From the NCBI RefSeq assembly GCF_028689785.1, contig NZ_JAQVCN010000008.1, positions 1 to 64,000 of the forward strand: a stretch of DNA of 64,000 bases. Direction: 5' to 3'. Under the pieces are notes generated by a model, which had not been told where the DNA came from, ran no database searches, and was given only the letters and a program-made list of their open reading frames with translations. A program made the position numbers and the translations under genes. This document shows, one piece after another, positions 1 to 64,000 of this stretch. Every line of letters begins with the position of its first letter. Within the stretch, counting starts at the first letter, position 1. The stretch comes from Zoogloea sp. GTDB lineage: Bacteria; Pseudomonadota; Gammaproteobacteria; Burkholderiales; Rhodocyclaceae.

Positions 1-517
1 CTCCTGCCAGGCTGCCCGTTCCGCTGGTGCCGATCTGGGTGTTGGTCGAGACGGTGCCGGTCACGCTGCGGTTGAGATTGACGTAGTCAAGCCGGTAGCT
101 GCGCAGGAACGGGGTGTCCGGCATCACTGCGAGACTCCTGCCATTGATCTCGTAACGCAGATCTACCTGCCGTGCCAGGCGATCCAGGATCTGCGGCAGG
201 GTCTGGTCGATAGCGTTGAGGGTGACGGTGCCGGTGAGGCCAGGGTGGATGTCGATGTTGATCCGGGCATCTCGGGCCAGGGCAAACAGCAGATCCTGCA
301 CACGTACAGCGGTGACCACGACGGAGTAGGTCTCCAGCCGGGCGGCTGGCGTTGGGGGTGCAAGGGGCAGGATGTCAGGCAGCCGGCCTGGGGTGGGCTG
401 CGCCTGAGAGGGACGCGGTGCGGCGCGGAGGTGGCTGGAGGAGGGGAGCTCAGGGGGGTGGGATGCGCAAGCGGCCAGCAGCAGGGGGAGCGGCAGAAGG
501 AGGCGGTGGGCTGGCAT
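1..517 (-). CDS. mshL: MSHA-type pilus secretin MshL, N-terminal part (runs off the left edge)
   Basis: The reading frame from an ATG at 517 down to the window edge gives about 172 residues. It opens with a lipoprotein signal: a hydrophobic leucine-rich stretch ending in LLAAC, so Cys would be lipidated. A proline-rich linker follows, then the secretin N-terminal domain with the segments VQDLLFALARDA, IDQTLPQILDRLARQVDLRY and VMPDTPFLRSYRLDYVNLNR. These are characteristic of the outer-membrane secretin of the MSHA pilus system, which forms the channel for the pilus fibre. The C-terminal secretin beta-barrel lies outside the window. The ribosome-binding site is poor, so the start is likely rather than certain. 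The remaining msh genes would be expected to the left. Confidence 0.88.
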   Translation of the reverse strand, partial: MPAHRLLLPLPLLLAACASHPPELPSSSHLRAAPRPSQAQPTPGRLPDILPLAPPTPAARLETYSVVVTAVRVQDLLFALARDARINIDIHPGLTGTVTLNAIDQTLPQILDRLARQVDLRYEINGRSLAVMPDTPFLRSYRLDYVNLNRSVTGTVSTNTQIGTSGTGSLAG

Positions 518-839
518 CGCAGGAGTTCGGGTTATGTTTATGACATTTATTCTATTTCACTTTTATCTGTTTTGAATAAATGTGTGCGCCCGGTCTGCAA
601 GGATGCACTCTGAGGGGGCGTGGCGGGACTCGTATGCCCGGAACGGGTGTCCTGGTTTTCGTGTGTAAGTCCTGTGTAAGATTGATCGACTTAAATGCCG
701 GTCGGACCCAGGGCCGGAGCACCAGAAAGCGCCACCATAAGGCGTATGCATCCATGACGCGTGAGCGGCCGGATTCCCCGCCAGCAAGGTTTCAGAGCTA
801 ACAACGTTGCACACTCATAACACGAGGAGAGGTGAAAAA
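518..839. promoter_or_regulatory. Divergent intergenic region between mshL and acs
   Basis: This 322-base region lies between two divergent genes and must hold both promoters. Towards mshL there is an AT-rich patch (about 535-580) with a possible -10 TAGAAT on the minus strand. Towards acs the sequence upstream of the start contains a good Shine-Dalgarno (GAGGAGAGG) but no clear -35/-10 pair. No RNA gene or convincing small ORF was seen. Confidence 0.5.
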
Positions 840-2798
840 ATGACGAGCGAAACCACCCAGAAGTTCTACTATCCGTCTGAAGAGGTGGTGAAGAACGCGG
901 CCGTGTCGGGCATGGATGCGTACAAGGCCTTGTGTGCCGAAGCCGAGAAAGATTACGAAGGTTTCTGGGGCGCCCGTGCCAAAGAGCTTCTCGACTGGCA
1001 GACCCCCTTCACCCAGGTCCTGGACGAGAGCAATGCTCCGTTCTTCAAGTGGTTTGCCGACGGCAAGCTGAACGTCTCCTACAACTGCCTTGATCGCCAG
1101 GTCAAAAACGGTCTGGGTGACAAAGTCGCCCTGATCTTCGAAGGCGACAAGGGCGACGTAACCAAGGTTACCTACTCCGATCTGCTCGGCCGCGTCAGCA
1201 AGTTTGCCAACGCGCTCAAGGCTCAGGGTGTCAAGAAGGGCGATCGCGTCGTCATCTATCTGCCGATGTCCATCGAAGGCGTGGTGGCCATGCAGGCCTG
1301 CGCCCGTATCGGCGCCACCCACTCCATCGTGTTTGGCGGCTTCTCCGCCCAGTCCCTGGCTGATCGTATCAACGATGCCGGCGCCGTTCTGCTGATTACT
1401 TCCGACGGGCAGAACCGCGGTGGCAAGGCGCTGCCCCTGAAGTCCATCGCTGACGAAGCGCTGGCCAGCGGCTGCCCCTCCATCAAGAGCGTCATCGTGG
1501 TCAAGCGCACGGGTGCCGAGACCGCCATGGTCGCCGGCCGTGATATCTGGGCGGATGATCTGGTTGCTCAGCAATCCGACGTCTGCGAACCGGAATGGGT
1601 TGAAGCCGAGCATCCTCTGTTCCTGCTCTATACCTCCGGTTCCACCGGCAAGCCGAAGGGTGTTCAGCACTCCACTGGTGGCTACCTGCTGCACGCCATC
1701 CTGACCATGAAGTACACCTTCGACATCAAGCCGAATGATGTTTTCTGGTGTACCGCCGATATCGGCTGGGTTACGGGTCACACCTACATCACCTACGGCC
1801 CCCTGGCCTGCGGTGCGACTGAAGTCGTCTTCGAAGGCGTGCCCACCTATCCGGACGCCGGCCGCTTCTGGAAGATGATCCAGGATCACAAGGTCACCGT
1901 GTTCTACACCGCCCCGACCGCGATCCGTTCGCTGATCAAGTCTGCGGACAACACCCCGGCCGTGCATCCCAAGAACTACGACATGTCCAGCCTGCGCATC
2001 CTGGGTTCGGTCGGCGAGCCGATCAACCCCGCAGCCTGGGAGTGGTACTACGAGAACGTCGGCGGCAGCCGCTGCCCGATCGTCGATACCTTCTGGCAGA
2101 CCGAGACCGGCGGCCACATGATCACCCCGCTGCCGGGCGCCACCCCGCTGATCCCCGGTTCCTGCACGCTGCCCTTCCCGGGCATCCAGGCCGCTGTGGT
2201 CGACGAAACCGGTACCGAAGTTCCCTGGGGTCAGGGCGGCATCCTGGTCGTCAAGCGTCCGTGGCCCTCCATGATCCGTACCATCTGGGGTGATCCGGAC
2301 CGTTTCGTGAAGTCCTACTACCCGGCCGATTTTCAGGGCAAGCTCTACCTGGCTGGCGACGGCGCCATCCGCGACAAGGACACCGGCTACTTCACCATCA
2401 CCGGTCGTATCGATGATGTGCTGAACGTCTCTGGTCACCGCATGGGCACAATGGAAATCGAATCTGCCCTGGTGGCCCACGAGAAGGTTGCGGAGGCTGC
2501 CGTGGTTGGTCGCCCGGACGATCTGACCGGTGAAGCGATCGTGGCTTTCGTTGTGCTCAAGGGTGCTCGCCCCACCGGCGAAGAAGCTGCCAAGGTGGTC
2601 AAGGAGTTGCAGAACTGGGTGGGTCAGGAAATCGGGCCCATCGCCAAGCCGAAGGACATCCGCTTCGGTGAGAATCTGCCGAAGACCCGTTCCGGCAAGA
2701 TCATGCGCCGCCTGCTCCGTCAGCTGGCCAAGGGTGAGGAGATCACTCAAGACACCTCGACGCTGGAGAACCCGGCGATCCTGGAGCAGCTCAAGTAA
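840..2798 (+). CDS. acs: Acetyl-CoA synthetase
   Basis: A 652-residue AMP-forming acetate-CoA ligase. It activates acetate to acetyl-AMP and then acetyl-CoA in the cytoplasm. The adenylate-forming P-loop [11 protein letters not shown] begins near residue 264. The C-terminal [11 protein letters not shown] motif carries Lys620, the residue reversibly acetylated in this family. Length matches the family (about 650). The start ATG at 840 was chosen because a strong Shine-Dalgarno (GAGGAGAGG) precedes it by six bases and the Acs N-terminus begins there; an in-frame ATG 33 bases upstream lacks this. The gene is followed by an intrinsic terminator and then by the acetate permease genes, so acetate scavenging is the likely shared role. 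Confidence 0.97.
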
Positions 2799-2939
2799 GA
2801 GACATATGCCCTGGCTTTTGAGCCGGGGTGATTTGCAGCCGGCAGTTCCCCGAATTGCCGGAAATAAAAATAGAGCAAGTCGAATAAAGAAAAAACAGGG
2901 GAGGAACCCGGTGCTGTAAGGCCGGGGGTAGAGGGGGAG

Positions 2940-2968
2940 AAAAAGGCGCGAATTTCGCGCCTTTTTTT
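2940..2968 (+). terminator. Intrinsic terminator after acs
   Basis: A run of A is followed by GGCGCG, a five-base loop, CGCGCC and then seven T. This is a classic rho-independent terminator 140 bases after the acs stop. The A-run on the left means it could also work on the opposite strand. Confidence 0.88.
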
Positions 2969-3128
2969 CGTCCTGATTTTTTTACGTAAAGCGCCTTGTT
3001 TTAAAAGAATTTTTCGAGCCTTTGGGTGCTGCGGCGCGATATTTCATCGGCTGTCGTCAAGATGGGGGTTTCATTTGTCAGCGTAAGGTCGATGTAAGTG
3101 TCCGCCGGTAACTTGCCACTACCCCTAA

Positions 3129-3147
3129 AGGAGTCCTTTTGGCTCCT
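3129..3147 (+). promoter_or_regulatory. Leader hairpin upstream of yjcH-actP
   Basis: AGGAG, a bulged T, CC, a TTTT loop, then GGCTCCT form a seven-pair stem with one bulge. It ends about 16 bases before the Shine-Dalgarno (GAGGAGGAG) of yjcH. The AGGAG arm resembles a ribosome-binding site, but no start codon follows it. A role in transcript stability or translational control is possible but unproven. Confidence 0.35.
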
Positions 3148-3176
3148 GGCAGGTTAATTCGAAGAGGAGGAGAGAA

Positions 3177-3485
3177 ATGAAAGACGACCTCGGCGACCGC
3201 ATCCGGGCAAACCCGAAATACCAGGAGCTGGTCTCGAAACGCAATTCCTATGGCTGGATCATGACAGCGCTGATGATGATCGTTTACTACGGTTACATCC
3301 TGCTGGTGGCCTTCGACAAGGAATTTCTGGCGCAGAAGACAGGTGCAGGTGTCATGTCGATCGGGATCCCGATCGGCGTGGGCGTGATTCTGTTCACCAT
3401 CATCATCACCGGTATTTACATTCGTCGTGCCAATACCGAGTTTGACGATCTGAAGGCTCAGGTCATCAAGGAGGCCACCAAGTGA
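3177..3485 (+). CDS. yjcH: DUF485 (YjcH-like) inner-membrane protein
   Basis: A 102-residue protein with two hydrophobic segments (about residues 22-45 and 60-82) and charged termini, matching the DUF485/YjcH family. In many proteobacteria this protein is encoded directly upstream of the acetate/cation symporter ActP, and the same arrangement is seen here. The stop codon overlaps the actP start (TGATG), so the two are translationally coupled. It is presumed to assist ActP in the membrane; no biochemical function is established from sequence. The start has a strong ribosome-binding site (GAGGAGGAGAG). Confidence 0.9.
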
Positions 3486-5254
3486 TGCGCAATTCCAAAT
3501 TCTTGCTCGGCCTCCTGGCCATGCTGGCCTCTGGTGCCGCTCTTGCTGCCGGTGCCGACCTCGGCCAGGCTGAAAAGCAGGCCACCAACTGGACTGCCAT
3601 CATCATGTTCGGCGTCTTCGTCGCCGGTACAATGTTCATCACCAAGTGGGCAGCGTCCAAGACCAAGTCGGCGGCGGACTTCTATACGGCCGGCGGCGGC
3701 ATCACCGGCTTCCAGAACGGTCTGGCAATTGCCGGCGACTACATGTCTGCTGCGTCCTTCCTGGGTATTTCCGCTGCGGTGATGGCCAACGGCTACGACG
3801 GCCTGATCTTTGCGATCGGCTTCCTCGTGGGCTGGCCGGTCATCACCTTCCTGATGGCAGAGCGTCTGCGCAACCTCGGCAAATTCACCTTCGCCGACGT
3901 GGCCGGTTACCGCTTCCAGCAGACCCCGATCCGTGCCTTTGCTGCTTCCGGCACGCTGGTCGTGGTGGCCTTCTACCTCATCGCCCAGATGGTCGGTGCC
4001 GGTCAGCTGATCAAGCTGCTCTTCGGCCTTGAGTACTGGATGGCTGTGGTGATCGTTGGCGCGCTGATGATGGTTTATGTGCTCTTCGGTGGCATGACCG
4101 CCACCACCTGGGTGCAGATCATCAAGGCCGTGCTGCTGCTGGCCGGTGCGTCGTTCATGGCGTTCATGGTGCTCGTCAAGTTCGGTTTCAGCCCGGAAGC
4201 GATGTTCGCCAAAGCTGTCGAGATCAAGACCGCCCTCGCCGCCAAGGACGCCAAGCTGATTGCCGACGCCGCGACCGCCGCTGCCGCCTCCGGCAAGGAT
4301 GTGGCTGAAGTGACCGCCGCGATGGCCGCCAAGAAGGGCGACTCCATCATGGGCCCGGGCTCCTTCGTGAAGGATCCGATCTCCGCCATCTCCTTTGGTA
4401 TGGCGCTGATGTTCGGTACCGCGGGTCTGCCCCACATCCTGATGCGCTTCTTCACCGTGCCGGATGCCAAGGAAGCACGCAAGTCCGTGGGTTGGGCGAC
4501 CGTCTGGATTGGCTACTTCTACATCCTGACCTTCGTGATCGGCTTTGGCGCCATCTGCTTCGTGCTGACCGACCCGACCTTCCTGGATGCCAAGGGCGCC
4601 CTGAAGGGCGGCGGCAATATGGCGGCAATTCACCTCGCCAGCGCTGTGGGTGGCAACGTCTTCCTCGGCTTTATCTCCGCGGTTGCCTTCGCCACCATTC
4701 TGGCGGTGGTTGCAGGTTTGACGCTGTCCGGTGCTTCCGCCGTGTCCCATGACCTGTACGCCACCGTGTTCAAGAATGGCAATGCCGATTCCGCCTCCGA
4801 ACTGCGTGTCTCCCGAATCACCACCATCGTTCTGGGTTTGATCGCGGTGATTCTGGGTATCGCCTTCGAAAAGCAGAACATTGCCTTCATGGTGTCCCTG
4901 GCTTTCGCCATCGCCGCGTCCGCCAACTTCCCGGTGCTCTTCATGAGCGTGCTGTGGAAGGACTGCACCACCAAGGGTGCTGTGATCGGTGGTTTCCTTG
5001 GCCTGCTGAGCGCTGTGGTGATGACCGTGTTGTCGGACTCCGTGTGGGTCGCAACCCTTGGCAACCCGAAGGGTTCCGCGCCGTTCCCCTACACCTCGCC
5101 GGCCCTGTTCTCCATGACCATCGGCTTCGTGGGTATCTGGATCTTCTCGCTGCTCGACCGCAGCCCGAACGCCCAGCAGGAGCGTGCCGACTTCGCTGCC
5201 CAGCTGATCCGGTCCGAAACCGGTATCGGCGCCGCAGGCGCGTCGGGTCACTAA
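3485..5254 (+). CDS. actP: Acetate/cation symporter ActP
   Basis: A 589-residue sodium:solute symporter family permease importing acetate and other short monocarboxylates. It begins with a cleavable-looking signal (hydrophobic stretch to ALAAGA) followed by about 13 membrane helices. The segment [20 protein letters not shown] is typical of this family. Relative to E. coli ActP (549 residues) there is an Ala/Lys-rich hydrophilic insertion at roughly residues 243-288, between two helices. The start could be GTG at 3482 or ATG at 3485; the latter overlaps the yjcH stop. A strong terminator follows at 5294. Confidence 0.94.
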
Positions 5255-5293
5255 GCAAGACTCCCGGGGGGCTTCGGCTCCACCGGATGCAAT

Positions 5294-5332
5294 AAAAAAA
5301 CCCCGGTCTGCCATCAGGCAGCCGGGGTTTTT
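5294..5332 (+). terminator. Intrinsic terminator after actP
   Basis: A run of seven A precedes CCCCGG, a small internal mismatch, CTGCC, an ATCA loop, GGCAG, CCGGGG and five T. It ends the acetate transporter transcript. Confidence 0.92.
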
Positions 5333-5703
5333 CAATGGATGGAGGGAATGATGCACCGGCGGTCGTGCGTCATGCCGCATCGACGCAACGCAGCCTGCGG
5401 CAGGCTTGCGCGAAGCCCGGTCGGCCCTGTGCTAGACTCGAACGGAATTGTAATGAGGGCATACGCTGCTGACGCCCGGAAAGGCCCTGGAGTTGTGGGG
5501 CACAAGGACGGTTGCAGCTGTCGATCAGGGATTGGCCGAAAAAGGCGGCGGGGGATGCTCCGTCGGGCGGACCAACCCCCGAGGCGTTGTCGCGGCTTGC
5601 GCAGCGAACATGCCCCCAAGACCGAGTAAAAGGAGAACAGCGGGTTAACTGTGCCGTATTCCGCTTACTTCAAACTTACACTTCTGCTCCTCAAGAAAGC
5701 GCT
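5333..5703. promoter_or_regulatory. Long GC-rich leader region before the two-component operon
   Basis: This region of 371 bases precedes the response regulator. A possible extended -10 (TGCTAGACT, near 5430) could start a transcript of about 260 bases before the start codon. Complementary segments are nested inside it: TGGGGCA (5496-5502) with TGCCCC (5611-5616) and CGGGGG (5549-5554) with CCCCCG (5576-5581). That suggests RNA structure but matches no RNA family I recognise. A 96-codon open frame here resembles nothing known and is not called. Confidence 0.35.
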
Positions 5704-6378
5704 ATGCGGATCCTGTTGGCCGAAGACGACCTGATTATTGCTGACGGCCTGTGCCGTGCGCTAAAAAAAGCTGGATATGCGGTGGACCATGTTTCCAATG
5801 GCGCCGATGCTGATGCCGCGCTGCTGGTTCAGACCTTCGACCTGTTGATTCTGGATCTGGGGCTTCCAAAACTCTCCGGTATCGAGGTTCTGCGGCGTCT
5901 GCGTTCCCGCAAATGTGCGATGCCTGTGCTCATTCTCACCGCTCAGGATGGCATTGAGGACCGGGTGCGCGGCCTGGATGCGGGGGCCGACGACTATCTG
6001 ACCAAGCCCTTTGCGCTGCCCGAGCTTGAAGCGCGCGTCCGTGCTCTGACCCGGCGTGGGACCGGTCAGGCGCGGTGCATCGAATATGCCCGGCTGGCTT
6101 ACGATCAGGCGGACAGGGTCGTCAAGATAGACGGGCAGGTCGTTGAGTTGTCCGCCCGGGAGGTCGGGCTACTGGAAGTGCTACTGCTACGCGCCGGGCG
6201 TCTGGTGAGCAAGGAGCAACTGGTTGATCACCTGTGCGGGTGGGGCGAGGAGGTCTCCAATAATGCCATCGAAGTATATGTTCATCGCCTGCGCAAGAAA
6301 CTCGAACAGAGCGGCGTGCAGATCGTGACCGTAAGAGGGCTGGGTTACTGCCTGGAAAAGCCTGATGTGGTCGCCTAG
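5704..6378 (+). CDS. tctD: OmpR-family response regulator (TctD-like)
   Basis: A 224-residue two-component regulator. The receiver domain (residues 1-115) has the acidic pair EDD near the start, phospho-acceptor Asp51 in LILDLGLPKLSG and Lys101 in LTKPF. The winged-helix DNA-binding domain (about 125-220) ends in the typical VRGLGYCLE. The start at 5704 places the conserved receiver N-terminus at residue 1; the longer open frame upstream is not conserved protein. The partner kinase overlaps the 3' end by 14 bases. Family resemblance is to TctD/QseB regulators of carboxylate transport. Its position beside acs-yjcH-actP suggests, but does not prove, that it controls carboxylate use. Confidence 0.87.
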   Translation: MRILLAEDDLIIADGLCRALKKAGYAVDHVSNGADADAALLVQTFDLLILDLGLPKLSGIEVLRRLRSRKCAMPVLILTAQDGIEDRVRGLDAGADDYLTKPFALPELEARVRALTRRGTGQARCIEYARLAYDQADRVVKIDGQVVELSAREVGLLEVLLLRAGRLVSKEQLVDHLCGWGEEVSNNAIEVYVHRLRKKLEQSGVQIVTVRGLGYCLEKPDVVA

Positions 6379-7861
6379 GTGGCGCAAGGTGGCGGATGAG
6401 GACGCCACCGATGGCAAGGCCTTCAACTCCCTGTTTGGGGAGATTCTTGACTGGATGTTGGCGCCACTGCTGTTCCTGTGGCCAATTTCCATCATCGTCA
6501 CCCATAACGTCGCCAACAGCATTGCCAACCAGCCCTACGATCAAGCGCTGGCAGTCAACGTTAGGGCTATCGCCCGTCTGGTCAAACTCGAGAACGGACA
6601 GGCCCGGGTTAACTTTCCCGCGCCGGCGCGCCTGATATTGCGGGCCGACGAAGATGACACCGTCTACTACCAGGTGCTCGGCTTCAAGGGCGAACTGCTG
6701 GCTGGCGACAAGGATATTCCACCGATCGCCGCGCCGGAGAACGTGGTTCCCGACCTCGTCATGTTCCGCGACGAATCCATTGCCGGTGAAGAGGTGCGCG
6801 TGGCGTATCAGTTCGTTCAGCCTATTGATAGCGCCCCTTCCAGGCTCGTGCTGCTCCAGGTTGCCGAAACGCGCAACAAACGCAGCACCCTCGCCTCCCG
6901 GGTGGTGACCGGCGTGCTCCTCCCGCAGTTTGCCATCATCCCCATTGCGGTCATCCTGGTCTGGCTCGGTCTCTCCCGCGGTATCGCACCCCTCAATCAG
7001 CTCCAGCGCCTGATTCGTCGTCGTCGCCCTTCCGACCTGTCTCCTATCTCAGTGTCGGGGGTTCCGGAAGAAGTCCGGCCCCTGATCATCGCCTTCAACG
7101 AGATGATGGCCCGCCTTGAAGAGAATCTTCAGGCCCAGCAACGCTTCATTGCCGATGCGGCACATCAGATGCGGACACCGTTGACCGGGTTGCGCATGCA
7201 GACGGATCTCGCCCTGATGGAGACGGACCCCGCTCAGGTGCATCGATCCCTTGTGCATATCTCCCAGAGTGCTGAGCGGGCGGGGCACTTGATCAACCAG
7301 CTACTGTCCCTGGCCCGGGCCGAAGCTAGCTATGAAAAGATCTATGCCGTGGAGCGGGTGGATCTGGAAGTGCTGCTGCGCACAATGTTGAGTGATTTTG
7401 TTCCGCGTGCTCGCCAGAAGAACATCGACTTTGGTCTCGAGAACACCGGCGAGCCGCTGGTGATCGACGGCAACCCGGTACTGCTTGGCGAACTGGTCAA
7501 GAACCTGATCGACAACGCCATCAAGTACACCCCCAGCGGGGGGTGCGTCACCGTTCGCACCATCGCTACGGAACGCGCAATACTGGAAGTTGAAGATACA
7601 GGCGTCGGAGTGCCGGACGTAGACCGGGAGCGGGTTTTCGAGCGCTTCTACCGCGTGCTTGGAAGCACCGAAAGCGGCTCCGGCCTCGGCCTTCCCATCG
7701 TCCGGGAGATCGCAGAGCTTCATCGTGCCAAGGTCAGTCTCATCCCCAACCCCAGCGGCAAAGGCACCATCGCCCAGGTGGTCTTCCCGCGCAGTCGAGC
7801 GGGGGAGGAACACCTGCCACCTGAGCCCCGGGCTCTCGCCGAGCAGTTCCCCCCCGCTTGA
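6365..7861 (+). CDS. tctE: Sensor histidine kinase (TctE-like)
   Basis: A 498-residue membrane histidine kinase. One transmembrane helix lies near residues 30-50, followed by a periplasmic sensor region of the 2CSK_N type (about 55-175). A second helix near 178-203 leads to a HAMP-like linker. The phospho-acceptor is His267 in FIADAAHQMRTPL. The ATP-binding domain shows the N box LVKNLIDNAIKYTP, the G1 box VEDTGVGVP and the G2 box GSGLGLPIV. It overlaps the regulator gene, so the pair is co-translated. TctE-type kinases commonly sense tricarboxylates; the ligand here is unknown. Confidence 0.87.
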   Translation: MWSPRWRKVADEDATDGKAFNSLFGEILDWMLAPLLFLWPISIIVTHNVANSIANQPYDQALAVNVRAIARLVKLENGQARVNFPAPARLILRADEDDTVYYQVLGFKGELLAGDKDIPPIAAPENVVPDLVMFRDESIAGEEVRVAYQFVQPIDSAPSRLVLLQVAETRNKRSTLASRVVTGVLLPQFAIIPIAVILVWLGLSRGIAPLNQLQRLIRRRRPSDLSPISVSGVPEEVRPLIIAFNEMMARLEENLQAQQRFIADAAHQMRTPLTGLRMQTDLALMETDPAQVHRSLVHISQSAERAGHLINQLLSLARAEASYEKIYAVERVDLEVLLRTMLSDFVPRARQKNIDFGLENTGEPLVIDGNPVLLGELVKNLIDNAIKYTPSGGCVTVRTIATERAILEVEDTGVGVPDVDRERVFERFYRVLGSTESGSGLGLPIVREIAELHRAKVSLIPNPSGKGTIAQVVFPRSRAGEEHLPPEPRALAEQFPPA

Positions 7862-7901
7862 GTGTGTCGACGTACGGGCTAAAAGAATCTTGATTTTCCC
7901 T

Positions 7902-7930
7902 TTGACATGGGCAGATACCTTGCCTATAAT
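7902..7930 (+). promoter_or_regulatory. Consensus sigma-70 promoter of tRNA-Phe
   Basis: A perfect -35 TTGACA (7902-7907) and a perfect -10 TATAAT (7925-7930) are separated by exactly 17 bases. The tRNA starts 12 bases after the -10, which fits a short 5' leader. Confidence 0.93.
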
Positions 7931-7942
7931 GCGTTCCTCGTT

Positions 7943-8018
7943 GGCCAGTTAGCTCAGTTGGTAGAGCAGCGGATTGAAAATCCGCGTGTCCGTGGTTCGA
8001 TTCCGCGACTGGCCACCA
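7943..8018 (+). tRNA. tRNA-Phe (anticodon GAA)
   Basis: A 76-base cloverleaf. The acceptor stem GGCCAGT pairs with ACTGGCC and the CCA end is encoded. The D-stem is GCTC/GAGC and the anticodon stem is GCGGA/TCCGC with loop TTGAAAA, giving anticodon GAA at 7976-7978. The T-stem is CGTGG/CCGCG (one G-T pair) with loop TTCGATT. It has its own consensus promoter and terminator, so it is a single-gene transcription unit. Confidence 0.98.
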
Positions 8019-8028
8019 AGAATTATCA

Positions 8029-8069
8029 AGCACTTAGCCCAGCCCATAAAGCTGGGCTAAGTGCTTTTT
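8029..8069 (+). terminator. Strong intrinsic terminator after tRNA-Phe
   Basis: A perfect 15-base-pair stem (8029-8043 with 8051-8065), a seven-base loop and a T-run directly after. It lies 10 bases past the tRNA CCA end. Confidence 0.95.
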
Positions 8070-8331
8070 GTGCCTCGTTCTGACGTTTTTCGGTCAGGCG
8101 GGCGGTGGCCGAGTTCCGCGAACAGGGCGCACCTCATTGGCTTCCATTGCTTCGCCAGCCTGGGCCGGCCTGTAGGCCGGCTTTCGCGCGCCGGATGTAC
8201 TTGATCTGCCATTGGACATAGTTCTTCAACGCGGCGGAGGCGACGGCCTCGCAGCTCTGCTTGGTGGCCGCTGCGATGCTGTGCAACAGGACCTGGTCTT
8301 GTTCGCTTAGGGTGACGGTCAGGTGTGCCAT
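8057..8331 (-). pseudogene. Decayed CopG/ParD-like ribbon-helix-helix antitoxin
   Basis: From an ATG at 8331 the frame reads MAHLTVTLSEQDQVLLHSIA and continues through a ribbon-helix-helix-like region to an IRRAKAGLQAG segment typical of CopG-type antitoxins. It then stops after 65 codons. Homology appears to continue in other frames: with one base fewer in the GGCCGGCCC run near 8161-8170 the next residues read AQAGEAMEANEVR, and with one fewer C near 8136-8140 they read LFAELGHR. Two single-base insertions therefore best explain the truncation. No toxin gene follows; the frame runs into the tRNA terminator. The exact 3' end is uncertain. Confidence 0.55.
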
Positions 8332-8580
8332 GGTTGCTCCTGGCGTGGCTGAAGCAAAATGATAGGGCGACCAGAGCGCAGGGCCGATCCCGGCCGAGCC
8401 ACCAAAAAGCCGATGTGCTGGAGCGTGGCGCGGGTAGCTTTTCCGATTGCTGCGTGGGCAACGATTTCTGGAGCCCTGCAGCCTGCGTGGCTAAACTGTA
8501 GGTATCGTCCTATAGCCCTGCGGGACACGTCCGTGCTTTGGGTGTTCAGGCCCATGGCCCTACGGTCGTTGTCGGCGCTC

Positions 8581-10584
8581 ATGAAGCCAAAAGCTCCCTC
8601 AAAAGCCTCTTTTTCGACGGCCCATCCGGCATTTCTCCGTTGGCAGCAGGCGTGCGCTTCCGCTCGCTATGCCGACTGTCTGAGCCTGGCGGAGGCGATC
8701 GCCGGGCAGTGGGGAGAGGATGGGCTGGCGCTCCAGTTGTTGGGTGTTTCTCACATGCTCATGGGCCGTTTCCTGGATGCGGTGCCGGTGCTTGAGCGGG
8801 CTAGTGCGCTCCGGAAGAGCGATCCGGTGGTCTGGGACAACTACGGTGCCGCGTTGCAGAACACCGGTCAGTGGGGGCTTGCGGCGCGGGCCTTTCGGCG
8901 CAGCCTGAAGCTTGATCCGCGTGCGGCGGGGGTCTGGTGCAACGCGGCGACCAACGCTGTCCAGGATGGTCAGCCAGAGGAGGGGTTGCGCTTGGCAGCC
9001 CGGGCGCTGTCTCTAGACCCGCGTCAGCCCCTCGCGCACGTTGCGCTGGGTTCTGCACACCATAGCGTCGGGCATACGGAGGAGGCCGAAGCGGCATATC
9101 GCGCCGCTTTGGCCATTGACCCCGCCTGCGTGCCGGCTCTGACCAATTTGGGGCGCGTCTTGCAGGAGCGGGGCGACAATCGGGCCGCCTGTGCGGTCCT
9201 CGAAAAGGCGGTTGCATTGTCACCGGGGTCGGTGGAGGGAAATGCCAATCTTGCCCTAGCCTTGAGCATGATGGGTGAGCTAGAGCATTCTGCGGCGGCG
9301 TATCAGCGGGTGCTCGACAGCAGGCCTGATGCTTTTTTTGCGTGGAGCGGCCTGCTGTACTGCCATGCTCACGACGAGGCGCGGTCGCCAGAGGTATTGT
9401 TCTCTGCCCACCGGGCTTTCGGTGAGGCGCTTGAGGCCCGCAGCGTGGCGGCGCCCCATCATAAAAACGTGCGCGACCCCGGGCGCCGTCTGCGGATCGG
9501 CTTCGTCTCCGCAGATCTGTGTGATCACCCGGTTGCGCGCCTGATCGAGCCGGTCTGGCGCACCCTTGACCGCGATGCCTTTGCTATTCATGCCTACTTC
9601 AACCGCCGTGGCGGTGATGCGGTCAGTGCGCGGTTGCGCGGGTACTGTGACGTGTGGCGCGAGGTTGCGGGGATGAGCGATGATGCCCTGTGTGCATGCG
9701 TTCGTGCCGATGCGGTGGATATCCTGGTCGACCTCTCCGGGCATACGGCGGGGAACCGTCTTCCTGTTTTTGCCGCCAGGCCGGCGCCGGTCCAGGTGGC
9801 ATGGATCGGCTATCCCGGGACGACGGGTCTGCGGGCTGTCGATTATCGGCTGGTCGATCCGGTGGCTGCGCCGCCAGGGCGTCTTGATGCGGGGTTTACA
9901 GAGCACTTGGCCTATCTGCCCGCGATGTCGGTACTGGAGCGGCCGAATGTCCTGCCGCCGGTTGCGTCGGCGCCCTTGCTGGCCCGAGGGTACGTCACCT
10001 TTGGCAGTTTCAACCGCTTGAACAAGATAGGCGATGGCTGCCTCCACCTGTGGGCCCGGCTGCTGGATGGCGTACCCGGTGCGCGGCTGCTGGTGGGGGG
10101 CGTTTTCGGGGGCGATGCGGAGCGGTTTGAAGCGAGGCTGGTGGCTTGTGGCCTGGATCCGGCCCGGGTCGAGCTGTTGCCGCGGGTGCCCTTGGCTGCC
10201 TATCTGGAGCAGCATGCGGGGGTGGATATGCTGCTCGATACCTTCCCGTTTTCGAGTGGCACGACCGCAAATTATGGTCTGTGGATGGGGGTTCCGACTG
10301 TCACCCTGGCAGGGAACTCGCTGCAGCAACGCCAGTGCGCCAGCCGCATGCACCGGGCCGGTCTGGCGGATTTCGTGGCGGAAACGGAGGCGGACTACCT
10401 TCGAGTCGCGCTGCGCTGGGCTGGCGATGGCGCGGCACTCGCTGTACTGCGTCCGGTAATCCGTGCACGAATGGAGGCCGACATGGCGGTGCTTCCGATG
10501 GAAATGTCGGCCGCGTTGGGTGTGCGCCTGCGCCAGATGTGGACGCGTTGGTGTGCGGGCGAGCCGCCGGCCGTCTTGAACTGA
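8581..10584 (+). CDS. TPR-containing O-GlcNAc-transferase-type glycosyltransferase (GT41-like)
   Basis: About 667 residues from the ATG at 8581. The N-terminal half (about 25-260) is tetratricopeptide repeats, with recurring WDNYGAALQNTGQW- and LTNLGRVLQERGD-type helices. The C-terminal half has the SPINDLY/O-GlcNAc-transferase catalytic signatures RIGFVSADLCDHPV, VDLSGHTAGNRL, QVAWIGYPGTTG, VTFGSFNRLNKI and LDTFPFSSGTTANYGLWMGVP. Such enzymes transfer a sugar from a UDP-sugar to Ser/Thr of proteins; some bacterial members modify flagellin or adhesins. No substrate gene is adjacent. The start is uncertain: ATG 8554 is possible and neither has a good ribosome-binding site. The open frame extends to 8359, but that part looks non-conserved. 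Confidence 0.85.
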   Translation: MKPKAPSKASFSTAHPAFLRWQQACASARYADCLSLAEAIAGQWGEDGLALQLLGVSHMLMGRFLDAVPVLERASALRKSDPVVWDNYGAALQNTGQWGLAARAFRRSLKLDPRAAGVWCNAATNAVQDGQPEEGLRLAARALSLDPRQPLAHVALGSAHHSVGHTEEAEAAYRAALAIDPACVPALTNLGRVLQERGDNRAACAVLEKAVALSPGSVEGNANLALALSMMGELEHSAAAYQRVLDSRPDAFFAWSGLLYCHAHDEARSPEVLFSAHRAFGEALEARSVAAPHHKNVRDPGRRLRIGFVSADLCDHPVARLIEPVWRTLDRDAFAIHAYFNRRGGDAVSARLRGYCDVWREVAGMSDDALCACVRADAVDILVDLSGHTAGNRLPVFAARPAPVQVAWIGYPGTTGLRAVDYRLVDPVAAPPGRLDAGFTEHLAYLPAMSVLERPNVLPPVASAPLLARGYVTFGSFNRLNKIGDGCLHLWARLLDGVPGARLLVGGVFGGDAERFEARLVACGLDPARVELLPRVPLAAYLEQHAGVDMLLDTFPFSSGTTANYGLWMGVPTVTLAGNSLQQRQCASRMHRAGLADFVAETEADYLRVALRWAGDGAALAVLRPVIRARMEADMAVLPMEMSAALGVRLRQMWTRWCAGEPPAVLN

Positions 10585-10597
10585 GTTGCGACTTGGC

Positions 10598-11452
10598 CTA
10601 TGCGGCAGCTGGCAGGCCGAGTCGCTGGCGCAGCCTGGCGGGGCTCTCCAGTGGTCGCTCCAGCTCAACGGCAAGGCGCAGGATGCGCTTGATCAATCCG
10701 ACGTTGCTGGCTGCCTCGCTGCGACTGCTGTCCATCCACAGATTGTCCTCAAGGCCGATCCGCACCCCGTCGGTGAGAAGCAGGCCCAACGCATTGGCAG
10801 TGAGCTGGTTGCGACCTATGCCGGCAAGGGACACCACGCTGTCATCCGGCAGGTGGGTAAGCAGGGCGCCGAGGCTGAGGGGGTCGGCCTGAGCGCCTGC
10901 GATGTTGCCGAGCAGCAGGTTGACGTAGGGGGTGCGGGGTATCAGACCTTCCCGCGACAGCACCCTGCCAAAGTTCGCCATGCCCAGGTCGAAGACTTCG
11001 AGTTCGGGCAGGATGCCGCGCGTCTGCATGCGTGTGGCTAGCTGGCGGATGGTGTCGGGTGTGTTGATGCTGGCGGACTGAATGAAATTCAGGGAGCTCA
11101 GGGTGAGGCTGGCCATGTCCGGCTTCGCATCGCCGTCGAGATCGAGGACCCGTGCCCGCGATGGGAAGGATGCATCCTTGCGGCCGCTGGTGGTGACGCA
11201 CAGGATGGCTTCGCGGCCGCCGGGCAGGGCGCGGATCGATTCGATCAGGCGGCCGTAAACCTCCGGATCGCCGGTCTGCACGCCTTCGGCGTCGCGGGCA
11301 TGGAGGTGCACCATCTGTACGCCGAGCTCCAGGCAGCAGGCAACGTCGTCGATGATCTCCGCGTGGCTGAGCGGCACGTGCGGGTTCATGGCGCGAGTCG
11401 GAATGACGCCGGTGCAGGCCAGATTGAGGATCAGGGCGTCACCACTGCGCAT
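10598..11452 (-). CDS. Beta-keto acid cleavage enzyme (BKACE, DUF849 family)
   Basis: A 284-residue protein of the BKACE/3-keto-5-aminohexanoate cleavage family, Zn-dependent TIM-barrel enzymes that split a beta-keto acid with acetyl-CoA to give acetoacetate and a new acyl-CoA. The segment GVQMVHLHARD carries the expected metal-binding histidines near residues 50-52. The motifs VTTSGRKD and RIGLEDNLW (with the catalytic-region Glu) are also typical. The substrate differs between subfamilies and cannot be read from sequence alone. It begins one base after the stop of the upstream acyltransferase gene, so the two form an operon. Confidence 0.85.
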   Translation of the reverse strand: MRSGDALILNLACTGVIPTRAMNPHVPLSHAEIIDDVACCLELGVQMVHLHARDAEGVQTGDPEVYGRLIESIRALPGGREAILCVTTSGRKDASFPSRARVLDLDGDAKPDMASLTLSSLNFIQSASINTPDTIRQLATRMQTRGILPELEVFDLGMANFGRVLSREGLIPRTPYVNLLLGNIAGAQADPLSLGALLTHLPDDSVVSLAGIGRNQLTANALGLLLTDGVRIGLEDNLWMDSSRSEAASNVGLIKRILRLAVELERPLESPARLRQRLGLPAAA

Positions 11453-11453
11453 G

Positions 11454-12122
11454 TCAGCCTCCTGTTACGTCGCGGGCGCTGCGGCTGGCCTTCTTGGCGG
11501 GGTTGCCGACGTAAACACCGTCCGCTTCGGTGTCGCTGACGACGACTGCGCCTGCGCCGATGAAGCTGCGTTCGGCGATGGCAAGGCCGTCGCGCAGGAC
11601 GGCGCCGACACCGATGAATGACTGAGGCCCAATCGATACGTTGCCGCCCAGCGTTACGCCTGCGGCCACGAAAGCATGCTCACCGACCGTGCAGTGATGG
11701 GAGATGTGGGCTGCGCTGCGGATGATCGCGTTGTTGCCGATCCGGGCAAAGGGCTGGATGATCGCGTGTTCATAGATCAAGGTGTTCTCACCCACTTGAA
11801 GATCCGGCCAGACGCTCGCGCGGCTCGAAACGTAGCTTGCGAACCGGTAGCCGCGTGCCTTGCCCTCAAGGTAGCGGTCGCGCCGGATGCCGTTGATGGC
11901 GTGGTAGCCCAGCGGAATGATCAGGTGTGCGGCGTCGGGAGGGTGACTGGCTTCGAGCTCTTCGAACGGCAGGACGGGCAGCCCCTCGTGGGTGTCGGCG
12001 TGCATGAATTGCCGATCCACGGTGAAGGCGACGACCTCGTAAGGGCTGTCATGGGTCAGGCAATACCATGCCAGGCTGGCAAACGTGTTATTGCCGAAGA
12101 CGACGAGTGGAATGCGGCTCAT
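11454..12122 (-). CDS. PglD/NeuD-like hexapeptide-repeat acyltransferase
   Basis: A 222-residue protein. The N-terminal 80 residues form a Rossmann-like domain (PLVVFGNNTFASLAWYCL) as in sialic-acid or bacillosamine O/N-acetyltransferases. From about residue 100 a left-handed beta-helix is built from hexapeptide repeats such as IGNNAII, VGEHAFV, IGPQSFI and IAERSFI, ending in GVYVGNPAKK. It probably transfers an acyl group from an acyl-CoA to a sugar or amine. Tight coupling with the BKACE gene is unusual for a sugar acetyltransferase and suggests a shared small-molecule pathway. The acceptor is unknown. Confidence 0.83.
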   Translation of the reverse strand: MSRIPLVVFGNNTFASLAWYCLTHDSPYEVVAFTVDRQFMHADTHEGLPVLPFEELEASHPPDAAHLIIPLGYHAINGIRRDRYLEGKARGYRFASYVSSRASVWPDLQVGENTLIYEHAIIQPFARIGNNAIIRSAAHISHHCTVGEHAFVAAGVTLGGNVSIGPQSFIGVGAVLRDGLAIAERSFIGAGAVVVSDTEADGVYVGNPAKKASRSARDVTGG

Positions 12123-12293
12123 TGAGGCCCGGCTCGGGTGAGTGCCACCAGAATTCTCGAAGTCCAGAGTACAACATGTTGCTCTGCCCGAGGGAAGAGC
12201 TCACCGCCATCCTGGCGGGGGGGCTTGTCGCGGGATTGGGGGCGGCCTTTGTGTATTGCCGTGCCGAAAGACGGGTGGGCGGAGAGTCTGTCC

Positions 12294-12348
12294 GCCACCC
12301 CTCAGGAAACGCCCGATGCCTTTGGCAGTTTCCCTCGGGGGCGGTGGC
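12294..12348 (-). terminator. Large imperfect hairpin directly after the 48-codon gene
   Basis: GCCACC (12294-12299) pairs with GGTGGC (12343-12348) and, inside, GGAAAC (12305-12310) pairs with GTTTCC (12328-12333), with extra C/G pairs between. It abuts the stop codon of the small gene. No T-run follows, so it may be a processing or stability element rather than a terminator. Confidence 0.4.
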
Positions 12349-12495
12349 TCACAGGATCTGGCCGGCAAAGACTTCCTTGAAATAGGCTTCGAAGTCGAGC
12401 GGCCCCGGGGGGCTGCTGGCAAGTGCCTTGCGTTCGTTCGCGACGCGCTCGTTCAGCGGAGTCGTGATGAGTCTGCGGAGGTAGTCGAGGTTCAT
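12349..12495 (-). CDS. Uncharacterised 48-residue small protein
   Basis: The frame begins at ATG 12495 with an excellent ribosome-binding site (AAGGAG, seven bases upstream) and encodes 48 residues starting MNLDYLRRLI and ending in YFKEVFAGQIL. It has no hydrophobic membrane segment; predicted character is two short amphipathic helices joined by a Pro/Gly-rich turn (SSPPGPLD). A longer frame back to 12669 exists, but its upstream part overlaps the LysR promoter region and lacks a ribosome-binding site. It lies between a divergent LysR regulator and the acyltransferase-BKACE operon on the same strand, followed by a hairpin. The family is not recognised. It may be a LysR-controlled small protein. 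Confidence 0.6.
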   Translation of the reverse strand: MNLDYLRRLITTPLNERVANERKALASSPPGPLDFEAYFKEVFAGQIL

Positions 12496-12599
12496 CTTGT
12501 TCTCCTTGTGTAATTGCAGAAAAGGCGCGGTCCGGTTTCCGGCAGAGGGGAGGGTTGTCAGAGACCGGACCTTGCTGTGCGCCTGAGCTAAATGTAGGT

Positions 12600-12620
12600 T
12601 TTGTGTTGCATTGCAGCAAA
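12600..12620. promoter_or_regulatory. Candidate LysR operator
   Basis: An imperfect inverted repeat, TTTG and TGC facing GCA and CAAA, lies in the space between the small gene and the divergent LysR gene. It contains a T-N11-A-like arrangement, as LysR-family sites do. The identification rests on position and symmetry only. Confidence 0.3.
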
Positions 12621-12667
12621 CCACGTTTTCTGATGCTACGATTAACTTTTGCTTGACCGAAACCGTC

Positions 12668-13651
12668 ATGGGCTATCGATTGCCGCCGCTGCCTGCCCTG
12701 CGAGCCTTTGAGGCTGCGGCGCGCCATCTGAGTTTCAAGCGGGCGGCGGAGGAGTTGTTCGTCACGCCGGCGGCGGTGAGCCTGCAGATCAAGGCGCTGG
12801 AAGCCTATGTGGGCGCGCCACTGTTTCGTCGCCTGCCCCGGGCGCTTGAACTTTCTGAGCATGGGCGGGCGATGTTGCCCAGAGTTCGGGAGGGGCTGGA
12901 TTGCTTGGCCGCGGCGGTCGAGCTCGTGCGCGATAGGCCGGAGGGGCTGCTGACCATACATGCACCGCCGTCCTTCGCGCAGCGCTGGCTGGTGCCGCGT
13001 TTATCCCGGTTCAACCGCCTGCATCCCGACGTGGAGCTGAGCCTGGCCAGTGATGTGTGCAACATCGACGGTTTGGGGCGTGGTGCGGAGAGCTTGCTGA
13101 CAGATCCGCGGGAGGCGGGCAGTGCCGTGGCGGTGCGCTTTGGGCTTGGTGACTACCCGGGTTTCTGTCGTGATTTATTGCTGGCGCCGGGGTATGTGGT
13201 GGTGTGCAGTCCGGAGCTGCTGGTACGGACCGGGCCATTGGCTGCGTCTGCAGACTGGGGGCGCCAGGTTTTCATCCATGATGAGTCGATCCCCGATGAG
13301 GCCATGCGGCCGAGCTGGGCGGAGTGGTTTCGTCTGGCAGGTTTCGTGAATGTGGATGTCAGTCGCGGGCCGCGCTTTTCAAGTGCGGTGTTGGTACTGG
13401 AGGCTGCCATGGGCGGGCAGGGCCTGGCCCTTGCCTTGTGGCCGCTGGTCGAGGCGGATGTCCGGTCGGGGCGTTTGGTGATGCCGTTTGCCACGATGCT
13501 GCCATCCCGCTATGTGTATAGTCTGGTGGTGCCCGAGGCCTTGGTCGAGCGCACGCTGGTTAAGAACTTTCGTGCCTGGCTGCTGGCGGAGGCCGAGGTG
13601 CCGTCCCTCCCCGTGCGCCATGAAGAGCCTCTTTCCGGCGGCGCTGCCTGA
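12668..13651 (+). CDS. LysR-family transcriptional regulator (GcvA-like)
   Basis: A 327-residue regulator. The N-terminal winged helix (residues 5-65) reads LPALRAFEAAARHLSFKRAA and carries VTPAAVSLQIKALE, the recognition-helix signature of GcvA-type LysR proteins. The effector-binding domain follows (about 95-300). ATG 12668 was chosen because the family begins just here; the open frame upstream is not conserved. It is divergent from the 48-codon gene and from the acyltransferase-BKACE pair, which are its likely targets. The inducer is unknown. Confidence 0.88.
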   Translation: MGYRLPPLPALRAFEAAARHLSFKRAAEELFVTPAAVSLQIKALEAYVGAPLFRRLPRALELSEHGRAMLPRVREGLDCLAAAVELVRDRPEGLLTIHAPPSFAQRWLVPRLSRFNRLHPDVELSLASDVCNIDGLGRGAESLLTDPREAGSAVAVRFGLGDYPGFCRDLLLAPGYVVVCSPELLVRTGPLAASADWGRQVFIHDESIPDEAMRPSWAEWFRLAGFVNVDVSRGPRFSSAVLVLEAAMGGQGLALALWPLVEADVRSGRLVMPFATMLPSRYVYSLVVPEALVERTLVKNFRAWLLAEAEVPSLPVRHEEPLSGGAA

Positions 13652-13722
13652 TCTTTGCCGGGTGGCGTGGGGCGTTCGTGTGCCCGCCTTGATCCAGGCC
13701 CTGCTGTGCGCAAAAGGTCGGG

Positions 13723-13731
13723 TGATATAAT
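13723..13731 (+). promoter_or_regulatory. Extended -10 element of the hemA promoter
   Basis: TGATATAAT is a perfect extended -10 (TGnTATAAT) 38 bases before the hemA start. The matching -35 is weak (TGCTGT or GCTGTG near 13702-13708), which an extended -10 can offset. Confidence 0.65.
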
Positions 13732-13769
13732 CGCCGGCTGAAAAATTCCGCCCCTGCCTGGCGCCACCC

Positions 13770-15023
13770 ATGCAGCTGTTTGCCCTAGGACTGAACCACC
13801 ACACCGCACCGCTCGCCATCCGCGAGCAGGTGGCGTTTCGTCCTGAGCGGCTGGTCCAGGCCTTGGCTGATTTTGTTAAGGCCAAGCCGGTCAAAGAGGC
13901 GGCCATCCTGTCCACCTGCAACCGCACCGAGCTGTACTTTGCCACTCAGCAGCCTCGTCACGCGGCAGACTGGTTTGCCGAGTACCACCGGGTAGCCTTG
14001 CAAGACTTGTCGCCCTACTTGTACACCCTGCCCCAGCGGGATGCCGTGCGGCACGTGTTCCGGGTGGCCAGCGGGCTCGATTCCATGGTCATCGGTGAGC
14101 CCCAGATCCTCGGCCAGATGAAGGACGCCGTGCGTCAGGCCGAAGAGGCCGGCACTCTCGGCGCCACCATGCACAAGCTCTTCCAGCGCACGTTCTCGGT
14201 GGCCAAGGAGGTACGCTCCACCACGGCGATTGGCGCCAACATCGTGTCCATGGCTGCAGCTGCAGTGCATCTTTCCGAGCGGATTTTCGAGCGGGTCAGC
14301 GATCAGCGGGTGCTCTTCGTGGGCGCAGGCGAGATGATCGAGTTGTGTGCCGCCCACTTCGGTGGCGAAAAACCCCGTCGCATCACCATTGCCAACCGCA
14401 CGGTGGCCCGGGCCGAGGCTGTGGCTCAGCGCTTCGGTGGTGATGTGTTGCGCCTGGACCAGGTAGGCGAGGCGCTGCCTGGTTACGACATCGTGGTTTC
14501 ATGCACAGGTAGCCCGCTGCCGGTGATCGGACTGGGTGTGGTTGAGCGGGCGCTCAAGGCGCGCCGCCGCCGCCCCATGGTGATGGTGGATCTGGCTGTG
14601 CCACGGGATATCGAGCCCGAAGTGGCCGAGCTGGACGATGTGTTTCTGTACACCGTCGATGACCTGGCCCAGGTGGTCGATTCCGGCCTTGAGTCGCGCC
14701 AGGCGGCGGTGGTCGAGGCGGAGGGCATCATCGATGAGCGCGTCGATGGCTTTCTGCACTGGCTCGACAGCCGTGACACCGTCCCGACCATCCGTGCGCT
14801 GCGTGAGCATGCCGACCAGCTTCGCCAGGCCGAGCTCGAACGGGCCCTGCGCATGCTGGCCCGGGGTGACGATGCGCACAAAGTTCTCGAGTCCCTCAGC
14901 CAGGGCCTCACCAACAAGCTGATGCATGCCCCTACCCGCTTCCTCAGCGATGCGGAGGGTGACCATCGGGGTGATTGCGCCCAGCTGGTCCAGCGCCTCT
15001 TCAATCTTTCCAAGGACCGCTAG
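13770..15023 (+). CDS. hemA: Glutamyl-tRNA reductase
   Basis: A 417-residue NADPH-dependent reductase that converts glutamyl-tRNA(Glu) to glutamate-1-semialdehyde, the first committed step of the C5 heme pathway. The N-terminal domain has the catalytic Cys50 in STCNRTELY. The segment [15 protein letters not shown] and the Rossmann signature [11 protein letters not shown] follow. The C-terminal dimerisation helix region ends with LFNLSKDR. Length is normal. It is followed 48 bases later by prfA, a gene pair conserved widely in proteobacteria. HemL, which acts next, lies at 57112. Confidence 0.97.
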
Positions 15024-15071
15024 CCTGTCGGGCTGGCGCCTTCATGCCTGCAGCTGCGGGCCGGTATTCCC

Positions 15072-16157
15072 ATGAAACAGCGTATCCGCGACAAGCTGGA
15101 CAATCTTGCCGACCGCCTTCAGGAGCTCGACCGTCTGCTGGCCACCAGTGAGGCGGCCAGCGACATGGATAACTATCGCAAGCTGACCCGGGAGCACGCC
15201 GAGATCACGCCGGTTGTAGCCCTTTACCAGGCCTTTTGTCAGGCCGTTGCCGATGAGGCCACGGCAAAGGAGCTGATCGGCGACCCGGAGATGAAGGAGC
15301 TCGCCGAACTTGAACTCGAAGCGGCCCGGGAGGCCCAGGAGCGGATCGAGGCCGATCTGCAGACTGCGCTGCTGCCCCGGGATCCGAACGATGAGCGCAA
15401 TCTCTTTCTTGAAATCCGGGCCGGCACCGGGGGGGATGAGGCGGCGCTCTTTGCTGGCGACCTGCTGCGCATGTACACCCGTTACGCCGAGCGCCAGGGC
15501 TGGCGGGTCGAAACCATTTCCGCCAGTGATTCCGAGCTTGGCGGGTTCAAGGAGGTGATCGTCCGGGTGGCGGGCAATGGCGCCTATTCGCGCCTGAAGT
15601 TCGAGTCGGGCGGGCACCGGGTGCAGCGCGTGCCAGCGACCGAAACCCAGGGGCGCATCCACACCTCAGCCTGCACGGTGGCAGTCATGCCCGAGGCCGA
15701 TGAGGTCGGCGACGTGGAGCTCAACCCCGCCGACCTGCGCATCGACACCTTCCGGGCGTCCGGCGCCGGTGGCCAGCACATCAACAAGACCGATTCGGCC
15801 GTCCGCATCACCCACTTGCCCACCGGCATTGTGGCGGAGTGCCAGGATGGGCGCTCCCAGCACCAGAACAAGGCATCGGCCTTGCGCGTGCTGGCGGCCC
15901 GGATCAAGGACATCCAGGTGCGTGAGCAGCAGGCTCGGGAGGCCGCCACTCGCAAGAGCCTGGTCGGCAGCGGAGACCGCTCCGAGCGCATCCGCACCTA
16001 CAACTATCCCCAGGGCCGGCTTACCGATCACCGCATCAACCTGACCCTCTACAAGCTGGATGCAGTCATGCAGGGGGAGTTGGACGAAGTACTGGCAGCC
16101 CTGACAGCCGAACACCAGGCGGAATTGCTGGCAGCACTTGCTGACGAGGGGCACTGA
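15072..16157 (+). CDS. prfA: Peptide chain release factor 1
   Basis: A 361-residue class I release factor recognising UAA and UAG. The stop-codon-reading tripeptide PAT is seen in [12 protein letters not shown], and the catalytic GGQ motif is at residues 233-235 within [13 protein letters not shown]. Length and motif spacing match RF1. The gene coding for the methyltransferase that modifies the GGQ glutamine (prmC) starts two bases after its stop, so the substrate and its modifier are translated together. Confidence 0.98.
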
Positions 16158-16159
16158 GC

Positions 16160-16990
16160 GTGGCATTGGCAAGCATCGGCGACGCCCTCCAGGCGGCCCG
16201 GGGGCGAATCCCGGCCAGTGAGGCGCGCCTCTTGCTGGGCAAACTGTTGGGGTGCTCCACCGCCCAGATCGCCGCCTACCCGGAGCGGGGGCTCGCCGAG
16301 CCGGTCGCGGCCCGCTTCGCCGATTTCCTTGAGCGCCGTGCTGCCGGCGAGCCGGTGGCTTACTTGTTGGAAGTGCGGGAGTTTTTCGGGCGCGATTTCC
16401 GGGTGACGCCGGCGGTGCTGATTCCCCGTCCTGAGACCGAGCTGATTGTCGAACTGGTGCTCGGCCGGATGGCGGAAGGTGCTGCGCCGAAGCTGCTCGA
16501 CCTGGGGACTGGCAGTGGTGCGCTGGCGGTCACGCTGGCCCTTGAAGTGCCGGCAGCCCGGGTGCTGGCGGTTGATCTTTCGGCTGCCGCCATCGAGGTG
16601 GCGGCGCAGAATGCCGCTGCGCTGGGGGCCCGGGTGCGCTTTGTCGAGAGCAACTGGTTCTCCGCGGTGGACGAGACGGGCTTTGATTTCATCGTCAGCA
16701 ACCCGCCATACATTGCTGCGGGCGATCCGCACCTGGCGGAGGGGGATGTGCGTTTCGAGCCTCCGGGAGCGCTCGCATCCGGGGCCTCCGGCCTTGACGA
16801 CCTGGCCCGCATCACGGTAACAGCGCCGGATTTCCTCGTGCCCGGGGGATGGTTGATGATGGAGCATGGATACGATCAGGCTGCCGCCGTCCGCACCCTG
16901 CTGACGGCGGCCGGTTTTGAGGCGGTGGCTTCGGCCACGGATCTGGCCGGAATCGAGCGGGTCAGCTTCGGCTGCTGGCCCTGTTCTTGA
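16160..16990 (+). CDS. prmC: Release factor glutamine methyltransferase
   Basis: A 276-residue SAM-dependent methyltransferase that N5-methylates the GGQ glutamine of release factors. The AdoMet-binding motif DLGTGSGALAVTLA and the catalytic NPPY motif (IVSNPPYIA) are present, preceded by the family's VLIPRPETELIVE. It starts at GTG 16160, two bases after prfA. The C-terminus is ordinary. No anomalies were seen. Confidence 0.96.
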   Translation: MALASIGDALQAARGRIPASEARLLLGKLLGCSTAQIAAYPERGLAEPVAARFADFLERRAAGEPVAYLLEVREFFGRDFRVTPAVLIPRPETELIVELVLGRMAEGAAPKLLDLGTGSGALAVTLALEVPAARVLAVDLSAAAIEVAAQNAAALGARVRFVESNWFSAVDETGFDFIVSNPPYIAAGDPHLAEGDVRFEPPGALASGASGLDDLARITVTAPDFLVPGGWLMMEHGYDQAAAVRTLLTAAGFEAVASATDLAGIERVSFGCWPCS

Positions 16991-17051
16991 CGCGCCGCCC
17001 AAGCAGGCCTAGACTTTTCCGACTGAATTGCTCAACTATTGTGAGACCAAG

Positions 17052-17366
17052 ATGGACGTCCAAAAGATTATTCACGACCAAGTTACTTCCAACCCGGTGG
17101 TCCTGTACATGAAGGGCTCTCCGGCCATGCCCCGCTGCGGCTTCTCTGCCAACGCTACGCAGATCCTGCGTGCCTGTGGCGTGACCGAGTTTGTGGCGGT
17201 TGATGTGCTGGCCGACGAAGCCATCCGCCAGGGCATCAAGGAATACGCCAGCTGGCCGACCATTCCCCAGCTGTACATCAAGGGTGAGTTTGTCGGCGGT
17301 TCGGACATCATGCGTGAGATGTATGAATCCGGCGAGCTGAAGAAGCTCCTCGACGGCGCGGCCTGA
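17052..17366 (+). CDS. grxD: Monothiol glutaredoxin Grx4 type
   Basis: A 104-residue CGFS-type glutaredoxin. Cys29 sits in PRCGFSAN. The glutathione-binding elements WPTIPQLYI and GGSDI follow. Proteins of this class bind a [2Fe-2S] cluster together with glutathione and pass it to acceptor proteins. The start at ATG 17052 gives the usual family length; an upstream in-frame ATG adds eight non-conserved residues. A strong terminator follows immediately. Confidence 0.96.
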   Translation: MDVQKIIHDQVTSNPVVLYMKGSPAMPRCGFSANATQILRACGVTEFVAVDVLADEAIRQGIKEYASWPTIPQLYIKGEFVGGSDIMREMYESGELKKLLDGAA

Positions 17367-17386
17367 AAGCCGCTGTTCCGGGAAAA

Positions 17387-17409
17387 GGCGGCTCAGGCCG
17401 CCTTTTTTT
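17387..17409. terminator. Bidirectional terminator between grxD and the nucleotidyltransferase gene
   Basis: GGCGGC, loop TCAG, GCCGCC and seven T terminate grxD on the plus strand; AAAA on the left gives a T-run for the minus strand. The TGA stop of the convergent gene lies in the loop. Confidence 0.9.
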
Positions 17410-18493
17410 CGTCCATGGGGGGGAGCGCTTCCGGCTTGGGCGGGAAGAGGGCCTTGTGGGCAAGGTGGTAGGCCAGCAGCAAGGGCGGCATGCGCAGCCA
17501 GTGGGCGCGAATGTAGAGGGCCTTGCGGGCTACGGATGTGAAGCGATCTGCGGTGCTGGGGTGCTGGGGCCGCAGCATCCGGCTGTACAGCAGATCCAGC
17601 AGGCGCTGACCTGCATTGCCTGAGCTGCCATTTCCCGCCTGTTTGCGGATGCGTGCCGGGATCGGGGTGTCGAGCAGACGTTCCGTATAGCGCAGGGCGA
17701 GATTGAGAGGGCCGGAGAGTTGCAGCCGCTGGGCCCGCGCAAGGAGGGCGTCCCAGGCTGCATCGTCCCGGCCCAGGTGTTTCAGGAGCAGATCCAGGTC
17801 GGTAAGGTCGCGCAGCAGGTTGTCCGGCTCGCCTTCATGGAAGAGGTGGGAGGCGCTGTGCAGGATCAGGTCTTCCAGGGCCAGGGTGCGGACGCCTGGC
17901 AGGTCGGGGATCTCCACGCTGGCCTCGATGAGCAGCCGCGCGTCGGGCTTGAGGCGGGCCGTGGGGGGCAGGATGGTGTGGTGCACATCCAGGGTGGTGC
18001 CTCGGAAAACATGGCGCATGGCCGGCAGCTCGTGCATCCAGCGTCGGTAATAGCGTTGGTCGTAGGCGTCGGTGACGCTGCTTTGCCAGCCGGTGAGCAT
18101 CAGCGCTGATTCAGCCGTGTCCAGGCGTTCGTGGGGGACGAGGATATCGATATCAGCAAACAGCCGCCCTTGGGCGGCAGGCAACCGGCCGGCCACATAG
18201 GCCGCCCCTTTGAGCAGGATCAGAGGAATCTCGTAGGGGGCCAGCGCATCGCGCAGCAGTCGGGCTTCGCGACGGATCGAATACTGCTGCTGGGTCGCCA
18301 TGATGGCGCCGGACTGCAGGTGATTGCGGGGGCGCCGGGGAATGTCGGCTTCCAGCCCGGCGGCACACAGCCGCTCGTAGAGGCGGCCGAGCAGGTTGGC
18401 GTGCCGGGTCTGGCGGACAAGCAGATCCCACTGGGCGGGGGAGAGCTGCCGGACGCTGTGCGGATCGCGCAGGGCTGCGAGCAGGTGGTTCAC
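17393..18493 (-). CDS. Nucleotidyltransferase-family protein of the HprK-related cassette
   Basis: A 366-residue protein of the uncharacterised nucleotidyltransferase family (NTP_transf_5-like). The core reads ILLKGAAYV followed by LFADIDILVP, with the metal-binding pair Asp114 and Asp116 of the polymerase-beta-type fold. A third acidic or His position is seen around TLDVHHTI. The C-terminal half is helical and rich in Arg/Leu. Its start overlaps the stop of the HprK-related kinase gene by four bases, so it is the last gene of a coupled cassette. Related enzymes occur beside HPr-kinase-like and PqqD-like genes, including in some lasso-peptide clusters. Substrate unknown. Confidence 0.8.
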   Translation of the reverse strand: MNHLLAALRDPHSVRQLSPAQWDLLVRQTRHANLLGRLYERLCAAGLEADIPRRPRNHLQSGAIMATQQQYSIRREARLLRDALAPYEIPLILLKGAAYVAGRLPAAQGRLFADIDILVPHERLDTAESALMLTGWQSSVTDAYDQRYYRRWMHELPAMRHVFRGTTLDVHHTILPPTARLKPDARLLIEASVEIPDLPGVRTLALEDLILHSASHLFHEGEPDNLLRDLTDLDLLLKHLGRDDAAWDALLARAQRLQLSGPLNLALRYTERLLDTPIPARIRKQAGNGSSGNAGQRLLDLLYSRMLRPQHPSTADRFTSVARKALYIRAHWLRMPPLLLAYHLAHKALFPPKPEALPPMDEKKAA

Positions 18494-19404
18494 GCTTGCT
18501 CCCCGGCAAGTTGCTCGAAAACGGCAATGGCATCATCCAGCCGGCTGTATTCGAAACTGAAATTTCGGCACTGATCGACGGTACGGCCGACAGCCTCGAA
18601 GCCCCGGGCGCCAAGAATATGGTAGTTCATGGCATTGTCGGCCAGCTGCATGAAGGCGGCTCCATTGCCCATGGGCGTGAGGCGGGCATCGGCTCCGGCT
18701 TGGTAGCGGGGCAGGACCATCCAGGCAGCGCGCGTTGGCGTGTTGACGGCCTCGACGCTGGCCTGCGTGGGGGCCATCAGGGCCACGGTGCCCTTGGTTG
18801 TGTCGAGCACGGGCCGGGTCAGGAAGGCGTCCGGTGCATAGTTGCGGATGATGTCGATGGAGGCGTTCTTGAGGCTCACCGGGCGTGCCAGCCCCATCAG
18901 TTCGCCAGTGTCCAGGCGAATCATGGTGAGCTCGTCTGACAGCAGGCGCCAGCCGCGATTGACCAGCGCCGCGCACAGGGTGCTCTTGCCGGAGCCGGGT
19001 GGGGCAGGCAGGATGGCCGCCCGGTTGCCACGCGCCACTGACGCAGCATGGATGACCAGGATATGCTGGCTGTACGCGGTGATGCACCAGTTCAGCCCCC
19101 ATTCAAGCATGGGCAAGGATTGATCCCGAGGGAGGGGGGTGAAGGGCTCGATGGCGTCGACGATGAAGCGGGCCTGGGGGCGTAGCCAGCGCCGCAGGCC
19201 GTGGCCTGGCTGGATCGCCACGTGGAAATCCACGAACCGGGTGTTGTCGATCAGCGGGTGGTGGGCGTAAAGGCGGGCCAGCTCGCCGGCGATTTCCGGA
19301 ACGCCGCTCTGTAGCCGGCAGTTGAAGGGGCCGGCGGCCAGGCGAATGCCGTCACCGGCCAGACGTTCGCTGAACTCTGCGGGGGAAAGCGCGCTGACTT
19401 TCAA
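18490..19404 (-). CDS. HprK-related kinase (HPr-rel-A type)
   Basis: A 304-residue protein distantly related to HPr(Ser) kinase/phosphorylase. The Walker A motif PPGSGKSTL has Lys140; a following SDEL segment (near residue 157) resembles the HprK catalytic acidic motif. It lacks the HPr kinase C-terminal signature in standard form and no ptsH gene is nearby, so ordinary PTS control is unlikely. The start is taken as TTG 19404, which overlaps the TGA of the PqqD-like gene (TTGA); a longer frame upstream is read through that gene. It resembles the family described as HprK-related kinase A, which travels with a PqqD-like protein. Confidence 0.82.
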   Translation of the reverse strand: MKVSALSPAEFSERLAGDGIRLAAGPFNCRLQSGVPEIAGELARLYAHHPLIDNTRFVDFHVAIQPGHGLRRWLRPQARFIVDAIEPFTPLPRDQSLPMLEWGLNWCITAYSQHILVIHAASVARGNRAAILPAPPGSGKSTLCAALVNRGWRLLSDELTMIRLDTGELMGLARPVSLKNASIDIIRNYAPDAFLTRPVLDTTKGTVALMAPTQASVEAVNTPTRAAWMVLPRYQAGADARLTPMGNGAAFMQLADNAMNYHILGARGFEAVGRTVDQCRNFSFEYSRLDDAIAVFEQLAGEQA

Positions 19405-19715
19405 TGCTGTGTGGCCTGAATCAGGCGGGCGTCGAGCAGGGCTTCCAGGGCAATTTTGACCTGGGCCCTGCATTCGGCAGGGTCTGCGTCCGGTTCTTCT
19501 TGCAGGACGGCCTGGCTTAATGCGGCTTCAGAAAGCTGTTGTCCAGGGGTCGAAAGCTGGTCGAGGATAAAGCGGGTGATGGGGGCGAGGAGAAGCGTTT
19601 CTCCTGCATGGGGGTCAAAACGCACCCAGCCCTCGTCGACACTTTTCCAGAGAATGCTGGGCAGTGCGTCGAAGAGGGCGTCGCAGGCAGAGTAGTGAAT
19701 GCCGGCAGAGGGCAA
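19401..19715 (-). CDS. PqqD-like protein of the HPr-rel-A cassette
   Basis: About 104 residues if translation begins at TTG 19715; no ATG exists in a suitable place, and the frame is open further upstream to 19832. The region ILWKSVDEGWVRFDPHAGET followed by LLLAPITRFILDQL has the pattern of the PqqD winged-helix fold, which in peptide-modification systems binds a leader peptide. The protein ends four bases inside the HprK-related kinase gene. It lies directly after the Tat-like exported protein, only 17 bases apart. The start is uncertain. Confidence 0.72.
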   Translation of the reverse strand: MPSAGIHYSACDALFDALPSILWKSVDEGWVRFDPHAGETLLLAPITRFILDQLSTPGQQLSEAALSQAVLQEEPDADPAECRAQVKIALEALLDARLIQATQH

Positions 19716-19732
19716 ATGCGCTTGGCCGGAGC

Positions 19733-20275
19733 TCAGGACAGAACGTAATCCAGGTAGGCTTCGACTTCGGCGGCATCCCACGAGTCGCCGGCACTGGCGG
19801 GGTAGGCGCCACCGATCACGCCCAGGTTCCACATGTCCTTGACGGTGGCCGCAGGCAGGAAGCTGCCGGCTTCGGCGCTCAGCAGGGCGGCGACGATCTT
19901 GGCATGCACGTTGGTGTTGCCCTTGGCCAGTGCCTGACCGAAGGTCGTGATACTCGGATCGATGGAGGCATTGAAGTTGGGCGGGGCGAAAGGCCTGTCC
20001 TTCTGCTCGATGGTCGCGTTGGTGTTCCAGTAGTTCACGCCGTTGAGCTTGGGCGCGCAGGGGGTGGTGCCGTTGCGGCTGAAATTGCCGGAAACGGAGA
20101 AACCCGACGGCAGCTTGCAGTTGGCAGCGAGTACCGGGGTGCTCTTGAGGGCGAGCAGAACCGGAGCACCGACCAGACCGGTCTGGATGAGTTTGCGGCG
20201 CGTGTTCTGGGAAGCGCTGACACCGGCTTCGGTCGTGCGCTGCTCGGCAGAATTTTCGGGGTGTTCCTGATTCAT
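19733..20275 (-). CDS. Tat-signal-bearing small exported protein, candidate cassette substrate
   Basis: A 180-residue protein of unrecognised family. A polar N-terminus (1-25) leads to a twin-arginine-like signal, NTRRKLIQTGL, then a hydrophobic core and PVLAA at 48-51, a plausible signal peptidase site. The mature part has only two cysteines (53 and 73), a few tryptophans, a segment SITTFGQALAKGNTNVHAKI and a C-terminus DYVLS with serine as the last residue. A good ribosome-binding site (AGAGG, about ten bases upstream) supports ATG 20275. It is the first gene of the cassette with PqqD-like, kinase and nucleotidyltransferase genes, so it is either the modified substrate or an exported partner. 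Confidence 0.75.
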   Translation of the reverse strand: MNQEHPENSAEQRTTEAGVSASQNTRRKLIQTGLVGAPVLLALKSTPVLAANCKLPSGFSVSGNFSRNGTTPCAPKLNGVNYWNTNATIEQKDRPFAPPNFNASIDPSITTFGQALAKGNTNVHAKIVAALLSAEAGSFLPAATVKDMWNLGVIGGAYPASAGDSWDAAEVEAYLDYVLS

Positions 20276-20320
20276 CCTAAACCTCTTTGGACTTGCGCCG
20301 GACACGGCGCGCGTAAATGC

Positions 20321-20326
20321 AGTATA
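20321..20326 (-). promoter_or_regulatory. Possible -10 box of the cassette promoter
   Basis: TATACT on the minus strand lies 45 bases upstream of the exported-protein start. A matching -35 is weak (TACAAG at 20344-20349), so this is tentative. Confidence 0.3.
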
Positions 20327-20400
20327 GGCGGACCTGGCTTTCGCTTGTATGACCTATGCCCGCTCTTGGCTGATATTCTTTAAGCAAATCCTGTTCCAAA

Positions 20401-20416
20401 ATGGGGTTTTCCCCAT
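20401..20416. repeat. Short inverted repeat ATGGGG/CCCCAT
   Basis: Two six-base arms face each other around TTTT in the AT-rich gap between the kinase gene and the cassette. It could be a regulator site or a minor hairpin. Confidence 0.35.
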
Positions 20417-20479
20417 AGGGCAATGATTTTAAAAGAGAATAAAAAAAATACAGATGTTCTGCCAGGCCCTGGAAAGGGG

Positions 20480-20502
20480 GCGTGTCAAAAAAATCGACAC
20501 GC
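20480..20502 (-). terminator. Hairpin after the Ser/Thr kinase gene
   Basis: GCGTGTC and GACACGC pair around a loop that contains a T-run on the minus strand. It lies 18 bases past the kinase stop. Because the T-run is in the loop rather than after the stem, its strength as a terminator is unclear. Confidence 0.4.
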
Positions 20503-20519
20503 ATCAAGGGTTTGCCTCG

Positions 20520-21800
20520 CTAAATGCTGGCGATGCGGCTGTTCGCCAGGGAGAGCCGGGACGACAGGACTTCCAGGAAGCCCTTGTAGAAATGCATCTG
20601 GCACAGGGCAGAGGCGCGCAGCAGGGCAGGCGCGCGGATGGTGAGGATGCGCGTTTCGGCGGTGGCCTCGACCGAGGCGGTGCGTGCGCCGCGACCAGCG
20701 GCAAACAGGGCCATCTCGCCAAAACAGTCGCCAGCACTGAGGACGTTGAGAAGATGCCCCTTCTTGACGATGCGCAGCGCCCCTTCAATCACGAAGCAGA
20801 AGTAGTTGCCCGGTTCGCCTTCCTTCATGACCACGGTGCCCGGCGCAAAGAGCTTCCATTCGGCGAAGCGGACGATCTCCCAGATCTCGATGTCGCTGAA
20901 CTCCCGGAAGAAGCGGAAGGCACGCACGCGTTCGAATTTCTCGCTGTCCGGCGGCTCTCCACGATCCGCCGTGAGGCTGCGGTTGCGGTAGGCCTGGGCG
21001 AGATCATGGGAGAACTCCATCCAGGTGCCGTAACGTTCGGAGATCTCCCGGCGCATGGCGCGGCCGACGATGGCGTTGAGCTCGGCGGGGATCTCCGGCC
21101 GGATGCTGACCGGGGGCGGAGCCTCGTGGTGGGCGATCTGGTACGCCATGTTCACGTTGCTGGTGGCGTCGAAGGGCAGCCGGCCGGTGAGGAGCTGGTA
21201 CATCACCACGCCGAGGGAGTAGATGTCGGTGCGATGATCTACCGGCATCTCGCGCACCTGCTCGGGCGACATGTAGGCCGGTGATCCGAAGCCTGCCACC
21301 TGGGTGGTCTCGCTGGCGGTGAACAAGGCGGCGCCGAAGTCGGAGACCTTGATGTCCTGGCCTTCCGGGGTGGTCAGCAGGATGTTGGCGGGTTTGATGT
21401 CCCGGTGCGTCACACCCTGAAGGTAGGCGTGATCGAGGGCCCGGGTGCATTTGAAGATGATCTCGATGAGCCGCTCGAAGGGCAGCAACTGATCGGCGCG
21501 GGTGAAGGCTTCGAGGGTGCCCCCGGGGATGTACTCCATGACTACGTAGGCATCGTGGTCGTCGATCACCGCATCGTGGATCTGGATGATGTGCGGGTGC
21601 TGGAGCTTGCCGGCGAGGGCGGCCTCGTTGAGCAGCAGGTGGCGATAGAGGGCGCTGCGTTCACTGCCGCGCAGGGCTTCCGGGTGGAGGCGCTTGATGG
21701 CTACCTCCCGCTGGGTGAACGGATCGAAGCCAAGATAGACCTCGCTGGTGGCACCTTCACCAATCAGGCGGCTGATCTCGTACTTGCCGATCCGTTCCAT
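20520..21800 (-). CDS. Ser/Thr protein kinase fused to a cyclic-nucleotide-binding domain
   Basis: A 426-residue protein with two parts. Residues 7-270 form a Hanks-type kinase: Gly-rich loop LIGEGATSEVYLG, Lys36 in VAIKRL, HRDIKPANIL with catalytic Asp134, SDFG at 153-156 and an APE-like SPE near 180. Residues about 295-410 form a cNMP/CRP-like effector domain, with the phosphate-binding-cassette-like segment GDCFGEMALFAAGRGARTASVEA. There is no membrane segment, so it should be cytoplasmic and possibly controlled by a cyclic nucleotide. ATG 21800 is the family start. It follows argH by ten bases and lies upstream of the modification cassette on the same strand. Confidence 0.92.
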   Translation of the reverse strand: MERIGKYEISRLIGEGATSEVYLGFDPFTQREVAIKRLHPEALRGSERSALYRHLLLNEAALAGKLQHPHIIQIHDAVIDDHDAYVVMEYIPGGTLEAFTRADQLLPFERLIEIIFKCTRALDHAYLQGVTHRDIKPANILLTTPEGQDIKVSDFGAALFTASETTQVAGFGSPAYMSPEQVREMPVDHRTDIYSLGVVMYQLLTGRLPFDATSNVNMAYQIAHHEAPPPVSIRPEIPAELNAIVGRAMRREISERYGTWMEFSHDLAQAYRNRSLTADRGEPPDSEKFERVRAFRFFREFSDIEIWEIVRFAEWKLFAPGTVVMKEGEPGNYFCFVIEGALRIVKKGHLLNVLSAGDCFGEMALFAAGRGARTASVEATAETRILTIRAPALLRASALCQMHFYKGFLEVLSSRLSLANSRIASI

Positions 21801-21810
21801 GGGGCCGTCC

Positions 21811-23265
21811 TCAGGCGAGCTGACCGCGGGCGCGGGCAATGGCGGCCCGGACCTGTGCCGGGGCGGTGCCGCCGACATGGTCGCGGGCTGCGAGGGAGCC
21901 CTCGACGGTGAGCACCTGGAAGACGTCGTCGCCAAGGCGTTCCACGGCGCCGGGCACATGGGCCATGGCGCTGCGGAGGTCTTCCAGGGAAATCAGAGGC
22001 AGGTCCACACCCCGGACATCGGCGGCGCGTACGGCCAGGGCCACGGCCTCGTGGGCGTCACGGAAGGGCAGGCCCTTCTTGACCAGGTAGTCGGCCAGGT
22101 CGGTGGCGGTGGCGTAGCCCTGGGTGAGCGCAGCCTTCATGGCCTCGCCCTTGACGCGTACGTTGAAGACCTTCTGGCCGTTCTCGACGCGGCTGCCCAT
22201 CATGTCGGCATAGATGCGCAGGGTGTCGATGGCGGTGTCGGCGGAATCGAACAGGGGCTCCTTGTCTTCCTGGTTGTCCTTGTTGTAGGCCAGGGGCTGG
22301 CCCTTCATCAGGGTCAGAAGGGAGACCAGGTTGCCGTTGGCGCGGCCGGTCTTGCCACGTACGAGCTCGGGCACATCCGGGTTTTTCTTCTGGGGCATGA
22401 TCGAGCTGCCGGTGCAGAAGCGGTCAGCCAGGTCGATGAAACCGACGCGCGGGCTCATCCACAGGATCAGCTCTTCGGACAGGCGCGACAGGTGAGTCAT
22501 GAGCAGCGACACGGCGGCGCAGAATTCGATGGCGAAATCGCGATCGGAAACGGCATCCAGCGAGTTGTAGCAGACTTCCTCGAAGCCCAGCAGCTCGGCC
22601 ACGTATTCCCGGTCGATGGGGAAGGTGGTGCCGGCCAGGGCGGCGGAGCCCAGGGGCAGGCGGTTGACGCGTTTGCGGCAGTCGGCAAAGCGCTCGGCGT
22701 CGCGGCGGGTCATCTCGTAGTAGGCCATCAGGTGGTGACCGAAGGTGACGGGCTGGGCCACCTGAAGGTGGGTGAAGCCGGGCAGCGGGGTGTCGGCGTG
22801 GTGTTCGGCGAGGTCGAGCACCGCCTGCTGGAACTCGCGGATCAGGCCGAGGATGGTGTCGATGGCGTCGCGCAGCCACAGGCGGATATCGGTGGCCACC
22901 TGGTCGTTGCGACTGCGGCCGGTGTGCAGGCGCTTGCCGGCGTCGCCCACCAGGGCGGTCAGGCGCTTTTCGATGTTGAGGTGGACGTCTTCGTCGTCGA
23001 GGTTCCAGTTGAGCTCGCCGCGTTCGATCTCGCCGACGATCTGGGCCATGCCCCGCTCGATGTCGGCCAGGTCGGCTGCGCCGATGATGCCCTGGCGGGC
23101 GAGCATGGTGGCATGGGCCAGGGAGCCGCGGATGTCCTGGGTGGCCATGCGGTTGTCGAAAAACACGCTGGCGGTGTAGCGCTTGACCAGGTCGGAAACA
23201 GGCTCGGTGAAACGACCGGACCAAGCCTTGGCGGCGCCGTCCTGGGGTGCGGAGTGATCTGCCAT
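21811..23265 (-). CDS. argH: Argininosuccinate lyase
   Basis: A 484-residue member of the fumarase/aspartase superfamily that cleaves argininosuccinate to arginine and fumarate. The signature loop [12 protein letters not shown] with the catalytic Ser is present, as are [13 protein letters not shown] and the catalytic His region [12 protein letters not shown]. The start ATG 23265 gives the family N-terminus WSGRF; a longer frame upstream is not conserved. It is divergent from algZ with 85 bases between. Confidence 0.97.
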
Positions 23266-23350
23266 AATTATTGATGCTCTCAGCGATAAGAGGGCCGTGT
23301 GCCACGGAGAGAAGCCCGTGGATTCAAGGTTTTGGCCCGTTTTTTGACCC

Positions 23351-24370
23351 ATGAGTATAAAGCAAAACCCGCGCCGCGCCGGCCGTGGCCGCTATGAAGG
23401 GACCTTGCCCGATTTCCGCAACCTGGGCGTCGTACTGCGGATGCTGCTGCTGGTCAATGGCCTCGCCCTCGTGGCCGTGCTGATCCGTAACCGGGAGCTC
23501 GTGGTGCTCGGGGAGGAGATTCTCGACATGGCGCTACGTGTCGAGTTTCCCCTGATCCTGTCGGTGGCGGCCTTGTTTTTGCTGCGGACGCCTCTGCAGC
23601 GCCTGCCATACCGCGTTGGTCTGGTGGGCACCGGGGCCGTGGTGATAGGGGTGGTGCTGGGGGTTCAGGGCCTGCTGGCACCGCTCGGCTATGGCGGCGG
23701 CGGGCGTCCACTGTTGTGGTCGATGGTGACGGCGGGGTGTGTGATGACTTACTTCCATCTGCGGGGGGCCGCCCAGGCGCCGGTGCTGGCGGAAGCCCGG
23801 CTGTTGGCTTTGACCGCCCGTATCCGCCCCCATTTTCTGTTCAACAGCCTCAATGGCGTGCTTGGGGTGCTGCGCTCCAATCCGCGTCGCGCCGAAGAGG
23901 GGCTGGAGGAACTGGCCGACCTGTTCCGTGCCCTGATGCAGGATAACCGCGAGTTGGTACCCCTTGCCGACGAGATCGTGCTGTGCGAGCGCTATCTCAA
24001 TCTGGAGCGCCTGCGGCTTGGCGATCGGCTGAAGGTGGCTTGGCAGCGGGATGCCGCGGCGGAGGAATCCCTGGTGCCGCCCCTCTTTCTTCAGCCTTTG
24101 GTCGAAAACGCGGTGTATCACGGTGTCGAGCCTGGTGCCGGGCCAGGCCAGGTTTCCATTTCCATAGCCCGGCGCGGCCCGGAGGTGGTCATCGAGATCG
24201 CCAATCCGGTGATTGACGCCGAGCAACATCATGCCGGCAACCGCATGGCGCTTGATAACATCCGCGAACGTCTGATGCTGTTCTATGACCTTGAGGCGGC
24301 CCTCGACACCGAGCAGACGGACGATGCCTATCGGGTGCGCATTCGCCTACCCTTCCGGAGTGAACGATGA
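23351..24370 (+). CDS. algZ: LytS/AlgZ-type sensor histidine kinase
   Basis: A 339-residue kinase of the His_kinase (LytS/AlgZ/FimS) class. Four hydrophobic helices occupy about residues 28-140. The phospho-acceptor is His161 in [16 protein letters not shown], and the ATP-binding part has [12 protein letters not shown] and the short G-box [11 protein letters not shown]. These kinases lack the usual HPK1 boxes, as here. Its stop overlaps the start of the AlgR-like regulator (ATGA), so they work as a pair. In Pseudomonas this pair controls type IV pili and alginate genes; the targets here are not shown by sequence. Confidence 0.88.
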
Positions 24371-25143
24371 GTGATGACGTGCCCCTGGCCCCCCTGGCGG
24401 TGCTCTTGGTCGATGACGAGGCGCCGGCCCGGGAGCGTCTGCGCGACCTGCTGGGGGATCTGGCCGAGCAGCAGCCCACCCGGATCATCGGCATGGCGGC
24501 CAACGGTGTCGAGGCCCTGGCGCTGCTGGAGACCGAGCCGGCGGACCTGGTGATCACCGACATTCGCATGCCGGTGATGGATGGCGTCGAACTGGCGCGC
24601 CACCTGGGGCGGCTTGAGCCAACACCGGCGGTGATCTTTTCGACGGCCTACGATGAATACGCGGTGCGCGCCTTCGAATTGGCGGCTGTGGATTACCTGC
24701 TCAAGCCGGTGCGGGCCACCCGTCTGGCCGACGCCCTGGCCAAGGCCCGCCGCCTGCGCCCCCAGGCCGATGAAGTGCTGCGCCGGATGGCGCCGGCCAC
24801 CCGCAGCCATTTCAGCATCAGCGAGCGCGGGCGCATCTTGCTGGTGCCGGTGTCCGAGGTGCTGTTCCTGAAGGCCGAACAGAAATATGTGGTGGCGCAT
24901 ACTCGGGAGCGGGAATACCTTCTGGATGAATCTCTGGTGCAACTGGAGGAAGAGTTTCCCCAGCGTTTTCTGCGCATCCACCGTAACTGCCTGATCGCCC
25001 GCCCGGCCGCCCGGGGCGTGGCCAGGGCTACCACTGGTGAAGATGGAGAAGCCCACTGGGTGATTCTGCTCGACGGGCTGGCCGGACAGCTGCCGGTCAG
25101 CCGGCGCCAGTGGCCTGTGGTCAAGGAGGCACTCGGCCTGTGA
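24367..25143 (+). CDS. algR: LytTR-family response regulator (AlgR-like)
   Basis: A 258-residue regulator. The receiver domain has DDE near residue 17, phospho-acceptor Asp65 in DLVITDIRMPVMDG and Lys in LLKPVRATRL. The C-terminal LytTR DNA-binding domain (about 150-255) has the pattern VLFLKAEQKYVVAHT and FLRIHRNCLIA. It overlaps algZ by four bases. In this position (argH-algZ-algR) the order matches that in pseudomonads and many betaproteobacteria. Confidence 0.88.
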   Translation: MSDDVPLAPLAVLLVDDEAPARERLRDLLGDLAEQQPTRIIGMAANGVEALALLETEPADLVITDIRMPVMDGVELARHLGRLEPTPAVIFSTAYDEYAVRAFELAAVDYLLKPVRATRLADALAKARRLRPQADEVLRRMAPATRSHFSISERGRILLVPVSEVLFLKAEQKYVVAHTREREYLLDESLVQLEEEFPQRFLRIHRNCLIARPAARGVARATTGEDGEAHWVILLDGLAGQLPVSRRQWPVVKEALGL

Positions 25144-25206
25144 TACGCAGTGGAGAACGTCCGTTTTGACGGGTGTTTCAAAGTGGGCTCCCGTACAATT
25201 CGCCCC

Positions 25207-27417
<2,211 letters not shown>

Positions 27418-27478
27418 GCCCGGATGGGCTGCCAACCGGCGTCTGACACAGCCAAGCCGAGCCGGCTCCCCGCACGAT

Positions 27479-27509
27479 CCGGGTGGGCGTCCTCAACCGG
27501 GCCACCCGG
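27479..27509. repeat. Hairpin between ygiQ and ppc ends
   Basis: CCGGGTGG and CCACCCGG form an eight-base-pair stem with a 15-base loop in the 118-base convergent gap. There is no T-run, so it may act as a rho-dependent or processing barrier. Confidence 0.4.
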
Positions 27510-27535
27510 GGGCTAGAGAGCCAGGGTTGACGGCC

Positions 27536-30298
27536 TCAGCCGCTGTTGCGCAGGCCCGCGGCGATGCCGTTGATGGACAGGTGGATGCCGCGCCGCACGC
27601 GCTCGTCCTGATGGCCCTCGCGGTAGCGGTGGAGCAGCTCGACCTGCACGTGGTTGAGCGGGTCGAGGTAGGGAAAGCGGTTGCGGATGGAACGCTTGAG
27701 CAGAGGGTTTGCGTCCAGCAGTTCGCCCTGGCTGGTGATGGCCAGCAGCATCTCGATGGTGCTGGCGTGCTCTTTGGCGATGCGCGGGAAGATGGCTTCG
27801 CGCAGGGCACCGTCCTTGACCAGCTCGGCATAGCGGCTGGCGATGGCGATGTCGCTCTTGGCCAGCACCATGTCCATGTTGGAGAGCAGGGTGGCAAAGA
27901 ATGACCATTCCTTGTGCATGGCCCGGAGGCGTGCCAGGCCGGCGTCGCCGTGCGCCTTCAGATAGGCATGGACCGCCGAACCGAAGCCGTACCAGCCCGG
28001 CAGCATGATGCGGCACTGGGCCCAGCTGAACACCCACGGAATGGCCCGCAGATCCTCGATGGCGGTGGATTTTTTGCGAGAGGCTGGGCGGCTGCCGATG
28101 TTCAGCGCCGCGATTTCGGAGATCACCGTGGATTCCCAGAAGTATTGCTCGAAGCCCTCGGTTTCATAGACCAGGTTGCGGTAGGCCTTGAAGGCGGCGT
28201 GCGACAGCTCGTCCATGGCCTCCAGGTATTCGGGGCGGGGGGCCGGGTCGCGGGGGGCGAAGAGGGTGGCTTCCAGGGTGGCGGCAGCCAGCACCTCCAG
28301 GTTGCGTCGGCCCACCTCGGGGTTGGCGTACTTGGAGGCGATCACCTCGCCCTGCTCGGTGAGGCGGATCTGGCCCTGCACGGCGCCGCCCGGCTGGGCC
28401 AGGATGGCCTGGTAGCTGGGGCCGCCACCGCGGCCGACGGAGCCGCCGCGGCCGTGGAACAGGCGCAGGCGTACGCCGTGGCGGGCGAAGGTGTCCACCA
28501 GGCCGATCTCGGCCTTGTAGAGCTCCCAGCCCGAGGTGAGAAAGCCGCCGTCCTTGTTGCTGTCGGAGTAGCCCAGCATCACCTCCTGCTCCTTGCGGCG
28601 GGATTCCAGCAGCGCCATGTACTCGGGGATGGCGAACAGGCGGTCCATCACCCCGGCGGCGTTCTGCAGGTCGCCGATGGTTTCGAACAGCGGAATGATG
28701 TTCACGTCCAGCGCACCTTCGAGAGGGCGCAGCAGGCCGGTTTCCTTGGCCAGTACAGCCACTTCGAGGATGTCGGAGACATCGTCGGTCTTGGAGATGA
28801 TGCAGTTGGGCACTGCGGCCTTGCCGTAGCGCAGGTGGGCGGCGCGGGCTGCGCGGAAGATGGCCAGCTCGCCCTGGCTCTCTTCGGAGTAGTCGATCCA
28901 CGGTGAGGCCAGCGGGCGTGGGGTAGCCAGCTCTTCAAGCAGCATCGCGATGCGCCCGGCCTCGTCCAGAGCCAGGTAGTCGCGGTTCGGGTCGATGGCC
29001 TTGATGAGTTCGGCGACGACGCGCTCGTGTACGTCGGAGTTCTGGCGCAGGTCGATGGGCGCCAGGTGGAAGCCGAACACTGACACGGCGCGGCGCAAGT
29101 GGCGCAGACGTCCGCGGGCGAGGGCGCCGAGGCCGTTGGCGGTGAGGGAGCGATGCACCACTTCCAGCTCGTCCGACAGTTCGTCGGGGCTGGGGTAGGG
29201 GGCGGCAGGGGCTACCGCATGGCGTGGCGGCTGATGGCCGAGCAGTTGAGTGTAGGTGGCGGCCAGCCGCGCATAGACGCCCGTGAGGGCGCGACGGTAG
29301 GGCTCATCGCTACGGTGGGGCGAGCCGTCGGGCGAGGCTTCGGCGAGGCGCAGCAGGGCGTCGGACGCGCTCACCAGGCCCTGGGCCACAGACAGCTGGG
29401 AGCCCAGGGTGTGGATCTCGTCCATGTAATAGGTCAGGACTTTCTCGGCCTGGGTGGCCAGGGCCCTTTCGAGGATCTCGGCGGTGACGAAGGGGTTGCC
29501 GTCCCGGTCGCCGCCGATCCAGCTGCCCACGCGCATGAAGTTGGGCAGCTCAATTGCGCCCCAGCTGCGGTCGTGGCGGGTCAGGCGGTCTTCCAGCCCG
29601 GCGTACAGGCGGGGGAGTTCGCGCAGGAAGGTGTAGTCGAAGTAGGACAGGCCGTTGGATACCTCGTCCATCACCGACAGTTTTTCGGTGCGCAGCATGC
29701 GCGTCTGCCACAGGGTAAGCACCGCCCGGCGCAGGGCCTCCTCGTTGGCCTGCTGCTCGTCGGGGGTGAGCTGCATGCGGTCGCGTGCGTCCAGCAGACG
29801 GGCGATGACCATCTGGCAGTTGAGAATGCTCTTGCGCTGGACCTCGGTGGGGTGGGCCGTGAGCACCGGCACGATGTTGGCCGTATCGAAGAAGGACACC
29901 AGTTCGGGGCTGCCCAGGCCGGCGGCAAAGGCGCGGTCGAGGGCGTGGGCCAGGCTGCCTTCCTTGGGGGCCGAGCCGGCGATCTGGTGGGCCCGGGAGC
30001 GGCGGATGTGGTGTTGATCTTCGGCGATGTTGGAGAGGTGCGAGAAGTAGCTGAAGGCCCGCACCACGTCGATGGTCTGGTCCCGGGACAAGGAGTCGAG
30101 GGTGGCCTCCAGTTCGCGGCGGGCGCCGTGGTCTTCGTGGCGGCGGAAGCGGATGGAGCTCTGGCGGATGGTCTCCACCAGGTCGAACACCGCCTCGCCC
30201 TCCTGGGCGCGCACAGTGTCGCCCAGCACGCGGCCGAGCAGGCGGATGTCGTCGCGGAGGGGGAGGTCTTTGTCTTCGCTGGTGTTCTTGTCGCTCAT
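27536..30298 (-). CDS. ppc: Phosphoenolpyruvate carboxylase
   Basis: A 920-residue enzyme carboxylating PEP to oxaloacetate, an anaplerotic step. The catalytic His is in [13 protein letters not shown]. The bicarbonate/PEP region [13 protein letters not shown], the glycine-rich loop [14 protein letters not shown] and the C-terminal ending RNSG are all present. Length is as expected. ATG 30298 starts the family N-terminus; the longer frame to 30385 is not conserved. It is divergent from hemC, and the roughly 200-base gap must hold both promoters. Confidence 0.97.
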
Positions 30299-30501
30299 CG
30301 TGGCGGATCCTGTCCTGTCGGTTGCTGTCGGCGCGAAAGGCGCATCAGGGCCCCATGCTAGAATCCCGACCCGAATGGCCGCCATAGGTGCCTACCCTGA
30401 TGCTGCACTGCGGAAGCCCGCAGAGTGCCCCGGTTGGCCCGTGCTTGTCCATATCGCCGCGTCGCCCCGATCATCCTTTCAGCCAGCCGAGCCCGAATAC
30501 C

Positions 30502-31431
30502 GTGAGCGCACCTACGCCCGACCGCATCGTCATCGCCACCCGTGAAAGCCGCCTCGCCCTGTGGCAGGCCGAGCACATCAAGGCCCGTCTCGAAGCCCTC
30601 TATCCGTCCTGCTCCGTGGAGCTGCTGGGCATGACCACCCGCGGCGACCAGATCCTCGACCGGCCGCTGGCCAAGGTGGGCGGCAAGGGCCTGTTCGTCA
30701 AGGAACTCGAAACCGCGCTGCTCGACCGGGCCGCCGACATCGCCGTGCACTCCATGAAGGACGTGCCGATGACCCTGGCCCCCGAGTTCGCGCTGGTCGC
30801 CATCGCCGAGCGCGAAGTGCCGCTGGACGCCTTTGTGTCCAACAAGTACGAGAGCCTCGACGACATGCCGCCGGGCGCCGTGGTGGGCACCTCCAGCCTG
30901 CGCCGGGAGTCCCAGATCCACGCCCAGTACCCGATGCTGGCCGTGAGCAGCCTGCGCGGCAACCTCGACACCCGCCTGCGCAAGCTCGATGAAGGCCAGT
31001 ACGACGCGATCATCCTCGCCGCCGCCGGCCTGAGCCGCCTGGGCCTGGGCAGCCGCATCCGCTCCACGCTGCCTTCCGAAGTGTCCCTGCCGGCCGCCGG
31101 CCAGGGCGCGCTGGGCATCGAGGCCTTGGCCGACCGCCCCGAAGTGGCTGCCTGGATCGCGCCCCTGGCCGACCCCCGCTCCGCCGCCTGCGTGCGTGCC
31201 GAGCGTGCCACCTCCCGAGCCTTGGCCGGTAGCTGCGAAGTGCCGCTGGGGGCCTATGCTGAAGTGCAGGGTGGTGAGCTGTGGCTGCGTGGCTTTGTGG
31301 CCCTGTCGGACGGTTCCCGCATTGCCCGAGCCGAGCGCCGTGGCCCCATCGACCAGCCGGAAGCCCTGGGTCTGGCCCTGGCCGCCGACCTGCGGGCCGA
31401 TGGCGCCGACGAGATTCTCGCCAGCCTGTAA
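30502..31431 (+). CDS. hemC: Porphobilinogen deaminase (hydroxymethylbilane synthase)
   Basis: A 309-residue enzyme polymerising four porphobilinogens into hydroxymethylbilane. The dipyrromethane cofactor is attached to Cys245 in [12 protein letters not shown]. The active-site segment HSMKDVP and TSSLRR are present. It starts at GTG 30502 with a weak ribosome-binding site; this matches the family length, and the open frame upstream is not conserved. It is the first gene of a tight hemC-hemD-hemX-hemY run (gaps of 12, 10 and 8 bases). Confidence 0.96.
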
Positions 31432-31443
31432 GCCGTAGCCGGA

Positions 31444-32235
31444 ATGGGTGAGCTGCCTCTCGCCGGGCGTTCCATCGTCATCACCCGCCCTGCCGGGCAG
31501 GCCGACAGCCTGTGCGCGGCGCTCGGAGCGCTGGGGGCCGAGCCCCTGCGCTTTCCCCTGCTGACCATCTCTCCTGTACCCGACGTGGCACCGCTTGAGC
31601 GCATGGCGCGGCGTCTGGGGGAGTTTTCCCTGGCCTTCTTCGTCAGCCCCAATGCGGTGAATCTTGGCCTCGACGCGCTGTTACGGGTAAGCCCGTGGCC
31701 CGCCGGCTTGGCCGTGTCCACCGTCGGAAAGGGCAGTGAGGCGGCGCTGGCTGCCCGGGGCTTTGGCCGGATCATCGCCCCCGACAGCGGCTTCGATAGT
31801 GAATCCGTCCTCGCCCTGCCGGCCTTCCAGGCCGCGGCAGTGAGGGGGCTGAGGGTGCTGGTCCTGCGCGGCGATGGCGGGCGCGACCTGCTCGGTGACA
31901 CCCTGCGTGCCCGCGGGGCACTGGTTGAATACCTGACTTGCTACCACCGCAGTGGCCCCGTCGACGACCCCGCGCCCTTGCTGGCCCGGGCCCGACAGCG
32001 CCGCCTTGATGCCCTGACGCTGACCAGCAGCGAGGGCCTGGCTTACCTCGAAGCCCTGCCTGGCGGCGAGGCCCTGCGTGGGGTGCCGGTGTTCGTTCCC
32101 CATCCACGTATCGGCGAGCGAGCCCGGGGAGCCGGGTTTGCTTCAGTCATCACCACTGCAGCCGGGGATTCCGGGTTGATTGACGGCCTTGTCGCCCATT
32201 TTTCCGCGCGCAACCACAACACTTATCCGGGTTAA
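31444..32235 (+). CDS. hemD: Uroporphyrinogen-III synthase
   Basis: A 263-residue protein closing hydroxymethylbilane with D-ring inversion to uroporphyrinogen III. HemD proteins diverge greatly; support comes from ITRPAGQADSLCAAL near the start, LAFFVSPNAVNLGLDAL, VSTVGKGSEAALAARG and LTSSEGLAYLEAL, and from its position straight after hemC. The start ATG 31444 is 12 bases after the hemC stop. The hemX start follows after ten bases. Confidence 0.92.
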   Translation: MGELPLAGRSIVITRPAGQADSLCAALGALGAEPLRFPLLTISPVPDVAPLERMARRLGEFSLAFFVSPNAVNLGLDALLRVSPWPAGLAVSTVGKGSEAALAARGFGRIIAPDSGFDSESVLALPAFQAAAVRGLRVLVLRGDGGRDLLGDTLRARGALVEYLTCYHRSGPVDDPAPLLARARQRRLDALTLTSSEGLAYLEALPGGEALRGVPVFVPHPRIGERARGAGFASVITTAAGDSGLIDGLVAHFSARNHNTYPG

Positions 32236-32245
32236 ACTCACGCCC

Positions 32246-33349
32246 ATGAGCAGCGAAATCCCCAGCCTTCCGCCCCTTGAGGCGGCCCAGCCCGCCGTGC
32301 CGGCGCAAGCCGCCCCCTCCACCTGGCTACGTCCTTCCGTTGTCATCGCTACCCTGGCCTTGGTCTTGCTGGGCTGGCAGTGGGTGGAAACCCGTGGCCG
32401 GCTCGCGGAACTGCAGGAAGAGCTGGCAAAGCGTTTGTCCGACGGTGATTCTGTGGCCCGCGAGGCCCTGACCCTGACCCGGCAGAATCAGGAGAACCTG
32501 CAGGACCTGCAGAACAAGCTGGGGGGGCTGGATGCCCGCTTTTCCGAAACCCAGGGGCAGCAAGTAGCCCTGGAGGCAATGTACCAGGAGTTCTCGCGCA
32601 CCCGGGACGACCGGGTGCTGTCCGAGGTGGATCAGGCCGTAACCATCGCGGCTCAGCAGCTCCAGTTGGCCGGAAACGTGCACAACGCGCTGGCGGCCCT
32701 GCAGACCGCGGATGCCCGCCTGGCCAGCGTCGATAGGCCCCAGTGGCTGTCGGTGCGCAAAGCCTTGGCGGAGGACATCGATGCCCTCAAGGCGCTGCCC
32801 CAGGTGGATTCCGCTGGCGTGGCGCTCAAACTTGAAACCCTGATGGGGCGCCTTGATGCGCTGCCGCTGGCCTTTGAGGCCCGCCCCAAGGCGCAGCCGA
32901 CACCCCGTGACAGCGAATCGGGCTGGTTGTCGGCCCTGTGGCTGGAGTTCTGGGGCGAGTTCAGGCAGCTGGTGCGCATCGAGCGCATGGACCGCCCCGA
33001 TCCGGCCCTGCTGGCGCCCAGCAATGCCGTGTTCCTGCGCGAAAACCTCAAGTTGCGCCTCATGAATGCCCGGCTGGCCCTGCTCACCCGTGACGGCAAC
33101 ACCTTCCGTGAGGACATGCGTTTGTCGGCCAGTTGGCTTGAGCGCTATTTCGACCTGCGCAATGCCGCTGTGGCCACCGCTCGTGACGAGCTGCTGGCCC
33201 TGCAGAAATCCCCGGTTGGCGTTGATCTGCCTCCCCTGCTGGCCAGCCAGAATGCTCTGCGCGGTCTGCAGGCTCTTTCCGAGCGCAGGGCAGAGCCGGT
33301 CCCGGCCAGTCCGGCGGCCAAGGCGGCCCGTCCGGCCAGGAAGAACTGA
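32246..33349 (+). CDS. hemX: HemX-like membrane-anchored protein
   Basis: A 367-residue protein with one N-terminal membrane helix (about 29-47) and a long helical, probably coiled-coil domain outside (ETRGRLAELQEELAKR onwards). The C-terminal third carries WLEFWGEFRQLVRI and the basic tail AAKAARPARKN. The family is often misnamed uroporphyrin-III C-methyltransferase, but no SAM-binding motif is seen. It may hold heme-synthesis enzymes at the membrane with HemY. ATG 32246 fits the operon spacing; a frame beginning inside hemD is not conserved. Confidence 0.88.
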   Translation: MSSEIPSLPPLEAAQPAVPAQAAPSTWLRPSVVIATLALVLLGWQWVETRGRLAELQEELAKRLSDGDSVAREALTLTRQNQENLQDLQNKLGGLDARFSETQGQQVALEAMYQEFSRTRDDRVLSEVDQAVTIAAQQLQLAGNVHNALAALQTADARLASVDRPQWLSVRKALAEDIDALKALPQVDSAGVALKLETLMGRLDALPLAFEARPKAQPTPRDSESGWLSALWLEFWGEFRQLVRIERMDRPDPALLAPSNAVFLRENLKLRLMNARLALLTRDGNTFREDMRLSASWLERYFDLRNAAVATARDELLALQKSPVGVDLPPLLASQNALRGLQALSERRAEPVPASPAAKAARPARKN

Positions 33350-33357
33350 GGCCGGCC

Positions 33358-34533
33358 ATGCGAGGATTGCTGTGGTTGATTGGCCTGTTTGCCCTGGCCG
33401 CCGGACTGGCGGTCGCTGGCCGCTACAACGAGGGGTATGCCCTGCTGGTGTGGCCGCCGTATCGCATCCAGATCTCCATGAACCTGCTGTTTCTGCTCTT
33501 GGTGGGCAGCTTCGCAGCGCTCTACGCCCTGTCCCGGTTGGTGGCCCGTACGGCCGCGCTGCCTCGTGCAGTGCAGAGCTTCCGGGCCCGCAAGAGCCGT
33601 GAACGCGCTTCCCAGGCGCTCTACGATGCGGCCCGGCTGCGTATCGAAGGGCGCTTCGGGCAGGCTCTCAAGCAGGCCAGCCTGGCCTATGAGGCCAAGG
33701 AATCTCCGGGTCTGGCGGCGCTGCTGGCTGCCCGGGCAGCCCACTCCCTGCGGGACGAGACACGTTACCGGGAGTGGTTGGACAAGGCCGCCGGGCACGA
33801 TCACGAGGTGCGTGTTGCGCGCTTGATGACAGAAGCCGAGTTGGCAGTGGAGGGGCGCCGTTTTGATGAAGCGGCGGAGCGCATTGAAGATCTGCAGGCC
33901 GGTGGGCAGCGTCATATCGCCGCCCTGCGCCTGGCCCTGCGCACGGCCCAGGCCAAGGGCAACTGGGTCGAGGCGGTGCGTCTGGTGCGACAATTGGTCA
34001 AGGTCAAGGCACTGACCGCGGAACAGGCCGACCCCGTGAAGCGGCGTGCTCACCAGGAAGGCCTCCGGCAGCGGGCCGGCGATGCCCAGGCCCTGCTGGC
34101 CTACTGGCATGATGTACCCCGGGATGAGCAGCGCGATGCGCGGCTGGTGGGCGAATTTGCCAGGGCCCTGCTCGCCTCAGGCGAGAGTGGTGCAGCCCAG
34201 AAGGCCATCGAGTCGCAGCTGGCCCTGGCCTGGGATTCAAATCTGGCCGACATCTACGGGCGTTGCGAAGGGGGCGATGTACGCAGTCGTCTGGCCAGCG
34301 CCGAAGACTGGCTGAAACGCCACCCGCGGGATCCGCAGCTCCTGCTCAGCCTCGGCCGCCTGTGCGTGCAGTCCCAGCTGTGGGGCAAGGCCGAAAGTTA
34401 CCTCGATGCGGCGCTGGCCATCGAGCCGGGTTGGGAAGCCCACGTGGAGCTGGCACGCCTGGCCGAACGCATTGGCCGGACCGATGATGCCAACCGTCAC
34501 TACCGCGCCGCGGCGGAGCTTTCCCGGCGCTGA
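33358..34533 (+). CDS. hemY: HemY-like TPR membrane protein
   Basis: A 391-residue protein with two N-terminal membrane helices (about 3-21 and 41-60) and a tetratricopeptide-rich soluble domain. The family signatures GRYNEGYALLVWPPYRIQ and RIEGRFGQALKQASLAYEA are present. It is not the protoporphyrinogen oxidase also called HemY in Bacillus. The protein is conserved behind hemX in beta- and gammaproteobacteria and is thought to aid late heme synthesis. It is the last gene of the operon. Confidence 0.93.
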   Translation: MRGLLWLIGLFALAAGLAVAGRYNEGYALLVWPPYRIQISMNLLFLLLVGSFAALYALSRLVARTAALPRAVQSFRARKSRERASQALYDAARLRIEGRFGQALKQASLAYEAKESPGLAALLAARAAHSLRDETRYREWLDKAAGHDHEVRVARLMTEAELAVEGRRFDEAAERIEDLQAGGQRHIAALRLALRTAQAKGNWVEAVRLVRQLVKVKALTAEQADPVKRRAHQEGLRQRAGDAQALLAYWHDVPRDEQRDARLVGEFARALLASGESGAAQKAIESQLALAWDSNLADIYGRCEGGDVRSRLASAEDWLKRHPRDPQLLLSLGRLCVQSQLWGKAESYLDAALAIEPGWEAHVELARLAERIGRTDDANRHYRAAAELSRR

Positions 34534-34584
34534 GCTCGCGCCCGGCTTTTCGTATCCTGCCGGGCGGAATACCATATGCGTTTT

Positions 34585-34618
34585 TTTTGGGGGGCGAGCC
34601 GTCCGTCGCGCCCCAAAA
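34585..34618. repeat. Inverted repeat between hemY and ahpC
   Basis: TTTTGGGG and CCCCAAAA arms enclose further G/C pairs and a ten-base loop. The T-run lies before the stem on the plus strand, so it is not a standard terminator for hemY. The AT-rich sequence after it (34619-34670) contains ATAG and GAT half-sites that could suit OxyR, but the match is loose. Confidence 0.4.
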
Positions 34619-34729
34619 CGATCGATAGTTTTTGTTAATTCAGACGATTTCATCAATCAATTTGAACGATGAGTTCGGCCGGCCTATCATCCAAGGCTCC
34701 AAGTCTTCTCAACCTGTGAAGGAAACGCG

Positions 34730-35293
34730 ATGTCCCTGATCAATACCGAAATCAAGCCGTTCAAAGCAACCGCCTTCCACAATGGCAAGTTCGTCCCTGT
34801 GACCGACACCGACCTGAAGGGCAAGTGGTCCGTGTTCTTCTTCTACCCGGCTGACTTCACCTTCGTGTGTCCGACCGAACTGGGTGACATGGCCGATGTG
34901 TACCCCGAATTCCAGAAGCTGGGCGTTGAGGTGTATTCCGTGTCCACCGACACCCACTTCACCCACAAGGCCTGGCACGACGCCTCTGATACCATCAAGA
35001 AGATCAACTACCCGATGATCGGCGACCCGACCGGCGCCATCAGCCGCAACTTCGACGTGATGATCGAAGAAGAAGGCCTGGCCCTGCGCGGCACCTTCGT
35101 GGTGAATCCGGAAGGCCAGATCAAGGTCGCCGAAATTCACGACCTGGGCATCGGCCGTGACGCCTCCGAGCTGCTGCGCAAGGTGAAGGCTGCCCAGTAC
35201 GTGGCCTCCCACCCGGGTGAAGTCTGCCCCGCCAAGTGGCAGGAAGGCGCCGAGACCCTGAAGCCGTCTCTGGACCTCGTCGGCAAGATCTAA
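34730..35293 (+). CDS. ahpC: Alkyl hydroperoxide reductase subunit C (peroxiredoxin)
   Basis: A 187-residue typical 2-Cys peroxiredoxin reducing hydrogen peroxide and organic peroxides. The peroxidatic Cys47 is in FVCPTE and the resolving Cys166 in EVCPAKW, positions identical to the E. coli protein. Codon use is strongly biased, as for highly expressed genes. The ribosome-binding site is good (GAAGGAAACGCG). No ahpF follows, so another reductase must recycle it. A terminator lies at 35330. Confidence 0.97.
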
Positions 35294-35329
35294 GTCCTGC
35301 TGACAGGGCGGCTGCGGCTGCCCTTAAGC

Positions 35330-35366
35330 AAAAAGCCCGGCCGTCGCAAGACGGGCCGGGCTTTTT
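35330..35366. terminator. Bidirectional terminator between ahpC and hemF
   Basis: AAAAAGCCCGG and CCGGGCTTTTT, with further pairs inside and a GCAA loop, form a stem with A- and T-runs on both sides. It serves ahpC (plus) and hemF (minus). Confidence 0.93.
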
Positions 35367-35388
35367 ATTTTCCGGGAGCGGGGGGCGA

Positions 35389-36297
35389 TCAGGCCCAGTC
35401 GCGGGGGATCAGGAAGTCGGTGTACAGGCGAGCCTCCGGGCTGCCCGCCTCGGGGTGCCAGTCGTAGCGCCACTTCACGATCGGGGGCATGGACATCAGG
35501 ATGGATTCGGTGCGCCCGCCGGACTGCAGGCCGAACAGGGTGCCCCGGTCGAAGACCAGGTTGAATTCCACATAGCGACCCCGGCGATAAGCCTGGAAAT
35601 CCCGCTCCCGCTCGCCGTAGGGGGTGTCGCGGCGGCGCTCGATGATGGGCAGATAGGCCTTCAGGAAGGCATCCCCCACGCTGCGGGTCATGGCAAAGGC
35701 GCTGTCGAAGTCCACCTGGCCGTCGGCACCGTGGTCATCGAAGAACAGGCCGCCAACGCCACGGGGCTCGTTGCGGTGCTTGAGGAAGAAATAGCGGTCA
35801 CACCACTCCTTGAGGCGGGTGTACTCGGCCTCACCCCAGGGCAGCACGGCGGCCTTGCAGCTGGCGTGGAAGTGCCGTACGTCCTCTTCGAAGGGGTAGT
35901 AGGGGGTCAGATCCTTGCCGCCGCCGAACCACCACACGTCGGGCTTGCCTGGTGCGGAGGCGATGAAAAAGCGCACGTTCATGTGCACCGTCGGGCAGTA
36001 AGGGTTGCGGGGGTGGAGCACCAGGGATACACCCATGGCCTCGTAGCTGCGTCCGGCCAGCTCGGGGCGGGCGGCGGTGGCGGAAGGGGGCAGACCCTCG
36101 CCCATCACATGGGAGAAGTTGCAGCCGCCGCGTTCGAAGAAGTTGCCGTCCTCGATCAGGCGGGTAAGGCCGCCCCCGCCGGCCGGGCGGGTCCAGCTGT
36201 CGGTGACGAAGGGCTTGCCGTCAAATAGTTCCAGGGCAGAGACGATGCGAGTCTGCAGATCGAGGAGATAGGCTTTGACGGCGTTGCGGTCGGGCAT
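35389..36297 (-). CDS. hemF: Oxygen-dependent coproporphyrinogen-III oxidase
   Basis: A 302-residue enzyme converting coproporphyrinogen III to protoporphyrinogen IX with oxygen. The family signatures are [51 protein letters not shown] and [19 protein letters not shown] 36297 was chosen as the family start ([11 protein letters not shown]); an upstream ATG adds seven residues. Its presence indicates aerobic heme synthesis. Confidence 0.97.
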
Positions 36298-36316
36298 GGC
36301 GATTCTTTTCGGATAC

Positions 36317-36343
36317 AAAAAAGACGGCTCCAGGAGGAGCCGT
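36317..36343 (-). terminator. Intrinsic terminator after the CHMI-like gene
   Basis: On the minus strand ACGGCTCC, a four-base loop, GGAGCCGT and a T-run follow the isomerase gene by about 20 bases. It separates that gene from hemF. Confidence 0.88.
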
Positions 36344-36363
36344 GGGTTCAGTCCGGCATCTGC

Positions 36364-36729
36364 TCAGGTGGCGGGCAGCAGGCGCTTGGCGTAGACCTCC
36401 CGGTCCATGTCGCGGGCGTCGGCGGTGATCTGAACGATCTGCCTGCCCGGGCCGATGAGGCTGCTCATGGCCAGCACCAGGGCTTCGGTGAGCCCTTGCT
36501 TGGTGGGCTTGTCGCGGCCCGACAGCATGGCCAGTTCGGCATGCACGAAGCCGTGCTCCGCGCCGCTGCCGACACAGAAGTGCTGCACGGGAATCAGGCG
36601 GACCTTGATGGAGTCCGGCGGGTTGAAGACGCCACTGGAAAGTAGGACGTCACAGGCTGCCTGGGCCAGGCTCACGCCGTCGAAGCGGCTGGCCATGTTT
36701 TCGCTGTATTCGATACGCAGGTGGGGCAT
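36364..36729 (-). CDS. 5-carboxymethyl-2-hydroxymuconate isomerase-like protein
   Basis: A 121-residue protein of the CHMI branch of the tautomerase superfamily. After Met removal the N-terminus would be Pro (MPHLRIEYSEN), the catalytic base in this fold. The segments HGFVHAELAMLSGRD and the C-terminal REVYAKRL also fit. The classic role is in homoprotocatechuate breakdown, but none of the other hpa genes is nearby, so the substrate is unknown. It lies between purD and hemF on the same strand, with its own terminator. Confidence 0.85.
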   Translation of the reverse strand: MPHLRIEYSENMASRFDGVSLAQAACDVLLSSGVFNPPDSIKVRLIPVQHFCVGSGAEHGFVHAELAMLSGRDKPTKQGLTEALVLAMSSLIGPGRQIVQITADARDMDREVYAKRLLPAT

Positions 36730-36810
36730 GTCAGTGAGCGCCGGGCTGTCTCGAGCATGGCGCCGAGGTCTGCGAACGAAGTGCGCCTGAGGGGTGTTTC
36801 ATAATGGTAT

Positions 36811-38100
36811 TCAGCCCTTGCGGCCAACGGCTCGGTAGCCGATGTCACGACGGCACTGCATGCCGTCGAAGTGGATCTGGTCCACCTGTTCGTAGGCCTG
36901 TTTCTGGGCGCTCCTGACGTTGTCGCCGAGGGCCGTGACGCACAGCACGCGGCCGCCGCTGGTGACGACCTGCCCGCCCTGCTCGGTGGTGCCGGCGTGG
37001 AAGACGTGCACGTCGGCGTTCGCTTCAGTGGGCAGACCGTGGATGGCATCGCCCTTGCGCGGGCTGTCCGGGTAGCCGGCAGCAGCCATCACCACGCCCA
37101 GGGCGAAGCGGCGGTCCCACTCGGCTTCGATCTTGTCGAGCTTGCCGGCAATGGCGGCTTCGACCAGGTCTACCAGGTCGGACTTGAGGCGCATCATGAT
37201 GGGCTGGGTTTCAGGGTCGCCCATGCGGCAGTTGAACTCGACCACGCGGGGGGCGCCCTTGCTGTCGATCATCAGGCCGGCATACAGGAAGCCGGTGTAG
37301 GGCAGGCCTTCGGCGGCCATGCCGACGAGGGTCGGCATGATGATCTCGCGCATGGCGCGGGCATGGACTTCCGGGGTGACCACCGGGGCGGGGGAGTAGG
37401 CTCCCATGCCACCAGTGTTGGGCCCCTGGTCGGCGTCCTTGAGGCGCTTGTGATCCTGGGAGGTGGCCAGGGGCAGGGCGTGACGGCCATCTGCCATGAC
37501 GATGAAGCTGGCTTCCTCGCCTTCCATGAACTCTTCGATCACCACCCGCGGGCCGCGTTCGTCGTACTGCACGCCCAAGGTGTTGTGGGTGAGCATGGCG
37601 TCGATGGCCGCGTGGGCCTCGTCCATCGTCATGGCCACCACTACGCCCTTGCCGGCAGCCAGGCCGTCGGCCTTGATGACGATGGGGGCACCTTCGGCAT
37701 CCACGTAGGCGTGGGCCTGAACCGGGTCGGAGAAGGTCTGGTAGCGGGCGGTGGGGATCTTGTGGCGCTGCAGGAACTGCTTGGCGAAATCCTTGGAGCT
37801 CTCCAGCTGGGCGGCCAGCCGGGTCGGCCCGAAGATGGGCAGGCCGGCGGCCCGGAAGGCATCCACCACGCCGGCGGCGAGGGGAGCCTCGGGGCCGACG
37901 ACGGTCAGGCCGATCTGCTCCTGGCGGACAAAGTCGATCAGCGCCGGAATGGCCGTGATGGCCACGTTCTCAACGCCGGGCTCCCGAGCGGTGCCGGGGT
38001 TGCCGGGGGCGACGTAAACCTTATGGACGCGGGCCGAGCGGGACAGTTTCCAGGCCAGCGCGTGTTCGCGACCGCCGGAGCCGATGACGAGGATTTTCAT
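36811..38100 (-). CDS. purD: Phosphoribosylamine-glycine ligase
   Basis: A 429-residue ATP-grasp enzyme forming glycinamide ribonucleotide in purine synthesis. It begins [19 protein letters not shown]. The ATP-grasp motif [17 protein letters not shown] and the glycine-binding region [11 protein letters not shown] followed by [12 protein letters not shown] are present. It follows purH by 13 bases on the same strand, the usual purHD order. Confidence 0.97.
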
Positions 38101-38113
38101 GTTGGGGCCTGGA

Positions 38114-39694
38114 TCAGTGGCGGAAGTGGCGGAAGCCGGTGAGCACCATGGCGATGCCCTGCTCGTCGGCAGCGGCGATCACCTCGGCGTCACGCATGGA
38201 GCCGCCCGGCTGGATGACCGCGGTGGCGCCAGCCTGGGCCAGCACGTCGAGGCCATCACGGAACGGGAAGAAGGCATCGGAGGCCACCACGCAGCCGGGG
38301 ATGACGAGGCCGGCGTTCTCGGCCTTGATCTTGGCGATGCGGGCGGAGTCCACACGGCTCATCTGGCCGGCGCCAACACCGATGGTCATGCCATCCTTGC
38401 AGTAGACGATGGCGTTGGACTTGACGTATTTGGCCACGCGCCAGGCGAACAGCAGGTCGCTGAGCTCCTGTTCGGTGGGGGCGCGCTTGGTGACGACCTT
38501 CAGATCGGCTGCGGCGATGGGGGCGAAGTCGGCGCTCTGGACCAGCAGGCCACCACCGACACGCTTGTAGTCGGGCTGCTTGACGATGCCCAGCGGGACG
38601 ATCAGCACGCGGACGTTCTGCTTGGCCTTGAGGAGTTCGAGGGCTTCGTCGGTATAGGCCGGGGCGATCAGCACTTCCAGGAACTGGGCGCTGACGGCTT
38701 CGGCGGCGGCGCGATCAACGGTGGTGTTGAAGGCGATGATGCCGCCGAAGGCCGAGGTGGGGTCGGTGGAGAAGGCCTTCTTGTAGGCTTCGAGCGGGCT
38801 GGCGGCCACGGCCACGCCGCAGGGGTTGGCGTGCTTGACGATCACGCAAGCCACAGTGTTGGCAACTGAGTCGAAGGCCTTGACGCACTCCCAGGCGGCG
38901 TCGGAGTCGGCGATGTTGTTGTAAGACAGCTCCTTGCCCTGCACCTGAGTGAAGGCGGCGATGGTGCCGGCCGGGGCGCTGGACTCGCGGTAGAAGGCGG
39001 CGGACTGGTGGGGGTTCTCGCCGTAGCGGAGGTCCTGCACCTTGTCGAAGGCCAACTGGAAGCGCTCCGGGTAGGCCAGCTTGCTGCCGTCGTCGGCCAG
39101 GGCTGTCAGGTGGTTGGAGATGGCCGAGTCGTAGCGGGCGGTGTGGGTGAAGGCCTTGCGGGCCAGATCGAAGCGGGTCTTGTAGGACAGGGCGCCGTTG
39201 CCGGCCTTGAGCTCGGCGACGATGGCGGCGTAGTCCTCGGGGTCGGTCACGATGCCGACGCCACCGGCCTCGTTGCCGTGGTTTTTTGCCGCGGCGCGGA
39301 CCATGGTGGGGCCGCCGATGTCGATGTTCTCGATGGCGTCTTCGAGGGTGCAGTCAGCCTTGGCGACGGTAGCCTGGAAGGGGTAGAGGTTAACCACCAC
39401 GAGGTCGATGCGCGGAATGCTGTGCTCTTCGAGTTTGGCCAGGTGCTCGGGCAGGTCACGGCGGGCCAGGATGCCGCCGTGCACCTTGGGGTGCAGGGTT
39501 TTGACGCGGCCGTCGAGCATCTCGGGGAAGCCGGTGTAGTCGGACACGTCGGTGACCGGCAGGCCGGCGTCGCGCAGGCTCTTGGCGGTGCCGCCGGTTG
39601 ACAGCAGGTTCACGCCGAGGGCGGACAGTTCGCGGGCGAATTCGATGACGCCGGTCTTGTCGGAGACGCTGAGCAGGGCTTGGGTGACTTTCAT
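38114..39694 (-). CDS. purH: Bifunctional AICAR formyltransferase/IMP cyclohydrolase
   Basis: A 526-residue enzyme performing the last two steps of IMP synthesis. The N-terminal cyclohydrolase domain (about 1-195) has [15 protein letters not shown] and [13 protein letters not shown]. The C-terminal formyltransferase domain has [23 protein letters not shown] and [15 protein letters not shown] 39694 starts the conserved [15 protein letters not shown]; twelve more residues upstream are not conserved. It lies downstream of fis, as part of dusB-fis-purH-purD. Confidence 0.97.
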
Positions 39695-39748
39695 GGGGCT
39701 TCTCTGGATGGCCGCGGCAGGGCGCGGCACTGAATGAGGGGGTGACGA

Positions 39749-39988
39749 TTAGAGGAGTGCGTGTTCGGAGAGCTTGCGGCGCAGGGTGTTGCGGTTGATG
39801 CCCAGCATTTCCGCGCACAGGGTCTGGTTGCCGCCGGCCTGCTTGAGCACGAATTCGAGCATGGGGCGCTCGACGTTCTTGATCACCATGTCGTACAGGG
39901 CATTGGGCTTTTCGCCGTCCAGATCCCGGAAATAGGTGTCCAGCGCGCGACAGACGGAGTCGGCGATATCATTGCTGGTACTGCTCAT
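39749..39988 (-). CDS. fis: DNA-binding protein Fis
   Basis: A 79-residue nucleoid protein. The C-terminal helix-turn-helix reads GGNQTLCAEMLGINRNTLRRKL, typical of Fis. It is shorter than E. coli Fis (98 residues), as common in betaproteobacteria, where the N-terminal arm is reduced. The start overlaps the stop of dusB by four bases, so it is co-translated with dusB. Confidence 0.94.
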   Translation of the reverse strand: MSSTSNDIADSVCRALDTYFRDLDGEKPNALYDMVIKNVERPMLEFVLKQAGGNQTLCAEMLGINRNTLRRKLSEHALL

Positions 39989-41013
39989 GCGGCAAGCTCC
40001 TGAGGAAATTCTTCGGGGTCTGCATAGACCAGTCGGCTGTCTCTGTCAGCGAGCCGACCGAAGAACTCGTCAATGGCGGCAATCTGTTCTTGTACTGTCG
40101 GCAGGGTGTTCATGGTCTTGCGGAACTGGGCCGAGCCGACCAGGCCCTTGGTGTACCAGCTGATGTGCTTGCGGGCGATCTTTACGCCTGTGTCCTCGCC
40201 GTAGAAGGCGTAGAGGTCGGCGAGGTGCTCCTTGCACACCTGCAGGATCTCGGAGACCAGGGGCGGGGGCAGTTCTTCGCCGGTCTTCAGGAAGTGCTCG
40301 ATCTCACGGAAGATCCACGGGCGACCCTGAGCGGCACGGCCGACCATGATGCCGTCGGCGCCGGTGTAGTCGAGCACGAACTTCGCCTTCTGGGGCGTGG
40401 TGATGTCGCCGTTGGCGATGACCGGGATGTGCACCCGGGTCTTCACGTCGGCGATGGTGTCGTACTCGGCTTCACCTGTGTACTGGCAGGCGCGGGTGCG
40501 GCCGTGGATGGCGATGAGCTGGATGCCGGACTCTTCGGCAATGCGGGCGATCATCGGAGCATTCTTGTTGGCCTTGTTCCAGCCGGTGCGGAACTTGAGC
40601 GTGACCGGGGTGCTGCCCGCGGCGCCGACCACGGCTTCCAGAATGCGGGCCACCAGAGGCTCGTCCTGCATCAGTGCGGAGCCGGCCATGACGTTGCAGA
40701 CCTTCTTGGCCGGGCAGCCCATGTTGATGTCGATGATCTGGGCGCCCCGGTCGATGTTGTGACGGGCGGCTTCGGCCATCATGGCCGGATCGGCACCGGC
40801 GATCTGCACGGAGATGGGGTCCACTTCGCCATCATGGTTGGCGCGCCGCTGGGTCTTGGCGCTGCCGTAAAGCAGGGAGTTGGAGGTGACCATCTCGGAG
40901 ACGGCGACACCCGCACCCATCTTCTTGCAAAGCTGGCGGAAAGGACGGTCCGTGACGCCGGCCATGGGCGCGACGAACAGATTGTTTCGCAAGGTGAATC
41001 CGGCGAATTGCAT
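39985..41013 (-). CDS. dusB: tRNA-dihydrouridine synthase B
   Basis: A 342-residue FMN enzyme reducing uridines to dihydrouridine in tRNA. The signature APMAGVTDRPFR, the catalytic Cys in DINMGCPAKKVC and the phosphate-binding GADGIMVGRAAQGRPWIF are present. ATG 41013 is the family start; the open frame reaches further upstream without conserved protein. The dusB-fis order is conserved in proteobacteria. Confidence 0.96.
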   Translation of the reverse strand: MQFAGFTLRNNLFVAPMAGVTDRPFRQLCKKMGAGVAVSEMVTSNSLLYGSAKTQRRANHDGEVDPISVQIAGADPAMMAEAARHNIDRGAQIIDINMGCPAKKVCNVMAGSALMQDEPLVARILEAVVGAAGSTPVTLKFRTGWNKANKNAPMIARIAEESGIQLIAIHGRTRACQYTGEAEYDTIADVKTRVHIPVIANGDITTPQKAKFVLDYTGADGIMVGRAAQGRPWIFREIEHFLKTGEELPPPLVSEILQVCKEHLADLYAFYGEDTGVKIARKHISWYTKGLVGSAQFRKTMNTLPTVQEQIAAIDEFFGRLADRDSRLVYADPEEFPQELAA

Positions 41014-41125
41014 CGGGGGAGGCACGACTGGGGAAAAGCAGCGCATTCTACCCCAAGGGCCCTCGGTCGGGCAGGGGCCGACGTATCCCGTGGGTGTGCA
41101 GAAATACCGTTTCGAGGGTGAAGCC

Positions 41126-41818
41126 TCAGGGGACTTCCGAGTACTGCATGCGCCCCTGGATGCGTGCCGCATGGGCCGCCAGGCGTGGTCCGAAGCTGGT
41201 TTCGTACTTGCGGGGATTGGGCAGCATCACCGCCATCCGGGCGGCCTGGGCTGGGTTCAGACGAGCGGCGGAGGTTTTGTAGTAGCGCTGGGCGGCGGCT
41301 TCGCAGCCGAAGATGCCGTTGCCCCATTCGACCACGTTGAGATACACCTCAAGGATGCGGCGCTTGTCCCAGACGGCTTCGATCATCACCGTGATGATCG
41401 CCTCCTCGGCCTTGCGGAAGTAGCTGCGGGAGGGTGACAGGAAGAGGTTCTTGGCCAGTTGCTGGCTGATGGTGGAGCCGCCGGCCACCGCCTTGCCCTT
41501 CTTCTGGTTCTTCTCGATGGCCTTCTGGATGCCTTCCCAGTCGAAGCCTTCGTGGTCGACGAACTTGTCGTCCTCGGCGGCGATGACCGCGCGTTTCAGG
41601 TGCGGGGAGATCTGCTCGTAGGGCACCCAGCGGTAACGCAGTTCGGCGTCGGACCTCTTCTGGTTGAGTTCATCGAGGCGCAGGCTCATGAAGCTGGTCT
41701 CGGAGGGGGGAACCCACTTCCACCAGACGACGAGCCCGAACAGCCACAGATGCCAGGCGATGAAGAGCAGGGCCAGGGCCAGTAGCGCCCGCCGGGTCCA
41801 GTGCCAGACGGTCTTCAT
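41126..41818 (-). CDS. mtgA: Monofunctional peptidoglycan transglycosylase
   Basis: A 230-residue GT51 glycosyltransferase that polymerises lipid II. One membrane helix (about 10-32) anchors it. The catalytic Glu82 is in AVIAAEDDKFVDHEGFDW, followed by GGSTISQQLAKNLFL and the second catalytic region EVYLNVVEWGNGIFG. There is no transpeptidase domain. It follows aroE by eleven bases on the same strand. Confidence 0.96.
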   Translation of the reverse strand: MKTVWHWTRRALLALALLFIAWHLWLFGLVVWWKWVPPSETSFMSLRLDELNQKRSDAELRYRWVPYEQISPHLKRAVIAAEDDKFVDHEGFDWEGIQKAIEKNQKKGKAVAGGSTISQQLAKNLFLSPSRSYFRKAEEAIITVMIEAVWDKRRILEVYLNVVEWGNGIFGCEAAAQRYYKTSAARLNPAQAARMAVMLPNPRKYETSFGPRLAAHAARIQGRMQYSEVP

Positions 41819-41829
41819 CGCCGCTCGTG

Positions 41830-42651
41830 TCAGAGGCCGGCGCGCAGCTGCGTCAGCACGGAGGCGGTGTCGGGGCGCAGGCCCCGCCACAGCAGGAAGC
41901 TCTCGGCGGCCTGTTCCACCAGCATGCCGAGGCCGTCGCAGAGGCGGGCCGCGCCCTGCTCCCGGGCGGCGCGCATGAAGGGGGTGTCGCCCTTGCCGTA
42001 CATCATGTCGTAGGCCAGGCTGCCCGGCGCGTAGAGGCCGTCGGGCAGGTCGGGGGCTGCGTCGGAGAGGCTTGCACTGGTGGCGTTGATGACCACGTCG
42101 AAATGCTGTCCGGCGAGCTCGGAAAAGCCGCAGCCCAGGGGTTTCAGGGGGCCGGAGCGGGCAAACTCGTCGGCCAGCTCGGCGGCCTTGCTGGCCGTGC
42201 GGTTGGCGATCACCAGGCTGGCCGGGGCGGCCTCGAGGAGGGGCAGTACGGTGCCCCGCGCGGCGCCGCCAGCACCGAGAAGAAGCACCCGCCGGCCGGC
42301 GACGCGGCAACCCTGGTTGACGGTGATGTCGCGCAGGATGCCGGCGCCGTCGGTGTTGTCCCCGAGGATGCCGTCGGCACCGAAGGCCAGGGTGTTCACC
42401 GCGCCGGCAGCTTGGGCCCGCGGTGTGTGGCGGTCAGCCAGTTCGAAGGCCTCGAGCTTGAAGGGCACGGTCACATTGAGCCCGCGACCACCTGCAGCCT
42501 GGAAGGCCGTCACGGTGCCGACAAAGGCGTTTATGGGGCCAAGGAGGGCCTCGTAGACCAGTTCCTGGCCGGTCTGCGCGGCGAACAGGCTGTGGATGCG
42601 GGGCGATTTGCTGTGGGCGATCGGATTGCCGATCACGGCGTAGCGGTCCAT
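41830..42651 (-). CDS. aroE: Shikimate dehydrogenase
   Basis: A 273-residue NADP-dependent enzyme of the aromatic amino-acid pathway. It begins [20 protein letters not shown], with the shikimate-binding SKSP. Lys and Asp of the active site are in [11 protein letters not shown] and [12 protein letters not shown]. The NADP motif is [15 protein letters not shown] and the cofactor-specificity motif is ANRTASKA. Length is normal. Confidence 0.97.
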
Positions 42652-42667
42652 GGTGTGCTCGCTGGGG

Positions 42668-43618
42668 TTACTCGGAGTTTTCCGTTTTGACCATGTCGGC
42701 GTTGGTGAACTTCCAGGTCCGGGTGATCACGATCTCATCCGTGTCCTTTCGGATGTTCTCCGGGAAGGCCGGGAAGGGAGAGGCCAACTGGACGATGCGG
42801 ACGGCGGCATCATCGAGGATCTTGTTACCGGAGGAGCGCTGGATCTCCACATGGCGGACCGCACCGTTGGCGCCGATGCTGATGGACAGCAGCAGGCTGC
42901 CATACATCTTGCCTCGGGCGGCGGGCGGGTAGTTGAGGGTGCCGACGCGCTCGATCTTCTGGCGCCAGTCTTCCACATACTGGGCAAACCGGTATTCACC
43001 GGCGCGGGCGCCGATGAACTTCTTGCGAGGTCGGGCGGCGTAGTCCACCAGGTCCTTGTCGATCTGGGCTTCGATCCGGGCGACTGCAGCAGAGCTGTCG
43101 AGGAGGTCGTAGCCCGAGACGGGGCTGGGGGCTTCCGTCGGGCTGACCTGCTGGGCGTCCAGTTGGATCGCCTTGCCCTTTGCGCCTGTCATGGCCTGCA
43201 TCTCGGGGGCCTGCTGCTGCTCGCTGCGGCGTTGTGCTTCGACCAGGCCATCACCAACCCGGGAATGCTCCTGAGGGGGCAGGGGGGTGGCCATCTGGCC
43301 GGATTGGTCACCGGTTCCGCCGGCATCCAGGTTGCTCTGGGCCAGTACATCCACCTTGTCTGGGCGCTGGACATGGCGGGAGTTGACCAGGACGACCTGG
43401 AGCCCCTTGTCCTGGTGCTTGAACGTGTCCGGGTCCGGCATGACGAAATGGATGGACAGCAGAATGGCGTGGAGGGACAGGGACAAGCCCACCCCCCACT
43501 CCAGAGCGTAGCGTACGGTGGTACCCGCGAAGACCGGCATGGGGCTGAGCGGTGTGGTGGTGGCGCTACCGGCGGCGGGGGAGAGCCGGGCGGGGAGGCG
43601 GCGGAGAGCCTGCAGCAT
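42668..43618 (-). CDS. TonB-like protein (energy transducer C-terminal domain)
   Basis: Up to 316 residues from ATG 43618. One membrane helix lies near residues 40-60, followed by a Gln/Pro-rich periplasmic linker. The C-terminal domain (about 220-316) has [20 protein letters not shown] and [20 protein letters not shown], the pattern of TonB_C domains. No exbB/exbD or receptor gene is adjacent. The start could instead be ATG 43540, which sits closer to the helix. It lies six bases after the RNase gene and just before aroE; its link to them is unclear. Confidence 0.82.
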
Positions 43619-43624
43619 CAGGGG

Positions 43625-45610
43625 TCAGGCGGGATGGGCCGGGGGAGTGTCAGCAGTGGGGGACGGCAGTGGGGCTGCCGCTTCATCTTTCGTGGCGCCC
43701 AGGGCTTCGGGAATCTCTTCCTCATCCACTTCGATGGGTTCGCCGCTGGATGCTGCCAGGGTTTCAAGATAGGTGGCTCGCACCTCTACGTCGATCAGGT
43801 CGGTGCTGTCGATCGCCAGGCGAACCCGGGTTCCGGGGGGAAGCGTGGGCAGGGACGGCACCTTGAAGACCAGCGGGATTTCCTCCAGGCGGACCAGACT
43901 TTCCCGTAGCACGCGGGCACTCATGGCTGGGTGGCCTGCCTGGCGTAGCCAGCGGAGGCACCAGTAGCGCTCCATTCCACGCTGGAATTCAGCGTAGGCA
44001 GTATAGGTGAGCTCGAAGTCGCGCATGGCAGCGATGAGGTCGGGGGACTTGGGCGGAAATGCCGGCATGCTGCCCTGCAGCCAGGCGATCAGCTGCCACT
44101 GGTTTACCAGATCGACATAGCGGCGCAGGGGGGAGCTGGACCACGCGTAGCAGTCGACACCAAGCCCTTCGTGGGGGGCCGCAGCCGTGGTCATGCGCAC
44201 CTTGCCACCGGTCTGGGCCCGGTACAGGGCTGGGATGCCGGCCTCAGCCAGGGCTTTGCCCCAGGTGCTGTTGGCGGCAATCATCAGCTCGGCAACCAGC
44301 TTGTCGAGGGGCGAACCACGGGGGCGCCGTCCGATCTCGATGCGGCCGGGGCCATCCTCGGTGCTTATGCTCCAGTCCACGCTGAAGTTGTAATCCACCA
44401 GATTCTGGTTGGCGGCGGGCTTGCCTCGGCCGGCCTCCAGGACGGTGGCCAGCTCCCACAGCAGGTTCAGCTCTGCCTTCCAGGGGAAGTCTGGCCCGCC
44501 CTCGGCAAGGGTGGTGTCGTTGAATACGGGCTCGATGTCGTGGTGGCGCAGGTTGGCCACCACCGGCACGCGTTCGATGCAGGAATGGTTGCCGGTGACG
44601 ATGAGGTCGCGGCTTACTTCCAGGTACAAGGACAGGGCCGGGCAGTCGCGGCCTTCGCCTAGGGTAAAACGCTCGACGATGCTCTCTGGCAGCATGGTGA
44701 TCTTGTTGCCCGGCATGTACACCGTGGACAGGCGCTGGCGAGCGATGCCATCGAGGCCGGACTCCCGGCCGAAGCCAAGGCCTGGGGCGGCGATGTGGAT
44801 GCCGATGCGCCAGCCCGCGTCGGTGGGCGTTACCGAGAAGGCGTCGTCGATCTCGGTGGTGGCGGCATCGTCGATGGAGAAGGCGCGCACGGCTGCCACG
44901 GGCAGCTCGCTGGGAGCCACAGGGTCGTCCACAGCAGGAAAATCGGTGCCTGCGGGGAAGTACTCGAACAGGAAACGATCGAAGTGCAGTTCGTGGGACG
45001 AGGCCAGGGCGCCACAGGAGAGGAGCAGGCGGGCCGGCGACTGGCCGTTCTCGGCACAGGCCGCTTCAAGGGCCTTGGTTTCCAGGCGGTTGCGGTCGGG
45101 TTTGTAGAGCAGCTGCCGGACCATGGGCTGGAGCTCTTCGGGCAGGCGGCCGGCGAGGAGCTCGTCACGCATGCGTTCCACGGCGGCGGCCTGGAGGCGC
45201 TTCTTTTCAAGCCCGGCCAGGGCGGCCTGAAGAATCTCGGCGGGGGCTTTGCGGAAACGGCCACGGCCCTTGCGATGGAAGTAGATGGGTGCGGCGTGGA
45301 GACGCAGCAGGATGGCCGTGGACTCGATCGGGGTGGGAGGATGACCGAAATATTCCTTGGCGAAGTCGGTGAACACGAATTCGTCGTCACCGCAGACTTC
45401 CCACAGAAATTCGGTATCGAAGCCTTCAGCCTCGGCTTCGGCGCGCTCCAGCAGCTCGCCCGCGGACGGCTGGGCGAAGCGCATCAGCACGTCCTTGCTC
45501 TTCAGTTTGAGGCGCTTGCCGTGGGGTGTTTCCACCTGCAGGGAGGCGTCGTTGTCGGTCAGGATGGTGCCGGTCTTGAAGGCACCATCCTCTTCGAAGA
45601 GCAGATTCAT
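43625..45610 (-). CDS. RNase II-family (RNB domain) exoribonuclease
   Basis: A 661-residue protein. The N-terminal 200 residues form an unusual helical region with no clear cold-shock pair. The RNB catalytic domain begins with AFSIDDAATTEIDDAFSV, which holds the Asp cluster binding magnesium, and continues with YMPGNKITMLPESIVERF and YAWSSSPLRRYVDLVNQWQL. A short S1-like tail and an acidic Pro-rich C-terminus follow. It probably degrades RNA 3' to 5'. It is not classic RNase R (too short). The gene begins 78 bases after chpA. Confidence 0.87.
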   Translation of the reverse strand: MNLLFEEDGAFKTGTILTDNDASLQVETPHGKRLKLKSKDVLMRFAQPSAGELLERAEAEAEGFDTEFLWEVCGDDEFVFTDFAKEYFGHPPTPIESTAILLRLHAAPIYFHRKGRGRFRKAPAEILQAALAGLEKKRLQAAAVERMRDELLAGRLPEELQPMVRQLLYKPDRNRLETKALEAACAENGQSPARLLLSCGALASSHELHFDRFLFEYFPAGTDFPAVDDPVAPSELPVAAVRAFSIDDAATTEIDDAFSVTPTDAGWRIGIHIAAPGLGFGRESGLDGIARQRLSTVYMPGNKITMLPESIVERFTLGEGRDCPALSLYLEVSRDLIVTGNHSCIERVPVVANLRHHDIEPVFNDTTLAEGGPDFPWKAELNLLWELATVLEAGRGKPAANQNLVDYNFSVDWSISTEDGPGRIEIGRRPRGSPLDKLVAELMIAANSTWGKALAEAGIPALYRAQTGGKVRMTTAAAPHEGLGVDCYAWSSSPLRRYVDLVNQWQLIAWLQGSMPAFPPKSPDLIAAMRDFELTYTAYAEFQRGMERYWCLRWLRQAGHPAMSARVLRESLVRLEEIPLVFKVPSLPTLPPGTRVRLAIDSTDLIDVEVRATYLETLAASSGEPIEVDEEEIPEALGATKDEAAAPLPSPTADTPPAHPA

Positions 45611-45636
45611 GGGACGGTCGGGCTGGAAAACACCCG

Positions 45637-45642
45637 ATTATA
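45637..45642 (-). promoter_or_regulatory. Possible -10 box for the RNase II-family gene
   Basis: TATAAT on the minus strand lies 26 bases upstream of the start codon. The -35 position is G-rich and does not match consensus, so only the -10 is supported. Confidence 0.4.
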
Positions 45643-45688
45643 GCCAAGCCCGCCCCTCCCCCGGACGAAAGCGCGGTTTTGGCGCGGG

Positions 45689-48600
45689 TCAGGACTCGGA
45701 CGGTGGTGCAAAACCCCGGATCAGATCCAGTAGTACATCTTCGTCGTAGGGCTTGCCCAGGTAGTGATTGACTCCAATCTCCTCGGCGTAGCGCTTGTGC
45801 TTCTCGGCGGTGCGCGAGGTGATCATGATGATCGGCACGACCTTGAGCTTCACGTCGGCGCGGATGTTGCGTGTCAGGTCGAAACCATCCATGCGTGGCA
45901 TTTCGATGTCGGCGATGATCACGTCGGGGCGCACGGTGAGCAGTTGCTCAAGGGCATCCACGCCATCCTTGGCGGTGATCACCCGGTAGCCTTCCCGTTC
46001 GAGCAGGCGGCCGGTGATCTTGCGGACGGTGAGGGAATCATCCACCACCATCACCGTGGGCTGGCTGGGAACCGTGACGGCGGCCTGCAGGATGGCGCCA
46101 TCGTCGGCACCTGCAGGGCTGCGGGCCGCCAGGGCGACCGGGTTGAGGATCAGTACGATCTCGCCGTCGCCGAGCACCGTGGCCCCGGAGTAGCCGACCA
46201 TGCGGGCGTACTGGGGCCCGGCGTTCTTGACCACGACTTCCTGGTTGCCGCGCAGGGCGTCCACGTGGAGGGCCACGGTCTCGCTGCCGGCGCGCAGCAG
46301 CAGCACCCAGTTGAAGCGTTCGATCTGGGGCCGGGATTCGAAATCGCCGAGCAGGCGTGGCAGGTAGCGGTAGCCGAAGTGCTCGCCCAGCCAGTCGGTG
46401 CCTCGTTCGTCCCGCAGCTTTTCAAGGGCACTGGCCTTCAGCTCGAGCACCTGGGCCACCATCGACGAGGGAATGGCGAAGGTGCGGTTGCCGGCGCGCA
46501 CCAGCAGAGCCTGGGTGACGGCGAGGGTGAGGGGAAGGTGGATGCGGAAGCAAGTGCCCTGGCCAGGGGTGCTGTCGACACTGATGCGTCCGCCGACAGC
46601 GGCAGTCTCGCTCTTTACCACGTCCATGCCCACACCCCGGCCGGCCAGGCTGGACAGGCTGGCGGTGGTGAAGCCGGGCACGAAAATCAGGTTGGTGAGG
46701 CGCTTGTCGTCGGCGTCCTCATCGGGGGCCAGCAGGCCGCTCTCAATGGCCTGGGCACGGATGCGCTGGAAGTCCAGGCCGGCGCCGTCGTCACGGAACT
46801 CCATGACAACCTCGTTGCCTTCGTGGGACACCCGCAGGTTGATCTGACCGATCTCGGGCTTGCCGGCTTCCCGGCGTTTCTCTGGCGACTCGATGCCGTG
46901 GGCGACTGCGTTGCGCACCAAGTGGCCGAGGGGGCCAGTCATGGCGTCGAGCACGCTGCGATCGATTTCGATCTGACCGCCGATGATGTCCAGGTTGGCG
47001 CGGCGACCGAGCTCCTTGGCGGTCTGGCGGACCAGGCGGTAGAGGCGCTCGGCGAGGCTGTCGAAGGGCACCATGCGTACGTGCATCAGCGACTGCTGCA
47101 GCTCCCGCGCCATGCGCGACTGAGAGTGAAGAGCGACTTCTGCGCCGTCGAGGTTGCGCAGCAGGTTTTGCTGCACCGTGGTCACGTCGCCGACGCTCTC
47201 CGCCATCATCCGGGTGAGTTCCTGGAGGCGGGTGTAGCGGTCCATTTCCAGGGGGTCGAACTCGGTGTGCTGGGTCTCGACCTGGGAGAGTCGCGACTGC
47301 ATCTGCGTGTCGGCCTGGATTTCTACCTCGCGCAGCTGGTTGCGCAGACGGATGACGTTCTCAGTGAGGTCGAGGAGGGAGCGGCGCAGGGTGCGCAGCT
47401 CTCCTTCGATACGGGTGCGGGCGATGCTGATTTCGCCAGCCTCGTTGACGAACTGGTCGATTCGGCTGGCTTCCACACGCAGTTGTACCCGGGTTCCCGG
47501 AGCGGTCGTGTCTCCAGGCTGGGCTGGTGCGCTGTCTTCGGAAGCGACCGGGGCTTCGTTGATGACGGTGGCGACCGGGGCCGGTTGCTGCAGGTTCTCC
47601 AGCGCTTGGCGGGCCTGGTCGAGGGAGGCTTCGAGGTCGTCGACGATTCCCTGGCCGCCAGGGGCCTGACTGCGGGCTCGTTCGAGCCGGGTTTCGAGCT
47701 CGTGCAAGCTTTGCCCGAGGCTCATGGCACCCACCATCCGGGCGCTGCCCTTCAGGGTGTGGAGGAGGCGGGCCACGCTGCTGGCGTGGCCGGGGTCCGC
47801 CGGGTCGTCGCGCCAGTTGCGCAGGGCGGCGTCGAGGTTGTCGAGGAGCTCGCTGCCCTCGTCGAGGAAAATCGGCAGGAGTTCGGGGTCGAGCTCATCG
47901 CGCAGGGGGGCGCTGGGCGCTGCGGGTGTTTCGGGCGGACGCGGCGCTGCGTCGCGGCTGCTGGCCGGGGTGACGAGGGCTTCGGGCGCGGAGGCCGGAT
48001 GCAGGGCGATGACTTCGGCCAGGTGGGATACGAGAATGTCGTCGAGCGCCCCGGCCAGCTCGGGCATGGGCTCCGGCAACTGGCGACTGGCCAGCTGGAC
48101 GAGCATGCTCTCCAGGGCTGTTGCCGCAGCGTTGAGTGTGGCGGCCTGGGGGGCGGTGGGGGCCCGGTCGTGGTCCGTGAGGCGCTGCTGGGCCAGTTCG
48201 AGGGCCTTGGCGAGCTGCTGGGGGGCGGAGAAGCGGGCTGTGCCGGAAATGCCAGCCAGGGTATGGGCGGCACGGATGGCACCGCCGGTGGGGATCAGGC
48301 TGGGGTTGACCGAAAGCCGGGCCAGCTCATGTCGCAAGGTGGCCACATGCTGCCGGGCTTCGGCAAGGTAGAGATCGAAAAGTGGGCGGGACAGGGTGAC
48401 GTCACCAAGACGGACCTCGTCCGGGTCGGTGCTGGCTTCCGGCTTGGTGTCTTCGTCGTCCGGCAGATCGGCGAGGTCGAGCACATCGGGGGCCTCGACC
48501 GGTGCTTCGTTATCGGTCTGGCCTTCACCGGCTTCCGGTTCCGCGTCGGTGCCAGGCTCGTCGATCTCCGGGAAGGCGTCGGGCTCAAGGGGCTCGTCCT

Positions 48601-51600
48601 GCAGTGCCGGTACGTCGGTGAGCTCTGCCCGCTCGATTGGCTCGGCAAAGTCGATGGATTCCAGGGCCTCGAATGCTTCGATGGTTTCAGGCGCATCGAA
48701 GACTTCAGGGACTTCAAAGACCTCGGGAGCGTCGATGATCTCGGCGGCCCCTGCGGGTTCGGGCATCCTCGTGCCGGCCAGTGCCCCGTCATCCTCGAAG
48801 AGGTCTTCCACTTCGAGGACCTCGTCCGGCGTGTCGGCCTGGCTGTCTTCGGTGACGGGGGCTTCTTCGCCAACGATCTCCAGGGCTTCGATGGGCAGGA
48901 AGACGTCTTCGTCGCTTGCAACCGGTTCCTCGACTGCTTCGCTGGGTAGCTCGAAGCTCAGATCGAAGTGGGGACTTGCCAGGTCGTCCTGCAGGAGGAG
49001 TTCGTCGACACGGGAGCCGGCAGCCCCGCCAGTGGCTTCTTTGGTGGCGGTGGGCGCGTCCGAGCCTGCCGGATCGACAAAGGACAGTTCAGGGAAGTTG
49101 AGGTCGAAGGCTTCGTCCGGTGCTTCCTCGACCATGGCCCTGGGCAGGTTCAGGGCGGTGGCGGCGAGGTCGTATTCGTTGAGCAGCAGTGTCGCCTCAA
49201 GGTCGAGCTCCTGGGGCTCGTCGGTCAGCGAAACGGAGATGAGGCTGCTCTCGGTGGGCTGGTAGTCGTCGAACTCGGGAGCCTCGATGGTCAGGGCTGT
49301 GTCGAGCTGGGCGGGAATCTCGGGTGCCGGGGGGGCAACCGGCGCAGTGTCCGGTTCTGCCGGGGTGGGCGTTGCAGCCGGGAACTCGGCATCGCCATCA
49401 CCACGCAAGCGGGCAGACTCGGCAAGCAGGGCGCTGACGTCGCGCTGGGGGCCGGAGCCGGACTGGAGCTGTTCGATCCAGCCGGAAAACTCGGCCAGCG
49501 CCTGACCGATCAGGCTGAGGAGTTCCGGGGTGACTGCCTGTTCGACCCGGAGCCAGTGATTCAGGGTCTGCTCGATGCTCCAGGCGGCTTCACCGAAGTC
49601 CTTGAGGCCGACCATGCGGCCGCTGCCCTTGAGGGTGTGGAAGCTGCGTCGAATGGTGGTGAGGACGTCGGTGTCGTCCGGTGCCTCGTCCAGGAGCACG
49701 AGGTTGCGGGCGATGGTGGCCCTCACGTCGATCGCTTCTTCGATGAAGATGTCCAGCAGCTCGGCGTCTATCTCGGCGGCGCTGGCGTCCAGCAGGCGGG
49801 TGGCCTCGGCGGACAGGGCGGGGGCCTCAGGGCTGCTGGCCAGGGGGACGGCCTCGGCGAAGAGTTCGCCGGCATCGAGCATGGTGAGGGCCTGGCGGGC
49901 CTGTTTCTCGAGCTCGGTGTTGGCAGTGAGGGAGGCGTCCTGGCGCAGGTTCTCGAGGTTGAGCTGGAGCTCGGTGCGCAGGCCGAAGTCGTCGGGGTTG
50001 TCTTTGAGGGCGGCAGCCAGGGCAGCGGCGTCGCGCTTCTGCTGATCAAGTTCGGCTTCGATGCTGGCGCCCGAGGTGGCCGGGGCTGGCTGGTCGGGAC
50101 GTAGGATGCGGTCGAGGTCGGCCGGGCCGTGTTGCAGGGCTTCGATATAAACGCCGAGTGCCGACAGGCGGTGAGCGATTTCTTCGAAGGCTGGAGTGTC
50201 GGCGTCGCTGCCGGCAGTGGTCAGGGCGGCGATGCGTGCGGCTGCGTCCTGCAACAGACGTACGGCGCCGTCTTCGTTCATGACCGACAGGGCGCCCTCG
50301 ATCTGCTTGAGAGGCGCGCGCACGGCGTTCAGGATGTCGGTCTGGGTCGGGGCCCGGAAGAAACTGTCGAGGCTCTGCTCGACATCACCTAGGCTCGCGA
50401 GGATCTCGTGGGCAAGCTGGCGATTGATCTGCCTGTCGTCGGACTCGGGCTTGATGATGTCCAGCGGCGGCAGATGCTCGCCCCGCTTGTGGGCCTGCAA
50501 ACGGTTGATCAGGGCCTGGATCTGCGGGGTGTTGTCTGGCGCGCCCTGGCTGTGGGTGTCTAGCTGCGCATCCACCAGCAGCATCAACGTTGCCACGTCC
50601 ATGGACATGGTGTCGTTGAACTGCAGGGGGTCTTGGCGCAGCCATAGGGCGAGATCCGTGAGGGACTCGACGAACTCGGCGATCTCGGGGTGATTGAGCT
50701 CCCGGGCCTGGGTGGCCAGCGGAGCTATGGACTCCTGGAAGCGAGGCAGACCGATGGCACCGCCTTTGGAGAACTGGGACCAGGCGTCGCGGGCATCGGC
50801 AAAGCCCTCGCGGAGCTTGCGCAGCAGAGGCGCCTGAGGGGTGTCACTGATCTGGTACTTGCCGGCCGGAATGAGCCGTTCGAGGGCGTAGGCCTCGCGT
50901 ACTGCAGCGATGCTCGGGGATTGGGCCGAGGTGCTTGCCACGTGGTAGAGCACGTCGCGCATCAGGCGCTCGGCGACCATGCTGGAGCCTTCCATCACCC
51001 GGCGCATTTGAGCGTCGATGCGTCCGCACAGCCGCTTGGTGGCGGGGTCGGCAGGGGCGTCGCGCTGCTCAAGAGCGTCAAAGAAGGCGGTAGCGGCAAA
51101 CCAGAAGGCGCGGGACGTGGGGACTCCCTGCAGCCTCTCAATGCCCGACACTGCTTCGCGCATCTCCTGGGGGCCGGCGGGGTCCAGGCCGTTGCGGAAC
51201 CACTTGAGAAGACCGCGCTCGAAACGCCCCCGCAGGGCGCGTAGGCGCTTTGGATCTTCGCTGGTGTCGGCAGGGCCGGCGAAGACCGGGCGCTGGGACA
51301 GGTCCGGGTAGAACAGCTCGCCGGGGGTCGGGGGCTCCTGGCCACGCGCCGCGGCGAGTTCGACGTAGAGATCGAAGAGCCGCAGGGCCTGATCGGGCTG
51401 GCCGCGGGTGAGTTCGTCCAGGTAGTTGCCGATGGCGGCGATGCAGCGGGAGGCGAGGCGTGCAACCTCCGGGGTGTAGGACACCTGACCGGCAGCCAGT
51501 TCGCCAAGCAGGCGGTCGACATGCTCCGAGAATTGGGTCAACCCGTCCAGGCCGACGATGGACAGGGCGCCATGGGCCTGGTGCAGGTGGGTCTGGGCGA

Positions 51601-51733
51601 ATTTGATCCGGCCGAGGCGGTCGGGGGCACTGCCGGCTTCGGCAAGCGCCGTTTCCGACCGTTCCAGGGCCAGGTCGATCTCGCCTTTGACCCAGGTCAG
51701 CGGACCGAGGTCGAGTTCGTGTGCGGAGCTCAT
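45689..51733 (-). CDS. chpA: Type IV pilus chemotaxis hybrid kinase ChpA/PilL (CheA-CheY fusion)
   Basis: A 2014-residue hybrid kinase of the twitching-motility system. Phosphotransfer (Hpt) segments are seen at His54 (QAHGAL), His699 (FHTLKGSGRMVG), His1157 (AHTLAGISG) and His1325 (LHTLKGSARMVG). Between about 770 and 1110 lies a very acidic Glu/Asp/Pro-rich linker. A CheA kinase core (about 1430-1720) has LVRNAVAHGIESPEKR and GRGVGMDVVKSE, followed by a CheW-like domain (about 1720-1870) and a CheY receiver (about 1890-2012, DVIIADIEMPRMDG). ATG 51733 follows pilJ by 46 bases. Length is comparable to other ChpA proteins. Confidence 0.95.
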   Translation of the reverse strand: MSSAHELDLGPLTWVKGEIDLALERSETALAEAGSAPDRLGRIKFAQTHLHQAHGALSIVGLDGLTQFSEHVDRLLGELAAGQVSYTPEVARLASRCIAAIGNYLDELTRGQPDQALRLFDLYVELAAARGQEPPTPGELFYPDLSQRPVFAGPADTSEDPKRLRALRGRFERGLLKWFRNGLDPAGPQEMREAVSGIERLQGVPTSRAFWFAATAFFDALEQRDAPADPATKRLCGRIDAQMRRVMEGSSMVAERLMRDVLYHVASTSAQSPSIAAVREAYALERLIPAGKYQISDTPQAPLLRKLREGFADARDAWSQFSKGGAIGLPRFQESIAPLATQARELNHPEIAEFVESLTDLALWLRQDPLQFNDTMSMDVATLMLLVDAQLDTHSQGAPDNTPQIQALINRLQAHKRGEHLPPLDIIKPESDDRQINRQLAHEILASLGDVEQSLDSFFRAPTQTDILNAVRAPLKQIEGALSVMNEDGAVRLLQDAAARIAALTTAGSDADTPAFEEIAHRLSALGVYIEALQHGPADLDRILRPDQPAPATSGASIEAELDQQKRDAAALAAALKDNPDDFGLRTELQLNLENLRQDASLTANTELEKQARQALTMLDAGELFAEAVPLASSPEAPALSAEATRLLDASAAEIDAELLDIFIEEAIDVRATIARNLVLLDEAPDDTDVLTTIRRSFHTLKGSGRMVGLKDFGEAAWSIEQTLNHWLRVEQAVTPELLSLIGQALAEFSGWIEQLQSGSGPQRDVSALLAESARLRGDGDAEFPAATPTPAEPDTAPVAPPAPEIPAQLDTALTIEAPEFDDYQPTESSLISVSLTDEPQELDLEATLLLNEYDLAATALNLPRAMVEEAPDEAFDLNFPELSFVDPAGSDAPTATKEATGGAAGSRVDELLLQDDLASPHFDLSFELPSEAVEEPVASDEDVFLPIEALEIVGEEAPVTEDSQADTPDEVLEVEDLFEDDGALAGTRMPEPAGAAEIIDAPEVFEVPEVFDAPETIEAFEALESIDFAEPIERAELTDVPALQDEPLEPDAFPEIDEPGTDAEPEAGEGQTDNEAPVEAPDVLDLADLPDDEDTKPEASTDPDEVRLGDVTLSRPLFDLYLAEARQHVATLRHELARLSVNPSLIPTGGAIRAAHTLAGISGTARFSAPQQLAKALELAQQRLTDHDRAPTAPQAATLNAAATALESMLVQLASRQLPEPMPELAGALDDILVSHLAEVIALHPASAPEALVTPASSRDAAPRPPETPAAPSAPLRDELDPELLPIFLDEGSELLDNLDAALRNWRDDPADPGHASSVARLLHTLKGSARMVGAMSLGQSLHELETRLERARSQAPGGQGIVDDLEASLDQARQALENLQQPAPVATVINEAPVASEDSAPAQPGDTTAPGTRVQLRVEASRIDQFVNEAGEISIARTRIEGELRTLRRSLLDLTENVIRLRNQLREVEIQADTQMQSRLSQVETQHTEFDPLEMDRYTRLQELTRMMAESVGDVTTVQQNLLRNLDGAEVALHSQSRMARELQQSLMHVRMVPFDSLAERLYRLVRQTAKELGRRANLDIIGGQIEIDRSVLDAMTGPLGHLVRNAVAHGIESPEKRREAGKPEIGQINLRVSHEGNEVVMEFRDDGAGLDFQRIRAQAIESGLLAPDEDADDKRLTNLIFVPGFTTASLSSLAGRGVGMDVVKSETAAVGGRISVDSTPGQGTCFRIHLPLTLAVTQALLVRAGNRTFAIPSSMVAQVLELKASALEKLRDERGTDWLGEHFGYRYLPRLLGDFESRPQIERFNWVLLLRAGSETVALHVDALRGNQEVVVKNAGPQYARMVGYSGATVLGDGEIVLILNPVALAARSPAGADDGAILQAAVTVPSQPTVMVVDDSLTVRKITGRLLEREGYRVITAKDGVDALEQLLTVRPDVIIADIEMPRMDGFDLTRNIRADVKLKVVPIIMITSRTAEKHKRYAEEIGVNHYLGKPYDEDVLLDLIRGFAPPSES

Positions 51734-51779
51734 CAATGGGTCTTGGTCGGTTTCCGTTCCGGTAGGGATGCGGCGTGGC

Positions 51780-53903
51780 TCAGACCTTGAAGCCGGAGAC
51801 CGAGCCCTTCAGCTCGACGGCCAGGTCGGCCAACTCGCCAATCGAGACGGCCGTCTGCTGGGTGCCGGTGGTGGTGCGGTCGGTGATGGCGAGAATGTTC
51901 TTCATCTTCTCGGCCACCTGGGTCGCTGCCTTGGCCTGGACTTCGGTACTGACGGAGATGCGTTCGATGAGTTCGGCAGTTTCGGCCGACACCCGTTCAA
52001 TCTCTGCGAGTTCCTGGCCGGCGGTCTCGGACAGGTGGGCGCCGTCCACCACATCGCGGGTGGCGTTTTCCATGGCAGCTACGGCGTCGCCGGTGTCGGT
52101 CTGGATGGTCTTCACGATGGCACCGATCTGCTTGGTGGCTTCGGCCGAGCGTTCGGCGAGGCGCTGCACTTCTTCGGCCACCACCGAGAAGCCCCGGCCA
52201 GCTTCACCAGCCGAGGCTGCCTGGATGGCAGCGTTGAGGGCCAGTACGTTGGTCTGCTCGGTAATGTCGGAAATGAGCTCCACGATTTCGCCGATCTCTT
52301 GGGAGGACTCACCCAGACGCTTGATGCGCTTGGAAGTTTCCTGAATCTTCTCGCGGATGTCGTTCATTCCCTTGATGGTGTCTTCCACGGCGGCGGCACC
52401 CTTCTGAGCGGCCTCCAGGGAGCGGCGGGCCACCTGGGCGGACTGCAGGGCGTCTTCGGAGGCCGCGCTCATGGAGCTGGCCATGGTCTGGGCGGTTTCG
52501 CCGGCGAGGCGCAGCTCCTGGGCCTGGCGCTCGGTGGCGGCGATCAGTTCGTCGGAGGTCTGCTGGGCAGATTCGGTGGCGGAGGTTACACGAATGGCGG
52601 CGTCGTTGATGCGGCGCACCAGCACGGAGAGCTCTTCAATGGTGTAGTTAACCGAGTCGGCAATGGCGCCGGTGATGTCTTCGGTGACGGTGGCGCGTAC
52701 GGTCAGGTCACCGTCGGCCAGGTCGCCCATCTCGTTCATCAGGCGCAGAATGGCCTGCTGGGTGTTGTTGCGCTCGAATTCGGCGGTTTCCTTGAGGCGT
52801 TCGGCGGCAAGGCGGCGGCGGGCGATGTCGTCGTTGTAGGTCTTGGCCATCAGGGCCAGGCAGATCACCGTGGCCAGGGCACACAGTACGATGGCCAGGC
52901 TGACCCAGGTAAAGAAGCCGGTGTAGGCACGGGTATAACCTTCGGCGAGGGCGGAGGTCTTTTCGAGCAGGGGGCCGGAGTTCTGGAAGATCTGGCTGCC
53001 GGCCTGCTTGGCCTGCACCAGGCGCTGGATGCTGCCGAGGATGGCGGTGACGGAGGCGAGGTTGTCCTTGCCCACGTTTTCCAGTTCGGCCAGCTTGCCC
53101 TTGGCATCGCTGCCGTCGGAGGTCATCTTCTGGAGTTGCTCGATCAGCTCGCGGAAGGTGTTGGTGTCCTTGCCGAGCAGGAAGGCCACTTCAGGGTCGA
53201 TGGCGTTGGCGACCAGCAGCGCGTTGGCATTCTTGGCGATACGCTGGGTCAGCATCACCACCTGGTTGGCGACGGCGATCTCGCGGGCCGATGCGCCACC
53301 CTGGAGCTTGAGGGCGGCGACCTGTTCGGACAGTTCGAGCAGCTGGGGATTCTTGGTGTTGATGGTGTTCACCGCCTTGCCGAGGCTGGCCAGGTTCTTT
53401 TCTTGCTCGATCAGGTTGGCGGCATCCTTGTCGGTTTTCTGCCACAGCTCGGTGACCACGGCGAGTTCGTCGCTGACCGCGCTGCTGCCTCCGGGTACTG
53501 AGGTGCCGTCCACGTCGCCGCCGTTGGTGACGGCACCGAGCAGGGTGTTGAACTGCTCGCGGCTGCCTTTCAGTTCGTTGAAGGCGGCGGCGTCGCCCTG
53601 CAGGGCAAGCTGGCTGGCCTTGGCGAGCTGCTGGGACAGGGTACGCATCTGGCCTGCGGCCGTGACGTAGGCGGTGCCAAAGCTGCTGACGCGGATCTGG
53701 TAGAGCACGAAGCCGATGGTCAGGGCGGCGAAGATCAGGAAGGGGATGCGCAGCACGCGCAACTGTTCCGCAGCACTTTTGCCGGCCAGGAAAGGCAGGG
53801 GTGCCGTGGCCTGTGCCACCTCGCCGGATTCAAGGATCGTGTCCACATTGGTGGATGCTGGTTTGCTGTCGCCGCGCGACAGACCCGGTAACTTGAATGC
53901 CAT
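51780..53903 (-). CDS. pilJ: Type IV pilus chemoreceptor PilJ
   Basis: A 707-residue methyl-accepting chemotaxis-type receptor. Two membrane helices (about 50-67 and 329-352) bracket a large periplasmic sensor domain of the PilJ type, which reads [18 protein letters not shown] near its start. The cytoplasmic signalling hairpin contains the conserved tip segment [20 protein letters not shown] followed by [15 protein letters not shown]. It passes signals to ChpA through PilI. Gene order pilG-pilH-pilI-pilJ-chpA is complete here. Confidence 0.95.
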
Positions 53904-53958
53904 GGGGTTCCTCTTCAGCGGGCGGGGCCCGCTGCTCCTCCCGAATGGATTTTCATGA

Positions 53959-54474
53959 TCATGATTGTGCTGCGTCCAGAAAACGCGTGTTATTCAGCAG
54001 GTCGGCCACCTTGAGCCGTGTCCAGGCGGTACCTCGGGCATCCCGGAGTTGCTCGCCGATCCAGGGTTGGTCTGCGTCGGGGGACGAGGGCAGGAGCTCG
54101 AAATCCTCGAGAGAGCGCAGACCCAGGGCGCGAGTCACAAGCAGCGCGCAGTTGAGGTTGTGGCGTACACCGATGAGCAGCAGACGGGCGTGCCCGGCCG
54201 GTGCGATGGCCTGGTCACCGTGAAAGGCGGCAAAATCGACCACGCCGAAGAGGTTGCCGCGCACGCTGGCGAGACCACGGAACCAGTGCTCGCTGAGAGG
54301 GACGGGAGCCAGGGGCGGCACCGCCAGGATCTCACCCGCCTCGGTCAGGTCGACCAGCCAGTGACGTTTGCCAGCTTGCACACCCAGAAAGGCCGAGGCG
54401 CGGGTGTCCCGTGCTTCGGCGAGGCGCCGGGCCAGCCCGGCCTGGAATTCGTGGAGACTGATCCGCTTTGCCAT
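53959..54474 (-). CDS. pilI: CheW-like adaptor PilI
   Basis: A 171-residue CheW-domain protein coupling PilJ to ChpA. It has the CheW pattern [18 protein letters not shown], the turn [21 protein letters not shown] and [20 protein letters not shown]. The start at 54474 is eleven bases after pilH. No anomalies were seen. Confidence 0.92.
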
Positions 54475-54485
54475 GCTCTTCGGCC

Positions 54486-54851
54486 TTAGCTGAAAGCCCG
54501 GATCTTCTCGAGCAGCACGCTGTGATCAAGGGGTTTGACCATGTAATCGAAAGCGCCCTGGCGCATGCCCCAGATCTTGTCGGTTTCGTGTCCCTTGCTG
54601 GTGCAGATGATGACCGGGATGTTGCGCGTGGCTTCGTCGCGGACGATGGTACGGGTGGCCTGGTAGCCATTGGTGCCAGGCATCACGACGTCCATCAGGA
54701 TCAGGTCGGGCTGCTCCGTCTTGCTCTTGACCACGGCTTCATCGCCGCTTTCGGCAGTGACGACCTGGTAGCCGCTTTTTACCAGCATCTCTGAAAGGGC
54801 GAGGCGTTCGGTCGGGGAGTCGTCGACGACGAGAATTTTCTTGATCGGCAT
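54486..54851 (-). CDS. pilH: Twitching motility response regulator PilH
   Basis: A 121-residue single-domain receiver. It starts MPIKKILVVDDSPTERLALS; the phospho-acceptor is Asp54 in LILMDVVMPGTNG, and Lys is in YMVKPLD. PilH is usually linked to pilus retraction or acts as a phosphate sink. ATG 54851 is the family start; a longer open frame upstream reads through pilG in another frame. Confidence 0.95.
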   Translation of the reverse strand: MPIKKILVVDDSPTERLALSEMLVKSGYQVVTAESGDEAVVKSKTEQPDLILMDVVMPGTNGYQATRTIVRDEATRNIPVIICTSKGHETDKIWGMRQGAFDYMVKPLDHSVLLEKIRAFS

Positions 54852-54871
54852 GGAGATGCGTCTGTGGGAGG

Positions 54872-55273
54872 TCAGTCGTTGGCAGCGGCCTGGCGCGGGG
54901 CGCCGGTGTGGCAGGCCACGGAGCGCAGCAGGCTTTCCTTCGTGAAGGGTTTGGTGAGGTATTCGTCCGAGCCGGCAAGGCGACCACGCGCCCGGTCGAA
55001 CAGGCCGTCCTTGGAGGACAGCATGATGACGGGAGTGGCCTTGAGCCGGGCGTTCTTCTTGATCAGCGTACAGGTCTGATAGCCGTCGAGGCGCGGCATC
55101 ATGATGTCGACGAAGATCAGGTCGGGGGCATGGTCGGCAATCTTGGAGAGGGCGTCGAAGCCGTCCTCCGCCAGCACCACCTGGCATCCGGCCTGGGCGA
55201 GAAAGATCTCGGCACTGCGGCGGATGGTGTTGCTGTCATCGATGACCATGACCTTGATTCCGCTGAGATTCAC
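54872..55273 (-). CDS. pilG: Twitching motility response regulator PilG
   Basis: A 133-residue single-domain receiver linked to pilus extension. The acidic pair is in VMVIDDSNTIRRSAEIFL, the phospho-acceptor is Asp56 in LIFVDIMMPRLDGYQTC, and Lys is in EYLTKPFTKESLL. A short Ala-rich tail follows. It lies 20 bases upstream of pilH and 82 bases after the rubredoxin gene. Confidence 0.95.
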   Translation of the reverse strand: MNLSGIKVMVIDDSNTIRRSAEIFLAQAGCQVVLAEDGFDALSKIADHAPDLIFVDIMMPRLDGYQTCTLIKKNARLKATPVIMLSSKDGLFDRARGRLAGSDEYLTKPFTKESLLRSVACHTGAPRQAAAND

Positions 55274-55355
55274 CTTGGTCCTCCGGGGTCCGTGCCGATG
55301 TCGTTGCGGACGTGCATTGTTGTGGTGCCTGGGCTGGGGTGATGACGGCTGGCCT

Positions 55356-55535
55356 TCAGATCGCGACCATTTCGAAGTCGTCCTTGCGTGCGCCGCATTC
55401 GGGGCAGGTCCAGTTGGGGGGGATGTCCTCCCAGCGGGTGCCCGGGGCGATGCCCTCTTCAGGGGAACCGGTTTCTTCGTCGTAGATATAACCGCAGATC
55501 AGACACATCCAGGTCCGGTATTGGGGATTTGCCAT
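55356..55535 (-). CDS. Rubredoxin
   Basis: A 59-residue iron-sulfur protein beginning MANPQYRTWMCLICGYIYDE. Iron is bound by Cys11, Cys14, Cys44 and Cys47, in CLIC and CPEC. The family core WEDIPPNWTCPECG is intact. Rubredoxins carry one electron, often to oxygenases or peroxide-removing enzymes. The gene sits upstream of pilG and is divergent from thiD across 91 bases, an arrangement common in betaproteobacteria. Confidence 0.96.
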   Translation of the reverse strand: MANPQYRTWMCLICGYIYDEETGSPEEGIAPGTRWEDIPPNWTCPECGARKDDFEMVAI

Positions 55536-55626
55536 TGGGGTGCGTTGCGATGATTTCGGCTAGAATCTTCTGGATCGTGAATGGTAGCGCAGTCGCAGTT
55601 AAATTTGTGCGTCCTCGGCTTTCCTA

Positions 55627-56481
55627 ATGACTATAAACCGCAACGATCCCAATCCCCCGCTGGTTCTCGTTTTCGCCGCCGCCGACCCCACGGGTGGCGC
55701 CGGCATCCAGGCTGACATTATGACGTTGGCAGGCATGGGTTGTCATGCCCTCACCGTCATAACCGCGCTCACCGTCCAGGATACGGCCGGCGTGGAGGAC
55801 GTTCTGCCGATCGATGCCGATTTTGTTGCCGAGCAGGCGCGCGCTGTCCTTGAGGACATGCCAGTCCAGGCCTTCAAGCTTGGGGTGCTCGGCAGCGCCG
55901 ACAACATTGCCGTGATTGCCGAGATCATCGCCGACTATCCCCACATTCCCGTCGTCGTCGATCCGGTGGTGGCGTCTGGTCGCGGCGACGAGCTGGCGTC
56001 GGACGCCATGCTCGACCTGCTCTGCGAACTCATTCTGCCCCAGGCGACGGTGATCACCCCGAACACCATGGAGGCCCGCCGGCTGGCGGCGGGCCGCACC
56101 GGCATGGGGGGCGACCCCGAAGGCCGAACCCAGTCGGACTGCGCAGCGGCGCTCATGGAGATGGGCTGCGAGTACGTGCTCATCACCGGCTCCCATGCCC
56201 AGACACCGCAGGTGGTTAACACCTTGTACGGCAGCGGTGGGGTGGTGCGGGCCGACACCTGGGAGCGTCTGGGCGGGAGCTACCATGGTTCCGGGTGTAC
56301 GCTGGCCTCGGCTGTGGCGGCTGCGTTGGCCCATGGCCTCGACATGCCGCAGGCGGTCTACGAGGCACAGGGCTTTACCTGGCAAGCGCTGGCGCATGCC
56401 TTTCGGCCCGGAATGGGGCAGCATATTCCTAACCGTATCTTCTGGGCCCGCCCGCCAGCCGGAACGGATGTTGACTCATGA
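55627..56481 (+). CDS. thiD: Hydroxymethylpyrimidine/phosphomethylpyrimidine kinase
   Basis: A 284-residue ribokinase-family enzyme of thiamine synthesis that phosphorylates HMP and HMP-P. It has the N-terminal DPTGGAGIQADIMT, VVVDPVVASGRGDEL and the anion-hole/catalytic region SYHGSGCTLASAVAAALA. ATG 55627 is close to the family start. The last codons overlap thiE by four bases. Confidence 0.94.
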   Translation: MTINRNDPNPPLVLVFAAADPTGGAGIQADIMTLAGMGCHALTVITALTVQDTAGVEDVLPIDADFVAEQARAVLEDMPVQAFKLGVLGSADNIAVIAEIIADYPHIPVVVDPVVASGRGDELASDAMLDLLCELILPQATVITPNTMEARRLAAGRTGMGGDPEGRTQSDCAAALMEMGCEYVLITGSHAQTPQVVNTLYGSGGVVRADTWERLGGSYHGSGCTLASAVAAALAHGLDMPQAVYEAQGFTWQALAHAFRPGMGQHIPNRIFWARPPAGTDVDS

Positions 56482-57092
56482 AACTGCGTGGGCTGTATAT
56501 CGTGACGCCGGACCAGACTGACACCGGGGCGCTGCTGGCTGCGGTGGCCCGGGTGCTGCCGGCCCGTCCGGCGATTGTCCAGTATCGCAGCAAGCTGGCT
56601 GACGCCGGCCTGCGTCGGCTGCAGGCGACGCAACTGCTGGCCCTGTGCCGTCAGTTCGGCATCCCGCTGGTGATCAACGACGACCTGGCTCTGGCCCTGG
56701 AGATTGACGCCGACGGCGCCCACCTGGGGCGGGACGACGGCGATCTGGCCGGCGCCCGGCAGGCCCTGGGGGCGTCCCGCATCCTCGGGGCGAGCTGCTA
56801 CGGGGAGTGGTGGCGGGCTGCCGCCGCCGCTGCGGCGGGGGTCGATTACCTGGCTTTCGGGGCCATGTTTCCCTCGTCCACCAAGCCCCTGGCGCCCCTC
56901 GCACCCCTTGAAATGCTGAGTCGGGCCAAGGTGGAGTTCGGCTTGCCGGTGGCGGCGATCGGCGGGATCACCCTCGACAACGTCCCGTCGCTGATTGCCG
57001 CGGGCGCCGATCTGCCCGCCGTGATCAGCGACGTATTTTCAGCGCCCGACCCGGCTGCCCGTGCGGCCGCCTATGCCGGGCTGTTCGATTGA
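56478..57092 (+). CDS. thiE: Thiamine-phosphate synthase
   Basis: A 204-residue TIM-barrel enzyme joining HMP-PP with the thiazole phosphate. Typical segments are [44 protein letters not shown] and [11 protein letters not shown]. The start overlaps the thiD stop (ATGA), so the two are coupled. hemL follows 19 bases after. Confidence 0.93.
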
Positions 57093-57111
57093 CCTCTCAG
57101 GAAGCTCCCGC

Positions 57112-58398
57112 ATGACCAGTCGCAACGAAGAACTCTTTGTCCGTGCCCAGCGCACCATCCCGGGTGGCGTCAATTCGCCGGTCCGCGCCTTCCGCTCGGT
57201 GGGTGGTACGCCACGTTTCCTCAAAAAGGCTCTGGGGGCACGGGTGTGGGACGCGGACGGCAAGGAATATCTGGATTACGTGGGCTCCTGGGGCCCGGCT
57301 ATCCTGGGCCATGCCGACCCGGTGGTGGTCGAAGCGGTGCGTGAGGCGGCTCTGGAGGGCTTGTCCTTCGGAGCTCCCACCGAGCGCGAGATCGACATGG
57401 CCGAGCGCCTGTGCGAGCTCTTGCCCAGCCTCGAGATGGTGCGCCTGGTGTCCAGTGGCACCGAAGCCACCATGAGCGCCATCCGCCTGGCCCGGGGCTT
57501 TACAGGCCGTGACGCGATCATCAAGTTCGAGGGCTGCTACCACGGTCATGCCGACAGTCTGCTGGTCAAGGCCGGCTCCGGCCTGCTGACCTTTGGCAAC
57601 CCCTCGTCGGCCGGCGTGCCGGAAGATTTCGCCAAGCACACCATCGTGCTCGACTACAACAACCCGGCCCAGCTGGAAGAGACTTTCCGGGAGAAGGGCG
57701 ATGCCATCGCCTGTGTGATCATCGAGCCGATCGCCGGCAACATGAACCTGGTCAAGCCGTCGGCCGAGTTCATGCACCTGCTTCGTCGCCTGTGTACCGC
57801 TCACGGTACGGTGCTGATCTTCGACGAGGTGATGACCGGTTTCCGTGTCGGGCCGCGTGGGGTTCAGGGCCTGTTTGGCATCACCCCCGACCTGACCACC
57901 CTGGGCAAAGTCATCGGTGGCGGCATGCCCGTGGGGGCCTTTGGCGGCCGTCGCGACATCATGCAGAAGATCGCCCCCCTTGGTGGTGTCTATCAGGCCG
58001 GCACCCTGTCCGGTAGCCCGGTGGCGGTGGCGGCGGGGCTGGCCAGTCTCGATCAGATCGCCCGCCCGGGCTTCTATGAAGTGCTCACCGCCCGTACCGA
58101 GCGCCTGGTGAAGGGCCTCAATGCTGCTGCCGCAAAGCAGGGTGTGCGCTTCGTTGCGGATTCGGTGGGGGGAATGTTCGGGCTCTACTTTGCTGCCGGT
58201 GTGCCCAACAGCTACGCCGATGTGATGGCCTCCGACAAGGAGCGCTTCAATCGCTTCTTCCACGCCATGCTGGACGCCGGGCATTACTTTGCGCCGTCAG
58301 CCTTCGAGGCGGGCTTCGTGTCGGCAGCCCACTCCGAGGCAGACATCGACGCCACCATTGCGGCGGCAGATGCCTGGTTTGCCGCCAATAGGGGCTGA
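57112..58398 (+). CDS. hemL: Glutamate-1-semialdehyde 2,1-aminomutase
   Basis: A 428-residue PLP enzyme making 5-aminolevulinate, the step after HemA. The PLP lysine is Lys266 in [18 protein letters not shown]. Other signatures are [28 protein letters not shown] and [18 protein letters not shown] 57112 fits the family; an upstream in-frame ATG lies inside thiE. Placement behind thiDE is common in betaproteobacteria. Confidence 0.97.
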
Positions 58399-58423
58399 TA
58401 CAGGCAGAGTCTGTGCGGTCTCT

Positions 58424-58459
58424 CCCCCGTGGGGTCGAACTAATTCGACCCCACGGGGG
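58424..58459. repeat. Perfect 16-bp inverted repeat between hemL and mgtE
   Basis: Bases 58424-58439 pair perfectly with 58444-58459 around the loop CTAA. It sits in the convergent gap after both genes. No T-run follows on either strand, so it is a strong hairpin that may protect 3' ends or stop transcription by another means. Confidence 0.8.
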
Positions 58460-58483
58460 CTCCGAACTGCGCCGGAGCGTGGG

Positions 58484-59926
58484 CTACATCAGGAAGATGG
58501 TTGCCAGCCCCAGAAAGATAAAGAAGCCACCCGAGTCGGTGACGGCGGTGATGATGACGCTGGAGCCGACCGCCGGGTCTTGCCCCAGGCGGTTGCGCAT
58601 CATGGGGGCCATTACCCCCACGAAGGCGGCCACCAGCAGGTTGAGCGTCATGGCGGCCGTCATCACCGCGCCGAGCTTGCCGCTGCCGTAGAGGACCCAC
58701 GACAGCACCCCGAGCAGGCCACCCCATACGATTCCGTTGATCAGGGCCACGCCCATCTCCTTTTTCAGGAGGCGGCTGAGGGCGTCGTCCTGGACCTGAC
58801 CCATGGCGATGCCGCGCACGATCATGGTGATGGTCTGATTGCCCGAGTTGCCGCCAATGCCGGCCACGATGGGCATCAGGGCAGCGAGGGCCACCAGCTT
58901 CTCGATGGAGCCTTCAAAAGCACCGATCACCCGGCTGGCGATGAAGGCAGTGACCAGGTTGACGGCCAGCCAGGCCCAGCGGTTCTTCACCGAGTCCCAT
59001 ACGGACGCAAAAATATCTTCCCCTTCCCGCAGACCGGCCTGGTTGAGCAGTTCGTTCTCTGTTTCCTCGCGGATGAAGTCCACCACCGTGGCCACCGTCA
59101 CCCGGCCGACCAGTTTGCGGTGGTAATCCACCACCGGTGCCGACACCAGGTCGTACCGTTCGAAGGCCTGGGCGGCAGTCTCGGCCTCGTCGGAGGGTTC
59201 GAGGGTGAGGGTGTCGGTGAGCATGATCTCGCTCACTTCGGTTTCCGGATCGTTGATGAGCAGCCGGTCGATGGGCAGTACGCCGCGCAAGTGCTCGTCC
59301 CGATCCACCACGAAGAGCTGATCGGTGTGGTCGGGCAGGGCATCGAAGCGGCGCAGGTAGCGCAGCACGACTTCCAGGCTCACGTCCTCGCGCACGGTGA
59401 CCATCTCGAAATCCATCAGCGCGCCGACGGAGTCTTCCGGGTAGGACATGGCGGCGCGCAGCTGCTCGCGCTCTTCCGGGTCTAGGCCCTGATACACCGC
59501 CTCCATCACCTCCCGGGGGAGGTCGGGGGCCAGATCGGCCAGTTCGTCGGCGTCCAGCTGCTCGGCTGCGGCCCGCAGGGAGGCCGGGTCCATGGACTCG
59601 ATGAGGGATTCCCGCACCGCGTCGGAGACTTCGAGCAGGATCTCGCCATCCCGCTCGGCCTTGACCAGGTCCCAGACGAACAGGCGCTCGTCCAGGGGCA
59701 GAGCCTCCAGGATGTGGGCGACGTCGGCGGAGTGCAGGCTGTCGAGCTTGTGGGTCAGCTCGTGGATGTGCTGCTTGTGAACCAGGCTTTCCACCAGGTC
59801 ATGCTTGGGCATGTCCTGGCGATGGACAAGGTCTTCCACCAGTTTGTGGCGGGCGAGCAGGTGCTGCACCTCGCGCAGGTGGATGTCGAGGTCGTCGTGT
59901 TGCTGGAGATCGTCGGCTTCGGCCAT
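58484..59926 (-). CDS. mgtE: MgtE-family magnesium transporter
   Basis: A 480-residue magnesium channel/transporter. The N-terminal superhelical domain (about 30-155) has LHSADVAHILEALPLDER. Two CBS domains (about 165-285) follow; the second has APVVDYHRKLVGRVTVATVV. Five membrane helices (about 315-480) contain the pore segment GGNSGNQTITMIVRG. The start at 59926 gives normal length. It uptakes Mg2+ and is gated by intracellular Mg2+ through the N and CBS domains. Confidence 0.95.
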   Translation of the reverse strand: MAEADDLQQHDDLDIHLREVQHLLARHKLVEDLVHRQDMPKHDLVESLVHKQHIHELTHKLDSLHSADVAHILEALPLDERLFVWDLVKAERDGEILLEVSDAVRESLIESMDPASLRAAAEQLDADELADLAPDLPREVMEAVYQGLDPEEREQLRAAMSYPEDSVGALMDFEMVTVREDVSLEVVLRYLRRFDALPDHTDQLFVVDRDEHLRGVLPIDRLLINDPETEVSEIMLTDTLTLEPSDEAETAAQAFERYDLVSAPVVDYHRKLVGRVTVATVVDFIREETENELLNQAGLREGEDIFASVWDSVKNRWAWLAVNLVTAFIASRVIGAFEGSIEKLVALAALMPIVAGIGGNSGNQTITMIVRGIAMGQVQDDALSRLLKKEMGVALINGIVWGGLLGVLSWVLYGSGKLGAVMTAAMTLNLLVAAFVGVMAPMMRNRLGQDPAVGSSVIITAVTDSGGFFIFLGLATIFLM

Positions 59927-60041
59927 GGTGCTGGTCCCGTGGGCAGCGGGGCGCCGGGCGGCGCGCAGGCTGCGGATTCTACGGCGTTTGCTGCGCCGCG
60001 GCGACGGCCTTTTGCATTGCGGGGCTGGTCGCGGGCAACGC

Positions 60042-61184
60042 TCAGGGCCAGGCGCGGGCGCCGAACATCATGCGCTTGGCCACGAAATGACGGGCGGGTG
60101 GCAGCAGGTCAAGGGCAAACAGCCCTGCACCCCGGGCGTGGCGCAGGGCTGGGGAGGCTGTGCTGAACAGACGCACCAGGCCGTCGGTGAAGCGGATGGT
60201 GCCCTGGCGGTCGAGGCGGCGTTCGCTGGCGTAGGCCTCCAGGTTGGCCGCCGCGCCGGGGTCGCCGCCGGCCCGCAGCAGAATTTGGGCGCAGGCCCAC
60301 ACATCACGTAAGGCGAGGTTGTAGCCCTGGCCGGCAACGGGGTGCAGGGTCTGGGCGGCGTTGCCCAGCCACACCGTGCGTTGGCTCACCGGGTCGGGCC
60401 GGTAGCGCAGCAGCAGGGGGTAGCGGGCGCGGGGCCCCACGCTGGCAAAACGCAGACGGCTGCCGAAGTGGGCCTGCAGGCGGGCCAGGTAGGCCGCGTC
60501 GTCGAGGGCCATCAGGGCGTCGGCTTCGGCCGGGGCGGCGGTGTGGACGATGGCACAGTCGTTTCCGCAGGGCAGCACGGCCAGGGGGCCCTGAGGGGTG
60601 AAACGCTCCCAGGCGCGGTTGCCATGGCCTTCGGCCGGGGTGACGACGGAGATCACGGCGTGTTGGCCATAATCCCGCTCCACCAGGGCGCTGTCGTCCG
60701 CACCCTGGATGCTGCCTTCGGCGCAGGCCGCAAGACGGGCCGACAGGGGCGGGGCGACGGACAGGCTGACGATCACGTCGTCGGCGCCGGCGGCCAGGCC
60801 GGTGACGGTGGCCTTGTCCACGATGGGAATGCCGGCGGCGGCCAGGGCGTCATCCAGGGCCGCGGCCAGGTCACCGGCACCGGCGACGTAGCCGAGGGCA
60901 GGCTGCCCGTATTCGGAGGCCTGCAGCACGGTGCGGCCAAGGCCGCCCTGGTGGGAGACGTGGATGCTCTCGATGGGCGTGGCCGGCAGCTGCGACCAGA
61001 TCCCCAGGCGTTCCAGGGTCAGGCGGGTGCCGTGGGACAAGGCCAGAATGCGCGGGTCATGGCGGGCAGCGCCGCGGGGGCGGGCGTCCACCAGCACCAT
61101 GTCGAGGCCGGCGTCCTTGAGGGCCAGGGCAAGGGTCATCCCTACCGGGCCGGCGCCAATGATGGCGAGATCGTGGCGTTTCAT
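60042..61184 (-). CDS. ubiH: Ubiquinone-biosynthesis FAD hydroxylase, UbiH-like
   Basis: A 380-residue flavin monooxygenase of the UbiH/UbiF/Coq6 family. The FAD-binding motif is LAIIGAGPVGMTLALAL. The middle DPRILALSHGTRLTLERLG and the C-terminal GNAAQTLHPVAGQGYNLALRD are typical; the GNAAQ form resembles UbiH rather than UbiF. It hydroxylates the quinone ring in ubiquinone synthesis. It lies 28 bases after pepP on the same strand, the usual pepP-ubiH order. Confidence 0.9.
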   Translation of the reverse strand: MKRHDLAIIGAGPVGMTLALALKDAGLDMVLVDARPRGAARHDPRILALSHGTRLTLERLGIWSQLPATPIESIHVSHQGGLGRTVLQASEYGQPALGYVAGAGDLAAALDDALAAAGIPIVDKATVTGLAAGADDVIVSLSVAPPLSARLAACAEGSIQGADDSALVERDYGQHAVISVVTPAEGHGNRAWERFTPQGPLAVLPCGNDCAIVHTAAPAEADALMALDDAAYLARLQAHFGSRLRFASVGPRARYPLLLRYRPDPVSQRTVWLGNAAQTLHPVAGQGYNLALRDVWACAQILLRAGGDPGAAANLEAYASERRLDRQGTIRFTDGLVRLFSTASPALRHARGAGLFALDLLPPARHFVAKRMMFGARAWP

Positions 61185-61212
61185 GTGCGGGGGCTCCGGT
61201 GTGTGGGCAGGG

Positions 61213-62532
61213 TCATGCCCGGGCAGCCATCAGGGCTTCGATGTCGGCAACGCTCTTGGGGGTGTCGAGGGTCAGGATGTCGCAGCCGCTGTCGGTCACC
61301 AGGGCGTCATCCTCGATACGGATGCCGATGTTCCAGAAGGCCTCGGGCACGCCGTCGGCGGGGCGGATGTAGCAGCCCGGCTCGACGGTGAGCACATTGC
61401 CCGGCACCAGCGGGCGCCATTCGCCAGCGAGCTTGTATTCACCCGCGTCGTGTACGTCGAGACCCAGCCAGTGGCCGGTGCGGTGCATGTAAAACTGGCG
61501 GTAGCTGCCGGATTCGAGCACGCCGTCCAGGCTGCCTTCGAGCAGGCCCAGGTCGATGAAACCCTGGGCCAGCACCCGGGTGGCGGCGTCATGGGGTTCG
61601 TTCCAGCCGGCGCCTGGGCGGGTGGCGGCAATGGCGGCGGCCTGGGATGCCAGCACCAGCTCGTAGGCGGCCTTCTGGGGGCCGCTGAAGCGGCCGTTCA
61701 CCGGGAAGGTTCGGGTGATGTCGGAGGCGTAGCCGTCGAGTTCGCAGCCGGCATCGATGAGCAGCAGGTCGCCATCCCGCAGCAGGCCGTCGTTTTCAAC
61801 GTAGTGCAGCACGCAGGCGTTGGCGCCGCCGGCCACGATGGAGCCGTAGGCCGGGGCCTGGCTGCCGTGGCGGCGGAACTCGTGGATCAGCTCGGCCTCG
61901 ATCTCGTACTCGTGGGCGCCGGGCCGGGTGGCCTGCATGGCGCGGCGATGGGCGCCGCCGGAGATGCGGGCGGCCTGACGCATGGTGGCCAGCTCGCTGG
62001 CATCCTTGATCAGGCGCATCTCGTCAATGAGGCTGCGCACGTCGCGGATCTGGGTTGGGGCCAGGCAGCCCGTGCGGGCCTGGGCGCGCACCCGGTTGAG
62101 GGCGTCGGTGATCCGGGTGTCCCAGCTGGGCTCGTAGCCCATGGAGTGGAAGATGGCCGGCTGGTTGGCGAGCAGGATGCCGAGCTGGGTGTCCAGTTCG
62201 GCGATGGGGTAGGCCTCGTCGAAGCCGAAGGTCTCCCGGGCGGCCTCGGGGCCGAAGCGGTAGCCGTCCCAGATCTCCCGTTCCATGTCCTTGCTGCGGC
62301 AGAACAGCAGGCTGCGTGGGGTGTCGCCGGCCACCAGCACGAGGACCGCCTCGGGCTCACGGAAACCGGTGAGGTAATAGAAGTAGCTGTCGAAACGGTA
62401 ACCGTAGTGGGTGTCCCGGTTGCGGATGCGCTCCGGGGCGGTGGGGATGATGGCGACGCCGCCGCCTGCGGCCTGCATGGTGGCGAGCAAGCGGGTGCGG
62501 CGGGCCTGAAAAGGGGCGGTGTCGAGGGGCAT
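61213..62532 (-). CDS. pepP: Xaa-Pro aminopeptidase P
   Basis: A 439-residue metallo-aminopeptidase removing N-terminal residues ahead of proline. The N-terminal creatinase-like domain has DSYFYYLTGFREPEAVLVL. The M24 domain has the metal ligands in LLIDAGCELDGYASDITRTFP, the His region HRTGHWLGLDVHD and the Glu ligands in LTVEPGCYI and IGIRIEDDALV. ATG 62532 starts the family; the frame extends upstream through murU in another frame. Confidence 0.95.
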   Translation of the reverse strand: MPLDTAPFQARRTRLLATMQAAGGGVAIIPTAPERIRNRDTHYGYRFDSYFYYLTGFREPEAVLVLVAGDTPRSLLFCRSKDMEREIWDGYRFGPEAARETFGFDEAYPIAELDTQLGILLANQPAIFHSMGYEPSWDTRITDALNRVRAQARTGCLAPTQIRDVRSLIDEMRLIKDASELATMRQAARISGGAHRRAMQATRPGAHEYEIEAELIHEFRRHGSQAPAYGSIVAGGANACVLHYVENDGLLRDGDLLLIDAGCELDGYASDITRTFPVNGRFSGPQKAAYELVLASQAAAIAATRPGAGWNEPHDAATRVLAQGFIDLGLLEGSLDGVLESGSYRQFYMHRTGHWLGLDVHDAGEYKLAGEWRPLVPGNVLTVEPGCYIRPADGVPEAFWNIGIRIEDDALVTDSGCDILTLDTPKSVADIEALMAARA

Positions 62533-62590
62533 GGCGGTATCCGTTGGCTGTATGAGGGATGGACCGTGGCGGCGGGGGAATGTTGCGTGA

Positions 62591-64000
<1,410 letters not shown>

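What the first reader, a model, noticed from the sequence alone, without database searches (positions are those of the whole stretch)
17393..20275. Compact cassette: Tat-like exported protein, PqqD-like protein, HprK-related kinase, nucleotidyltransferase
Four minus-strand genes are coupled (gap of 17 bases, then overlaps of 4 and 4 bases). The parts match a peptide/protein-modification pathway: PqqD-fold proteins bind leader peptides, and HprK-like kinases with nucleotidyltransferases of this type occur in some lasso-peptide clusters, where the kinase phosphorylates a C-terminal Ser of the precursor. There is no ptsH, no lasso cyclase and no protease here, so it is not a known RiPP cluster. 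PqqD/HprK-related pairs are catalogued as families (HPr-rel-A) but to my knowledge have no known biochemistry. The 180-residue first gene product ends in Ser and carries an export signal, making it a candidate substrate.
Basis: partly seen in the sequence, partly recalled or inferred. Interest (0 to 1): 0.78.

Follow-up and report, generated by a model that had tools for sequence, protein, structure and literature searches.

The report
Kinase cassette for exported matrix protein
A Zoogloea-like bacterium carries four linked genes - a small exported protein and three enzymes that may attach something to it before export - behind a control element of the kind that precedes its extracellular-matrix protein genes, which suggests a job for a catalogued but unexplained enzyme set.

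Summary
In detail: four minus-strand genes (gap 17, overlaps 4 and 4) encode an RR-leader exported protein, a PqqD-like protein, an HprK_rel_A kinase and a PF14907 nucleotidyltransferase. An RR-leader protein accompanies the kinase in 53 of 59 assessable loci of a phylum-wide sample; in 60 relatives the exported profile hits 24 of 25 kinase-positive genomes and 1 of 35 negative ones (contig end there). Class I and II share a leader, while their mature parts show no detectable similarity; the link of class III is weak.

New here: the operon sits behind a 17-nt motif plus sigma-54 promoter of the kind described for PEP-CTERM (exosortase) genes. This composite occurs once in the 64-kb window, at this operon, and upstream of the exported gene in 48 of 60 named loci; 15 of 17 other hits precede PEP-CTERM-like proteins. 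Kinase-bearing relatives nearly all carry exosortase and PrsR. Class II and III loci lack the site.

Best reading: leader-guided phosphorylation, perhaps nucleotidylation or glycosylation, of an exported matrix protein. The chemistry is inferred. My searches of an open-licence library found no paper on it.

The parts
20483..20499 (-). 17-nt dyad TGTCGATTTTTTTGACA, candidate PrsR (enhancer-binding protein) site
   Evidence: Part of the only composite hit in the window, both strands; fits the description of motif 1 (17 nt, 3' end TTTACA) in PMC1569441 (passages)
20383..20398 (-). sigma-54 type -24/-12 site TGGAACAGGATTTGCT, 84 nt after the dyad and 107 nt before the ATG
   Evidence: controls
19733..20275 (-). 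exported protein, class I: RR leader (about residues 1-51), then mature domain with near-invariant C53, S57, S62, W83
   Evidence: AlphaFold2 mean pLDDT 70, ten-residue blocks over 81-180 at 78-90; no solved fold matched
19401..19715 (-). PqqD-like protein (possible leader-binding element), TTG start
   Evidence: Pfam PqqD 26.7 bits, over its cut-off; NCBIfam TIGR04353 31.1 bits, under its cut-off
18490..19404 (-). HprK-related kinase A, P-loop PPGSGKST, invariant His/Lys/Asp/Glu
   Evidence: TIGR04352 385.6 bits; 128 of 128 rows; model pLDDT 95, Foldseek PEPCK E 2.8e-7, HPr kinase 3tqf E 3.1e-4
17393..18493 (-). nucleotidyltransferase NTP_transf_5 (PF14907), invariant Asp pair plus a third Asp
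   Evidence: Pfam 184.6 bits; Asp in 116 of 116 rows at three positions
17383..17409 (-). terminator-like hairpin GGCGGC-CTGA-GCCGCC-TTTT at the end of the operon, also present at the empty site of genome G005
   Evidence: Sequence; same hairpin in L236

Best explanation
The four genes form one operon of the PEP-CTERM/exopolysaccharide regulon (PrsK/PrsR with sigma-54). The exported protein is the substrate. In the cytoplasm the PqqD-like protein binds its RR leader and presents it to the HprK-related kinase, which phosphorylates a conserved Ser (in class I more probably S57 or S62, just after the expected signal cleavage site, than the C-terminal Ser). The nucleotidyltransferase then acts on the phospho-Ser, adding a nucleotide or sugar phosphate. 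The modified protein is exported, probably by Tat, loses the leader and becomes part of the extracellular matrix or floc. Shown by sequence: gene set, co-occurrence, promoter type, leader shared between classes I and II, conserved catalytic residues. Inferred: leader binding, acceptor residue, chemistry, Tat export, matrix location.
For: Co-occurrence: of 398 phylum genomes 61 have the kinase over cut-off; 59 loci could be judged and 53 carry an RR-leader protein with the set (the class III members by eye). In 60 relatives the exported profile hits 24 of 25 kinase-positive genomes (two of them, G040 and G050, in the leader only) and 1 of 35 others; the single window protein as query hits 18 of the 25 and that same one. 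Leader: a class I leader profile finds 24 of 26 class II proteins, the class I mature profile 0 of 26. Promoter: one composite site in the window; 48 of 60 named loci have it just upstream of the exported gene; 15 of the 17 other hits in 1.07 Mb (14 distinct genes) precede proteins with a PEP-CTERM-like tail (tails by eye); 10 of 16 PEP-CTERM loci of the window's own genome have it at up to 2 mismatches in the dyad. Exosortase in 24 of 25 kinase-positive and 15 of 35 negative relatives, PrsR over cut-off in 24 of 25 and 9 of 35. Catalytic residues invariant; kinase fold. Precedents: PadeK phosphorylates the C-terminal Ser of a lasso precursor and PsmN, a nucleotidyltransferase homologue, is reported to put hexose on the phospho-Ser (PMC9266682, passages); the RpoN-dependent PEP-CTERM gene pepA of Aquincola is involved in floc formation and has motifs TGGCAC and CTGCTT (PMC9850573, passages).
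Against: No modification has been shown. Six of 59 loci have no exported protein that I could find (G128, G140, G081, G183; G325, G271). Class II (0 of 26) and class III (0 of 9) loci lack the composite site and only 5 of 36 class II-type genomes have exosortase over cut-off, so the regulon link covers class I and a few near relatives. Twelve of 60 named loci lack the site at this threshold, two of them cut at contig ends. The leader link is uneven: the class I leader profile finds only 2 of 9 class III proteins, the class II leader profile 20 of 76 class I and none of class III, the class III leader profile none of the others. The Tat model TIGR01409 matches 2 of 45 members even at E<=1. The window's PqqD-like protein is below the NCBIfam cut-off. 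No single acceptor residue aligns across classes.
Confidence: 0.55

Rival explanations
1. The kinase and nucleotidyltransferase act on a small molecule or on exopolysaccharide precursors, and the exported protein is an unmodified matrix partner in the same operon and regulon.
For: No modification is shown; PrsR/sigma-54 control fits any matrix gene; two of the loci without an exported protein have upstream genes that read, by eye, like a nucleotide-sugar dehydrogenase (L144) and a glycosyltransferase (L176).
Against: A PqqD-like partner and a leader shared by classes I and II above unlike mature domains are better explained by leader recognition; the exported gene is usually the first gene of the set.
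Confidence: 0.25
2. Only phosphorylation matters: a Ser kinase controls folding or export of the RR-leader protein, and the nucleotidyltransferase has another task.
For: The kinase is the firmest part; folding control of Tat substrates is recalled.
Against: The nucleotidyltransferase is beside the kinase in 25 of 25 relatives, 59 of 60 named loci (the other is cut) and 48 of 61 of the phylum sample within the stretches fetched, with its Asp residues invariant.
Confidence: 0.12
3. A toxin-antitoxin or defence module built on an AbiEii-like nucleotidyltransferase.
For: Weak AbiEii matches: Pfam 20.4 bits against a cut-off of 22.5, PADLOC E 0.0015.
Against: The best Pfam match is NTP_transf_5 at 3.2e-54; the other three proteins have no PADLOC match at E<=0.1; an exported protein and a PEP-CTERM-type promoter do not fit.
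Confidence: 0.04

Closest known systems
HPr-rel-A system (NCBIfam TIGR04352 HprK-related kinase A; TIGR04353 PqqD family peptide chaperone)
   Same: Same kinase family, over cut-off, and the same kind of PqqD partner.
   Different: The catalogue names the enzymes; no Pfam or NCBIfam family was found for the exported partner. Searches for these names found no paper.
Lasso-peptide tailoring kinase and nucleotidyltransferase (PadeK, ThcoK; PsmK, PsmN)
   Same: HprK-like kinase with invariant His, Lys, Asp and an acidic residue, with a nucleotidyltransferase homologue (PMC9266682, passages). Leader recognition by a PqqD-like element is recalled.
   Different: The partner here is a protein of about 130 mature residues behind an RR leader, and it has no conserved C-terminal Ser.
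PEP-CTERM/exosortase (EpsH) system under PrsK/PrsR
   Same: Same arrangement of a 17-nt motif and a sigma-54 site (PMC1569441, passages); same genomes carry exosortase and PrsR.
   Different: The exported protein has no PEP-CTERM tail, and the enzymes are a kinase and a nucleotidyltransferase.
SynChlorMet cassette (ScmC, ScmD)
   Same: Weak matches of kinase and PqqD-like protein (E 3.6e-4 and 7.7e-4).
   Different: Far below cut-offs: 20.0 of 125 and 19.6 of 100 bits.

Membership tests
HprK_rel_A (TIGR04352) | score at or over the curated cut-off of 200 bits | tested here: met
   385.6 bits, profile positions 2-280 of 280
HprK/PEPCK fold of P-loop kinases | fold | tested here: met
   Predicted model pLDDT 95; Foldseek PEPCK E 2.8e-7, HPr kinase 3tqf E 3.1e-4, probability 1.00
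HPr kinase/phosphatase (TIGR00679) | score over 240 bits | tested here: not met
   14.3 bits
PqqD_rel_X (TIGR04353) | score at or over the curated cut-off of 35 bits | tested here: not met
   31.1 bits; Pfam PqqD is over its own cut-off
NTP_transf_5 (PF14907) | gathering score 31.2 bits | tested here: met
   184.6 bits
PrsR/sigma-54 PEP-CTERM regulon | 17-nt motif and, 30-105 nt on, a -24/-12 site upstream of the gene | tested here: met
   One hit in 64 kb, at this operon
PrsR/sigma-54 PEP-CTERM regulon | exosortase, PEP-CTERM proteins and PrsR in the same genome | tested here: met
   G000: TIGR02602 E 3.5e-79, 16 TIGR02595 matches, TIGR02915 763.6 bits over cut-off
PrsR/sigma-54 PEP-CTERM regulon | transcription depends on RpoN and PrsR | not testable with these tools
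   Needs an experiment
PEP-CTERM protein | PEP motif, transmembrane helix and basic tail at the C-terminus | tested here: not met
   Sequence ends ...VEAYLDYVLS
Lasso-peptide phosphorylation pathway | conserved C-terminal Ser on the precursor | tested here: not met
   8 of 114
Lasso-peptide phosphorylation pathway | lasso cyclase and leader peptidase in the cluster | not tested
   None of the four genes is either; the neighbours were not annotated by profile
RiPP-like leader-guided modification | conserved leader with exchangeable core | tested here: inconclusive
   Class I leader profile finds 24 of 26 class II and 2 of 9 class III, mature profile 0 of both; class II leader profile finds 20 of 76 class I and no class III; class III leader profile finds only its own
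RiPP-like leader-guided modification | leader bound by the PqqD-like protein and the core modified | not testable with these tools
   Needs a binding assay and mass spectrometry
Tat substrate | twin-arginine signal recognised by a curated profile | tested here: inconclusive
   Second Arg in 75 of 75 class I rows, but TIGR01409 in 2 of 45 members at E<=1
AbiEii toxin-antitoxin | score over the Pfam cut-off of 22.5 bits | tested here: not met
   20.4 bits

The most novel reading that the evidence does not exclude
A second route, beside exosortase sorting, to extracellular-matrix proteins: a RiPP-like but protein-sized system in which a PqqD-like chaperone reads an export leader, a PEPCK-fold kinase phosphorylates the precursor, and a nucleotidyltransferase extends the phospho-Ser to a nucleotide- or sugar-phosphate link before export. 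The mature domain differs between clades of the kinase tree, so the machinery would be a general decorator of exported proteins, in some class II loci perhaps with sulfation as well (TPR-sulfotransferase gene between kinase and nucleotidyltransferase).
Probability: 0.3. Interest if true: 0.9.

Novelty: new variant of a known kind. Interest (0 to 1): 0.74.

Why it matters
HPr-rel-A is a set of enzymes with names but, in the papers I could search, no function. Tying it to a specific exported protein, a leader and the PEP-CTERM type of promoter turns it into a testable hypothesis: one protein to weigh, one leader to bind, one promoter to switch off. The setting (Zoogloea, activated-sludge flocs, exopolysaccharide matrix) has practical weight. 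If the mature protein carries a phospho-linked group, leader-guided modification would extend from short peptides to exported proteins.

Tried and rejected
C-terminal Ser as common acceptor: rejected. HPr kinase proper: rejected by score. Defence or toxin-antitoxin: only weak AbiEii matches. Known fold of the exported protein: none, best Foldseek E 5.6; a profile search of solved sequences gave E 0.9 and 1.3. Matches of the exported family at E<=1 (five Pfam and eleven NCBIfam models, 1-4 of 45 members each, some with toxin names at E 0.008-0.02) were taken as chance. A motif C-x(2,3)-S in all classes: seen by eye, not tested against chance; the class II and III labels were given by expressions that contain the C-terminal Cys-x-x-Ser (Ser or Thr in class II), so its presence there is partly circular. 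Promoter in class II and III: absent. PqqD where no profile hit: of 14 loci given, 3 had a hit after all, and of the other 11 a small reading frame in the right place was printed for 8, PqqD-like by eye at best.

Samples and limits. Phylum sample: 398 genomes, 61 over the kinase cut-off; the census of 59 leaves out G246 and G230 (contig ends). Within the stretches fetched, the nucleotidyltransferase was seen in 48 of the 61 and a PqqD profile hit in 48 of the 61; several stretches end too early to judge. A1 holds 45 of 56 exported sequences (window plus the 55 references); many of its rows come from the same species as the relatives. A2 holds the window and 38 of the 60 named loci. One search kept 113 and one search kept 80 loci, the latter only those with a sigma-54 score of 8 or more. 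Many named loci are Zoogloea or close pairs, so loci are not independent events. The Fisher values ignore kinship; outside the genus the exosortase count is 10 of 10 against 7 of 27. The matrices were written after seeing and so are tuned to these promoters; the hits before PEP-CTERM genes and the window-wide scan are the less dependent part. The eleventh PEP-CTERM locus with a hit (L204) was not counted because the match looks poor.
Full report
What is there. Four minus-strand genes lie at 20275-17393 with a 17-base gap and two 4-base overlaps. They encode a 180-residue protein with an RR leader, a PqqD-like protein of 104 residues, an HprK-related kinase and a nucleotidyltransferase. The genome is a Zoogloea or a near relative: the nearest named locus, from a Zoogloea MAG, is 95% identical in the kinase.

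Does the exported protein belong? In 60 relatives, 25 have the kinase over cut-off. A profile of the exported family hits 25 genomes: 24 of those 25 (G040 and G050 in the leader part only) and one other, G007, where the match lies near a contig end. The miss, G013, has a different RR-leader protein in the same place. There is one match per genome except in G001, which has two, one cut off. The window protein alone as query hits 19 genomes, 18 of the 25 and G007. In 398 genomes of the phylum, 61 have the kinase over cut-off. Loci were completed; 59 could be judged and 53 have an RR-leader protein with the set, in one case on the opposite strand (class III by eye). In the 60 named loci an iterated profile finds a member in each, three of them partial. 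The nucleotidyltransferase is present in 25 of 25 relatives, 59 of 60 named loci and 48 of 61 of the phylum sample within the stretches fetched.

Unlike mature domains behind a leader. The mature parts fall into class I (this window; beta- and gammaproteobacterial named loci), class II (genomes of other classes of the phylum, ending in a C-W-x-S motif) and class III (family f63, ending in C-F/Y-A-S-L-Q), with a few others. A profile of the class I leader finds 24 of 26 class II and 2 of 9 class III proteins; a profile of the class I mature part finds none of either. The other directions are weaker: the class II leader profile finds 20 of 76 class I and no class III, the class III leader profile only its own. 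The strongest background matches listed for the class I leader all lie at exported genes that my filter had not removed, as far as their positions show. On a kinase tree the three labels need only two changes. For classes I and II this is the pattern expected when the leader is what the enzymes read; a Tat signal alone could explain part of it, though the curated Tat model matches only 2 of 45 members at E<=1.

Where the acceptor may be. The C-terminal Ser of the window protein is not conserved: 8 of 114. In class I, C53, S57, S62, W83 and, in the leader, S45 and P47 are nearly invariant. In class II the Ser of C-W-x-S is Ser in 26 of 26 (Thr would have passed the filter), in class III 9 of 9, but the filters contained the motif.

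The enzymes look active. In 128 kinases the H, K, D and E of the presumed active site are invariant; in 116 nucleotidyltransferases three Asp are. The kinase model (pLDDT 95) matches PEP carboxykinase and, lower down, HPr kinase; by sequence alone HPr kinases appear only at E 0.69 and worse. Lasso-peptide kinases need a His-Lys-Asp-Asp set, and in pseudomycoidin the nucleotidyltransferase homologue PsmN is reported to add hexose to the phospho-Ser made by PsmK, though action of a host enzyme after nucleotidylation was not excluded (PMC9266682, passages). Six of seven class II-type loci examined for it have a reading frame of about 570-760 residues between kinase and nucleotidyltransferase; three were scanned and are TPR plus sulfotransferase (PF13469 E 2.4e-45 to 5.9e-52). 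In other class II loci the two genes are adjacent.

The promoter. A -24/-12 site precedes the exported gene (10 of 11 consensus positions). Sites with 9 or more precede 60 of 113 exported genes, against 2.6 expected from shuffles and 5.4% of 484 other upstream regions. Upstream of PEP-CTERM genes a 17-nt motif ending TTTACA lies on average 63 nt before a sigma-54 site, with PrsR as proposed activator (PMC1569441, passages). The same arrangement is here, 84 nt apart. A composite search finds one hit in the window on both strands, at this operon. In 60 named loci (1.07 Mb) there are 65 hits: 48 loci have one just upstream of the exported gene, and 15 of the other 17 (14 distinct genes) precede proteins with a PEP-CTERM-like tail, judged by eye. 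In the window's own genome 10 of 16 PEP-CTERM loci have it at up to two mismatches in the dyad. Class II and III loci do not (0 of 26, 0 of 9). Exosortase is present in 24 of 25 kinase-positive and 15 of 35 negative relatives, outside the genus in 10 of 10 and 7 of 27; PrsR over cut-off in 24 of 25 and 9 of 35. In the phylum sample exosortase is over cut-off in 30 of 61 kinase-positive and 37 of 337 negative genomes: 13 of 13 class I, 12 of 12 of the f63/f96 group, 5 of 36 class II-type.

The unit comes and goes whole. In Zoogloea the set lies between a protein-kinase gene and grxD. In G005, which lacks it, the protein-kinase gene is followed after 26 bases by the same hairpin and then grxD; in G013 the same neighbour is followed by a set whose kinase sits elsewhere on the tree.

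Verdict. The gene set and its exported partner are real, and sequence supports well that class I sets stand under the PEP-CTERM type of promoter. That the exported protein is modified, and how, is inference. Searches for the family names found no paper; PEP-CTERM with PqqD found one, with a single mention of each; a search on exosortase, HPr kinase, HprK and nucleotidyltransferase found 116 holding two of the terms, of which the 10 listed are on other subjects. The library holds open-licence papers only.

Noticed in passing
window 20523-21800 (-): Ser/Thr protein kinase whose C-terminal part reads like a cyclic-nucleotide-binding domain (by eye), just upstream of the cassette; one match at E<=1e-100 in each of the 15 same-genus genomes, with or without the cassette.
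   Followed up: partly
L236 (G005): Empty site: protein-kinase gene, 26 bases, the shared hairpin, grxD; the bases before the hairpin resemble the 3' end of the nucleotidyltransferase gene.
   Followed up: partly
L189 and L238 (G013): Same chromosomal neighbour but a cassette of another kinase lineage with a different exported protein, as if swapped as a unit.
   Followed up: partly
L143, L170, L172, L173, L178, L180: Long reading frame between kinase and nucleotidyltransferase in some class II loci; L143, L170 and L173 were scanned and are TPR plus sulfotransferase.
   Followed up: partly
L125:7945-8802: Apparently a second exported protein of class I in the same locus (class I mature profile 86.3 bits).
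   Followed up: no
L185 (G040): RR-leader protein and PqqD-like gene lie downstream of the nucleotidyltransferase instead of upstream of the kinase.
   Followed up: no
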